Assembly (NCBI GenBank): GCA_009380105.1
Contig: WHSM01000002.1
Coordinates: forward strand, 1-47,892
DNA from: Micromonosporaceae bacterium
GTDB lineage: Bacteria > Actinomycetota > Actinomycetes > Mycobacteriales > Micromonosporaceae
Reading direction: 5' to 3'
DNA: 47,892 nucleotides
Shown: piece by piece, positions 1-47,892 of the stretch
Layout: the number at the start of each line of letters is the position of its first letter
Numbering within the stretch: position 1 is the first letter of the stretch
Translations under genes and position numbers: made by a program
Notes under the pieces: model-generated
The model's input: only the letters and a program-made list of their open reading frames with translations
The model's database searches: none
What the model was told of the DNA's origin: nothing

Positions 1-576
1 GACCGGGATCACGGTGGTGAAGTACTCCTGGAACAGCTCCGGGTGCTCCTTGAGCGCGGTGTCGGTGTCCTTGAAGATGACGCCCTGCTCCTCGAGATCC
101 TCGCGGATCTTGTGGTAGACCACCTCGGACTCGTACTGCGCAGCGACGCCCGCGACCAGGCGCTGCTTCTCCGCCTCCGGGATGCCGAGCCGGTCGTAGG
201 TGTTCTTGATGTCCTCCGGCAGGTCCTCCCACGAGGCGGCCTGCTTCTCCGTGGAGCGCACGAAGTACTTGATGTTGTCAAAGTCGATCTTGTCGAGGTC
301 CGCGCCCCAGCCGGGCATGGGCTTGCGCTCGAACAGCCGCAGGCCCTTCAGGCGCAGCTTGAGCATCCACTCCGGCTCGCTCTTCTTTCCGGAGATGTCC
401 CGCACCACCGCCTCGTTGAGTCCACGCTGCGCGGCGGCGCCGGCCACGTCGGAGTCGGCCCAGCCGTACTCGTACCCGCCGAGCGCGGCAAGGTGTTCGT
501 CCTGCGACGCTCGCGGAGCAGGACCGGCTGGCGCTGTATGGGTCACAGGCGCAGGCTGGCTGACGGTCTCAGTCAT
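1..576 (-). CDS. sufB: Fe-S cluster assembly scaffold SufB (5' end only)
   Basis: The first 192 residues of SufB are present and the rest lies beyond the left edge. SufB is part of the SufBCD scaffold that assembles Fe-S clusters in the cytoplasm. The translated minus strand contains family-typical segments, including GLNEAVVRDISGKK, EPEWML and YHKIREDLEEQGVIFKDTD. The ATG at 576 follows a GAGGAC ribosome-binding site that starts at the sufR stop. Only 10 bases separate it from sufR, so the two are co-transcribed. Order and spacing fit the usual actinobacterial sufR-sufB-sufD operon; the downstream genes are not in the window. Identification is firm, and the truncation is due to the window edge. 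Confidence 0.95.
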   Translation of the reverse strand, partial: MTETVSQPAPVTHTAPAGPAPRASQDEHLAALGGYEYGWADSDVAGAAAQRGLNEAVVRDISGKKSEPEWMLKLRLKGLRLFERKPMPGWGADLDKIDFDNIKYFVRSTEKQAASWEDLPEDIKNTYDRLGIPEAEKQRLVAGVAAQYESEVVYHKIREDLEEQGVIFKDTDTALKEHPELFQEYFTTVIPV

Positions 577-586
577 CGATATGTCC

Positions 587-1336
587 TCACTGAGCGGTAC
601 TGGTCGGTTCACTGGGGTGGAACGCCGCGGCGCGGCGTGGGTCCGGGATGTGCGTGGTGCACACGCCATCGCCGTTGGCGATGGTCGCCAGTCGTTGCAC
701 GTGCGTGCCGACGAGCCGGCCGATCACCTGAGTCTCCGCTTCGCACAGCTGGGGGAACTCGGCCGCCACGTGCGCCACTGGGCAATGGTGCTGGCAGAGC
801 TGCCCGCCGGTGGCGATGGCCGTGGCGCTGGCAGCGTAACCCTCCGCGGACAGCGCCTCGGCGAGCGCTTCGGCGCGGGAGAGGGGTTCGTCACGCGCCC
901 CCTCCATCGCCGTCTTGCAGCGCTGCTCCAACTGCGCCACCTGGTCAGAGACGAAGGCCGTCACCGCGTCCGGGCCGCCGTGGCGGCCGATCCACCGCAG
1001 CGCGGCGGTGGCGAGGTCGTCGTACGTGTGCGGCGCGCAGGTCACGCGCCCCGCGTCGGTGAGCGCGAAGATCCGGGCGGGGCGCCCCCGGCCGCGGTGG
1101 CCGCGGGCGGGCTGGATCGTGGAGGTCACCAGGCCGTCGGCCAGCATCGCGTCGAGGTGACGGCGAATCGCCGCTGGAGACAGGCCCAGCGCGTCGCCGA
1201 GCTCCGCTGCGGTGGCGCTGCCGCGCTCCAGCAGAAGCTGGGCGACCCGGTCCCGGGTGCGCCCGTCCGCAGCGCGCGCCGGCTCGGTCTGACCCTCGGC
1301 ACGCGCGACAGGAGTGAGCGCCACAGCGTTTTTCAC
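587..1336 (-). CDS. sufR: SufR-type Fe-S-sensing transcriptional repressor of the suf operon
   Basis: A 249-residue DNA-binding regulator at the head of the suf operon. Residues about 27-75 form a winged helix-turn-helix (ATAAELGDALGLSPAAIRRH). The C-terminal half carries Cys181, Cys185 and Cys198 in the stretch CQHHCPVAHVAAEFPQLC, the cysteine cluster expected for Fe-S binding in SufR, plus Cys226. The family represses suf when cluster supply is adequate; that role is inferred here. The GTG at 1336 was chosen because it lies just after the upstream TCACA-N7-TGTGA repeat and no ribosome-binding site precedes it, which suggests a leaderless message. The open frame continues upstream, but homology-like sequence starts only here. 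Confidence 0.9.
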   Translation of the reverse strand: MKNAVALTPVARAEGQTEPARAADGRTRDRVAQLLLERGSATAAELGDALGLSPAAIRRHLDAMLADGLVTSTIQPARGHRGRGRPARIFALTDAGRVTCAPHTYDDLATAALRWIGRHGGPDAVTAFVSDQVAQLEQRCKTAMEGARDEPLSRAEALAEALSAEGYAASATAIATGGQLCQHHCPVAHVAAEFPQLCEAETQVIGRLVGTHVQRLATIANGDGVCTTHIPDPRRAAAFHPSEPTSTAQ

Positions 1337-1349
1337 AACACCAGTGTGA
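1333..1349. promoter_or_regulatory. Inverted repeat overlapping the sufR start, candidate SufR operator
   Basis: The plus strand reads TCACA-ACACCAG-TGTGA, a perfect 5-bp inverted repeat with a 7-base centre. The GTG start of sufR (1336-1334) lies inside it. Read on the minus strand it contains ACACT-N5-TGTGA, which, from memory, is the motif reported for mycobacterial SufR. This suggests autorepression by binding over the transcription and translation start. The binding role is inferred. Confidence 0.55.
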
Positions 1350-1495
1350 CGTATTTCCGGGGGTAGGGGCAAACCGAGATCGTGGTGACACCCGTCACCC
1401 TGGGTAGCACGGCCCCTGGGTGTCCGATTCCTTGCCCATTGCCCCATGGCCGGGGCCGCTGAGCTGAGCGCTTCCTGAGAGGGTTCAATTGCTGC

Positions 1496-2431
1496 GTGAA
1501 CGTCTCCCCTGCCGCGGTCCGCCGGCTCGCGCTCGCCTCCCTGGTCGCGAACGTGCTGATCGTCCTCACCGGCGGCGCCGTCCGGCTCACCGGCTCCGGG
1601 CTCGGATGCCCCACCTGGCCGCGCTGCACTGAAGATTCGTACGTCAACACCGCCGAGATGGGGGCGCACGGGCTGATCGAGTTCGGCAACCGGGGCCTGA
1701 GCATCGTCGTCGGCATGGCCGCGGTCGCCACCCTGGCGGCCGTGCTGTGGTCTCGTCCGCGCCGCCGCGGCCTGACCTGGCTCGCCGGAGCCGTGGTGGT
1801 TGGCGTGGGGATTCAGGGCCTGATCGGCGGCATCAGCGTCCGGGTGAACCTCAACCCCTGGGTGGTCGCGGGCCACTTCCTGATGTCGATGGTCGTGATC
1901 GCCGCGGCGTACGCGCTGTGGAGGCGCTCGGCGGAGTCCGACGCGCCCGCGCGGCCGCTCGTGCCACGCGAGCTGCGCTGGCTGGCCGGGACGATCCTCG
2001 CCGCCACGCTGACGGTCCTGGCGGTCGGCACCGTGGTGACGGGAAGCGGGCCGCACGCCGGCGATCCCGGCTCGCCCCGGATCGATGTCGACCCGCTTCT
2101 CGTCACGCAACTGCACGCCGACGCCGTGTTCCTGTTGCTCGGGCTGTCGATCGCCGCCTGGCTGGCGCTTCGGGCAGTCGGCGCGCCCCGCCACGCCGTC
2201 CGCGCGGCCCTGCTGCTCCTCGGAGCCGAGCTGGCCCAGGGCCTGGTCGGGTTCACGCAGTACTTCACGGCGCTGCCGGCGCCTCTGGTGGCCGCCCATC
2301 TCGCCGGCGCCTGCGCGGTGTGGCTGGCGGCGCTCCACCTGGCGTACGCCACGTGTGAGCGCACGCGTCGACAGAGGACAGACGAGGCGTCGACAAACCT
2401 GGAGTGGATCGGCTCTACGGCCCCCCGTTAG
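1496..2431 (+). CDS. ctaA: Heme A synthase, CtaA/COX15 family
   Basis: A 311-residue integral membrane protein with about eight hydrophobic segments. It converts heme O to heme A for the aa3-type cytochrome oxidase. Visible family features are GGAVRLTGSGLGCPTWPRC near residues 23-41 (with the paired cysteines), AHGLIEFGNRGLS near 60, and later histidines in VAGHFLMSM, QLHADAVFLLLG and VAAHLAGA, expected heme ligands. The GTG start at 1496 is the first that keeps the first membrane helix; the ribosome-binding site (GAGAGGG) is rather distant. The partner enzyme, heme O synthase (ctaB), lies at 4164-5180 on the other strand, with a pseudogene and two small genes between them. Confidence 0.93.
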   Translation: MNVSPAAVRRLALASLVANVLIVLTGGAVRLTGSGLGCPTWPRCTEDSYVNTAEMGAHGLIEFGNRGLSIVVGMAAVATLAAVLWSRPRRRGLTWLAGAVVVGVGIQGLIGGISVRVNLNPWVVAGHFLMSMVVIAAAYALWRRSAESDAPARPLVPRELRWLAGTILAATLTVLAVGTVVTGSGPHAGDPGSPRIDVDPLLVTQLHADAVFLLLGLSIAAWLALRAVGAPRHAVRAALLLLGAELAQGLVGFTQYFTALPAPLVAAHLAGACAVWLAALHLAYATCERTRRQRTDEASTNLEWIGSTAPR

Positions 2432-2432
2432 C

Positions 2433-2477
2433 CTGACCTCTCGTCACTCGATCAGCGTCAGTCGATGTAGAGGTCAG
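2433..2477. terminator. Inverted repeat just after ctaA, probable terminator
   Basis: Perfect 9-bp arms, CTGACCTCT (2433-2441) and AGAGGTCAG (2469-2477), flank a 27-base loop that itself holds imperfect repeats (CTCGAT, GTCGAT). It starts two bases after the ctaA stop and has no T tract. It may terminate ctaA, or it may mark the rearrangement that truncated the adjacent ion-channel gene. Confidence 0.45.
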
Positions 2478-2481
2478 CACA

Positions 2482-2851
2482 GTGAGCCGAAGCCGCGTGC
2501 GCGCGCTGCGGATTCTGCGGGCGCTGCGGCTGATCTCGGCGATTCCCAGCATGCGCCGCGTGGTCACGTCGCTGCTCGCGGCGATGCCGGGAATGGCGTC
2601 GATCGCGATGCTGCTTCGTCGTCTACATCCTCACCGCCACATTCACGATGCTGAACCTGTTCATCGCGGTGGTGGTCAACGCGATGGAGCACGAGGTAGC
2701 GGACGAGGTGAAGGCGGAGGTGCACGAGCACCAGCGGGAGGACGCCGCCGCCAGCAAGGTGACCATGGAGGAGCTGCGCGCGCTGCGCGAGGATCTCGCC
2801 GCGCTGCGCGCCGCCACGGCCGAGCCCCCTCAGGCGGCGGAGACTCCGTGA
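2482..2851 (+). pseudogene. Remnant of a voltage-gated ion channel (bacterial Na+ channel-like)
   Basis: Two pieces of one channel gene lie in different frames. The first (from 2482) encodes an S4-type voltage sensor with regularly spaced arginines, RVRALRILRALRLISAIPSM, followed by RRVVTSLLAAMPGMASIAMLL, the start of S5. The second (about 2609-2851) encodes the S6 helix VVYILTATFTMLNLFIAVVV and then an acidic coiled-coil tail ending at 2851. Segments S1-S3 are absent, and the S5 remainder, selectivity filter and pore are deleted at about 2605-2615, where the frame also changes. No conducting pore can be made. A small 67-residue open frame (2648-2851) covers only S6 and tail. The assignment rests on the S4 and S6 signatures. 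Confidence 0.75.
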
Positions 2852-3727
2852 TCAGGCGATGCCCAGCCGGGCGCAGACCGCCTCAGCGAACCGCTCGGCG
2901 GCGCCCGCGTCGTGGCGTAGAAACACTGAGGGCTCGGTCAGCTCCAACTCCACCAGAACCGGCGCGTCCGGACCGCGGATCAGGTCCACCCGGGCGTACA
3001 ACAGGCGATCGGCGGGGAACGGGACGGCCGCAAGGCTCTTCTCGGCCGCCTCCCGCTCGGCGAGCGACGGCTGGCGCGGCCTGATGTGCTCCCGCCTGTA
3101 GAGGCTCGGCACGCCCTGATACGGGCCGCCCAGCATCGCGCCCTTTCGGATCGCGTGGCTGTACCGGCCACCGAAGAACAACAGCGCGGTCTCGCCGTGC
3201 TGGTCCACAGCCGTCAGGTACGGCTGGATCATGACGGTGCGGCCGGCGTCGTGCAGCCGGGCGGCCAGCCGGCCGGCGAGCTCGCGCTGCTCCGGGTCCG
3301 CCATGTCGTAACGGCCGGTGTCGATGCTGCCGACGCTCACCGAGGGCTTGACCACCCACTCGCCGTCGGCGGGCGGGCGCCACGGCTCGCCGGGCGGCGC
3401 CCAGACGGTCTGCACGGCCGGAGCGCCGGCCGCGGCGAGCGCGTCCAGGTACCGCTTGTCCGTGTTCCACTCGACGACCTCGGCCGGGTTCGCCAGGCGC
3501 GGCACTCTGCGCGTCCAGGCCAGAAACTCCGTCCACCGGCGCGGGTAGTCCCACGTGGAGCGGATGACGGTGAGATCGAAGGCGGACCAGTCGACGGAGG
3601 GGTCGTCCCAGACCGCCGGCGTCACCTCGACGCCCCGTTCCGCCAGAGGGGCGATCAGCGGGGCGTCGTCGGGGTCGATCTCCGGCATGTCCCTACAGGT
3701 CGCGATCGCGACCCTGGCCGGGATCAC
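2852..3727 (-). CDS. ATP-grasp domain protein of unknown substrate
   Basis: A 291-residue soluble protein resembling the ATP-grasp ligases found beside unknown-function genes in actinobacteria. It has an N-terminal pre-ATP-grasp fold (RVAIATCRDMPEIDPDDAPLI), the segment STWDYPRRWTEFLAWTRR, then lysine-bearing WVVKPSVSVGSIDTGRY, MIQPYLTAVDQHGETALLFF, and the metal-binding end LLYARVDLIRG...VLVELELTEPSVFLRHD. Such enzymes join a carboxylate to an amine or thiol through an acyl phosphate; the substrate cannot be read from the sequence. The GTG start overlaps the stop of the upstream 106-residue gene (GTGA), so the two are translationally coupled. Its stop abuts that of the facing channel remnant in the palindrome TGATCA. 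Confidence 0.8.
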   Translation of the reverse strand: MIPARVAIATCRDMPEIDPDDAPLIAPLAERGVEVTPAVWDDPSVDWSAFDLTVIRSTWDYPRRWTEFLAWTRRVPRLANPAEVVEWNTDKRYLDALAAAGAPAVQTVWAPPGEPWRPPADGEWVVKPSVSVGSIDTGRYDMADPEQRELAGRLAARLHDAGRTVMIQPYLTAVDQHGETALLFFGGRYSHAIRKGAMLGGPYQGVPSLYRREHIRPRQPSLAEREAAEKSLAAVPFPADRLLYARVDLIRGPDAPVLVELELTEPSVFLRHDAGAAERFAEAVCARLGIA

Positions 3728-4044
3728 CAGATCGCGGCCTGGGTGCGGATCTCTGCGAAGAGCTCCTGCTCCCAGGTGTTGATCACGTCGACGCCGGCCG
3801 TGCGGCAGGCGTGGCGGGCCACGTCGGTGGCGTCGGCGTACGCGTCGGCGGAGGCGCCGTCCGAGCCGACCAGCACGACCCGGGCGCCGCGCTTGCCTTC
3901 GTACTCCACGGTCGCGGTGGCGCCGCCGTGGGCGGCCGCGAACTCCTTGACGCTGGAGAGGAGCGCGAGGGGCGCGTCGGGCGCGTCGCCCTCGAGATCC
4001 CGGGGCGCCAGGGGCGGGGTGGGTAAGTCAGCCATGAGGGTCAC
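3724..4044 (-). CDS. Small conserved-looking hypothetical protein
   Basis: A 106-residue protein I do not recognise. It starts with a short proline-rich stretch (LPTPPLAPRDLEGDAPDAP). A compact domain follows, with a beta-rich core (ATVEYEGKRGARVVLVGSDG) and a helix-rich end containing ATDVARHACRTAGVDVINTWEQEL. No membrane segment or signal peptide is seen. The GTG at 4044 or the ATG at 4035 could start it; neither has a good ribosome-binding site, and TACTGT just upstream could be a -10 element for a nearly leaderless message. It is coupled to the ATP-grasp gene by a GTGA overlap, so the two products probably act together. Confidence 0.65.
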   Translation of the reverse strand: MTLMADLPTPPLAPRDLEGDAPDAPLALLSSVKEFAAAHGGATATVEYEGKRGARVVLVGSDGASADAYADATDVARHACRTAGVDVINTWEQELFAEIRTQAAIW

Positions 4045-4095
4045 AGTAGGTACGGCACAAGCCTTGGCAACCGGCTCACGCGGGCGCTGTGACCC
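4038..4095. promoter_or_regulatory. Widely spaced inverted repeat at the start of the 106-residue gene
   Basis: GGGTCACAG (4038-4046) and CTGTGACCC (4087-4095) are perfect 9-bp inverted arms 40 bases apart. The proximal arm covers the alternative GTG start. They could be paired operator half-sites or a long-loop stem. The ten bases GGTCACAGTA (4039-4048) recur at 45799-45808 upstream of lemA. Confidence 0.3.
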
Positions 4096-4129
4096 CTGTT
4101 ACTGCGAGTATCGGCTGAACGGATGAGGT

Positions 4130-4169
4130 GGCGCCCAACCCTTCAGCGACGGCGCCCAACCCTTCAGCG
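4130..4169. repeat. Short tandem duplication across the ctaB stop codon
   Basis: GGCGCCCAACCCTTCAGCG occurs exactly at 4130-4148 and again at 4151-4169, a 21-base period. The second copy contains the ctaB stop codon (4166-4164), so the first copy is an extra image of the gene end placed after the stop. It looks like a recent slippage duplication. Confidence 0.85.
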
Positions 4170-5180
4170 GAGCAGGGTGTCGACCGCCACGGCCATGAAC
4201 ACCAGAGTCAGGTACGTGTTGGTCCAGTGGAACAGCCGCATCGGCTTCGGTGCTTCGCCCCGCCGCACCCGCCCGAGTAGCCGACCCGCCTCCGCCAACA
4301 ACAGCGCCCCCGCGAGGAGCGCGACCGCCGCGTACACCGGTGTGGCGGCCAGAGGGAACAGCAGCAGCGAGCAGGCGACGGTGAGCCCGGCGTACACCAG
4401 CGACTCCACTGCCACGCGGCGCAGGGACGCGACAACCGGCAGCATCGGGATGTTCGCCGCCGCGTAGTCGTCTTTGAACTTGACGGCCAGCGCCCAGAAG
4501 TGGGTCGGCTGCCAGAAGAAGACCACCCCGAAGAGCACCCAGGCGGGCCAGTCCAGCGAGCCGGTCACCACCGCCCACGCGATCAGCACCGGCATCGACC
4601 CGCACACCCCGCCCAACACCGTGTTGTGCACGGTCCGGCGCTTGAGCAGCATCGTGTAGACGACCACGTAGTAGAAGATCGCGCCCGCGGTCAGAGCGGC
4701 GGCGAGCAGGTTGGCCAGCGCCGCCATCAGGAGCACCGACACCACCCCGATCGCCAGGCCGAACCGCAGCGCCTGCCCCGGCTCCACGACATGCTGCGGC
4801 AGCGGACGGCGCGAGGTGCGCAGCATCACCTGGTCGATGTCACGGTCGAGGTAGCAGTTCAGCGCGTTCGCGCTGCCGGCCGAGAGCGCCCCGGCGACGA
4901 TCACCACGAGCACGTCCAGCAGCCGCGGCAGGCCGCCGGCCGCGAGGAACATGGTCGGCACCGCGGTGATCAGCAGCAGCTCGATGATCCGGGGCTTGGT
5001 GAGCGCGACGTACGCCCTGATCACGTCAAATGGGGATGAGCGGGTCAGATCGACCGGCTCGACGGGTGGCTCGGCCGTGCCGGCGGGCGCGGGCCCGGCG
5101 GCTTTCACCAGGGGACGCTCATGCCCGGCCAGCGCGCTCATCGTATGAAGAGTAGATCGGCGCGTCGCCGTCCTTGACAT
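4164..5180 (-). CDS. ctaB: Protoheme IX farnesyltransferase (heme O synthase)
   Basis: Membrane UbiA-type prenyltransferase that attaches a farnesyl group to heme B to give heme O, the substrate of CtaA encoded nearby. Visible features: [15 protein letters not shown] at the first helix, the Asp-rich prenyl-diphosphate site [41 protein letters not shown], and the second loop [19 protein letters not shown]. About nine hydrophobic segments follow a roughly 50-residue polar N-terminus. The ATG at 5180 gives 338 residues; the ATG at 5141 ([10 protein letters not shown]) gives 325 and is equally possible, as neither has a clear ribosome-binding site. The stop codon falls inside a 21-base tandem duplication. 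Confidence 0.93.
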
Positions 5181-5249
5181 CAGGGTGAGCGAGCCGCATC
5201 ACAGCCAAAGCCGCAAACCATCCCGTCCATCTGGTGAGATGGCAATCTG

Positions 5250-5278
5250 TTGACATGCCGTGACGTGCTCGCTATGGG
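5250..5278 (+). promoter_or_regulatory. Sigma-70-type promoter for tkt
   Basis: A perfect -35 TTGACA (5250-5255) and TATGGG (5273-5278) are separated by 17 bases. It lies about 120 bases ahead of the tkt GTG in the 216-base gap shared with ctaB, leaving a 5' leader of about 110 bases. It is one of the best consensus promoters in the window. Confidence 0.6.
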
Positions 5279-5396
5279 ATCGGGCAATTGCTTCCTGTAG
5301 CGGGTCGGTAGGGTCGACCCCGGACGGCGGCCGTCGCCAATGCCGCGTCCCGCGAGACTGTGAAGATTTTTCACCTCGAGAATCGGAGTAGAGCAA

Positions 5397-7490
5397 GTGA
5401 CCGAGACTGGCACGCGCCTCGAGTGGTCTGATCTTGACCAACGCGCGGTCGACACGATTCGGGTGCTGGCGGTCGACGCCGTGGAGAAGGCCGGCAACGG
5501 TCACCCGGGCACCGCGATGTCGCTGGCCCCCGCCGCGTACCTGCTGTTCCAGAAGACCATGCGGCACGACCCGGCGGACCCGCAGTGGGCCGGCCGGGAC
5601 CGCTTCGTGCTGTCCTGCGGCCATTCCAGCCTCACGCTCTACATCCAGCTCTACCTCAGCGGGTACGGCCTGGAGCTGGATGACCTCGCCGCGCTGCGGC
5701 AGTGGGGCTCGCTCACCCCGGGGCACCCCGAGCACGGCCACACCAAGGGCGTCGAGACCACCACCGGGCCGCTCGGCCAGGGGCTCGCCAACGCCGTCGG
5801 CATGGCGATGGCGGCGCGACGCGAGCGCGGCCTCCTCGACCCCCACGCGGCGCCCGGGGACAGCCCGTTCGACCACAGCGTCTACGTGTTCGCCTCCGAC
5901 GGGGACATCCAGGAGGGCATCAGCCACGAGGCCAGCGCGCTCGCCGGCCACCAGCAGCTCGGCAACCTGATCGTGCTGTACGACGACAACCACATCTCCA
6001 TCGAGGACGACACCGCGGTGGCGCTGTCGGAGGACGTGGCGGCCCGGTACGAGGCGTACGGCTGGCACGTTCAGAAGGTCGACTGGTCCGGGTCAGCAGG
6101 GGACGCCGGCGAGTACCGCGAGGACGTCGGGGCGCTGCACGCAGCGCTGGAGGCCGCCAGGGCCGAGACCGGCAGGCCGTCGTTCATCTCGCTGCGCACG
6201 ATCATCGGCTGGCCCGCCCCGAACAAGCAGAACACCGGCAAGATCCACGGCTCCGCGCTCGGCGCCGACGAGGCCGCCGCGACCAAGAAACTGCTCGGCT
6301 TCGACCCCGGCGCCAGCTTCCAGGTCGACGCCCAGGTGCTCGCCCACGCCCGAGAGGTCGTGGAGCGGGGAGCCAAGGCGCGCGCCGAGTGGCAGACCGC
6401 CTTCGAGGCCTGGGCCGCGGCCAACCCGGAAGCCAGGCGGCTCCACGACCGGCTCGCCGCCCGCGCCCTGCCGGAGGGCTGGGACAAGTCATTGCCGAGC
6501 TTCGAGGCCGACCCGAAGGGGATGGCCACCCGCAAGGCGTCCGGCGAGGTGATCAACGCGATCGCGGGCGGGCTGCCGGAGCTGTGGGGCGGTTCGGCGG
6601 ACCTGGCCGGGAGCAACAACACCACCATCAAGGGCGCGCCGTCGTTCCTGCCCGCCGAGCACTCCAGCAGCGCGTTCACCGGCGACGTGTACGGGCGGGT
6701 CCTGCACTTCGGGGTCCGGGAGCACGCGATGGGCGCGATCGGAAACGGCATCGCGCTGCACGGCGGCACCAGGCCGTACCTCGGCACCTTCCTGGTGTTC
6801 AGCGACTACATGCGCCCGGCGGTGCGGCTCGCCGCGCTGATGAAGCTGCCGGTCGTGTACATCTGGACCCACGACTCGATCGGTCTCGGCGAGGACGGGC
6901 CGACGCACCAGCCGGTGGAGCACCTGGCCGCGCTGCGCGCCATCCCGGGCCTGGATGTCGTCCGCCCGGCCGACGCCAACGAGACCGTGATCGCCTGGCG
7001 CCGGGCGCTGGAGCACACCGACCGGCCGACCGCGCTGTGCCTGTCCCGCCAGAACCTGCCGACGCTGCCCGCCGGCCAGGTGGAAGGCGCCGCTCGCGGC
7101 GGGTACGTGCTCGCCGAGGCCGGTGGCGACCCGCAGGTGATCCTGATCGCCACCGGCAGCGAGGTGCAGTTGGCGCTGTCCGCCCGGGAGCGGCTGGAGG
7201 CCGACGGCGTTTCGGCCCGCGTGGTGTCGATGCCGTGCCGGGAGTGGTTCGACGCCCAGGACGACGGGTACCGCAATGAGGTGCTGCCCGCGAGCGTCCG
7301 CGCCCGGGTGTCGGTGGAGGCCGGGATCGCCATGCCGTGGCGGGACCTGGTAGGCGACGTCGGCGAGTCGGTCAGCCTGGAGCACTTCGGCGCCAGCGCG
7401 CCGTACGCGGTGCTGTACGAGCAGTTCGGCATCACGGCCGACGCCGTCGTGGCCGCCGCCCGGCGCAGCATGGAGAAGGCAACCCGCTAG
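5397..7490 (+). CDS. tkt: Transketolase
   Basis: A 697-residue thiamine-diphosphate enzyme of the non-oxidative pentose phosphate pathway. It moves two-carbon ketol units between sugar phosphates. Visible motifs: the N-terminal signature [12 protein letters not shown], the ThDP/Mg2+ site [20 protein letters not shown]...[12 protein letters not shown], and the second signature [20 protein letters not shown] with [11 protein letters not shown]. Length is typical. The GTG at 5397 was taken as start, with GGAGTAGAGCAA just upstream as ribosome-binding site. It heads a pair with tal, 38 bases downstream. Confidence 0.97.
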
Positions 7491-7528
7491 AGACGATCCG
7501 CCCGACAGGCACGAGAGGACGCTGAAAG

Positions 7529-8677
7529 ATGACCGACCGGCTCGCCGAGCTGTCCGCCGCCGGCGTGGCGGTGTGGCTGGACGACCTTTCCCGGGAGCGC
7601 CTCGCGACCGGGAACCTCGACCAGCTCCGCCGCGAGAAGAGCGTCGTGGGGGTGACCACCAACCCGACCATCTTCGCCAAGGCGCTCGCCGACTCCGACG
7701 AGTACGACCAGCAGGTGCGCGACCTCGCCGTGCGCGGCGTCACCATCGAGGAAGCGGCGCGGATGATCACCACGTGGGACGTGCGCGCCGCGTGCGACGT
7801 GATGCGCCCCGTCTACGACTCGACCGACGGCCGCGACGGCCGGGTGTCCATCGAGGTGGACCCGCGGCTCGCGTACGACACGGAGCGCACCGTGGCCGAG
7901 GCGAAGGCGCTGTGGTGGCTGGTGGACCGTCCCAACCTGTTCATCAAGATCCCGGCGACAAAGGAGGGCCTGCCGGCGATTGCGCGCACCCTCGCCGAGG
8001 GGATCAGCGTCAACGTGACGTTGATCTTCAGCCTGGAGCGTTACGAGGCGGTCATGGACGCGTTCCTGGCCGGTCTCAAGCAGGCCAGGGCGAACGGGCA
8101 CGACCTGTCGGCGATGGGCTCGGTGGGGTCGTTCTTCGTCTCCCGCGTCGACAGCGAGATCGACAAACGGCTGGAGCAGCTCGACGGATCGGCCAGGCAG
8201 TTGGGGGGCAAGGCGGCGATCGCCAACGCGCGGCTGGCGTACCAGCGCTATCAGAAGGTCTTCTCCTCCGACCGGTGGAAGGCGCTCGCCGACGCCGGCG
8301 CCCGGCCGCAGCGTCCGCTGTGGGCCTCCACGAGCACCAAGAACCCGCAGTACCGGGACGTGATGTACGTGGAGGACCTGATCGCCCCCGGCGTGGTCAA
8401 CACGATGCCGGCGCCGACGATCGACGCGTACGCCGACCATGGCGAGACGCAGCCCGACACGGTGACCGGGCACTACGCCGACGCGCAGCAGGTGCTCGAC
8501 GACCTCACGGCGGCCGGGATCGACCTGGACGACGTGGTCGAGGTGCTGGAGCGCGAGGGCGTGGAGAAGTTCGAGGCGAGCTGGATCGAGTTGCTGGACA
8601 GCGTCCAGGAGCAGCTCAAGGCAGCGGGAGCGGCCGCCGGCCACCAGGAGGCGGCCACCAAGCCCGCCGACACATAA
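7529..8677 (+). CDS. tal: Transaldolase
   Basis: A 382-residue TIM-barrel enzyme moving a dihydroxyacetone unit between sedoheptulose-7-phosphate and glyceraldehyde-3-phosphate. [11 protein letters not shown] near residue 48 and the Schiff-base lysine segment [12 protein letters not shown] near 138 identify the longer actinobacterial type. ATG at 7529 follows GAGAGGACGCTGAAAG. It is in the tkt transcript, and its stop is 15 bases from the stop of convergent pgi, with no obvious terminator between them. Confidence 0.96.
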
Positions 8678-8692
8678 AGCAGGGCAGCCGGT

Positions 8693-10339
8693 TCAGGGGC
8701 GGCCGCGCAGGCCTCGGTAGCGGCGGATCAGTTGGGCCGTGGAGGGGTCGGCGTCGATCGTCGCCCGGTCCTCCGCCAGTGCGGGGGCCAGCTTGCGGGC
8801 CGTGACCTTGCCCAGCTCGACCCCCCACTGGTCGAACGGGTTGATCCCCCACACCACGCCCTGCGTGAAGACGACGTGCTCGTACAGCGCGATCAACTGG
8901 CCCAGTGTCGACGGGGTCAGGCGCGGCGCCAGGATCACGGTGCTCGGCCGGTTGCCCGGCATCGTCTTGTGCGGCACGACGTCGGCCGGAGTGCCCTGCG
9001 CGGCGATCTCCTCCGCGGCCTGGCCGAACGCCAGCACCGCCGGCTGCGCCAGGAAGTTGGCGGTCAGCAGGTCGTGCATCTCCTCCCGCAGCTCGTCGGC
9101 GGGGCCGGGACCGGGCGCCGGCTCGGCGAAGCCGATGAAGTCCGCCGGCGCCAGCCACGTGCCCTGGTGCAGCAACTGGTAGAACGCGTGCTGCCCGTTG
9201 GTCCCCGGCTCGCCCCAGTAGATCTCGCCGGTGCCGGCGGTCACCGGTGTGCCGTCGACGCGCACGGACTTGCCGTTGCTCTCCATCGTCAGCTGCTGCA
9301 GATACGCCGGGAAGCGGCTCAGGTACGTGCTGTACGGCAGCACCGTCTTGGACTGGGCGCCGAAGAAGTCCGTGTACCAGACCCCGAGCAGGCCCATCAG
9401 CGCAGGCAGGTTCCGCTCCAATGGAGCGTGACGGAAGTGCTCGTCCACTGTGTGGAACCCGGACAGGAACTCGGCGAACCGCTCCTTGCCGATCGCGCAC
9501 ATCAGCGACAGACCCACGGCCGAGCCGACCGAGTAGCGGCCGCCGACCCAGTCCCAGAACCCGAACATCGACTCGGTGTCGATGCCGAACTCGCGCACCC
9601 GCTCGGCGTTGGTCGACACCGCGACGAAGTGTTTCGCCACGGCCTCCTCGCCGGCTCCGAGGCCGTCGAGCAGCCACTTCTTCGCGGCGGACGCGTTGCT
9701 GAGCGTCTCCAGCGTGGTGAACGTCTTCGAGCAGACGATGAACAGCGTCTCGGCCGGATCCAGGTCCGCCGTCGCCTCCCGTAGGTCCGCCGGGTCGAGG
9801 TTGGAGACGAAGCGGCAGGCCGGGCCGTCGGCGTACGGCCGCAAAGCCTGCCACGCCATCGCCGGGCCGAGGTCGGAGCCGCCGATGCCGATGTTGACCA
9901 CTGTGCGGATCGGTTTGCCGGTGGCGCCGAGCCACTCCCCCGCGCGCAGCCGGTCGGTGAACTCTCCCATGGCGTCGAGCACCGCATGCACGTCGGCGAC
10001 GACATCCTGCCCGTCCACAGTCAGCGACGCCGCGCGCGGCAGCCGCAGCGCCGTGTGGAGCACCGCGCGGTCCTCACTGGTGTTGATGTGCCGCCCGGAG
10101 AACATCGCCTCGATCTGCTCCGGCAGGCCGGCGCGCTGGGCCAGCGCGACGAGCAGCCGCAGCGTCTCGCCGACGATCCGGTGCTTGGAGTAGTCCACGA
10201 ACAGGTCGCCGGCCTCCGCGGAGAAGGCGGTCGCCCGCTCCGGGTCGGCGCTGAAGAGCTCTCTGAGGTGAGAGCCCGCGATCTCGTCGTGGTGCGCTCG
10301 CAGCGCCTTCCATTCCGCTGTGGCAGAGATGTCGATCAC
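8693..10339 (-). CDS. pgi: Glucose-6-phosphate isomerase
   Basis: A 548-residue cytoplasmic enzyme interconverting glucose-6-phosphate and fructose-6-phosphate. It connects glycolysis with zwf, which is transcribed divergently. Visible: [15 protein letters not shown], the phosphate-binding [13 protein letters not shown], and the C-terminal signature [17 protein letters not shown]. The GTG at 10339 is chosen because AGGAGGGA lies nine bases upstream; the reading frame extends further, but those residues lack support. It is inserted against the direction of its neighbours between tal and zwf. Confidence 0.96.
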
Positions 10340-10379
10340 GCGGCGCGTCCCTCCTGATCCGGCACATGCGGACACTCAC

Positions 10380-10396
10380 CCTAGCTCTAAGCTAGG
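10380..10396. promoter_or_regulatory. Perfect inverted repeat between divergent pgi and zwf
   Basis: CCTAGCT-CTA-AGCTAGG, 7-bp arms with a 3-base centre, in the 105-base divergent region. Each strand contains a TANNNT -10-like hexamer inside it (TAAGCT on plus, TAGCTT on minus). One protein bound here could control both genes. Function is inferred. Confidence 0.45.
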
Positions 10397-10444
10397 ACTC
10401 GTCAGCGATCACCGGGGCTCCGGCGGGCAGGGGGTGTCGAGTCT

Positions 10445-11977
10445 GTGAGTGCAGCGTCGTCCGCCAATCCGCTGCGAGACCCACAGGACCGCCGACTGCC
10501 GCGGATCCCGGATCCCTGCGCCCTGGTGATCTTCGGAGTGACCGGCGACCTGTCCCGCAAGAAGCTGATCCCGGCGGTGTACGATCTGGCCAACCGGGGC
10601 CTGCTCCCGCCCGGCTTCGCGATGCTCGGGTTCGCCCGCCGGGACTGGGGTCAAGGTGACTTCGAAGGCCTGGCCCAGCAGGCCGCGCAGGAGCACGCCC
10701 GCACCCCGTGGCGGGACGAGGTGTGGCAGCGCCTGGCGGGCAACCTGGACTTCGTCGGCGGGTCGTTCTCCGACGACGCCGCGTTCGACCAGCTCGCCGC
10801 GCGGCTCGACGCGCTGCGGGACAGCCACGGGATCGCCGGCAACGCCGCGTTCTACCTGTCGATCCCGCCGGCGACGTTCCCCACAGTGCTCAAGCAGCTC
10901 GACCGCACCGGGATGGCCAGCAACAGCCGCTCCGGGGGCTGGCGCCGCGTGGTGGTCGAGAAGCCGTTCGGCAGCGACCTGGCCAGCGCGCGGGAGTTGA
11001 ACCACCTCGTCGACTCGGTGTTCAGCGCCGGCGACGTGTTCCGGATCGACCACTACCTCGGCAAGGAGACCGTCCAGAACCTGCTGGCGCTGCGCTTCGC
11101 CAACGCGCTCTTCGAGCCGGTGTGGAACTCCCACTACGTCGACGCGGTGCAGATCACGATGGCCGAGGACGGCGGGATCGGCGGCCGCGCCGGTTTCTAC
11201 GACGCCGCCGGCGCCGCGCGCGACGTCCTCCAGAACCATCTCCTGCAACTGCTGGCGCTCACCGCGATGGAGGAGCCGACCAGCTTCGACGCGGACGCCA
11301 TCCGCGCCGAGAAGCTCAAGGTGCTGCGGGCGGTCACCGCGCCGAGAGACGTCGAGCGCCACGCCATCCGCGGCCAGCACACCCAGGGCTGGGTGGCCGG
11401 GTCGCGCGTTCCGGGCTACCTGCAGGAGGAAAACGTCCCGGCCGAGTCCACGACCGAGACCTTCGCGGCGGTACGGCTCGGAGTCCAGAACCGCCGCTGG
11501 GCCGGGGTCCCGTTCTACATCCGGACCGGCAAGCGGCTCCCCCGGCGAGTCACCGAGATCGCGGTGCTGTTCAAGCAGGCGCCGCATCTGCCGTTCGCCC
11601 CGGCAGAGGTGGAGTCCCTCGGGCGCAACCAGCTCGTCGTCCGGGTGCAGCCGGACGAGGGCGTCACGCTGAAGTTCGGCTCCAAGGTCCCCGGGGCCGC
11701 GATGGAGGTGCGGGACATCTCCATGGACTTTCTGTACGGCGAGGCGTTCACCGAGGCCAGCCCGGAGGCGTACGAGCGGCTGGTGCTCGATGTGCTGATC
11801 GGCGACAAGACGCTGTTCCCCACGGCCGACGAGGTCGAGGCGAGCTGGCGCGTCGTGGATCCCCTCCAGGCGGCGTGGGCCGGCACGGCGCCGCATCCGT
11901 ACCGGGCCGGCGAATGGGGCCCGAAGGCCGCCGACGAGATGCTCGCCGAAGACGGCTTCACGTGGCGGCGGCCGTGA
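10445..11977 (+). CDS. zwf: Glucose-6-phosphate 1-dehydrogenase
   Basis: A 510-residue enzyme oxidising glucose-6-phosphate to 6-phosphogluconolactone, the NADPH-producing entry to the oxidative pentose phosphate pathway. The dinucleotide fold GVTGDLSRKKLIPAVYDL lies near residues 31-48, the active-site signature RIDHYLGKETVQN near 200, and the C-terminal substrate domain is complete (FYIRTGKRLPRRVTEI). Start GTG at 10445. It heads the zwf-opcA-pgl operon, with gaps of 52 and 29 bases, and diverges from pgi. Confidence 0.97.
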   Translation: MSAASSANPLRDPQDRRLPRIPDPCALVIFGVTGDLSRKKLIPAVYDLANRGLLPPGFAMLGFARRDWGQGDFEGLAQQAAQEHARTPWRDEVWQRLAGNLDFVGGSFSDDAAFDQLAARLDALRDSHGIAGNAAFYLSIPPATFPTVLKQLDRTGMASNSRSGGWRRVVVEKPFGSDLASARELNHLVDSVFSAGDVFRIDHYLGKETVQNLLALRFANALFEPVWNSHYVDAVQITMAEDGGIGGRAGFYDAAGAARDVLQNHLLQLLALTAMEEPTSFDADAIRAEKLKVLRAVTAPRDVERHAIRGQHTQGWVAGSRVPGYLQEENVPAESTTETFAAVRLGVQNRRWAGVPFYIRTGKRLPRRVTEIAVLFKQAPHLPFAPAEVESLGRNQLVVRVQPDEGVTLKFGSKVPGAAMEVRDISMDFLYGEAFTEASPEAYERLVLDVLIGDKTLFPTADEVEASWRVVDPLQAAWAGTAPHPYRAGEWGPKAADEMLAEDGFTWRRP

Positions 11978-12029
11978 CCCGCGACCGGGTGGAAGCTCCG
12001 GCGGACGGTTCGGCGGAAGGGAGGCGCGC

Positions 12030-13037
12030 GTGGTAGCGCTCTGGGACACGACGGGCGCCGAGGTGGTGCGCCGGTTGGCCGCGGAGCGACGGACGGCCGG
12101 CGGCGTCACCAGCGGCCTGGCGCTCACCCTGATCGCGATCACCGACGAAAAGCGCGTCGCCGAGGCCGAGGCGGCCGCCACGATCGCCGCGCAGCAGCAC
12201 CCGACCCGGCTGCTGATCGCGGTGCGCCGCAACGAGTTGGACGAGCGGTCCCGGCTCGACGCCGAGGTGGTCGTCGGCGGCCGCCTCGGCCCGTGCGAGG
12301 CGGTGGTGATGCGGATGCACGGCCGACTCGCGCTGCACGCCGAGTCGGTGGCCCTGCCGCTGCTCGCCCCGGACGTGCCGGTGGTCACCTGGTGGCACGG
12401 CCAGCCGCCGGAGCGGATCGCCTCGGACCCGCTCGGCGTGGTGGCCGAACGCCGCATCACCGACTCCGCCACCTGCGAGGACCCGATCGCGGCGCTGCGC
12501 CAGCGGGGCGCCGACTACGCCCCGGGCGACACCGACCTCGCGTGGACGCGCGTCACGCCGTGGCGGACGTTGGTCGCCGGGGTCTTCGACACCGCCGCCG
12601 CCCCGGCCTCCGAGATCCGGATCGCCGCTCCCGCCGCCGACCCCGGGGCAATGCTGCTCGCGGGGTGGCTCAAGGCACGGCTGGGGCTCGCGCCCGCAGT
12701 CACCGGCGAAGGCAATCGCCTGACCGGCGTGGACATCGGCTTCGGCGACGGAAGCCGCACCTCGATCACCGCGGCGGAGGGCGCCGCGACGCTGCGCCGC
12801 ACCGGGTACCCGGACCGGGCGCTGCCGCTGCTGGACCGCGCGCTGGGTGAGGAGTTGGCCGAAGAGCTGCGCCGGTTGGACCCGGATCAGCCGTACGCGG
12901 AGGCGTTGGGCGCCGCCGCCGGGCTGGACGGATTGTCGGAGCGGCAGGCGCGGCGGGAGCACGTCTGGCACGACCCGGCGCTCGCCGAGCGGCCGGAGCC
13001 CGCCGAAGGCCCTGCCGGGTCCGGCGCGGCCGGCTGA
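12030..13037 (+). CDS. opcA: Glucose-6-phosphate dehydrogenase assembly protein OpcA
   Basis: A 335-residue protein of the OpcA family, known from cyanobacteria and actinobacteria to promote assembly or redox activation of Zwf. Family-typical stretches include VALWDTTGAEVVRRLAAER near the start, then EAVVMRMHGRLALHAESVALPLLAPDVPVVTWWHGQPP. The GTG at 12030 follows GGGAGGCGCGC. The position between zwf and pgl is the conserved actinobacterial order. Confidence 0.93.
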   Translation: MVALWDTTGAEVVRRLAAERRTAGGVTSGLALTLIAITDEKRVAEAEAAATIAAQQHPTRLLIAVRRNELDERSRLDAEVVVGGRLGPCEAVVMRMHGRLALHAESVALPLLAPDVPVVTWWHGQPPERIASDPLGVVAERRITDSATCEDPIAALRQRGADYAPGDTDLAWTRVTPWRTLVAGVFDTAAAPASEIRIAAPAADPGAMLLAGWLKARLGLAPAVTGEGNRLTGVDIGFGDGSRTSITAAEGAATLRRTGYPDRALPLLDRALGEELAEELRRLDPDQPYAEALGAAAGLDGLSERQARREHVWHDPALAERPEPAEGPAGSGAAG

Positions 13038-13066
13038 GCGGCTCACGCCCTCGAAGGAGGTTTGGT

Positions 13067-13834
13067 GTGACCACAGACGTGGTGGTGCATGCGGACGACG
13101 CGCTGCTCACCGAGGCGGCGGCGGCCCGGCTGACCACCCGGTTGATCGACGCGCAGGCAGCGCGTGGCGAGGCCTCCGTGGTCCTCACGGGCGGCCGGAT
13201 CGCTGCGGGCGTCTACCGCGCGCTGCGGGACAGCCCGGCCCGGGACGCCGTGGACTGGCGGCGGGTCGACGTGTGGTGGGGCGACGAGCGGTTCCTGCCG
13301 CAGGGCGACCCGGAGCGCAACGAGACCCAGGCGCGGGAGGCCCTCCTCGACGCGGTGCCGCTGGATCCGGAGCGGGTGCGTGCGATGCCCGCCTCCGACG
13401 GCCCGGACGGCGACGACCCGGAAGCCGCGGCCGCCCGGTACGCCGAGCAGCTCGCCGCCGCTTCCCGCCCCGGCCACCAGCAGCTCCCGCACTTCGACGT
13501 GCTGCTGCTCGGCGTGGGCGAGGACGGCCACGTGGCGTCGGTGTTTCCGGAGCACCCCGCCGGCTACGAGACCCGTCCGGTCAGCGCGGTGCGGGGCAGC
13601 CCGAAACCGCCGCCGACCCGCATCACCCTCACGCTCCCCGCGATCAACACCGCCGAGGAGGTGTGGTTGATGGCCTCAGGCGCCGGCAAGGCGAGCGCGG
13701 TCGGCATCGCGTTGTCCGGCGCCGGCCCGGTGCAGGTGCCAGCCGCCGGGGCACATGGGGTGGAGCGCACGCTGTGGCTGTTGGACCGTCCGGCCGCCGC
13801 ACGGGTGCGACCGACCCAGCGCAGCCTGCGCTAG
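13067..13834 (+). CDS. pgl: 6-phosphogluconolactonase
   Basis: A 255-residue DevB-type lactonase hydrolysing the Zwf product to 6-phosphogluconate. Visible: VVLTGGRIAAGVYRAL, DVWWGDERFLPQGDPERN, and LLLGVGEDGHVASVFPEHP, the conserved sugar-phosphate-isomerase-like sites. GTG at 13067 has a strong AAGGAGG ribosome-binding site. It is the last gene of the zwf operon and converges on rbpA. Confidence 0.95.
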   Translation: MTTDVVVHADDALLTEAAAARLTTRLIDAQAARGEASVVLTGGRIAAGVYRALRDSPARDAVDWRRVDVWWGDERFLPQGDPERNETQAREALLDAVPLDPERVRAMPASDGPDGDDPEAAAARYAEQLAAASRPGHQQLPHFDVLLLGVGEDGHVASVFPEHPAGYETRPVSAVRGSPKPPPTRITLTLPAINTAEEVWLMASGAGKASAVGIALSGAGPVQVPAAGAHGVERTLWLLDRPAAARVRPTQRSLR

Positions 13835-13874
13835 GCGACTGACAGGGCCGCGCGCTGGAGACGGAGCTGGCCGA

Positions 13875-13889
13875 GCCCGGTGACCGGGC
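13875..13889. terminator. Short hairpin between convergent pgl and rbpA
   Basis: GCCCGG-TGA-CCGGGC is a 6-bp GC stem with a 3-base loop in the 73-base gap between the two facing stop codons. There is no T tract, as is common in actinobacteria. It could serve both genes. Confidence 0.45.
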
Positions 13890-13907
13890 CCGACTCAGCC
13901 TCGTCGG

Positions 13908-14252
13908 TCAGATCTCGCCGCGCACCTGGCGAAGCCGCGTCAGCGCCTCCGCCAGAATCTCCGCGCCGTCGGCGTCGCTACGCCGTTCCTTCACGTACGC
14001 CAGATGGGACTTGTACGGCTCGTTGCCCGGCGGATCCGGCGGATTCTCCGGATCCTGACCGCCCGGCATTCCGCATCGGGGGCAGTCCCAGATCGGGGGT
14101 TGCTGCGCCTCCATTGCGAACGCCGGTCGGGTCTCGTGTCCGTTGGCGCACCAATAGGACACTCGACGGCGCGGGGCTGGTTCACCCCGCTCGGTCCACC
14201 GCATGGGCGCTGCGCCCACGCGCGAGCCGCGTATCGCGTTGGTTCCTGCCAC
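13908..14252 (-). CDS. rbpA: RNA polymerase-binding protein RbpA
   Basis: A 114-residue actinobacteria-specific transcription factor that binds RNA polymerase and the principal sigma factor and stabilises open complexes. The central fold carries Cys35, His39, Cys57 and Cys60 (YWCANGHE and WDCPRCGMPGG). A C-terminal sigma-binding helix follows, with ILAEALTRLRQVRGEI at the end. The GTG at 14252 gives the family N-terminus (MAGTNAIRGSRVG) and follows GAGGAGCGAGAAG. It lies downstream of secG but past a strong hairpin, so it is probably transcribed separately. Confidence 0.95.
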   Translation of the reverse strand: MAGTNAIRGSRVGAAPMRWTERGEPAPRRRVSYWCANGHETRPAFAMEAQQPPIWDCPRCGMPGGQDPENPPDPPGNEPYKSHLAYVKERRSDADGAEILAEALTRLRQVRGEI

Positions 14253-14341
14253 GGCTTCTCGCTCCTCGCATCCGGGGGGTAGAGCGTTGGGCTCGTGATG
14301 CGGGCTCTGCCGGTGAGCAGTGACGCGACCCGCACCAACGC

Positions 14342-14376
14342 CGTGCGCGCGGCCCGTGGATCGGGCCGCGCGCACG
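14342..14376. terminator. Strong hairpin terminator after secG
   Basis: A perfect 15-bp GC-rich stem, CGTGCGCGCGGCCCG paired with CGGGCCGCGCGCACG, with loop TGGAT. It is about 40 bases past the secG stop and 90 bases before rbpA. No T run follows on either strand, the I-shaped form common in high-GC actinobacteria. Confidence 0.8.
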
Positions 14377-14415
14377 AGTCTAAGCCGAAAGTCGGATGGT
14401 GGAGAACCCCCGACG

Positions 14416-14676
14416 TCAGGAACCGGCGCCTGCCGCCGCAGCCTTGAGGAGGAAACCGAGGCCGATGATGCAAGCGAACCACAGGAAGCCGACCAACACT
14501 GTGTATCGGTCGAGGTTACGCTCAGCAACTGAGGAGCCCGACAAGTTGGAGGACACTCCGCCACCGAACATGCTCGACAGGCCGCCGCCCTTGCCACGGT
14601 GCAGCAGGATCAGCAGCACGAGTATGAAGCTGGTCACGGCCAGCACGCCCATCAACACGTACGCAACCGTCTGCAT
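14416..14676 (-). CDS. secG: Protein translocase subunit SecG
   Basis: An 86-residue membrane protein of the SecYEG translocon. Two hydrophobic helices (AYVLMGVLAVTSFILVLLI and TVLVGFLWFACIIGLGFLL) flank the conserved glycine-rich loop HRGKGGGLSSMFGGG. ATG at 14676 follows GGAGAGGACGATT. In most actinobacteria secG directly follows tpiA; here about 7.6 kb separates them, occupied by the lasso island and a lipoprotein gene. Confidence 0.95.
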   Translation of the reverse strand: MQTVAYVLMGVLAVTSFILVLLILLHRGKGGGLSSMFGGGVSSNLSGSSVAERNLDRYTVLVGFLWFACIIGLGFLLKAAAAGAGS

Positions 14677-14898
14677 GCGCGAATCGTCCTCTCCACAAGA
14701 GCCAGCGACCTCATACGATAACGCCTCTCCGTCGCGACCGTCTCACCGCCATCTCCAGTGAGCCCTCAAGATCCGTACCGTTGGACCGAGAGGCACATGA
14801 TTCGGGCTCAACCGTGTGTCTACAGGTCCGATGCCGCGGATCTGGCGGGGTCACCACGAAGTCCGGTAATCCTGGACGATAGGGTTCAGCGCACGCGG
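14677..14898. other. Intergenic region between secG and the lasso operon end
   Basis: A 222-base gap with no convincing gene. Near 14715 the minus strand reads TTATCGTATGAGG, a plausible -10 region for secG. A weak hairpin GTCC...GGAC (14861-14877) lies just past the acetyltransferase stop and may end the lasso operon. It forms the left border of the accessory island; no attachment-site repeat or tRNA was found. Confidence 0.5.
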
Positions 14899-15480
14899 TC
14901 ATGGGTTCGGCGGCGCGGTCAGGTTGGTCGCCACGACGGATTCGGCGCCAAAGTCGTCGGGCGTGGCGTCCATGATCAGTTCGTCGCAGGGCTGTCCGAG
15001 CCAGTACCCGGCCAGCCGAAGTCGTCCGGCGGGGCGGAATCCGGCACGCTGGTAGGCGCGCACACCGGCGGTGTTGGGCTCCAGCACCTTGAGCCAGACC
15101 ATGCGCAGCGCGGCAAGGTGAAACGCCCAGTCGAGGGTGAGGCGAGTGGCCTCTGTGGCGTAGCCGTGGCCGCGGGCCTCAGGGGCGAGCAGGATCACGT
15201 ACTCGGCGGTCCTGACCTGGTGGTCTACATGCAGCACCGTCATGCCGATCGGCTGGTTGTCGGGCAGGCGGATGACCTCGAAACGGGCCTGTCGGTCGCT
15301 GCCGCGGGCTTGGGCCTCGTAGCCGGCGGCGCGGGTCTCCCACGACTGCGGTAACTGGGTGCCGTACCCGAGGACGACACCGGGCTCGTTCTCCCACCGG
15401 TGATACTCGGGCAGCATGTCGGCGCGGGTCATGCCTAGGGCCAGTTTGCTTCCCCGCAGCAGAATCTGTGGCTCACTCAC
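14899..15480 (-). CDS. GNAT N-acetyltransferase, predicted lasso-peptide lysine acetyltransferase
   Basis: A 193-residue GNAT enzyme of the RimJ/RimL type. The acetyl-CoA site is LAPEARGHGYATEATRLTLDWAF (residues about 99-121), with the later motif VLEPNTAGVRAYQRAGFRPAGR. The GTG at 15480 has GGAGGT seven bases upstream and overlaps the protease gene by eight bases, so it belongs to the lasso operon. In the albusnodin cluster a co-encoded acetyltransferase modifies the lysine that follows the ring acid. The precursor here has the equivalent Lys10, so that is the predicted target. The family is certain, the substrate inferred. It is last in the operon. Confidence 0.85.
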   Translation of the reverse strand: MSEPQILLRGSKLALGMTRADMLPEYHRWENEPGVVLGYGTQLPQSWETRAAGYEAQARGSDRQARFEVIRLPDNQPIGMTVLHVDHQVRTAEYVILLAPEARGHGYATEATRLTLDWAFHLAALRMVWLKVLEPNTAGVRAYQRAGFRPAGRLRLAGYWLGQPCDELIMDATPDDFGAESVVATNLTAPPNP

Positions 15481-16213
15481 GGGCACCTCCGGTCTGATCT
15501 TGGTTGATCGGTGTGTATTGGATCGTGTCAGCGGCTTCATCGATAGGCCGTCCCGCTTCGTCGGCGAGCCAGGCGTGGAGGCGGAGCGGGTCGATGGCGA
15601 TGCCGTGGACCCAACGAGCGCGACATCCCGCGGAGGCCAGCAGCAGCCCGGCTGCCACTGATTCTTCCAGGCACGCGACCCGGGCGGGGATCAGGCGCGC
15701 CGCCCAACGCACCGCCCGAACCGCATGTCGGGCGCTGTCTGCTGTGGCTGGCGTCAGGCGGCTGCCGACGTTGGCGAGGGCCACCATGCGGGCAAACCTG
15801 CGGCGGCTGTGACCGATGTGGCGGACGGCAAGCGTGACCAGCACCGCGGGCACGGCTGCCAGGCGCCACCACCACGGCGACGCTGCGATGGGGTTGAGCT
15901 GGGTGGCCGCTTCCTGGGTGCCCCAGGATGCCGGGGAAGGTTCCAGGTACACCGCCGGAGTCCGATGCTGGCCCTCGCGACCGGTGATCAGCCACCCGCG
16001 GGCGGCCAGACCCGCTACCACGCTGCCCTGCCGGGACGTCACGGAAACGGTCGGCGTCTCCTGAAGCATTGACAGCCAGGTCGCCAGGGTCGCACCGGTC
16101 AGGACGGCAACGTCGCCGGTGTGATAGTCAACGATCAAGGTGACGTGCGGCGTTCGGATGGTCCGCACGTGCTGGGCCGGCATCAAGGGTTCGTCAGGCG
16201 AAGGCCTCATCAT
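15473..16213 (-). CDS. Fused lasso-peptide leader-binding domain and transglutaminase-like protease (B1-B2)
   Basis: A 246-residue protein that should bind and cut off the precursor leader. Residues about 17-78 look like a divergent PqqD-like recognition domain (VTLIVDYHTGDVAVLTGATL, then AGLAARGWLI). Residues 135-235 match lasso B2 proteases: Cys181 in RVACLEES, His213 in RLHAWL, and Asp225 in GRPIDE form the predicted triad. A hydrophobic stretch (WWWRLAAVPAVLVTLAV, 114-130) lies between and may touch the membrane. Actinobacterial B1 and B2 are usually separate genes, so this fusion is notable. The first of two consecutive ATG codons (16213) overlaps the cyclase stop as ATGA; the frame upstream is cyclase shadow. 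Confidence 0.85.
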   Translation of the reverse strand: MMRPSPDEPLMPAQHVRTIRTPHVTLIVDYHTGDVAVLTGATLATWLSMLQETPTVSVTSRQGSVVAGLAARGWLITGREGQHRTPAVYLEPSPASWGTQEAATQLNPIAASPWWWRLAAVPAVLVTLAVRHIGHSRRRFARMVALANVGSRLTPATADSARHAVRAVRWAARLIPARVACLEESVAAGLLLASAGCRARWVHGIAIDPLRLHAWLADEAGRPIDEAADTIQYTPINQDQTGGARE

Positions 16214-17916
16214 GTCGTCTGCCTGTCCTCGTAGGTCCATGAGACCTTGGGTGCTTTCGCAATGGTTCGGAGCCAGGTCTCGGCGCACAACAGCGGCGTG
16301 AGGTGACTCCACGTGACGTCGAGGCCAGCAGCGGCGCGGTGAATCTCGTCGGCGAGCCATCGTGGGTCCACGAGCCGCAGTCCTGAGAGGCGCCCCTCGG
16401 CCAGCGCCAGCACGCTGCCGAGATTGGCGCGCAGGCCTCGATGATGATCCCCTGCGAAGACGCCCTTCGCACCACGTTGTCGCACCGGATCGGGCAGCAG
16501 CCCTACGGTCACCTCGCGTAGCAGCGGTTTGTAACGATGCGCGGAGGTGCGCGCGCGGACCGGGACGGCCAGCACTGTGTCGAGAACGCGTGCGTCCAGG
16601 TACGGGTTGTGCATGGCGACCCCGAAAGCGTCGGCAAGCTGAGACTCCGTGTGCGCGGTCCGGGCAACCTGCCGCACTTCGGCTACCAGGACGCGGTCAG
16701 CGTGGCCGAGGTCGGCTGCCGCGTCCGGCGCCGTGACTCTCGCAGCGAGTTCGGCGGCGTGAGCAGTGACTCCAGGTGAGGCGATCCTCCCGGCGAGGTG
16801 TGTCGTGTCGCCGCGAACTGCGGCCGCGATCAGCGGCCATGGGCTGGCCCGTCGTAGTCGTGCCCAGCTCAGTGCGTCCGCGGCCAGTCGCAGCCAACGG
16901 CCGGAACGGGCGAGGTCTGCCAGGTACACCGGAGGCTGGCCGAATACTGTGTCGCCGCCGTCGCCTGTGAGGTGGCAGTCGATGTCCGCCCCGGCGAGTA
17001 GGCGAAGCTGAGTAGCCAAGCGGGTCCAGGTCGGCGTCGATGGCGCCGGTTCGTCGGTCGGCGGGAGGTCGTCAAGGCTCGTGTACGGCAGGTGCCGGCC
17101 GTCCAGAGGCAGCAGCACATGACGCAGGTTCGGGATGGCGGCGGCGGTGATCCGAGCGTAGTGGATGTCGCCCCCGGCGTTGACCGCCGCGGGATGGACG
17201 GTGACCCCGGTGATCGGCCCGCGCTTGGCGGCCAGCGCTGCGAGGGTGGTGGAGTCCAATCCGCCGGACAGGTCGGCTGCGGGCGTCGCGTCCGAGGTCC
17301 GGCAAGCCACCGCCGCGACCAGGGTTTCGCGAATTCGCAGAACTCCTTCGTCGCGGCGAAGGCGGCTGGGTTGCCATGCAGGCCGCAGAGTTTGCGAGCC
17401 ATCGGCGCTAACCGTGACGCGTTGGCCGGGAGGGAGCATCGCCACACCGGACCATGCGGAGCGACCGGGCACCGCGGCGGTGGGGTTGACCAGGCTGGCG
17501 GCCAGCCACGACTCGTCGACATCACCGTGGGTCAGGCCGGCCAGCGCCCGGGAACTGGACGCCCACACCAGCGCTCCACCTCGGGCCTGGGTGGTGTAGA
17601 TCGGAAGCGCGCCCGCCGGGTCGGTCATGATCGTGATTCGGCTGCTCGGCGCGGTGCGGACGATGGTGTAGGCGCCCGCCCAAGCGGTCAGCGCCGAGTC
17701 GGGAGGCCCATCGAGCAGCGTGGCCAGCTCAGCGTCGGTCGCCGAGCACGGCCCGACCACCACGACGGTCCTAGAGGCGTTATCCGTGACAACCCTGACA
17801 TGCTGTTTCGGCCACGAACCGGCTACCCAGATGGCTGGGTGGCTCGTCACGAACTCGGCATCCATGGGACGGGGAGCCGCGTTCCTGAAGCCCACGTGGC
17901 CACCGAACCAACGCAT
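16210..17916 (-). CDS. Lasso peptide cyclase, asparagine-synthetase-like
   Basis: A 568-residue homologue of asparagine synthetase B. It should adenylate the side chain of an acidic core residue and let the Gly1 amine close the macrolactam. The N-terminal glutaminase-like half lacks the catalytic Cys2 (it starts MRWFGG), as expected for lasso cyclases, which use no glutamine. The ATP pyrophosphatase loop LSGGLDSTTLAAL is at 216-228 and HLTGDGGDTVFG at 315-326; FGVAMHNPYLDARVLDTVLAVP and the end domain are complete. ATG at 17916 follows GAGAAAGGCGAGC. It is the second gene of the operon and overlaps the next by ATGA. Confidence 0.92.
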   Translation of the reverse strand: MRWFGGHVGFRNAAPRPMDAEFVTSHPAIWVAGSWPKQHVRVVTDNASRTVVVVGPCSATDAELATLLDGPPDSALTAWAGAYTIVRTAPSSRITIMTDPAGALPIYTTQARGGALVWASSSRALAGLTHGDVDESWLAASLVNPTAAVPGRSAWSGVAMLPPGQRVTVSADGSQTLRPAWQPSRLRRDEGVLRIRETLVAAVACRTSDATPAADLSGGLDSTTLAALAAKRGPITGVTVHPAAVNAGGDIHYARITAAAIPNLRHVLLPLDGRHLPYTSLDDLPPTDEPAPSTPTWTRLATQLRLLAGADIDCHLTGDGGDTVFGQPPVYLADLARSGRWLRLAADALSWARLRRASPWPLIAAAVRGDTTHLAGRIASPGVTAHAAELAARVTAPDAAADLGHADRVLVAEVRQVARTAHTESQLADAFGVAMHNPYLDARVLDTVLAVPVRARTSAHRYKPLLREVTVGLLPDPVRQRGAKGVFAGDHHRGLRANLGSVLALAEGRLSGLRLVDPRWLADEIHRAAAGLDVTWSHLTPLLCAETWLRTIAKAPKVSWTYEDRQTT

Positions 17917-17956
17917 ACGCTCGCCTTTCTCGCCATTGCTGTGCGGTCCGAGGGGG

Positions 17957-17987
17957 GTGGCGGTGCCCGTGTGCCGGGCACCGCCAC
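17957..17987 (-). terminator. Hairpin between lasso precursor and cyclase, probable attenuator
   Basis: A perfect 13-bp stem, GTGGCGGTGCCCG with CGGGCACCGCCAC, and a 5-base loop. It lies 22 bases after the precursor stop and about 40 bases before the cyclase start. In peptide operons such hairpins let much transcript stop after the precursor, or protect its 3' end, giving more precursor than enzyme. No T run is present. Confidence 0.6.
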
Positions 17988-18008
17988 TGCGTTAGCTCAC
18001 CGGATGGA

Positions 18009-18149
18009 TCACCCGTACGGATACCGCTTGTCTTCGATGCTGCTTCCGGATCCCCCGGCGGTGATCGAGGCGGCGTCGCCGATCAGCACCGTTCCTCGAA
18101 CCACCTTGGACGTGCGCTTGTCGGCCCTTCGAGCGAGTCTCTTGAACAT
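18009..18149 (-). CDS. Albusnodin-like lasso peptide precursor
   Basis: A 46-residue peptide gene, well supported by a near-perfect AAGGAGGTGA ribosome-binding site ahead of ATG 18149 and by its place at the head of the operon. The first 31 residues form a basic leader (starting MFKRLARRADKRTSK) ending in IGDAASITA. Thr30 is the conserved penultimate leader residue, and Gly24 has the usual spacing to it. The predicted 15-residue core is GGSGSSIEDKRYPYG. Gly1 would bond to Glu8 or Asp9, leaving tail KRYPYG or DKRYPYG. Albusnodin, as I recall it, has Gly1, Glu8-Asp9-Lys10-Arg11 and Tyr14 at the same places. The leader lacks the usual YxxPxL motif. Confidence 0.9.
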   Translation of the reverse strand: MFKRLARRADKRTSKVVRGTVLIGDAASITAGGSGSSIEDKRYPYG

Positions 18150-18321
18150 GGTCTTGTCACCTCCTTTTCGGACCCTGTCGAGAGCGTTGTGACCCTGAAG
18201 TTAGGGGCGCGCCGGAGGTGTAGCTGACACGATCTGTGTCAGGTGGCGTGGGATGCGGAGGCGGCCCGGCCGCATAGTCTGGGCGGTGATGAGCCCGCTG
18301 AGCGTCGACGGGAGTTCGCAC
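18150..18321. promoter_or_regulatory. Divergent promoter region of lasso operon and methyltransferase
   Basis: A 172-base region between the two start codons. The minus strand has TAACTT (18203-18198) as a possible -10 for the lasso operon. The plus strand has TAGTCT (18275-18280) as a possible -10 for the methyltransferase, which would start its message a few bases before the alternative ATG at 18289. No good -35 hexamer is present on either side, suggesting activator dependence or a special sigma factor. A perfect inverted repeat (listed separately) lies between them. Confidence 0.45.
18224..18242. promoter_or_regulatory. Perfect 19-bp inverted repeat, candidate operator of the lasso cluster
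   Basis: CTGACAC-GATCT-GTGTCAG has perfect 7-bp arms. It lies roughly 20 bases upstream of the lasso -10 candidate and about 32 bases upstream of the methyltransferase -10 candidate. This is the natural place for a shared regulator, most simply the XRE protein encoded 1 kb away. Binding is inferred. Confidence 0.55.
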
Positions 18322-19137
18322 ATGGCAGATGTCGAGGATTACGTCACGTCGAACCGCCACCTGTGGGACGAGTGGGCCGACATCCACGCTGCGGGCGACT
18401 GGTACGACCTTGACTCGGTGCGCAGAGGAGCCGACAAGTTGCGCCCGTATGAGGTGCAGGAGGTCGGCGACGTCAACGGGCTGACCATGCTGCACCTCCA
18501 GTGTCAGATCGGCACCGACTCGGTGTCTTGGGCGCGACGGGGAGCCAAGGTCACGGGGGTCGACTTCTCACCTCGCGCGGTGGAGATCGCGAACGCACTG
18601 GCCAAAGAGCTCGGCGTTGACGCGACGTTCGTGTGCGCGGATGTGATGAACCTGCCGGAAGTTCTGCCAGGCATCTGGGACGCGGTCTACACATCCCGGG
18701 GCGTCCTCGGCTGGCTGCCGGACCTAACAAAGTGGGCGCGAATGATCGCCGACTACCTCAAGCCCGGCGGATTCATGTACTTGACCGACATCCACCCGAT
18801 CGCCAAGGTGCTTGATGACACGTCCTCGGACCTGAGGGTGGCTCGCCCCTACTGGCCGCGTCCCGAGCCGATTGCCTACGGGGTCGACGGGACCTACGCC
18901 GACCCGACCGCCAAGGTAAGCACGACCGTGAAGTACCTGTGGACTCACAGCACGGGTGAACTGATCACGGCAGTCGGGCAGGCTGGCCTGATCATCGAGT
19001 TCTTCCACGAGTTCGAGTGGCTGGATCGGCCGTGGCCGTGTCTGCGTAAACAGGACGACCGTCACTATGTGTTGCCACAAAACGCCGGGGCCGAGCTTCC
19101 CCTCTTCTTCTCCCTGCGTGCCCGGAAGCCGCTGTGA
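18322..19137 (+). CDS. Class I SAM-dependent methyltransferase beside the lasso operon
   Basis: A 271-residue soluble methyltransferase. Motif I is MLHLQCQIGTDS (about 56-67), followed by GAKVTGVDFSPRAVEIANAL with the SAM-binding acid (79-83), FVCADVMNLPEVLPG, and LKPGGFMYLTDIHPI. The N-terminal MADVEDYVTSNRHLWDEWAD and a long C-terminal insert (YLWTHSTGELITAVGQAGL, then EFEWLDRPWPCL) are typical of small-molecule methyltransferases of this kind. ATG at 18322 has GGGAG upstream; an in-frame ATG at 18289 is the alternative. It diverges from the lasso precursor, so it may tailor the peptide, but the substrate is not readable. Its stop directly abuts the regulator's stop. Confidence 0.8.
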   Translation: MADVEDYVTSNRHLWDEWADIHAAGDWYDLDSVRRGADKLRPYEVQEVGDVNGLTMLHLQCQIGTDSVSWARRGAKVTGVDFSPRAVEIANALAKELGVDATFVCADVMNLPEVLPGIWDAVYTSRGVLGWLPDLTKWARMIADYLKPGGFMYLTDIHPIAKVLDDTSSDLRVARPYWPRPEPIAYGVDGTYADPTAKVSTTVKYLWTHSTGELITAVGQAGLIIEFFHEFEWLDRPWPCLRKQDDRHYVLPQNAGAELPLFFSLRARKPL

Positions 19138-20352
19138 TCAGTCAAGCACTCTCATAGCGTTCGCCAGGCACCGCAGTCGCTCATCGATCGAGCGCTTGCG
19201 GCGCACGAGATCTCTCACCTGGTCTCGGGCGAGCGGATCGTGGCAGACGAACCGTGGCGCGATGTGGTACGCCGCGGTCAATGAGTCAAGCATGGCGTCA
19301 TCGTTGCCCAGCATCCCGTGGGCTCGGGCAACGTGAATGTGGTGATAGCAGGATCGACTGACGCTGCCCGCGCGGTCGGCCCGCAATCCGGCTGCCTTCG
19401 CCACGGCGTCACGCGGCCGCTGGAGGTCGACCAACATTCCCACTGTCTGTATCTGGACGTTTGTGGGACCGAAGATCAGACAGTGTCTCTCACGGTCGCG
19501 GCCGGATTCCGCGGCGATGTCAACAGCGATCTTCAGCATGGCCTCGGCGTCGAACGCGTCTCCGGCTCGTGCCGCCGCCTGCGCCGCGTACAGGCGCAGC
19601 GCGCCTTGAATGACTGAATGCGATGCTCGATCATGCCTGGCCGTGACGCCTCGGCGAACCATGTCGACAGCGTCGAGCGCGAGCGCCACCGCGTCCTCCG
19701 GGTCGCCTTGCATCATGAGCTGCACAGTCAGAGTCGCGCTCACCGACGCGACCAGCAGTTCGTCACCCGCGCCTTCGGCCGTCAGCAGAGCGCGATCAAC
19801 CGCCAACCGCGCGCGTCCGTAATCCCCCTGTCGACGCAACTCCAAGGAAGCCAGGCGATAGAGGTTCGCGAGAGCGGTCTGCGCGAGGAGTCTTTCGGAT
19901 TCGTCACCGTGACTCGATGCCGCCCGGGCCTCCACGATGAGATCCCCGAGCAGAGGCACAGATGCGGAGAACCCTCGATCCGAAGTGTTGTAGAGCCGCC
20001 GTAGCGAACTCGCCTCTTCGGTGAGAGACCCGACCGGCCGGGTCGGACGGTCCGCGCGGGGTTCAATGCCGGCGCTGCGGTCGAGGACCCGACGCAGCCG
20101 GAGCATGCCTTCGTCGGCGGCACCGGGGTTCCGGTGACGATCTTCGTTCCCCGCAAGTTGATGCACGGGCACAGAAAGCGCACGCGAAAGCTCCAACAAG
20201 ACGCTCATGGAGTCCACACGACGCTCACCACGCTCGACCTTGGTCACCCAGCTTATTGAACGGTTCAGACGCAGCGCGAGACCTTCCTGCGTCCACCCCC
20301 GCAACTTGCGGAACACGGCTATCCGTCTGCCAAGCGGCAAGTCCCCGTCCAT
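19138..20352 (-). CDS. XRE-family regulator with helical-repeat (TPR-like) domain
   Basis: A 404-residue protein. Residues 6-60 form a Cro/C1 helix-turn-helix (RKLRGWTQEGLALRLNRSIS, then VTKVERGERRVDSM). From about 130 on it is all-helical with repeated alanine- and leucine-rich pairs (LLAQTALANLYRLASLELRR, YGRARLAVDRALLTAE, DAVALALDAVDMVRRG) resembling TPR arrays that sense small molecules or peptides. This architecture is common among actinomycete secondary-metabolite regulators. ATG at 20352; a tentative -10 lies upstream in ACTAGTTTCC. It probably controls the divergent lasso/methyltransferase promoters through the nearby inverted repeat; this is inference from position. Confidence 0.82.
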   Translation of the reverse strand: MDGDLPLGRRIAVFRKLRGWTQEGLALRLNRSISWVTKVERGERRVDSMSVLLELSRALSVPVHQLAGNEDRHRNPGAADEGMLRLRRVLDRSAGIEPRADRPTRPVGSLTEEASSLRRLYNTSDRGFSASVPLLGDLIVEARAASSHGDESERLLAQTALANLYRLASLELRRQGDYGRARLAVDRALLTAEGAGDELLVASVSATLTVQLMMQGDPEDAVALALDAVDMVRRGVTARHDRASHSVIQGALRLYAAQAAARAGDAFDAEAMLKIAVDIAAESGRDRERHCLIFGPTNVQIQTVGMLVDLQRPRDAVAKAAGLRADRAGSVSRSCYHHIHVARAHGMLGNDDAMLDSLTAAYHIAPRFVCHDPLARDQVRDLVRRKRSIDERLRCLANAMRVLD

Positions 20353-20407
20353 CCATTGACTCCATCCAGGCCGACCCCCAGGTGATGACAGGGTGTAGGA
20401 AACTAGT

Positions 20408-20434
20408 CACGCGTTGGGCTACGCCAATCGCGTG
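20408..20434 (-). terminator. Hairpin terminator after the substrate-binding lipoprotein gene
   Basis: CACGCGTTGG pairs with CCAA and CGCGTG with a single bulged T and loop GCTACG. It lies about 32 bases past the lipoprotein stop and before the XRE promoter, and forms the right border of the accessory island. Confidence 0.55.
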
Positions 20435-20465
20435 TGTTCTGAATCGGTCGAAGTGGCCGCTGCGG

Positions 20466-22193
20466 TCAGGCGACGCCGAGGCTTGCCAGGTCGACGCCCA
20501 GGTAGGCCGGATGCAGGAACCCGCCACGCACCTTGCTGCCGAGCAACTGCAGCGAGCGGTCGTTCATGATCGGCACGACGAGGGCCTTCTCCTGGATCAG
20601 CCGGTCCAGCGCGCCCCACAGCCGGTGCTGCTTGTCCAGGTCGGACTCGCCGTTCGCCTCGTCGATCAGCCGGTTGATCTTCTTGTCGTTCACCAGCGAG
20701 AAGTTGCGGTTGCCACGCGAGTCCTCCCGGATCGGGCGGCCGTCGAACAGCGCGGGGATCGTGCCGGAGCCGTTCGGGAAGTCCGGCGCCCACGAGGTGA
20801 GCACCAGATCGTGCTGCTTGGACGGCACCGTCACCACGTCGAAGAACCTCTCCGGCGGGACCGGGTTCTTGACCACCCGGATCCCGATCCGCTGGTACGA
20901 GTCGACGATCACGTCCGACGCCTGGGCGTTGACCGGGGTGTCGGGATAGTCCAGCGTGAGCTTGTCCGGGCACTCTTCGCCGTTCATCAGCATCCGGGCC
21001 CGGCCGAGGTCGCCGTCCGGCTGGTCGCGCACCCCGTACAGATCGAACGGCCGGTGGGCCTTCATGCTGGGCGGCAGGATCGAGGTGGCGTAGTCGCCGT
21101 ACGGGGAGCCGCCGAGCGCCGTGCGGAACGCGCGGCGGTCCAGTCCGTGCGTCATCGCCTGCCGGCACGCCAGGTCAGGCGTCGAGCGGGTGTTGATCGC
21201 CAGATAGCGCACCCCGGACGTGGTGCCGGTGACGGTGCGCGCCGACAGCTCCGGGTCGTTGATCACCTGTTGCGCGAACCGGGGCGAGACCTTCGCGTCC
21301 AGCGCCACGGCGTGCCGGTGGTCGCCGTTGTCGGAGATCAGGTCGTGGGTGGCCTGGTCGGCGTCTTGGCCGAACCTCACCACGATCTTCTCCAGATGCT
21401 GCTGGCGCGCGGGGTCGGTCCTCGGATCCCATCGCCGGTTGCGGGTCAAGGTGAGCCGCAGCTGGCCGTCGGCGTTCTTTCCGTACTCGACGATCTGGTA
21501 CGGGCCGTTGGAGAACGGCTTTCGGTCGTACGCCTCACGGGTGTCCCTGGCGACCGGAACCGGGGCGAACACCGGCAACGCGACCACGTAGCTGAAGTCG
21601 CCGACCGGCTGGGAGAGCCGGAACTCGATGTTGCGCCGGTCCGCGCAACGCACGGACTCGAGGCCCTCGCCGTTGTTTCCCCCGACGTACGGGCCCTTGT
21701 AGTCGCCGGCGCCGGCCAGGTACGTCCTCGGGTAGAGCGAGATTCCCCCGTCGATCAGCGTGGAGAAGCTGCGCTCCACACCGTGTTTGACGTCCTCGCA
21801 CGTGACGTCGGAGCCGTCCTGCCATGTCAGTTTGCGTTTGAGGGTGAACTGCCAGACCGTGTTGTTCTCGGTGGGGCGGCCGAGGTCGGTGGCGAGGTCG
21901 GGCATCAGCTCGCTGCCGCGCGGGCCCGGCTCCGGCCGGTACGTGGTGAGGGTGCGGGCGAACAGTCGCGTCACGTTGATCGCCGCGATGTCATGGGTGC
22001 GCTGCGGGTCGATGTGGGCGAAGTCGTCGCTCTCCACGAGCACATGCAGCGTCCCGCCGTCGCGGGGCGGCTGGGAGACGGCGGCGGTGACCTCAGGCTC
22101 GCCGCTGCAGCCGGCGGCGAGGAGCGCGCAGGTCGACAGCCCCGCCAGGACGCGGCGGAGCGTCCAGCGGGGCCGCACGCTGGGTCGGGGCAT
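20466..22193 (-). CDS. Peptide-type ABC transporter substrate-binding lipoprotein (orphan)
   Basis: A 575-residue secreted lipoprotein of the SBP_bac_5 (oligopeptide/nickel) family. The signal peptide ends in lipobox LAAGC at about residue 28 (RRVLAGLSTCALLAAGCSG). Typical domain segments follow: DPQRTHDIAAINVTRLFARTL, LTWQDGSDVTCEDVKHGVERSF, FSNGPYQIVEY, and near the end NRLIDEANGESDLDKQHRLW. No permease or ATPase gene is adjacent, so its transport partner is elsewhere or it serves as a sensor. The ATG at 22193 sits before a classic basic N-region; a much longer open frame upstream is an antisense shadow of tpiA and pgk. It lies between the lasso island and tpiA. Confidence 0.88.
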   Translation of the reverse strand: MPRPSVRPRWTLRRVLAGLSTCALLAAGCSGEPEVTAAVSQPPRDGGTLHVLVESDDFAHIDPQRTHDIAAINVTRLFARTLTTYRPEPGPRGSELMPDLATDLGRPTENNTVWQFTLKRKLTWQDGSDVTCEDVKHGVERSFSTLIDGGISLYPRTYLAGAGDYKGPYVGGNNGEGLESVRCADRRNIEFRLSQPVGDFSYVVALPVFAPVPVARDTREAYDRKPFSNGPYQIVEYGKNADGQLRLTLTRNRRWDPRTDPARQQHLEKIVVRFGQDADQATHDLISDNGDHRHAVALDAKVSPRFAQQVINDPELSARTVTGTTSGVRYLAINTRSTPDLACRQAMTHGLDRRAFRTALGGSPYGDYATSILPPSMKAHRPFDLYGVRDQPDGDLGRARMLMNGEECPDKLTLDYPDTPVNAQASDVIVDSYQRIGIRVVKNPVPPERFFDVVTVPSKQHDLVLTSWAPDFPNGSGTIPALFDGRPIREDSRGNRNFSLVNDKKINRLIDEANGESDLDKQHRLWGALDRLIQEKALVVPIMNDRSLQLLGSKVRGGFLHPAYLGVDLASLGVA

Positions 22194-22228
22194 CCGGCGA
22201 CTCCTGCGGGCAGGCGGGGGCGAGGGGG

Positions 22229-22254
22229 CGGCTGCCGAACACTCTAGGCAGCCG
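22229..22254 (-). terminator. Hairpin terminator after tpiA
   Basis: CGGCTGCC (22229-22236) pairs perfectly with GGCAGCCG (22247-22254) over a 10-base loop, about 46 bases past the tpiA stop and 35 bases before the lipoprotein start. It separates the glycolytic operon from the lipoprotein gene. Confidence 0.6.
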
Positions 22255-22300
22255 GCGGGCCCTGGGGAACCACTCTCGCGGATCCGCAGCGGCCGCCCGG

Positions 22301-23089
22301 TCACCTGACGACGAAGTGCTCCCGGTAGCAGCAGATCAGGGAGAACTCGTCCGGGTCCAGGCTGGCGCCGCCGACGAGCGCGCCGTCGACGTCGGGCTGC
22401 TTCATGATCCCGGCGATGTTGTTGCCTTTCACCGAGCCGCCGTACAGGATCCGCACCCGGTCGGCGACGTCGCCGTGCTTGTCGGCCAGCCGGGCCCGCA
22501 GCGCGGCGATCACCTCCTGGGCGTCCTCCGGCGTCGCGGTCTTGCCGGTGCCGATCGCCCAGACCGGCTCGTACGCCACGACGACCTTGTCGGGCTCCTT
22601 GATGCCCTTCAGCGAGCCGTCGAGTTGGGCGACGCAGTGCGCCACGTGCTCGCCGGCCTCGCGCACGTCCAGGCCTTCGCCGACGCACACGATCGGCGTG
22701 ATCTCGTGCTTCAGCGCGGCCTTGGCCTTGGCGTTGACGAGCGCGTCGTCCTCGGCGTGGTGCTGCCGCCGCTCCGAGTGGCCGACCACCACGTACGAGC
22801 AGCCGAGCTTGGCCAGCATCGCCCCGGAGACATCTCCGGTGTGGGCGCCCTTCTCGTGCGGGGAGAGGTCCTGCGCCCCGTACGAGATGAGCAGCTTGTC
22901 GCCGTCCACCGCGGTCTGCACGCTGCGCAGGCAGGTGAACGGCGGCAGCACCGTCACGTCCACCTCCGCTAGGTGCTTCTCGGTGAGCGTGAACGCCAGC
23001 TTCTGGACCAGGTGAATCGCCTCGAAGTGGTTGAGGTTCATCTTCCAGTTGCCGGCGATCAGCGGCCTGCGCGGCTCTGCCTTCGCCAT
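22301..23089 (-). CDS. tpiA: Triosephosphate isomerase
   Basis: A 262-residue TIM barrel interconverting dihydroxyacetone phosphate and glyceraldehyde-3-phosphate. Visible: [14 protein letters not shown] (catalytic Lys), [16 protein letters not shown] (catalytic His) and [19 protein letters not shown] (catalytic Glu), plus [11 protein letters not shown] for phosphate binding. ATG at 23089 follows immediately on the pgk stop (TAG-ATG), so translation is coupled. Confidence 0.97.
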
Positions 23090-24301
23090 CTACGCCTCCA
23101 GCGCGGCAAGACCGGGCAAGGTCTTGCCTTCCAGGTACTCCAGCGACGCCCCGCCGCCGGTCGAGATGTGGCCGAACGCCTGCTCGTCGAGGCCCAGCGC
23201 GCGCACCGCCGCCGCCGAGTCGCCGCCGCCGACCACCGAGAGGCCGGCGACCTCGGAGACCGCCTCCGCCACGGCCTTGGTGCCGGCCGCGAACGGCGCG
23301 ACCTCGAAGACGCCCATCGGGCCGTTCCAGAACACCGTCGCGGCGCCGTCCAGCCGCTGCCGGAACGCCTCGACACTCTGCGGGCCGATGTCCAGGCCCT
23401 TCCAGCCGGCCTCGACACCATCCGCGGGAACCACTCGAGTCTCGGTGTCGTCGGCGATGTCCTGGGCGACCACGATGTCGGTCGGCAACACGATCTTGTC
23501 GCCCGCCTGCGACAGCAGCCGCTTGCTGGTCTCGATCTGGTCTTCCTCGAGTAGCGAGTCGCCCACGCCATGGCCCTGGGCCGCGAGCAGCGTGAAGCAC
23601 ATGCCGCCGCCGATGAGCAGCGTGTCCACCTGCGGCAGCAGGTTGTCGATCACCGCGAGCTTGTCGGAGACCTTCGCGCCGCCGAGCACGACGACGTACG
23701 GCCGCTTCGGGTCTGTCGTGAGCTGCCGCAGCACCTCCACCTCGCGCAGCACCAGGCCACCGGCGTAGCGCGGCAGGAGCGCCGCGACGTCGTGCACGCT
23801 GGCGTGTTTGCGGTGCACCGCGCCGAACGCGTCGTCGACGTACGCGTCGGCGAAGCTCGCCAACCGCTCGGCGAACTCCCGGCGCGAGGTGTCGTCCTTG
23901 CTGGTCTCCCCCGGGTTGAACCGCAGGTTCTCCAGCAGCGCTGCCTGGCCGTCGGTGAGCCCGTCCACGGCGCGCCGCGCCGAGTCGCCGACCGTGTCGG
24001 TCGCGAACGCCACCTCGGCGCCCAGCAGGGCGCTCAGCCGCGCGGCCACCGGCGCCAACGAGTACTTCGGGTCCGGTGCGCTCCTCGGCTGGCCGAGCGG
24101 TTGGCTGAGTGGACGGCCCAGGTGCGAGCAGACCACGACTCGCGCGCCGGCGTCGCACAGCGCCTTCAGCGTCGGCAGCACCGCCCGGATCCGGCCGTCG
24201 TCTGTGATCTCCGCGCCGTCGAGTGGGACGTTGAGGTCGGCGCGCACCAAGACGCGCCGACCCGTCACACCCTCAGCGAGCAGGTCGTCGATAGTACGCA
24301 T
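23090..24301 (-). CDS. pgk: Phosphoglycerate kinase
   Basis: A 403-residue two-domain kinase making ATP from 1,3-bisphosphoglycerate. The N-terminal signature is [15 protein letters not shown], the linker region [20 protein letters not shown], and the nucleotide site [20 protein letters not shown] with [18 protein letters not shown] at 24301 lies 15 bases after gap and has GGGAGCGC upstream. It is the middle gene of gap-pgk-tpiA. Confidence 0.97.
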
Positions 24302-24316
24302 GCGCTCCCTCTGGGG

Positions 24317-25472
<1,156 letters not shown>

Positions 25473-26450
25473 TCAGGGGGCGAGCATTTCTGGGGTGACG
25501 GCTGACTCGGTGTCGGGGAGGCCCAGCTCTTCCGCGCGCTTGTCGGCTAGGGCCAGGAGGCGGCGGATGCGGCCGGCGATCGCGTCCTTGGTCAACGGCG
25601 GGTCGGCGAGCGCGCCCAACTCCTCCAGCGACGCCTGCTTGTGCTCGACCCGCAGCTTGCCGGCGGCCACCAGGTGCTCCGGCGCGTCGCCGAGGATCTC
25701 CAACGCCCGGCTCACCCGCGCGGCCGCGGCCACCGCGGCGCGAGCCGACCGGCGCAGGTTGGCGTCGTCGAAGTTGGCCAGCCGGTTCGCGGTGGCGCGC
25801 ACCTCACGGCGTACCCGCCGCTCCTCCCAGGTGAGGACGCTGGCGTGCGCGCCGAGGCGGGTGAGCAGGGCGGCGATCGCGTCCCCGTCCTTGATCACCA
25901 CGCGTTCCGCGCCGCGCACCTCACGCGCCTTGGCGGAGATCCCGATCCGCCGCGCCGCGCCGACCAGCGCGAGCGCCGCCTCCGGCCCCGGGCAGGTGAT
26001 CTCCAGCGCGCAGGAGCGACCCGGCTCGGTGAGGGAGCCGTGCGCCAGGAACGCGCCGCGCCAGGCGGCCACCGCGCAGCACACGCCGGCCGAGACCACG
26101 TGCGGCGGCAGCCCTCGCACCGGGCGGCCCCGGACGTCCAGCAGCCCCGTCTGACGCGCCAGCAGCTCGCCGTCCTTGACCACCCGCACCGTGTACTGGC
26201 TCACCTTGCGCATCCCGCCGGGAGCCAGGATGTGCACCTCGCTGGGGTAGCCGTACACCTCCGCGATGTCACGCCGCAACCGGCGCGCCACGGCGCCGGT
26301 GTCGAGCTCAGCGGCGACCACCACTCGGCCGCCGACGATGTGCAAGCCCCCAGCGAACCTCAGCAGCGCCGACATCTCCGCCCTGCGGCAACAGGGCTTC
26401 CCGACGTCCACGCGGCTCAGCTCGTCCTTCACCGAAGCGGTCATCGCCAT
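25473..26450 (-). CDS. whiA: Sporulation/cell-division regulator WhiA
   Basis: A 325-residue DNA-binding protein with an N-terminal LAGLIDADG-like half ([36 protein letters not shown]) and a C-terminal helix-turn-helix half ([38 protein letters not shown]). In actinomycetes WhiA works with WhiB to start sporulation septation. ATG at 26450 directly follows the yvcK stop (TAG-ATG). The order uvrC-rapZ-yvcK-whiA is conserved in Gram-positive bacteria. Confidence 0.97.
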
Positions 26451-27485
26451 CTAGTTGTTCACCTCGGGTTGTACGGCCTCATCGGCAGTGTCGGAGCACG
26501 CCGCCCCGGCCACGGAGCGTGCGAGCACGGATCCATCGTCGGAGCCGAGAATCGGCTGCAGCGCAGCCGCGAGCGCGGCAGGGTCGTGCCGAGCGCGCTC
26601 GCCCGCCGCGGCGACGGGGGCGAGGACGAGTCGGGCACTCAGCGATTCTGCCGCAAGTCGGACCGGCTCGGGATCTGCTACGGCTAATCCGTCCGCGAGG
26701 ACCGCGTCCAACCGCAGGTCCGCCGCGTGCAGCGACAGCGCTCGCAGGTGATCGGCCAGGGACAGACCCGCGGTCTCGGCCTCCTCGGCCAGATTGAGGA
26801 TCACGAGTCTACGGGCGTCCGTCTTGGCGATGGCGTCGGCCAGATCGGGAACCAGAAGATGCGGGATCACGCTGGTGTACCAGGAGCCGGGGCCGAAGAG
26901 CAGCCAGTCGGCGTCGGCCACGGCGGCGATGGCCTCGGCGCACGCCGGCGGTGCGGCCGGCGTCAGCCGCACCTCGCGCACCCGGCCGGCGGTGACCGCG
27001 ACCTCGTGCTGACCCCGCACCTCCGCCACGTCGCCGGGGCGCGCCGGATCGGCCCCCAGCACGTCGGCCTCGATGCTGAGCGGCACCCGCGACATCGGCA
27101 GCACCCGGCCCTGCGCCCGCAGCATCCGCCCGGCGTGCTCCAGCGCGGCCACCGGGTCGCCCACCAGCTCCAGCAGGCCCACCAGCACCAGGTTGCCCAC
27201 CGCGTGCCCGCCCAACGCGTCGTCGCCCGAGAAGCGGTGCTGGAACAGCCGGCTGCTCAACTCGCCGCTGTCGTCGGCGGCGGCGAGCGCGGCGAGCGCC
27301 TGGCGTAGGTCGCCCGGTGGCAGGCTGCCCCGTTCGGCGCGCAGTCGCCCCGAGGACCCGCCGTCGTCCGCCACCGTGACCACGGCGGTGATCTCGACCC
27401 CAGCCAGCGCGCGCAACGCCCGCAGCGTCGCCCACAGCCCGTGGCCCCCGCCGAACGCGACGGCCTTGACTCCTTCTGCCTTCAT
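26451..27485 (-). CDS. yvcK: YvcK/CofD-like gluconeogenesis and cell-shape factor
   Basis: A 344-residue protein of the YvcK family, related to the CofD transferase fold. Visible: VKAVAFGGGHGLWATLRALRAL at the start, VTVADDGGSSGRLRAERGSLPPGDLRQALAAL, HAVGNLVLVGLLEL, and LLFGPGSWYTSVIPHLLVPDLADAI, which are the nucleotide-binding signatures. ATG at 27485 follows GAGAGGGGC. It sits between rapZ and whiA with minimal spacing, as in other Gram-positives. Confidence 0.95.
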   Translation of the reverse strand: MKAEGVKAVAFGGGHGLWATLRALRALAGVEITAVVTVADDGGSSGRLRAERGSLPPGDLRQALAALAAADDSGELSSRLFQHRFSGDDALGGHAVGNLVLVGLLELVGDPVAALEHAGRMLRAQGRVLPMSRVPLSIEADVLGADPARPGDVAEVRGQHEVAVTAGRVREVRLTPAAPPACAEAIAAVADADWLLFGPGSWYTSVIPHLLVPDLADAIAKTDARRLVILNLAEEAETAGLSLADHLRALSLHAADLRLDAVLADGLAVADPEPVRLAAESLSARLVLAPVAAAGERARHDPAALAAALQPILGSDDGSVLARSVAGAACSDTADEAVQPEVNN

Positions 27486-27519
27486 GGAGCCCCTCTCATC
27501 AGGCGGGCGCCGCCGGACC

Positions 27520-28518
27520 TCATTCTCGTCCGAGGTCGCGGTGTTCCGCGTGGGCCGCCAGGTCCGCGTCGCGTAGCCGTGAGGCCAGCTCCTCGGCGAT
27601 CGCCACGCTCCGGTGCTTGCCTCCAGTGCAGCCGACCGCCACGGCGAGATAGCGCTTGCCTTCCCGCTCGAAGCCGGGCGCCGCGCTGGTCAGCAGGCGG
27701 GCGTACCCGTCGAGGAACTCGTCAGCGCCGACCTGGCTTAGCACGTACTTGCTCACCGCCGGCTCCCGGCCGCTGTGGTCGCGCAGCTCCGGCACCCAGT
27801 ACGGGTTCGGCAGGAACCGCGCGTCGACGACGAAGTCCGCGTCCGGCGGCACGCCGTACTTGAATCCGAAGGAGAGCACGGTCAGCCGGAGCGCGCGCGC
27901 CTCCGGGTGGGAGAACATCTCCTCCACCCGGCCGCGGAGCTGGTTCTCGTTGAGCTGGCTGGTGTCGATCAGCACGTCGGCCTCTTCCCGGGCCTCGCGC
28001 AGCAGCTCCCGCTCGGCGGCGATGCCGTCGACCAGGCGGCCGCCGGCCTGCAGCGGGTGGGGCCGGCGCACCTTCTCGAACCGGCGGATCAAAGCGTCGG
28101 TGCCGGCGTCGACGAAGACCACCCTCGGGTGGAAGCCGCGGTCCCGCAGGGCCCGGACCGCGCGCGGCAGGTCTGTGGAGTACGCGCGGCTGCGCACGTC
28201 CAGCACCATCGCCGTGCGCCGGGCGGAGCCGCCGGAACGGTACGCCAGCTCCGCCATGGTCACCAGCAGCGCCTGCGGCAGGTTGTCCACCACGTAGTAG
28301 CCCACGTTCTCCAGCGCGCGCGCCACAGTGCTGCGACCCCCGCCGGACATGCCGGTGACGATCACCAGGTCCATCGCGGAGCGCTCCGGGGCGGCGGCGT
28401 CGGCTGGCGACACCGCATCCGCCGGCGGTGACACCGCGTCCGGCGGCGGCGCCTCCTCGGAGACGAGCGCGTCACTGGGCGTCTGCGCCGGCTGCTGGCC
28501 GGCCGTCGGCTCCGTCAC
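27520..28518 (-). CDS. rapZ: RNase adapter/nucleotide-binding protein RapZ
   Basis: A 332-residue P-loop protein. Walker A is [20 protein letters not shown], and the C-terminal RNA- and metabolite-binding half includes [27 protein letters not shown] and [20 protein letters not shown]. The GTG at 28518 is chosen for GGGAGAAAG just before it. The start lies inside uvrC (47-base overlap), so coupling is likely. The N-terminus carries a disordered Ala-Pro-Asp extension with an imperfect repeat ([18 protein letters not shown]) absent from short family members; its role is unknown. Confidence 0.94.
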
Positions 28519-30553
28519 CTTTCTCCCTTTCACTGGGCCTGGTCTCCCCACCATCCTCCGCTGCGGGCGTGCTCCCGGACGTCGCGTCCCCTGCCAACGC
28601 CACCACCACCGCCTCGGCGGTGCGCCGCCCGACCCCCGGCACCGTGGCGACCTCCTCGATGCTGGCAGCCTTCAGGCGCTTCAACGACCCGAACTGCCTC
28701 AGAAGAGCCTTTCGGCGGTGCTCGCCGAGCCCCGGGACCGAGTCCAACGCCGAGGCCGTCATCCGCTTCGACCGCCGGGCCCGGTGGTACGCGATCGCGA
28801 AACGGTGCGCCTCGTCGCGGATCCGCTGCAGCAGATAGAGCCCTTCCGAGGTGCGCGACAGCACCACCGGGTGCTCCCCCAGCGGCAGCCACACCTCTTC
28901 GCGCGCTTTGGCCAGCCCGCACACGGCGATGTCGTCGACGCCCAGGTCGGCGAGCACCTGCCCGGCGGCGTTGGCCTGCGGCGCTCCCCCGTCGACGATC
29001 ACCAGCTGCGGCGGGTACGCGAACTTGCGGGGCCGGCCCGTCTGGGGATCGATCCCCGGCGCGCCGGGGCCCGGGGAGCCGTTGTCCCCCTGGTCGCCGG
29101 TGTCGCCGTTGCGCATGTCGTCGAGCTCGCCGGTCTCGGCACGCGCCTCCAGATAGCGCGAGAACCGGCGCCGCAGCACCTCGCTCAGAGCGGAGACATC
29201 ATCTGTGCCGCCGGACCCCCGACCGCGCACCGAGAACCTGCGGTACTCGCTCTTGCGCGGCAGCCCGTCCTCGAAGACCACCATGCTGGCGACGACGTCG
29301 CTGCCCTGGATCTGCGAGACGTCGTAGCACTCGATCCGCAGCGGCGCGGAGTCCATCCCGATCGCGTCGGCGATCTCCTGCAGCGCTTTGCCGCGGGCGG
29401 TCAGGTCGCTGGCGCGGCGCAGTTTGTGCTGGGCCAGGGCCTGCTCGGCGTTGCGCGCCACGGTCTGCAGCAGGTCGCGCTTGTCGCCGCGCTGCGGCGT
29501 CCGCAGCCGGACCCGGCTGCCGCGCAGCTTGGACAGCCAGTCGGCGAGCGCGTCCGCGTCGTCCGGCAGCGCGGGGACCAGCACCTCTTTCGGGATGCCG
29601 TTGCCGTTGTCCACGGCGCCTTCGCCGTACACCTGGGAGCAGAAATGGTGCACCAGGTCGGCGGTGGACAGGTCCTCGACCTTCTCCACCACCCAGCCGC
29701 GCTCGCCCCGCACCCTGCCGCCGCGCACGTGAAACACCCGGACCGCCGCCTCCAGGGGGTCTTCGGCGAAGGCCACCACGTCGGCGTCGGCTCCGTCGGC
29801 GAGCACCACGGCCTGCTTCTCCATGGCGCGGCGCAGCGCGGCCAGGTCGTCGCGCAGCCGGGCCGCGCGCTCGAAGTCCAGCTCGTCGGAGACGGCGCGC
29901 ATCTCCCGTTCGACCCGCTTGATCATCGGATCGGCACGGCCGGCCATGAAGTCGCAGAAGTCGTCCACGATCGCGCGGTGCTCCTCGGCGGACACCCGGT
30001 CCACGCACGGGGCGGAGCACTTGCCGATGTAGCCGAGCAGGCACGGCCGGCCGATCTGCCGGGCCCGCTTGAACACCCCGGCCGAGCAGGTGCGCGCCGG
30101 GAACACGCGCAGCAGCAGGTCCAGGGTCTCCCGGATCGCCCAGGCGTGCGCGTACGGCCCGAAATAGCGCACCCCTTTGCGCTTGGCGCCACGCATCACC
30201 TGCAGCCGCGGGTACTCCTCTCCGACGGTGACGGCGAGGTAGGGATAGCTCTTGTCGTCCCGGTAGCGGATGTTGAAGCGCGGGTCGTACTCCTTGATCC
30301 AGGAGTACTCCAGCTGCAGCGCCTCCACCTCGGTGCCGACCACGACCCAGTCCACCGACGACGCGGTGCTGACCATCTGCTGGGTGCGGGGCGCGAGCCC
30401 GGTGAAGTCGGCGAAGTACGAGTTGAGCCGGCTGCGCAGGCTCTTGGCCTTGCCGACGTAGACAACCCTGCTGTCGGGGGCGCGGAACCGGTACACCCCG
30501 GGCCCGTCCGGCACCGTCCCCGGGGCGGGTCGATAGCGCGACGGATCTGGCAC
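28472..30553 (-). CDS. uvrC: Excinuclease ABC subunit C
   Basis: A 693-residue DNA-repair nuclease making both incisions around lesions marked by UvrAB. The N-terminal GIY-YIG domain includes GPGVYRFRA and [14 protein letters not shown]; a Cys-rich segment with [13 protein letters not shown] follows; the UVR motif is [21 protein letters not shown]; the RNase H-like nuclease starts [21 protein letters not shown]; and tandem helix-hairpin-helix motifs ([32 protein letters not shown]) end the core. An acidic tail (about 40 residues) overlaps the rapZ start. Start GTG at 30553. A Gly-Asp-rich insert ([17 protein letters not shown]) lies in the nuclease half. Confidence 0.96.
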
Positions 30554-30622
30554 GTCACGAGCCTACTCACGCCGCCGGTCATGATCGCGTCGGGCTGGGC
30601 GGGTCACTTGCCGCGCAGAACG

Positions 30623-31195
30623 CTAGACGTGCTCCATCACCATGGCGGCGCGCGAGCCGGGTGCTAGCGCCTCGTACCGGTGCGGCACGTCTCCGGGGAA
30701 GCTGACGTAGTCGCCGGGCCCGAGCTCGACCAGGCCGTCGACCGGGCCGACGCGGAGCCGCCCGGAGATCACGATCAGGTGCTCCACGCTGCCCGGGATG
30801 TGCGCCTCCGCGTGGCGTGCCGCGCCCGGCTCCATGGCGATGACGTAGACGTCGCGTCTGACGCCGGGCGGGCTGGAGGCGAGCAGCGTGCCGGTGAAGT
30901 TGGCCTGGTCCGACGGCACGCTCATGCCCTCGCCGGTCCGCACCACCCGCACCGGCGGGACCGGCGGATCGACCAGGCGGCTGAACGGCACGCCGAGCGC
31001 GACGCCGAGCGCCCACAGCGTCTCGACGCTCGGGTTTCCCGCGCCGGCTTCGAGCTGCGACAGCGTGGACTTGGCGATCTTCGCGCGCTTGGCCAGCTCG
31101 GTCAGGGACAGGCCGGCGCGGCCGCGTTCCCGGCGCAGCGCGGCCGAGATCACTTCCAGCGGCACGCCGCGCGGCTTGCTGCCGGCATCCTGCAT
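30623..31195 (-). CDS. XRE-cupin transcriptional regulator, divergent from azlCD
   Basis: A 190-residue regulator. Helix-turn-helix at about 16-72 (LSLTELAKRAKIAKSTLSQL, ending EAGAGNPSVETLWALG) is joined to a C-terminal cupin (HIPGSVEHLIVISGRLRVGP and ELGPGDYVSFPGDVPHRYEAL). The class senses small ligands through the cupin. Its divergent position and the GAACA/TGTTC repeats between them suggest it controls azlCD, an amino-acid exporter pair, and itself. ATG at 31195. Confidence 0.88.
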   Translation of the reverse strand: MQDAGSKPRGVPLEVISAALRRERGRAGLSLTELAKRAKIAKSTLSQLEAGAGNPSVETLWALGVALGVPFSRLVDPPVPPVRVVRTGEGMSVPSDQANFTGTLLASSPPGVRRDVYVIAMEPGAARHAEAHIPGSVEHLIVISGRLRVGPVDGLVELGPGDYVSFPGDVPHRYEALAPGSRAAMVMEHV

Positions 31196-31207
31196 GGTCG
31201 CCTCACA

Positions 31208-31252
31208 GAACAGTTTGTTCGCCTTGACGAACAGCGCACTGCTGTTCAGTAT
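31208..31252. promoter_or_regulatory. Two inverted repeats and promoter between the cupin regulator and azlC
   Basis: GAACA-GTT-TGTTC (31208-31220) and GAACAGC-GCACT-GCTGTTC (31229-31247) share the same half-sites. TTGACG (31224-31229) with CAGTAT (31247-31252), 17 bases apart, could form the azlC promoter; the second repeat fills its spacer. Transcription would then start only a few bases before the azlC ATG (31261). The first repeat is 12 bases from the regulator ATG. Confidence 0.55.
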
Positions 31253-31260
31253 CGGAGTCT

Positions 31261-32010
31261 ATGCGTTCGATATGGCGAACAGTGGACCCTGACCTGGCGC
31301 GCAACGCCGCGGCGTTGGGCGCCGCGGTGTTCGTCGTCGGCTGCTCGTTCGGCGCCATCGCCGCGGCCGCCGGGCTGTCGCCGTGGCTCGCGGTCGCGAT
31401 GTCGGTGCTCGTCTTCGCCGGCGGCTCGCAGTTCGCCGCTGTGGCGATCGTCGCCACCGGCGGCAGCGCCCTGCTGGCGGCTGTGGCCGGGGTGCTGCTC
31501 AACGCCCGTCATCTGCCCTTCGGGCTCGCCGTGGGCGACGTGCTGGGACGCCGTTGGGCGACCCGGCTGGTCGGCAGCCATCTGATGGTCGACGAGAACG
31601 TGGCGTACGCCCTCGCCGAGTCCGACCCGCGCCGGCGGCGGGTCGCGTACTGGACCACCGGGGCAACGCTCTTCGTGAGCTGGAACATCGCGGTGCCCGT
31701 CGGCGCCGTGGCAGGCGCCCGGCTCGGCGATCCGGCCGCCCTCGGCCTGGACGCGGCGTTCCCGGCGGCCCTGCTCGCGCTGCTGCTGCCGGCGCTGCGG
31801 AATCGCCGGGCCCGCGCCGTCGCGGCCGGCGGCGCGGTCATCGCTCTGGCGGCCACGCCGGTGCTGCCCGCGGGCGTGCCGGTGCTGCTCGCCCTCGTCG
31901 CGCTTCCCGTCGCTCTGTTCGCACGCCCTGCGCCCGTGCCCCGCGGCGACACGACCCCGGGCGAGGGCGACGCCCCGGCCCCGCTCGCTCCCGAGGGAGG
32001 CAGACCATGA
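31261..32010 (+). CDS. azlC: AzlC-family branched-chain amino acid exporter, large subunit
   Basis: A 249-residue membrane protein of the AzlC family, which with AzlD exports branched-chain or other small amino acids. Several hydrophobic helices are seen, with the family segments VFAGGSQFAAVAIVATGGS and LLNARHLPFGLAVGDVL near the middle, then HLMVDENVAYAL. ATG at 31261 lies a few bases after the predicted -10, suggesting a leaderless or nearly leaderless message. It overlaps azlD by ATGA. Confidence 0.9.
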   Translation: MRSIWRTVDPDLARNAAALGAAVFVVGCSFGAIAAAAGLSPWLAVAMSVLVFAGGSQFAAVAIVATGGSALLAAVAGVLLNARHLPFGLAVGDVLGRRWATRLVGSHLMVDENVAYALAESDPRRRRVAYWTTGATLFVSWNIAVPVGAVAGARLGDPAALGLDAAFPAALLALLLPALRNRRARAVAAGGAVIALAATPVLPAGVPVLLALVALPVALFARPAPVPRGDTTPGEGDAPAPLAPEGGRP

Positions 32011-32315
32011 CGCTCACCGCGATCCTGCTGCTCGCCGCCGGCACGTACGCCTTCCGCCTCGCCGGGCCGCTGCTGGGCGACCGGATCGAACTCTCCGAGG
32101 AACGCCAGGAATGGCTGCGGCTGCCCGCGATCGCCCTGCTTGCCGCGCTGGTCGCGACGGCGACGCTGTACTCGGCTGCCGAGTTCGCCGGCTGGGCCCG
32201 GGTGATCGGAGTCGCGGTCGCCGCGCTCGCGGCGTGGCGGCGGGCGCCGTTCGTGGTCGTGGTGATGGCGGCGGCCGCCGTGACCGCGCTGCTCCGGCTG
32301 GCCGGCGTGCCGTAG
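32007..32315 (+). CDS. azlD: AzlD-family amino acid exporter, small subunit
   Basis: A 102-residue membrane protein with three or four helices (TLTAILLLAAGTYAFRLAGP, then LPAIALLAALVATATLY and APFVVVVMAAAAVTALLRL). It overlaps the end of azlC by four bases (ATGA), and GAGGGAGGCAG precedes the ATG. It forms the usual two-subunit exporter with AzlC. Confidence 0.9.
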   Translation: MTLTAILLLAAGTYAFRLAGPLLGDRIELSEERQEWLRLPAIALLAALVATATLYSAAEFAGWARVIGVAVAALAAWRRAPFVVVVMAAAAVTALLRLAGVP

Positions 32316-32329
32316 TGCTCGCCCGGCGG

Positions 32330-32767
32330 CTAGGCGCGGAAGACCTCGTCGCCCTCCACCTTGACCTTCACCTCGGGCAGTGACCTCGTCGCGGGGCCAT
32401 GTTCGACCGACCCGTCGGCGGCGTTGAACCTGCTCCCGTGACAGGTGCAGTTGATCATGCCGCTGGTGACGCTCGCGAGGGTGCAGCCCTTGTGGGTGCA
32501 CTTGGCGCTGAAGCCTTTGACCTCGCCTTCGGTCGGCTGCGTCAGCACGACCCCTTCGCCGCTCAGGACCACGCCGCCGCCTACCGGCACGTCGTCCAGT
32601 GTCGCCAGGGCAGCTGGGCCGTCGTCAGCCGGCGATTCAGCCGGTGGAGGGGAGCTCTTGTCGGCCCCGGAGGTGTCCTGGCCGTCCGAGCCGCAGGCGG
32701 CTGCCGCCGCCGAGACGCCCGCCGCGCCCACACCCAACAGAACCGTCCGTCGCTTGGCCGCACCCAT
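32330..32767 (-). CDS. Rieske-type [2Fe-2S] lipoprotein
   Basis: A 145-residue exported redox protein. A Tat-like N-terminus (KRRTVLLGVGAAG) leads into a lipobox-like AAAAC at residue 25, then a Ser/Pro linker. The Rieske cluster ligands are Cys90 and His92 in CTHKGC and Cys107 and His110 in CTCHGS, with Cys95 and Cys109 available for the usual disulfide. It resembles small actinobacterial Rieske proteins of unknown partner and is not part of a bc complex locus here. Confidence 0.9.
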   Translation of the reverse strand: MGAAKRRTVLLGVGAAGVSAAAAACGSDGQDTSGADKSSPPPAESPADDGPAALATLDDVPVGGGVVLSGEGVVLTQPTEGEVKGFSAKCTHKGCTLASVTSGMINCTCHGSRFNAADGSVEHGPATRSLPEVKVKVEGDEVFRA

Positions 32768-32884
32768 CAGCGCTTCTCCTCTCGCCAGCCATGGTCACCG
32801 TGCAGTCGTGCGTTCTACCGTTCCTGCCTGAGAACCGCGTGTGAGCCCGCCAGGCGCCAACACCTGGTAGTACGGAGAAAGGGC

Positions 32885-35830
<2,946 letters not shown>

Positions 35831-35986
35831 TGTCCCCTGCTCTTATGTCTCGAGTCGGCCTCCGCCAGGGCGCGTGTCACGGCGCTCGCCAGGGCGGCCG
35901 GATGCGTCAGCACACCGGTGGGCCACTGTATCCGCGCCCTCTGACATTTTTCCCCGGAGCGCCGCCACAGGCTGCCCCCGGCTGAC
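35831..35986. promoter_or_regulatory. Upstream region of uvrA
   Basis: A 156-base gap between rsgA end and uvrA start. TACAGT on the minus strand (35930-35925) is the best -10 candidate; no matching -35 or LexA palindrome was found. No gene is present. Confidence 0.35.
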
Positions 35987-36994
35987 TCAACGACCGCGCC
36001 GGCGGCGAGATTCCCAGGCGTGCTCGCGTCGCAGTTTGCGCCAGCTGGCCAGCCGCCGGGCGGGCAGGTCGCCGGAGTCGATCGCCGCTCGTACCGCGCA
36101 ATCAGGTTCTTGATCGTGCACGCAGTCGGCGAAACGGCAGCCGGCGGCCAGCACCTCGATGTCGGCGAAGGCGCGCTCCAGCCCGGGGCCGGTGTCGAAC
36201 AGGCCCACCGCGCGCAGCCCGGGAGTGTCCAGGACCGCGCCGCCGCTGGGCATTGGGACCAGGGCCCGGTACGTGGTCGTGTGGCGCCCCTTGCGGTCGA
36301 CCCTCCGCGGCCGCGTCGCCATCACGGTCGCGCCGGCGAGCGCGTTGACCAGGCTCGACTTGCCGCAGCCGGACGGGCCGAGCAGCGCGGTCGTCCCGGC
36401 GCCGAGGAACCCTCGCAGCTCCGCCATGCCGTCGCCGGTCGCGGCGCTCACCGCGTGGACCGGGACGCCGGGCGCGGCGTCCGCGACCTGCTCGGCGACG
36501 GCCCGCGGGTCCGCCGCGAGGTCGGATTTCGTGAGGATCACGGCCGGCTGCGCGCCGGACTTGTGCGCTAGCGCCAGCAGCCGCTCGACCCGGCCGCTGT
36601 CCGGGCTCGGCTCCATCGGCTCCACGACGGCGGCGATGTCGAGGTTGGCGGCCAGCACCTGCCCCAGAGAATCGCGGGCGGCGCTGTTGCGGACCACAGC
36701 GGACCGCCGCGGCAGCACCGCCTCGACCGTGACGCGGTCGTCCGGCCAGGTGCGCGCGACGACCCAGTCGCCGACGCACGGCAGTCGCAGCGGATCGTCG
36801 GCGATCGCGCAGAGCATCCGGCCGGCGAGGCTCGCTCTCAGCGACCCGTTCCGGGTCAGCACAGTGCAGACGCCCCGGTCGACCCGGCTCACCCGGGCCG
36901 GCTGCTGACCGCGGAGGTCATGCGGTCGGTACGCGGCGGCGAAGGAATCGTCCCAACCGAGGGACGCGAGATCGAACGTCATGAGAATGGACAC
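35987..36994 (-). CDS. rsgA: Ribosome small-subunit-dependent GTPase RsgA
   Basis: A 335-residue circularly permuted GTPase acting late in 30S ribosome assembly. An OB-fold comes first (RVSRVDRGVCTVLTRNGSLR), then G4 (ILTKSDLA), G1 (LLGPSGCGKSSLVNALAG), G3 (LDTPGLR), and a zinc module CRFADCVHDQEPDCAV. The end is strongly basic (ESRRRRGR). GTG at 36994 or ATG at 36982 could start it. A short open frame with an excellent ribosome-binding site precedes it. Confidence 0.93.
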   Translation of the reverse strand: MSILMTFDLASLGWDDSFAAAYRPHDLRGQQPARVSRVDRGVCTVLTRNGSLRASLAGRMLCAIADDPLRLPCVGDWVVARTWPDDRVTVEAVLPRRSAVVRNSAARDSLGQVLAANLDIAAVVEPMEPSPDSGRVERLLALAHKSGAQPAVILTKSDLAADPRAVAEQVADAAPGVPVHAVSAATGDGMAELRGFLGAGTTALLGPSGCGKSSLVNALAGATVMATRPRRVDRKGRHTTTYRALVPMPSGGAVLDTPGLRAVGLFDTGPGLERAFADIEVLAAGCRFADCVHDQEPDCAVRAAIDSGDLPARRLASWRKLRREHAWESRRRRGR

Positions 36995-37030
36995 CCTCTG
37001 GTTCGGGCGGGCGCCCCCGTACGCGTCGGA

Positions 37031-37081
37031 TCAACGGCGCCCGCGGCTGTGGCGGCATGCAGATCGACCAGCTGCGGTCAT
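37031..37081 (-). CDS. Possible 16-codon leader peptide upstream of rsgA
   Basis: MTAAGRSACRHSRGRR, preceded by AAGGAGGTGGTGGGG, a ribosome-binding site stronger than most genes here have. It stops about 36 bases before rsgA. Upstream of it GGAGGG-AGCCA-CCCTCC forms a hairpin in the same leader. Short Cys/Arg/His-containing leader peptides control some actinobacterial genes by attenuation. No homology can be claimed; it could be a chance frame. Confidence 0.35.
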   Translation of the reverse strand: MTAAGRSACRHSRGRR

Positions 37082-37221
37082 CCCCACCACCTCCTTGTCC
37101 GCAGGATCGCCGCCCGTGGAGGGTGGCTCCCTCCCGGTGGTGATCAGAACGCTACGACTCCGCCGCCGTCACGGAAAGCGAATTTGCGCTCGCCTCCACG
37201 GCCGCGTTGTACCGTCTCGCC

Positions 37222-37929
37222 ATGGATCCCCTGGTGCTGCTCCCCGACCTGGAACGCGCGACGACGCGGCTGCTGAACACCGTCCGCGGGCTGACCAACC
37301 TCGACCTCGCGGCGCCGTCGCTGCTGCCGGGTTGGAGCCGGGGGCACGTGCTGGCGCACGTGGCGCGCAACGCCGACAGCCTGTGCAACCTGCTGACCTG
37401 GGCCCGCACCGGGGTGGAGACTCCGCAGTACGCAAGCCAGGAGCAGCGCGACGCCGACATCGAGGCGGGGGCGCCGCGACCGGCAGCGGCGCAGCTGGAG
37501 GACCTGGACGCCTCGGCCGGCCGCTTCGCCGCCATGGCCGATGAGACGCCGGCCGAGGCGTGGGCGGCGCGCGTGCGCACCCGAGGCGGGCGCCACGTGG
37601 TGGCCGCCACGCTGGTCTGGGGCCGGCTCCGCGAGGTGGAGATCCACCATGTCGACCTGAACGCCGGCTACCCGGTCTCCGCCTGGTCGGACACCTTCTC
37701 GCAGCACCTGCTGCGGGAAGTCGCTGCCGACTTCGCCGGCCGGTCCGACGCGTTGCGGGCCGTCCTCCGGGCGCTGGACCTGGGGCGCGACCTCGCGATC
37801 GGCGAGGACGGACCGGTCGTCGAAGGGCCGTCTCACGGCATCGCCGCGTGGCTGATCGGGCGCTCCGACGGCTCCGACCTGACGGTCGGGCCGGAGGGCC
37901 CGCTGCCGCCGGTCCCAGCCTGGCGGTGA
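37222..37929 (+). CDS. Mycothiol-dependent maleylpyruvate isomerase-family (DinB-like) enzyme
   Basis: A 235-residue four-helix metal-binding protein. Visible are LLPGWSRGHVLAHVARNADSL (first His) and RLREVEIHHVDLNAGYPVSAW, the motifs that place metal ligands in the mycothiol maleylpyruvate isomerase family, plus a C-terminal sterol-carrier-like segment. Actual substrate is unknown. ATG at 37222; it shares a transcript with the MBL hydrolase 25 bases downstream, an arrangement common near uvrA in actinobacteria. Confidence 0.85.
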   Translation: MDPLVLLPDLERATTRLLNTVRGLTNLDLAAPSLLPGWSRGHVLAHVARNADSLCNLLTWARTGVETPQYASQEQRDADIEAGAPRPAAAQLEDLDASAGRFAAMADETPAEAWAARVRTRGGRHVVAATLVWGRLREVEIHHVDLNAGYPVSAWSDTFSQHLLREVAADFAGRSDALRAVLRALDLGRDLAIGEDGPVVEGPSHGIAAWLIGRSDGSDLTVGPEGPLPPVPAWR

Positions 37930-37954
37930 CGCCGCCTGCTCTAGCCTGGCTGTC

Positions 37955-38608
37955 ATGACGTACACGGGAAAGGTCTCCCCTGGCGGACCGGCGGAGGTCC
38001 GCGAGCTGCCCGAGCTGACCATCACGAAGCTCTCGGTCGGGCCGCATGACAACAACGCGTACCTGCTGCGATGCGCGCGCACCAACGATCAGGTGCTGAT
38101 CGACGCGGCGAACGAGGCCGACCGGCTGCTCGACCTGATCGGCGACGGCGGCCTCGCGGCGGTGGTCACCACCCACCAGCACGCCGACCACTGGCAGGCG
38201 CTCGCCGAGGTCACGCAGGCGACCGGCGCCCGGACGGTGGCGCACCGCCTCGACGCGCCGGAGTTGCCTGTGGCGTCGGAGACGGTGGAGGACGGCGCGC
38301 GGATCCCGGTCGGCGCCTGCGAGCTGGAGGCGATCCATCTCGTCGGCCACACCCCGGGCTCGATCGCGCTGCTCTATCAGGATCCGGAGGGCACGCCGCA
38401 CCTGTTCACCGGCGACTCGCTGTTTCCGGGCGGGGTCGGCAACACCTGGGGGGACGCCGAGCGATTCAGGTCTCTCATCGACGGCGTCGAGCACAAGCTC
38501 TTCGACCGGCTGCCTGACGAGACCTGGTTCTACCCAGGCCACGGCGACGACTCCACCCTCGGCGTCGAGCGGCCAGCGATTCCGGAGTGGCGCGCCAGAG
38601 GCTGGTGA
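37955..38608 (+). CDS. MBL-fold metallohydrolase, glyoxalase-II-like
   Basis: A 217-residue metallo-beta-lactamase-fold enzyme. The metal motif is VTTHQHADHWQAL (HxHxDH), with HLVGHTPGSIALLY, LFTGDSLFPGGVGNTWG and WFYPGHGDDST completing two metal sites. This set is typical of thiolester hydrolases; with the mycothiol-type neighbour a mycothiol-thiolester substrate is plausible. ATG at 37955. Confidence 0.87.
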   Translation: MTYTGKVSPGGPAEVRELPELTITKLSVGPHDNNAYLLRCARTNDQVLIDAANEADRLLDLIGDGGLAAVVTTHQHADHWQALAEVTQATGARTVAHRLDAPELPVASETVEDGARIPVGACELEAIHLVGHTPGSIALLYQDPEGTPHLFTGDSLFPGGVGNTWGDAERFRSLIDGVEHKLFDRLPDETWFYPGHGDDSTLGVERPAIPEWRARGW

Positions 38609-38658
38609 CCGGACCCGGTCGATTCAGGCGCGCGGGTGATCGACGCCATCGCTATACG

Positions 38659-38678
38659 GGAATTCCGATCGATATAGT
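38659..38678 (+). promoter_or_regulatory. AT-rich promoter of the TSUP gene
   Basis: TATAGT (38673-38678) is a near-consensus -10. The palindrome GGAATTCC (38659-38666) lies where a regulator could block or assist polymerase, and CTATA (38652-38656) is inverted at TATAG (38673-38677). No -35 is evident. The ATG is at 38715. Confidence 0.5.
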
Positions 38679-38714
38679 AGACAATCCGCTGGCCAGTGGT
38701 TCAGAATCGGTCGG

Positions 38715-39635
38715 ATGGACTGGGTGCTCGTGGTGGCCGGCTTCGGCGTCGGGATCGTGGTCGGCCTGACCGGCATGGGTGGCGGCGCGCTGATGACCCC
38801 GGTGCTCGTGCTCTTCTTCGGCATTCCGCCGCTCACCGCCGTCTCCAGCGACCTCGTGGTCAGCGCCCTGATGAAGCCTGTCGGCGGGATGGTGCACATC
38901 CGCCGCCGCACCGTGAACTGGTCGCTGGTCGGCTGGCTGTGCGTCGGTAGCGTGCCGGGCGCGTTCGCCGGTGTCCTGGTGCTGCGCGCGATCGGTGACG
39001 GCGACCGGCTGCAGGCCGCCGTCAAGACCGCCCTCGGCGCCGCACTGCTCATCGCTGTGGCCGGTCTGGTCTTCCGGGCGTGCACCCAGTTCGCCGACGG
39101 GGTCGCGCGGCGGCGGGAGGCGGCGGGAGGCGCCGCGCCACCCGAAGACGTGACCCGCGCCCAGCCGCTGCCGACAGCGTTGGTGGGAGCGGTTGGCGGG
39201 CTCATCGTCGGGATGACGAGCGTCGGCTCCGGCTCGCTGATCATCATCGCGCTGCTGATGCTCTATCCGCTGCTGAAACCGTCTCACCTGGTCGGCACCG
39301 ACCTGGTGCAGGCGGTGCCGCTGGTCTCCGCGGCCGCGCTCGGCCACCTGCTGTTCGGCGACTTCCAGCTGAGCCTGGCCGCGGCGCTGCTGCTGGGCTC
39401 CGTGCCCGGGGTGTGGCTCGGCGCCCAACTCTCCTCCCGCTCCCCCGGCGGCCTCGTCCGGGTCGCCCTGACCGTCGTGCTGCTCGCCAGCGGCCTGAAG
39501 CTGCTCGGCCTGTCCAACCCGGCGCTGCTCGCGACGCTGGGCGCGGCGATCGCCTGCGGCGTCCTGGGCTGGACGGCGCTGCGACGCCGGCACGGCCTGC
39601 CCGCGCTGCGCCGCGACGGGCGCGTCGGCGTGTGA
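38715..39635 (+). CDS. TSUP-family (TauE/SafE) membrane transporter
   Basis: A 306-residue membrane protein with eight or nine helices in two related halves. Each begins with a glycine-rich family signature: GFGVGIVVGLTGMGGGALMTP and VGGLIVGMTSVGSGSLIII. The halves are joined by a charged loop (RRREAAGGAAPPEDVTR). TSUP proteins move sulfur oxyanions or organosulfonates; direction and substrate are not readable. ATG at 38715. Its AT-rich promoter region contrasts with the neighbouring GC. Confidence 0.87.
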   Translation: MDWVLVVAGFGVGIVVGLTGMGGGALMTPVLVLFFGIPPLTAVSSDLVVSALMKPVGGMVHIRRRTVNWSLVGWLCVGSVPGAFAGVLVLRAIGDGDRLQAAVKTALGAALLIAVAGLVFRACTQFADGVARRREAAGGAAPPEDVTRAQPLPTALVGAVGGLIVGMTSVGSGSLIIIALLMLYPLLKPSHLVGTDLVQAVPLVSAAALGHLLFGDFQLSLAAALLLGSVPGVWLGAQLSSRSPGGLVRVALTVVLLASGLKLLGLSNPALLATLGAAIACGVLGWTALRRRHGLPALRRDGRVGV

Positions 39636-39678
39636 CCAGACCGCCGGCGCGACGACGCCAGGGCGCAGGTGGCGGGCG

Positions 39679-40593
39679 CTACATCGGCAGCGTGTCGCCC
39701 TGGACCGCTTCGATGTCCATCTCCACGTACAGCTTCGCGCCCACCACCGCGATGCCGGCCCGCACCAGGTCGTTGTACTTCATCGCGAAGTCATCCCGAT
39801 ACAGCTCGGCGGTCGCGCGGAACCCGATCCTGGTGCCGCCGAACGGGTCCGGACCCACACCGAGATACGTCATGTGCACCGGCACCGTTCGGGTGATCGA
39901 GGTGATCGTCAGCTCCCCGTTCATCACCCAGCGGTCGTCTGCCTGCGGCGCGACGCCACCGCAGCGGTACCGGATGATCGGGTAGTTGTCCACGTCCAGG
40001 AAGTCCGCGGAAAGCAGGTGGTCGTCGCGCATCTTGATGCCCGTGTCGACGCTGTCCGCCTTGATCTCCACCTCCACCGTGGAGCGCTCGATCGGCTCGG
40101 CCACCTGGATCTGGCCGGACACGTCCCGCAGCCATCCCCGCACGCTGGCCAGGCCGATGTGCCGCGCCGTGACGAGGATCTTTGAGTGCACCGGGTCGAT
40201 GGTCCAGAGCCCGGGCGGCGGAAGCTGCGTGTCGGCCGCGCGTGGCAGCACGACGACCCCGAGCGACGCCCCGCCGCTGGCGGTGACGATCGCAGTGCGC
40301 GCGGCCGGCGTGTACCCCGGGGCCGTCACGATCACCGTGTACGCCCCGGGCGGCAACGCCGGGGTCGCGGCTTCGCCCCGATCGCTCGCCTCGGCCCGCG
40401 CCACCTGGTTGCCGGACAGGTCCATCACCGTGACCACGGCCTCCGGTATCGGCCAGTCGTCGCTGGTCTGCGCCTGCACCGACACACCACGCCCCAGCGA
40501 GCCGATCATCGACTGTCGGGGCATGTTCCGGACCTGGTGCTGGCCGGGTTGGCCCATGAACTCTCCGTGGCCCCCGACCGCGCCGTTGCTCAT
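39679..40593 (-). CDS. YceI-family protein with N-terminal carboxypeptidase-regulatory-like domain
   Basis: A 304-residue protein without signal peptide. Residues about 35-118 form a Cna/CarboxypepD-type beta domain (AVVTVMDLSGNQVARAEASD and LPPGAYTVIVTAPGYTPAA). Residues 130-300 are YceI, a lipocalin-like barrel binding polyisoprenoid lipids: GLWTIDPVHSKILVTARHIG, SADFLDVDNYPIIRYR, and LTITSITRTVPVHMTYLG. ATG at 40593 follows GAGGAGCGAG. It lies 42 bases downstream of a membrane protein containing three copies of the same beta-domain type, so the two are probably one operon. Confidence 0.87.
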   Translation of the reverse strand: MSNGAVGGHGEFMGQPGQHQVRNMPRQSMIGSLGRGVSVQAQTSDDWPIPEAVVTVMDLSGNQVARAEASDRGEAATPALPPGAYTVIVTAPGYTPAARTAIVTASGGASLGVVVLPRAADTQLPPPGLWTIDPVHSKILVTARHIGLASVRGWLRDVSGQIQVAEPIERSTVEVEIKADSVDTGIKMRDDHLLSADFLDVDNYPIIRYRCGGVAPQADDRWVMNGELTITSITRTVPVHMTYLGVGPDPFGGTRIGFRATAELYRDDFAMKYNDLVRAGIAVVGAKLYVEMDIEAVQGDTLPM

Positions 40594-40635
40594 CTACTCG
40601 CTCCTCGTCTCGCAAAGTCAGTCTGGGTGGACCCG

Positions 40636-41895
40636 TCAGTCCTCTGGGTGCCTCAACTCCACATCGTGCTCGTGTTTGCGGCCGCTGAACACCTGCAGAT
40701 TGGCCGTCACCGGCGGATAACCCGTCGCCTGGAGCGTGTAGTGCCCCTCCGGCACGTCGTTGAACATGTACTCGCCGGACGCGTCGGTCCGGACCACGCC
40801 CACCACGTTGCCTTCGGCGTCCAGCAGCGTGACGCGCGCGTCCTGCACCGGGCGCAGATCGCGGCCCCCCAGCGCCGTGCCTCGCAGGTACGCGCCGGCC
40901 GAAAGCTCGATGTCCTGGACGGTGGGGCCGCTGTCGGAGACGGTGACCAACCGCGCGGCCGGCCGGAACGGCGAAGCGCTGGCGGCGAGCGTGTAGGAGC
41001 CCCCGACGAGCTCGGCGAACCGGTACCTGCCGTGCAGGTCGGCGCTGGTGGAGTCGATCACCTCGCCGCGCATGTCCAGCAGCGTCACCAACGCCGAGGG
41101 CACGGGCTCGTCGCTGTCTGCGACGCGCACCAGGCCCGACAGCTCGGCCAGGCCGGTCAGCACGATCGCCAGGCTCACCGGCTGCTCGGCGACCGTCACC
41201 GTGGAGGCCTGCGGATGATGCGCCCGGGCCCGCGCGATCAGGAAGTAGCTGCCGGCGCTGGGCACGGGCAGGCTGTACGAGCCGTCCGACGCGGTGGCGC
41301 CACGTCCGATCTGACCGCCGGCGAGGTCGATCAGCGTCAGCGAAGCGCCCGCGATGACGCCGCCGCCGGCCTCGCGGACCTGCCCGTGGATCATCGCCGT
41401 AGGGCGCGGCGACGGGGAGCGGGGGAAGCTCGACCCGAGAGCCGGTCTTCGCGGCAACGGGGGCGGGGCGCCGGAGTCTGGCGCCTGCATGTCGATCCGG
41501 GCCATCGACCGGCCGCCGGGGTCCGAGTAGCCGCTGGACTCCGAGAACGTCAACGCCCGCTCCTCCGGCGGCATGGCCGGGAACACCGGGCGCTCCTGGT
41601 GGTGGCGGCCCTGGTCATGGTCGAGCGCGGGCTCAGGCTGACGCCTCGGCTCGCGGTCGTAGGTGGACTCGCGGTCGTACCGCGCCGGGGAGGCGGGCAG
41701 GTACGGCGTCTGCGGGTGCGGCTCCAGCGGCGCCTCCGCGAGCGGGCCCACGCGGCCGCCCGCGGACCGGTCGCCGTGCGACCTGGGCGCGTGCCGGGCG
41801 CCGCGCTGACGCCCCACGAGGAGCCAGGTGCCGAGCCCCAGCGTGGTCAGTGACAACAGACCCAAGAGCAGCCATGGCAAGAGGTCAGCGAACAC
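40636..41895 (-). CDS. Membrane-anchored protein with repeated carboxypeptidase-regulatory-like domains
   Basis: A 419-residue protein. One N-terminal helix (FADLLPWLLLGLLSLTTLGL) is followed by a charged, Pro-rich, disordered linker (about 30-155). Three immunoglobulin-like beta domains follow, each with a xTxxxLxD/xGxYxF pattern: IAGASLTLIDLAGGQIGRG, VPSALVTLLDMRGEVIDST and VQDARVTLLDAEGNVVGVV. GTG at 41895 follows CAGGAGCGTGTT. No enzyme site is visible; a structural or adhesive role with the YceI partner is inferred. Confidence 0.8.
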   Translation of the reverse strand: MFADLLPWLLLGLLSLTTLGLGTWLLVGRQRGARHAPRSHGDRSAGGRVGPLAEAPLEPHPQTPYLPASPARYDRESTYDREPRRQPEPALDHDQGRHHQERPVFPAMPPEERALTFSESSGYSDPGGRSMARIDMQAPDSGAPPPLPRRPALGSSFPRSPSPRPTAMIHGQVREAGGGVIAGASLTLIDLAGGQIGRGATASDGSYSLPVPSAGSYFLIARARAHHPQASTVTVAEQPVSLAIVLTGLAELSGLVRVADSDEPVPSALVTLLDMRGEVIDSTSADLHGRYRFAELVGGSYTLAASASPFRPAARLVTVSDSGPTVQDIELSAGAYLRGTALGGRDLRPVQDARVTLLDAEGNVVGVVRTDASGEYMFNDVPEGHYTLQATGYPPVTANLQVFSGRKHEHDVELRHPED

Positions 41896-41982
41896 AACAC
41901 GCTCCTGTACTCACATCTGAGCAACCCGACGGGTTAGTGGCCGGCGCGCGCGCCATCGTCCGCCGTGAACCGGCAAGCCCGC

Positions 41983-42012
41983 ACAATATCGGCGTTGAGG
42001 AATCAGCGGCAA
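41983..42012 (-). promoter_or_regulatory. Promoter of the beta-domain/yceI operon
   Basis: On the minus strand TTGCCG (42012-42007) and TATTGT (41988-41983) are 18 bases apart. The transcript would begin about 80 bases before the GTG at 41895. Confidence 0.5.
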
Positions 42013-42076
42013 TCCCGTACCCCCCAAAAGGGACGGTCGAATTTGACCGGGCGCCGGCGCCGCGTGTCGGACTCGG

Positions 42077-42568
42077 TCACGAACCGATGTGACAGACCAT
42101 CAACTGCTCACGCGCTCGCGGAAGGTCAGGGGACGGCATGTACTCGTTGACTGCGGTGAAGCCATGCCGCTCGTAGAGCCGCCGAGCCGGCGCGTTGTGC
42201 TCCAGCACCCACAGGTCGACCCGTCCGTGACTGCGTTGGCGGGCCCAGTCGAGCACCTCGGCGACGAGCACGTCACCGACTCCGCGACCACGCCACGCGG
42301 GCCGCACCCACAGGCCCACGAGCATCGGGATCGAGCCGAACGGCAGCCACGCGCCGACCTGGCCGACCAGATCCTCGCCGGCCACGGCGAGCGCCCACAC
42401 CCCCGAGTCGGGATCCAGGCGCTCCCGCCAGTCGCTCTCGTCGTACCGGCGGGCCCGCGTGAGCTCTGCCGGGAACACCTCCGGGGACTCGGCGAGCGCC
42501 GCGAGCCTCACCTCGCGCCACGCTCGCCAGTCATCGGGGCCGACGCGCCTCGCCGACACGACGCTCAT
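42077..42568 (-). CDS. GNAT acetyltransferase (tandem copy 1)
   Basis: A 163-residue GNAT enzyme. The acetyl-CoA loop is VRPAWRGRGVGDVLVAEVLDWAR (with RGRGVG), followed by LWVLEHNAPARRLYERHGF. It is clearly paralogous to the next gene (shared RRVGPDDWRAWREVRLAAL-type start, RLDPDSGV and VAEVLDWAR). Substrate unknown. ATG at 42568. Confidence 0.9.
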   Translation of the reverse strand: MSVVSARRVGPDDWRAWREVRLAALAESPEVFPAELTRARRYDESDWRERLDPDSGVWALAVAGEDLVGQVGAWLPFGSIPMLVGLWVRPAWRGRGVGDVLVAEVLDWARQRSHGRVDLWVLEHNAPARRLYERHGFTAVNEYMPSPDLPRAREQLMVCHIGS

Positions 42569-42639
42569 GCCGGACGACCGTACGGATCTCCGCTGCCCCG
42601 GTCAACGGACCACACGACGTGCGTCCACGCCGCCGTCAG

Positions 42640-43128
42640 CTAGAGCGCACGCACCATCCGCTCCTCCCGCAGGCAGGGGTGGTGCGGGTACGGCATGAAC
42701 TCTCCCGTCGAGACGAACCCGTGGCGCTGGTACAGCCGCCGGGCCGGCTCGTTGTCCTCCACCACCCACAGCTTGACGCGCTCGTGACGCCGCTCCCGCG
42801 CCCAGTCGAGCACCTCAGCGACCAATGCGCCCGCGGCCCCGGCGCCGCGCGATGCCGGCCGGATCCACATACTCACCAGCTCCGGATCCGGGGCGTCCTC
42901 CGGCAGGTACGTGCCCACCAGGCCGGCGAAAGCCTCGTCCACGACCGCCAGGACCCTGACCCCTGTGGCGGGGTCGAGCCGTTGCCGCCAGGTCGGCTCG
43001 TCGAAGGTCAGCTCTCGCTCCAGGGTCGAGGAGAACGCCTCAGGGGTGTCGGTCAGCGCGGCGAGCCGCACCTCGCGCCAGGAGCGCCACTCGTCCGGGC
43101 CGACCCGGCGCACCGCCACCACGCTCAT
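42640..43128 (-). CDS. GNAT acetyltransferase (tandem copy 2)
   Basis: A 162-residue paralogue of the preceding gene, 71 bases away. It shares RRVGPDEWRSWREVRLAAL, RLDPATGV, VAEVLDWARERRHERVKLWV and EDNEPARRLYQRHGF. The acetyl-CoA loop reads RGAGAAG instead of RGRGVG, a small change that could alter cofactor binding. ATG at 43128. The pair looks like an old tandem duplication. Confidence 0.9.
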   Translation of the reverse strand: MSVVAVRRVGPDEWRSWREVRLAALTDTPEAFSSTLERELTFDEPTWRQRLDPATGVRVLAVVDEAFAGLVGTYLPEDAPDPELVSMWIRPASRGAGAAGALVAEVLDWARERRHERVKLWVVEDNEPARRLYQRHGFVSTGEFMPYPHHPCLREERMVRAL

Positions 43129-43194
43129 GACGACTCACGGTAGAAGCCCGCCCGGCTGGCCGCGACAGATTTTGCGGGCACGTCTCGATCCCGC

Positions 43195-45156
43195 CTACTG
43201 TGGCGCGGCGGCCGGACGGGCCGGCGCCGAGGTCTCTCCCGCGACCTTGCTGTCGTCGGTCATCGGCGGGAGCGGGCAGTGCAGCACGCCGCAGACGGTG
43301 CGCAGCAGCTCGACCTCCTGCACGGTCATCACGCCGTCGTGGCCGATCACGATGACCAGGCTCTGCACCAACAGCGCCTTCTCGGCGCCGTCGAGGCCGT
43401 CCAGGGCGGGCCACACCGAGTCGAGCGCGGTGATCCCCTGACCTGGCGGCGCGTACGGGATCGCCTCGCCTGGCAGCACCGCGGCCAGCCCGGCCCGGTA
43501 CGCGGCCTCGGCGGCCCGCGGATCGCGATCACCCACCCGGGCCAGCACCGCGAGCAGCGCGGCGACCTGCGCCTTGCTCGCCGCGAGCCGGCGACGCTGC
43601 TCGCCCCACGGCGGACGGTGGTGCATCAGCTCGTACAGCTCGGTGTGCAACAGCGCGGACAGGCAGTACTCGAAGACGTCGACCCGCCCGTCGGCGTGGA
43701 TCAACGCCGAGATCGTGCCGATCACCTGCTCCAGCTCGGGCTGGGACCGCCGCCGCAGCGCCGAGAACGCCAGCTCGGCCAGCGGCAGCCGCAACGTCGG
43801 CGCGAGCCCGCTCAACGCGGCGGCGTCCTGCCACGCCGCGTCGGCGAGCGGCTTCCCGTGGCGGGCGGCGATGGCCGCGTGCTGACGCGGGCGCACCTCG
43901 TTCTGCGGCGACATCAGCAGCCCGAGCATCAGCGGAACGACGGTGTCGGGGCGCCGGGCGCGCGCCTGGAACTGGTCGGGGATGCTGCGCAGGATGTTCC
44001 CGCCACGCTCGTACGACGAGGCGGTCGGCTCGCCGACGGCGCCAATCACGGCTTCCGGCCGCACCGCCACCGGACTGGACGCGGCGCGAGGTGGCGCCGG
44101 GGCCGCAGCGGGTGGGCCGGCCAGGCCCATCGCCTGGTCCTCCGCCGGGCCGGACGGCGGATGCTGCGCCCACCGCTGGCTGAGCTGCTCCATCTCGGCC
44201 GGGTTGAACGAGGGTTCGAGCACCTGGATCCGCCGCACCAACGGCGGGTGGGTGGCGAAGGCGGACGACAGGCGCATGCCGTCGCCGAAGAGCATGTGGC
44301 TGACGTCTTCCACCTTGCCGCTGCGCAGTTTCGAGCCGGCCTCCAGGCCGCCGATCTTCTTCAGGGCGCCGGCGATCCCAGAGGTCTGCCGCGTGAACTG
44401 CACGGCCGAGGCGTCGGCCAGGTACTCGCGCTGCCGCGACACGGCCGCCTTGATCAGCCGCCCGACGAGCACGCCGATGTACCCGGCGGCCAACGTCACC
44501 AGCGCGATCATCACGATCGGCACGGCGTTCTTGCCGCGCCCGCCGCCGCCGTACAGCAGGAAACGCCCCACCACGGCGAGCGCCAGGATGCCGAAGAGCA
44601 GGCCCATCAGCCGGATGTTCAGCCGCATGTCGCCGTTCACGACGTGGCTGAACTCGTGCGCGATCACGCCCTGCAACTCGTTGCGGTTCAGCCGCTCCAG
44701 CGCGCCGCGGGTGACCGCGACCGCGGCGTCGGCCGGCGACCAGCCGGCCGCGAACGCGTTGATTCCCGGCTCGTTCGGCAGCAGATACAGCTCGGGCACC
44801 GGGGTGCCGGAGGCGATCGCGATCTCCTCGACCACGTTGCGCAACCGCCGCAGTTGCGGGTCGGTCGTGTCCTCGGCCACGTACACGCCGCCGAGGCTCT
44901 GGGCGATCCGGCCCCCGCCGCCGCCGCGCAGCAGCAGCATCCGGACCCAGGAGGTCAGGCCGATCAGCAGGCCGGTGGCCAGGCTCACCGCCCCGAGCAG
45001 CATGGCGATGGTCTGCGGCGGCTGGGCGTACAGCGAGAAGCCGACCAGCACCGCCAGGTCGACCGCGACGATGATGCCCGCCACGGCCAGCAGGAAGAGC
45101 CACACCAGCCGATGGGAGACCTTGCGGACCTGGTGCTGGCGTTCGAAGAAGTTCAT
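43195..45156 (-). CDS. htpX: HtpX-like M48 membrane metalloprotease with long C-terminal extension
   Basis: A 653-residue protein, more than twice typical HtpX length. N-terminal helices (LVWLFLLAVAGIIVAVDLAV and AMLLGAVSLATGLLIGLTSW) precede the zinc motif GVIAHEFSHVVNGD (HEFSH, 167-171); two more helices and the third ligand in SRQREYLADASAVQFTR follow. After an Ala-Pro linker (about 340-375) comes an all-helical region of about 280 residues ending near IGHDGVMTVQEVELLRTVCG, reminiscent of TerB-like folds. It follows lemA by 33 bases; LemA-HtpX pairing in membrane quality control is common. Confidence 0.88.
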   Translation of the reverse strand: MNFFERQHQVRKVSHRLVWLFLLAVAGIIVAVDLAVLVGFSLYAQPPQTIAMLLGAVSLATGLLIGLTSWVRMLLLRGGGGGRIAQSLGGVYVAEDTTDPQLRRLRNVVEEIAIASGTPVPELYLLPNEPGINAFAAGWSPADAAVAVTRGALERLNRNELQGVIAHEFSHVVNGDMRLNIRLMGLLFGILALAVVGRFLLYGGGGRGKNAVPIVMIALVTLAAGYIGVLVGRLIKAAVSRQREYLADASAVQFTRQTSGIAGALKKIGGLEAGSKLRSGKVEDVSHMLFGDGMRLSSAFATHPPLVRRIQVLEPSFNPAEMEQLSQRWAQHPPSGPAEDQAMGLAGPPAAAPAPPRAASSPVAVRPEAVIGAVGEPTASSYERGGNILRSIPDQFQARARRPDTVVPLMLGLLMSPQNEVRPRQHAAIAARHGKPLADAAWQDAAALSGLAPTLRLPLAELAFSALRRRSQPELEQVIGTISALIHADGRVDVFEYCLSALLHTELYELMHHRPPWGEQRRRLAASKAQVAALLAVLARVGDRDPRAAEAAYRAGLAAVLPGEAIPYAPPGQGITALDSVWPALDGLDGAEKALLVQSLVIVIGHDGVMTVQEVELLRTVCGVLHCPLPPMTDDSKVAGETSAPARPAAAPQ

Positions 45157-45189
45157 CGCGTGTCCAATGACAACGAGGGGCGGGTCGCG

Positions 45190-45786
45190 TCAGAAGGAGA
45201 TTCGCGGAACCTCGCGCGTCTCAGGCGAGTCCACCTCCAGCAGCGCCGCCGCCTGGAACCCGAACATGCCGGCGAAGATGTTGGACGGGAAGACCTCGCG
45301 CTTGTTGTTGTAGTGCATCACCGAGTCGTTGTAGGCCTGGCGCGCGAACGCGACCCGGTTCTCGGTCGAGGTCAGTTCCTCGGAGAGCTGCATCATGTTC
45401 TGGTTGGCCTTCAGATCCGGGTACGCCTCGCTCAACGCGAACAGCCGGCCCAGGGTCGCGGTGAGCATGTTCTCCGCGCCGGACAGGTTGTGCATCGCGT
45501 TCGGGTCGCCCGGGTTGGCGCTGGCCGGCCCCTGCGCCTGGACCGCCGCGTTGCGCGCCTGGATCACCGCCTCCAGGGTCTCCCGCTCGTGCTTGATGTA
45601 GCCCTTCGCGGTCTCCACCAGGTTCGGGATCAGGTCGTGCCGGCGCGTCAGCTGCACGTCGATCTGCGCGAACGCGTTCTTGTACCCGTTGCGCAGGCGC
45701 ACCAGGCCGTTGTAGATCCCGATCGCCACGAAGACCAGCACCAGCAGTATCACCAGCGCGACGATCCCGATTATCAGCCCTGTCAC
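45190..45786 (-). CDS. lemA: LemA-family membrane protein
   Basis: A 198-residue protein with one N-terminal helix (LIIGIVALVILLVLVFVAIG) and a long helical extracellular or cytoplasmic body carrying the LemA signature YNGLVRLRNGYKNAFAQIDV, then RRHDLIPNLVETAKGYIKHE. The GTG at 45786 with GGAGG six bases upstream was preferred to a much longer frame whose N-terminal extension has no family match. It is paired with the HtpX-like protease. Confidence 0.9.
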   Translation of the reverse strand: MTGLIIGIVALVILLVLVFVAIGIYNGLVRLRNGYKNAFAQIDVQLTRRHDLIPNLVETAKGYIKHERETLEAVIQARNAAVQAQGPASANPGDPNAMHNLSGAENMLTATLGRLFALSEAYPDLKANQNMMQLSEELTSTENRVAFARQAYNDSVMHYNNKREVFPSNIFAGMFGFQAAALLEVDSPETREVPRISF

Positions 45787-45798
45787 GTCATCCTCCAC

Positions 45799-45808
45799 GG
45801 TCACAGTA
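45799..45808 (-). promoter_or_regulatory. Possible -10 region of lemA
   Basis: TACTGT on the minus strand (45808-45803) lies 16 bases before the GTG, within the ten-base TACTGTGACC. The same ten bases precede the 106-residue gene at 4048-4039. No -35 was found. Confidence 0.3.
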
Positions 45809-45976
45809 AGGCGCGTCCGCGTGCGATCACGCCCCGTTCCGGCCCAGCATACGTACGCCACGCCAGGCTGGCGCGCGTAAGGGACAGCCGCGCCTTCACG
45901 CGATGTGACCACACCCACGCCCGTCAGCGGCGCCCTGGTGCCGGATACCGGACGCTGAGCGGCGAGTATTGATGGC

Positions 45977-47839
<1,863 letters not shown>

Positions 47840-47864
47840 CCGCGCGCGTCGTATGCTGCCCGCC

Positions 47865-47892
47865 GTGACCGAGCACCTGCGCGCCCTGGAGC
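47865..47892 (+). CDS. Start of a further gene, cut by the window edge
   Basis: GTG at 47865 opens a frame MTEHLRALE that runs off the window. TATGCT (47852-47857) lies at the distance expected for a leaderless start. Only nine codons are visible, so the product cannot be named. Confidence 0.35.

Follow-up and report, generated by a model that had tools for sequence, protein, structure and literature searches.

A methyltransferase-XRE regulator gene pair beside an albusnodin-type lasso operon, with an inverted repeat as candidate shared operator

The window considered here is the whole stretch of DNA that was analysed, 47,892 bp of contig WHSM01000002.1 from a Micromonosporaceae bacterium. 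Judged from its genes, the lasso cluster in it is an albusnodin-type operon. The precursor gene albA (18009-18149, minus strand) encodes 46 amino acids, scores 31.3 bits with the albusnodin-family model NF033525 (cut-off 30) and has the likely core GGSGSSIEDKRYPYG, in which a lysine at position 10 matches the Lys10 described in excerpts of PMC9266682 as conserved in this family. Also on the minus strand lie albC (16210-17916), encoding a macrolactam cyclase of the albusnodin/ikarugamycin family (NF033561, 634 bits against a cut-off of 300), albB (15473-16360, with a true start probably nearer 16210), encoding a lasso B2 (transglutaminase-like) protease (NF033537, likewise above its cut-off), and albT (14899-15540), encoding a GNAT acetyltransferase according to its domain match. 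The cyclase, protease and acetyltransferase genes stand together in one operon, and the order of precursor, cyclase, B2 protease and GNAT is that of known albusnodin-type clusters (albA-C-B-T), from which this locus differs by a divergent methyltransferase (MT) gene and a convergent XRE gene within the same inserted block. Among the 354 genomes of the host family, an AlbC-type cyclase was found at E≤1e-50 in the host only. Cyclases of the albusnodin/ikarugamycin type are also present on eight actinomycete plasmids (L143-L150), including four of Pseudonocardia, three of these with an Apterostigma (ant) source; the lasso cassette, too, is mobile.

The divergent gene encodes a SAM methyltransferase, as the initial annotation had proposed, and the enzyme is of class I (Pfam Methyltransf_25, 8e-14). 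Its open reading frame on the plus strand could begin at 18253, but the homology with its closest orthologue starts precisely at the ATG at 18322, which makes 18322-19137 the probable extent of the gene; a GGGAG upstream also favours this start. The divergent gap between albA and the MT gene then spans 18150-18321 (172 bp). A role of the MT in defence or as a DNA methyltransferase was set aside, as the protein gave only a partial match to the mads_2 domain of PADLOC and a weak one to DNA methyltransferases of PHROG. Its structure predicted without an alignment had a pLDDT of 36.5. Viral contigs contained no match to the MT, and one weak match to the XRE protein, limited to the helix-turn-helix.

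The XRE-type regulator gene (19138-20352, minus strand) ends exactly where the MT gene ends, the two stops abutting as TGA|TCA at 19135-19140, just as first annotated. The N-terminal part of the protein is an HTH_31 domain (3e-10, 40.8 bits against a gathering score of 27), and the full length matches phrog_5823 at 4e-70. The annotation of the protein as an XRE/TPR regulator thus stands for its first half, while the TPR half is limited to a match to the NCBIfam model NsdA_fam_reg below its cut-off (49.4 bits against 75, with 50.7 bits for the closest orthologue) and to a low-confidence structure model (pLDDT 54) with an all-helical C-terminal part. As regards a TPR domain like that of RRNPP-type peptide-sensing regulators, no Pfam TPR model matched the protein at E≤0.01, and a fold search with the model returned weak TPR matches, PlcR and Rap chains among them, none at E≤0.001. 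The resemblance to PlcR/Rap-type regulators, which also join a helix-turn-helix to helical repeats, is one of predicted architecture only. The protein is like the NsdA-family and HTH_31 helical-repeat regulators of actinomycetes (phrog_5823) in its length, its HTH_31 N-terminus and its helical C-terminus; it differs from them in scoring under the NsdA_fam_reg cut-off and in being encoded stop to stop with an MT. The predicted helical, TPR-like C-terminal part would be compatible with ligand sensing. For NsdA, a distant relative, in vivo binding targets have been reported, and the terms "palindrom" and "inverted repeat" are absent from that report (PMC12243394).

Between secG and the gene of an ABC solute-binding protein (SBP), a single insert of roughly 5.7 kb holds the lasso operon, the MT gene and the XRE gene; the interval from the secG start codon to the end of the SBP gene is 14677-20465. 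None of the 12 relatives whose tpiA and secG surroundings were read has the block, which argues that its three components share a single insert. The SBP gene directly precedes secG in five of these relatives, and in the other seven tpiA precedes secG without an SBP gene. A boundary marked by a tRNA or by direct repeats was ruled out, as the window contains no tRNA and the direct repeats at the block ends do not exceed 9 bp. The G+C content is 63-66% in the MT-XRE part and 66-71% in the greater part of the lasso genes; in much of the surrounding core genes it is 70-77%.

A search of the class with the XRE protein at E≤1e-42 identified a single genome, G403, among the 393 others (394 with the host), with 66% identity. 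There the XRE orthologue stands beside an MT orthologue (78% identity), in the same convergent arrangement with abutting stops, and no lasso gene was found in the 19.9 kb read around the pair. This genome has 9.8 Mb and is listed with 6% contamination. Judging from this recurrence, which involves two MT-XRE pairs only, the pair is a module separable from lasso genes. On the far side of the G403 MT lies an operon (L153:1361-8258) of FxLD-type RiPP character, containing two thiopeptide-type (Lant_dehydr_C) genes over the cut-off, a PCMT gene and two Methyltransf_19 genes; one methyltransferase of this operon resembles the FxLD-system family below its cut-off (258 against 320 bits). Facing the pair there is what, judged by eye, may be the remains of a LanC-like gene.

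The wider MT family is common, homologues with 30-47% identity being present in 27 of 61 relatives' genomes, the host included (E≤1e-30). To this extent the MT family does occur widely without lasso genes. The tight MT-XRE pair, however, is rare: no relative of the XRE gene was found near the MT at the 20 loci with wide flanks, nor at the remaining loci with short flanks. Close MTs are also rare, since at E≤1e-70 the host itself was the only one of 397 genomes of the order with a match. The nearest named MTs are encoded on two Nocardia plasmids, NZ_AP026977.1 (65% identity) and NZ_CP109569.1 (62-64%), where each gene overlaps or touches an upstream GntR gene near transfer genes, and no lasso genes are present in the stretches shown. 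These four MTs, from the window, G403 and the two plasmids, form one clade with 100/100 support, which indicates that the MT moves; in each case it stands next to a regulator. The plasmid loci (L126:7264-8819 and L127:7216-8780) lie beside transfer and partition genes and represent a second pairing of such an MT with a regulator on mobile DNA. They are like the window in having a same-clade MT next to a regulator, and differ in that the regulator is a GntR protein (with a UTRA domain in the one tested), encoded upstream and touching the MT gene, and in lacking a repeat like that of the window.

The gap between albA and the MT gene contains the perfect inverted repeat CTGACAC-GATCT-GTGTCAG (CTGACACGATCTGTGTCAG) at 18224-18242, a candidate XRE operator common to the divergent lasso and MT promoters. 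Both 7-bp arms are perfect, as already annotated. Measured from the centre of the repeat, the albA start is 84 bp away and the MT start, taken at 18322, 89 bp. The 4.65-Mb host genome has a single exact copy of it and nine further places with two mismatches. Upon dinucleotide shuffling of the 172-bp gap, a perfect repeat with 7-bp arms arose in 9.1% of the shuffles when spacers of up to 10 were allowed, a figure that fell to 5.5% for spacers of up to 5. The repeat is therefore not significant by itself (P about 0.06-0.09), and alone it proves nothing.

The case for the repeat is raised by the recurrence of similar sites near the orthologous pair in G403. Around the recognition helix the two XRE proteins hardly differ, and similar sites are therefore to be expected for both. 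The core TGACACNNNNTGTG, which is common to the window repeat, is present in five copies in the 9.8 Mb of G403, two of which flank its MT-XRE pair, one upstream of the MT and the other upstream of the XRE gene, where no gene was recognised. Across 1.147 Mb of non-duplicate DNA this core, a pattern written after the G403 sites had been seen, has three copies, namely the window repeat and these two flanking sites. A test that depends less on hindsight counted the 19-mers matching the window repeat in at least 14 of 19 positions: the pair of G403 has three of them in a span of 2.7 kb, one inside the XRE coding sequence, against 24 elsewhere in 1.08 Mb, no two of which were within 3 kb of each other. 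For this background we left out the duplicate loci (L008-L054, L151, L154 and L159-L163) and the loci of the host genome itself (L001, L005, L040, L095, L125 and L152). None of 3000 permuted palindromes reached three such sites at the G403 pair and 0.23% reached two, while 0.2% of random palindromes reached three. A stricter statistic on the common positions was unimpressive (4.1% with permuted and 16% with random palindromes), and each G403 site keeps only part of the palindrome. Moreover, no site of at least 13 of 19 positions was found upstream of the XRE gene in the window, and no convincing 16-bp motif turned up that the sequences preceding the MT and XRE genes have in common in the two organisms. 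On balance, the repeat is somewhat more likely to be the XRE operator than not.

The main alternative, possible though in our view somewhat doubtful, is that the palindrome is fortuitous. The module, the operon and the repeat would then only share an insertion hot spot, and the XRE protein would regulate the MT alone through other sites. The shuffling frequencies given above speak for it, and so does the lack of conservation: no copy of the repeat was found upstream of other lasso operons, so it is indeed not conserved at lasso loci, and among 32 other MT genes only one has a similar site nearby, a version with two mismatches at L077. In both orthologues there is also a different conserved stretch, GGAGGC...CGC-TA-TCTG, closer to the start of the MT gene. 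Against a chance palindrome speaks the way in which repeat-like sites gather around the pair in G403.

Two hexamers of the gap resemble actinomycete -10 elements and could serve as promoters. TAGTCT (18275-18280, plus strand) is the putative -10 of the MT gene, and G403 has a TAATCT similarly spaced from its own MT start; TAACTT (18198-18203, minus strand), read by eye, would be that of the lasso operon. As the promoter scan recovered no sigma-70-type site or consensus promoter in the gap, the transcription start sites are guesses. The repeat, midway between albA and the MT gene, precedes both putative -10 boxes, and so the XRE protein, if it binds there, may set lasso and MT transcription together. 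The initial annotation had already proposed one regulator controlling both arms. In favour of this, the pair recurs as a unit, the G403 sites flank it, and the window site is about equidistant from both starts. On the other hand, the spacing differs between the loci: 89 bp separate the site from the MT start here, whereas the G403 sites are 219 bp (MT) and 426 bp (XRE gene) away.

Considering these data, we regard the chances as about even that a portable MT/XRE module has landed beside an albusnodin-type lasso operon with its operator also at the lasso promoter. The MT and the XRE regulator would form a portable two-gene module that now shares one horizontally acquired block with the lasso operon. 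A dimer of the regulator would most likely bind CTGACAC-N5-GTGTCAG, and the same class of site would serve the MT/XRE pair in the source module. Activation is weakly favoured over repression because the repeat is centred at about -42 relative to the guessed start of lasso transcription and at about -54 relative to that of the MT. A ligand in the helical C-terminal domain might switch the regulator, and the MT probably acts on a substrate other than the lasso peptide, such as a small molecule, perhaps the signal of the XRE protein itself.

It is very unlikely that the repeat acts instead as an RNA hairpin, whether terminator or attenuator, or is the scar of a recombination that joined two pieces of DNA. 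The minus strand could form a 7-bp stem with a 5-nt loop (-9.6 kcal/mol, z = -2.9), but this has no T-run, is absent from the list of terminator-like structures and has no Rfam match, both transcripts probably start downstream of it, and we discarded a terminator or RNA element for its lack of terminator character and of an Rfam match. The location of the repeat at the junction of the lasso operon and the MT-XRE module would suit a scar, against which stands the absence of flanking direct repeats longer than 9 bp at the block ends.

The least probable reading, raised in the initial annotation and rejected here, is that the MT is a tailoring enzyme that methylates the lasso peptide besides its lysine acetylation and is co-regulated with the operon: the MT is a divergent neighbour in the same block and methyltransferases are known in other lasso clusters (excerpts of PMC9266682 and PMC13352647), but this MT family is absent from all 27 other albusnodin/ikarugamycin-type loci, including L061, and its closest relatives, the G403 pair and the plasmid genes with GntR, are free of lasso genes in the stretches read. 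These 27 loci comprised 18, one from the scan of the genome collection and eight on plasmids, were read over some 7 kb to either side, or to the contig end where this came sooner, and were searched with a profile built from 32 MT homologues. The AlbC scan of the collection had given two loci, of which L094 was dropped for being on the same contig as L067. The lasso methyltransferases described in excerpts of PMC9266682, PMC13352647 and PMC8498205, which also treat acetylation by AlbT, are C-terminal O-methyltransferases and PIMT-like enzymes; no PCMT model matches the window MT. For albusnodin-type operons the same excerpts name no regulator, XRE or other, and do not mention this MT, and no paper on either was found among titles and the opening lines of abstracts.

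A more far-reaching idea, rather improbable in our estimation, is that of a mobile control cassette, in which an XRE regulator and an MT making or silencing its ligand would carry their own operator and, on landing head to head, impose a transplanted signal on unrelated RiPP operons, lasso here and FxLD-type in G403. Independently of this idea, an XRE/MT module that is portable and has a recognisable operator would offer a handle to switch on silent lasso and lanthipeptide operons. What the abundant actinomycete XRE regulators sense would also become directly testable, because the paired MT narrows the candidates.

XRE-type regulators are encoded next to other lasso operons as well, divergently adjoining albA in L059 and L144 and downstream in L093. 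Matches at E≤1e-25 are present in 348 of the 354 genomes of the host family, so these neighbours may be due to chance and the enrichment is weak. The lasso loci compared also vary in other respects. The window core GGSGSSIEDKRYPYG is one residue apart from that of L061 (GGSGSSVEDKRYPYG), while the leaders are strongly different, that of the window being basic. Two operons on Streptomyces plasmids (L147:9614-10624 and L148:9633-10655) contain a PqqD domain and a terminal methyltransferase, PIMT-type or other, which the MT profile did not match; in both, the precursor is preceded by a divergent hypothetical gene of some 458 aa. L069 is a decaying albusnodin-type locus, in which AlbC has an in-frame TAA and neither AlbB nor AlbT was matched within the stretch, and its genome has another copy (L064). 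This second copy carries within one lasso operon two tandem albT-like acetyltransferase genes (L064:10115-11312), with 61% and 53% identity to the AlbT of the window.
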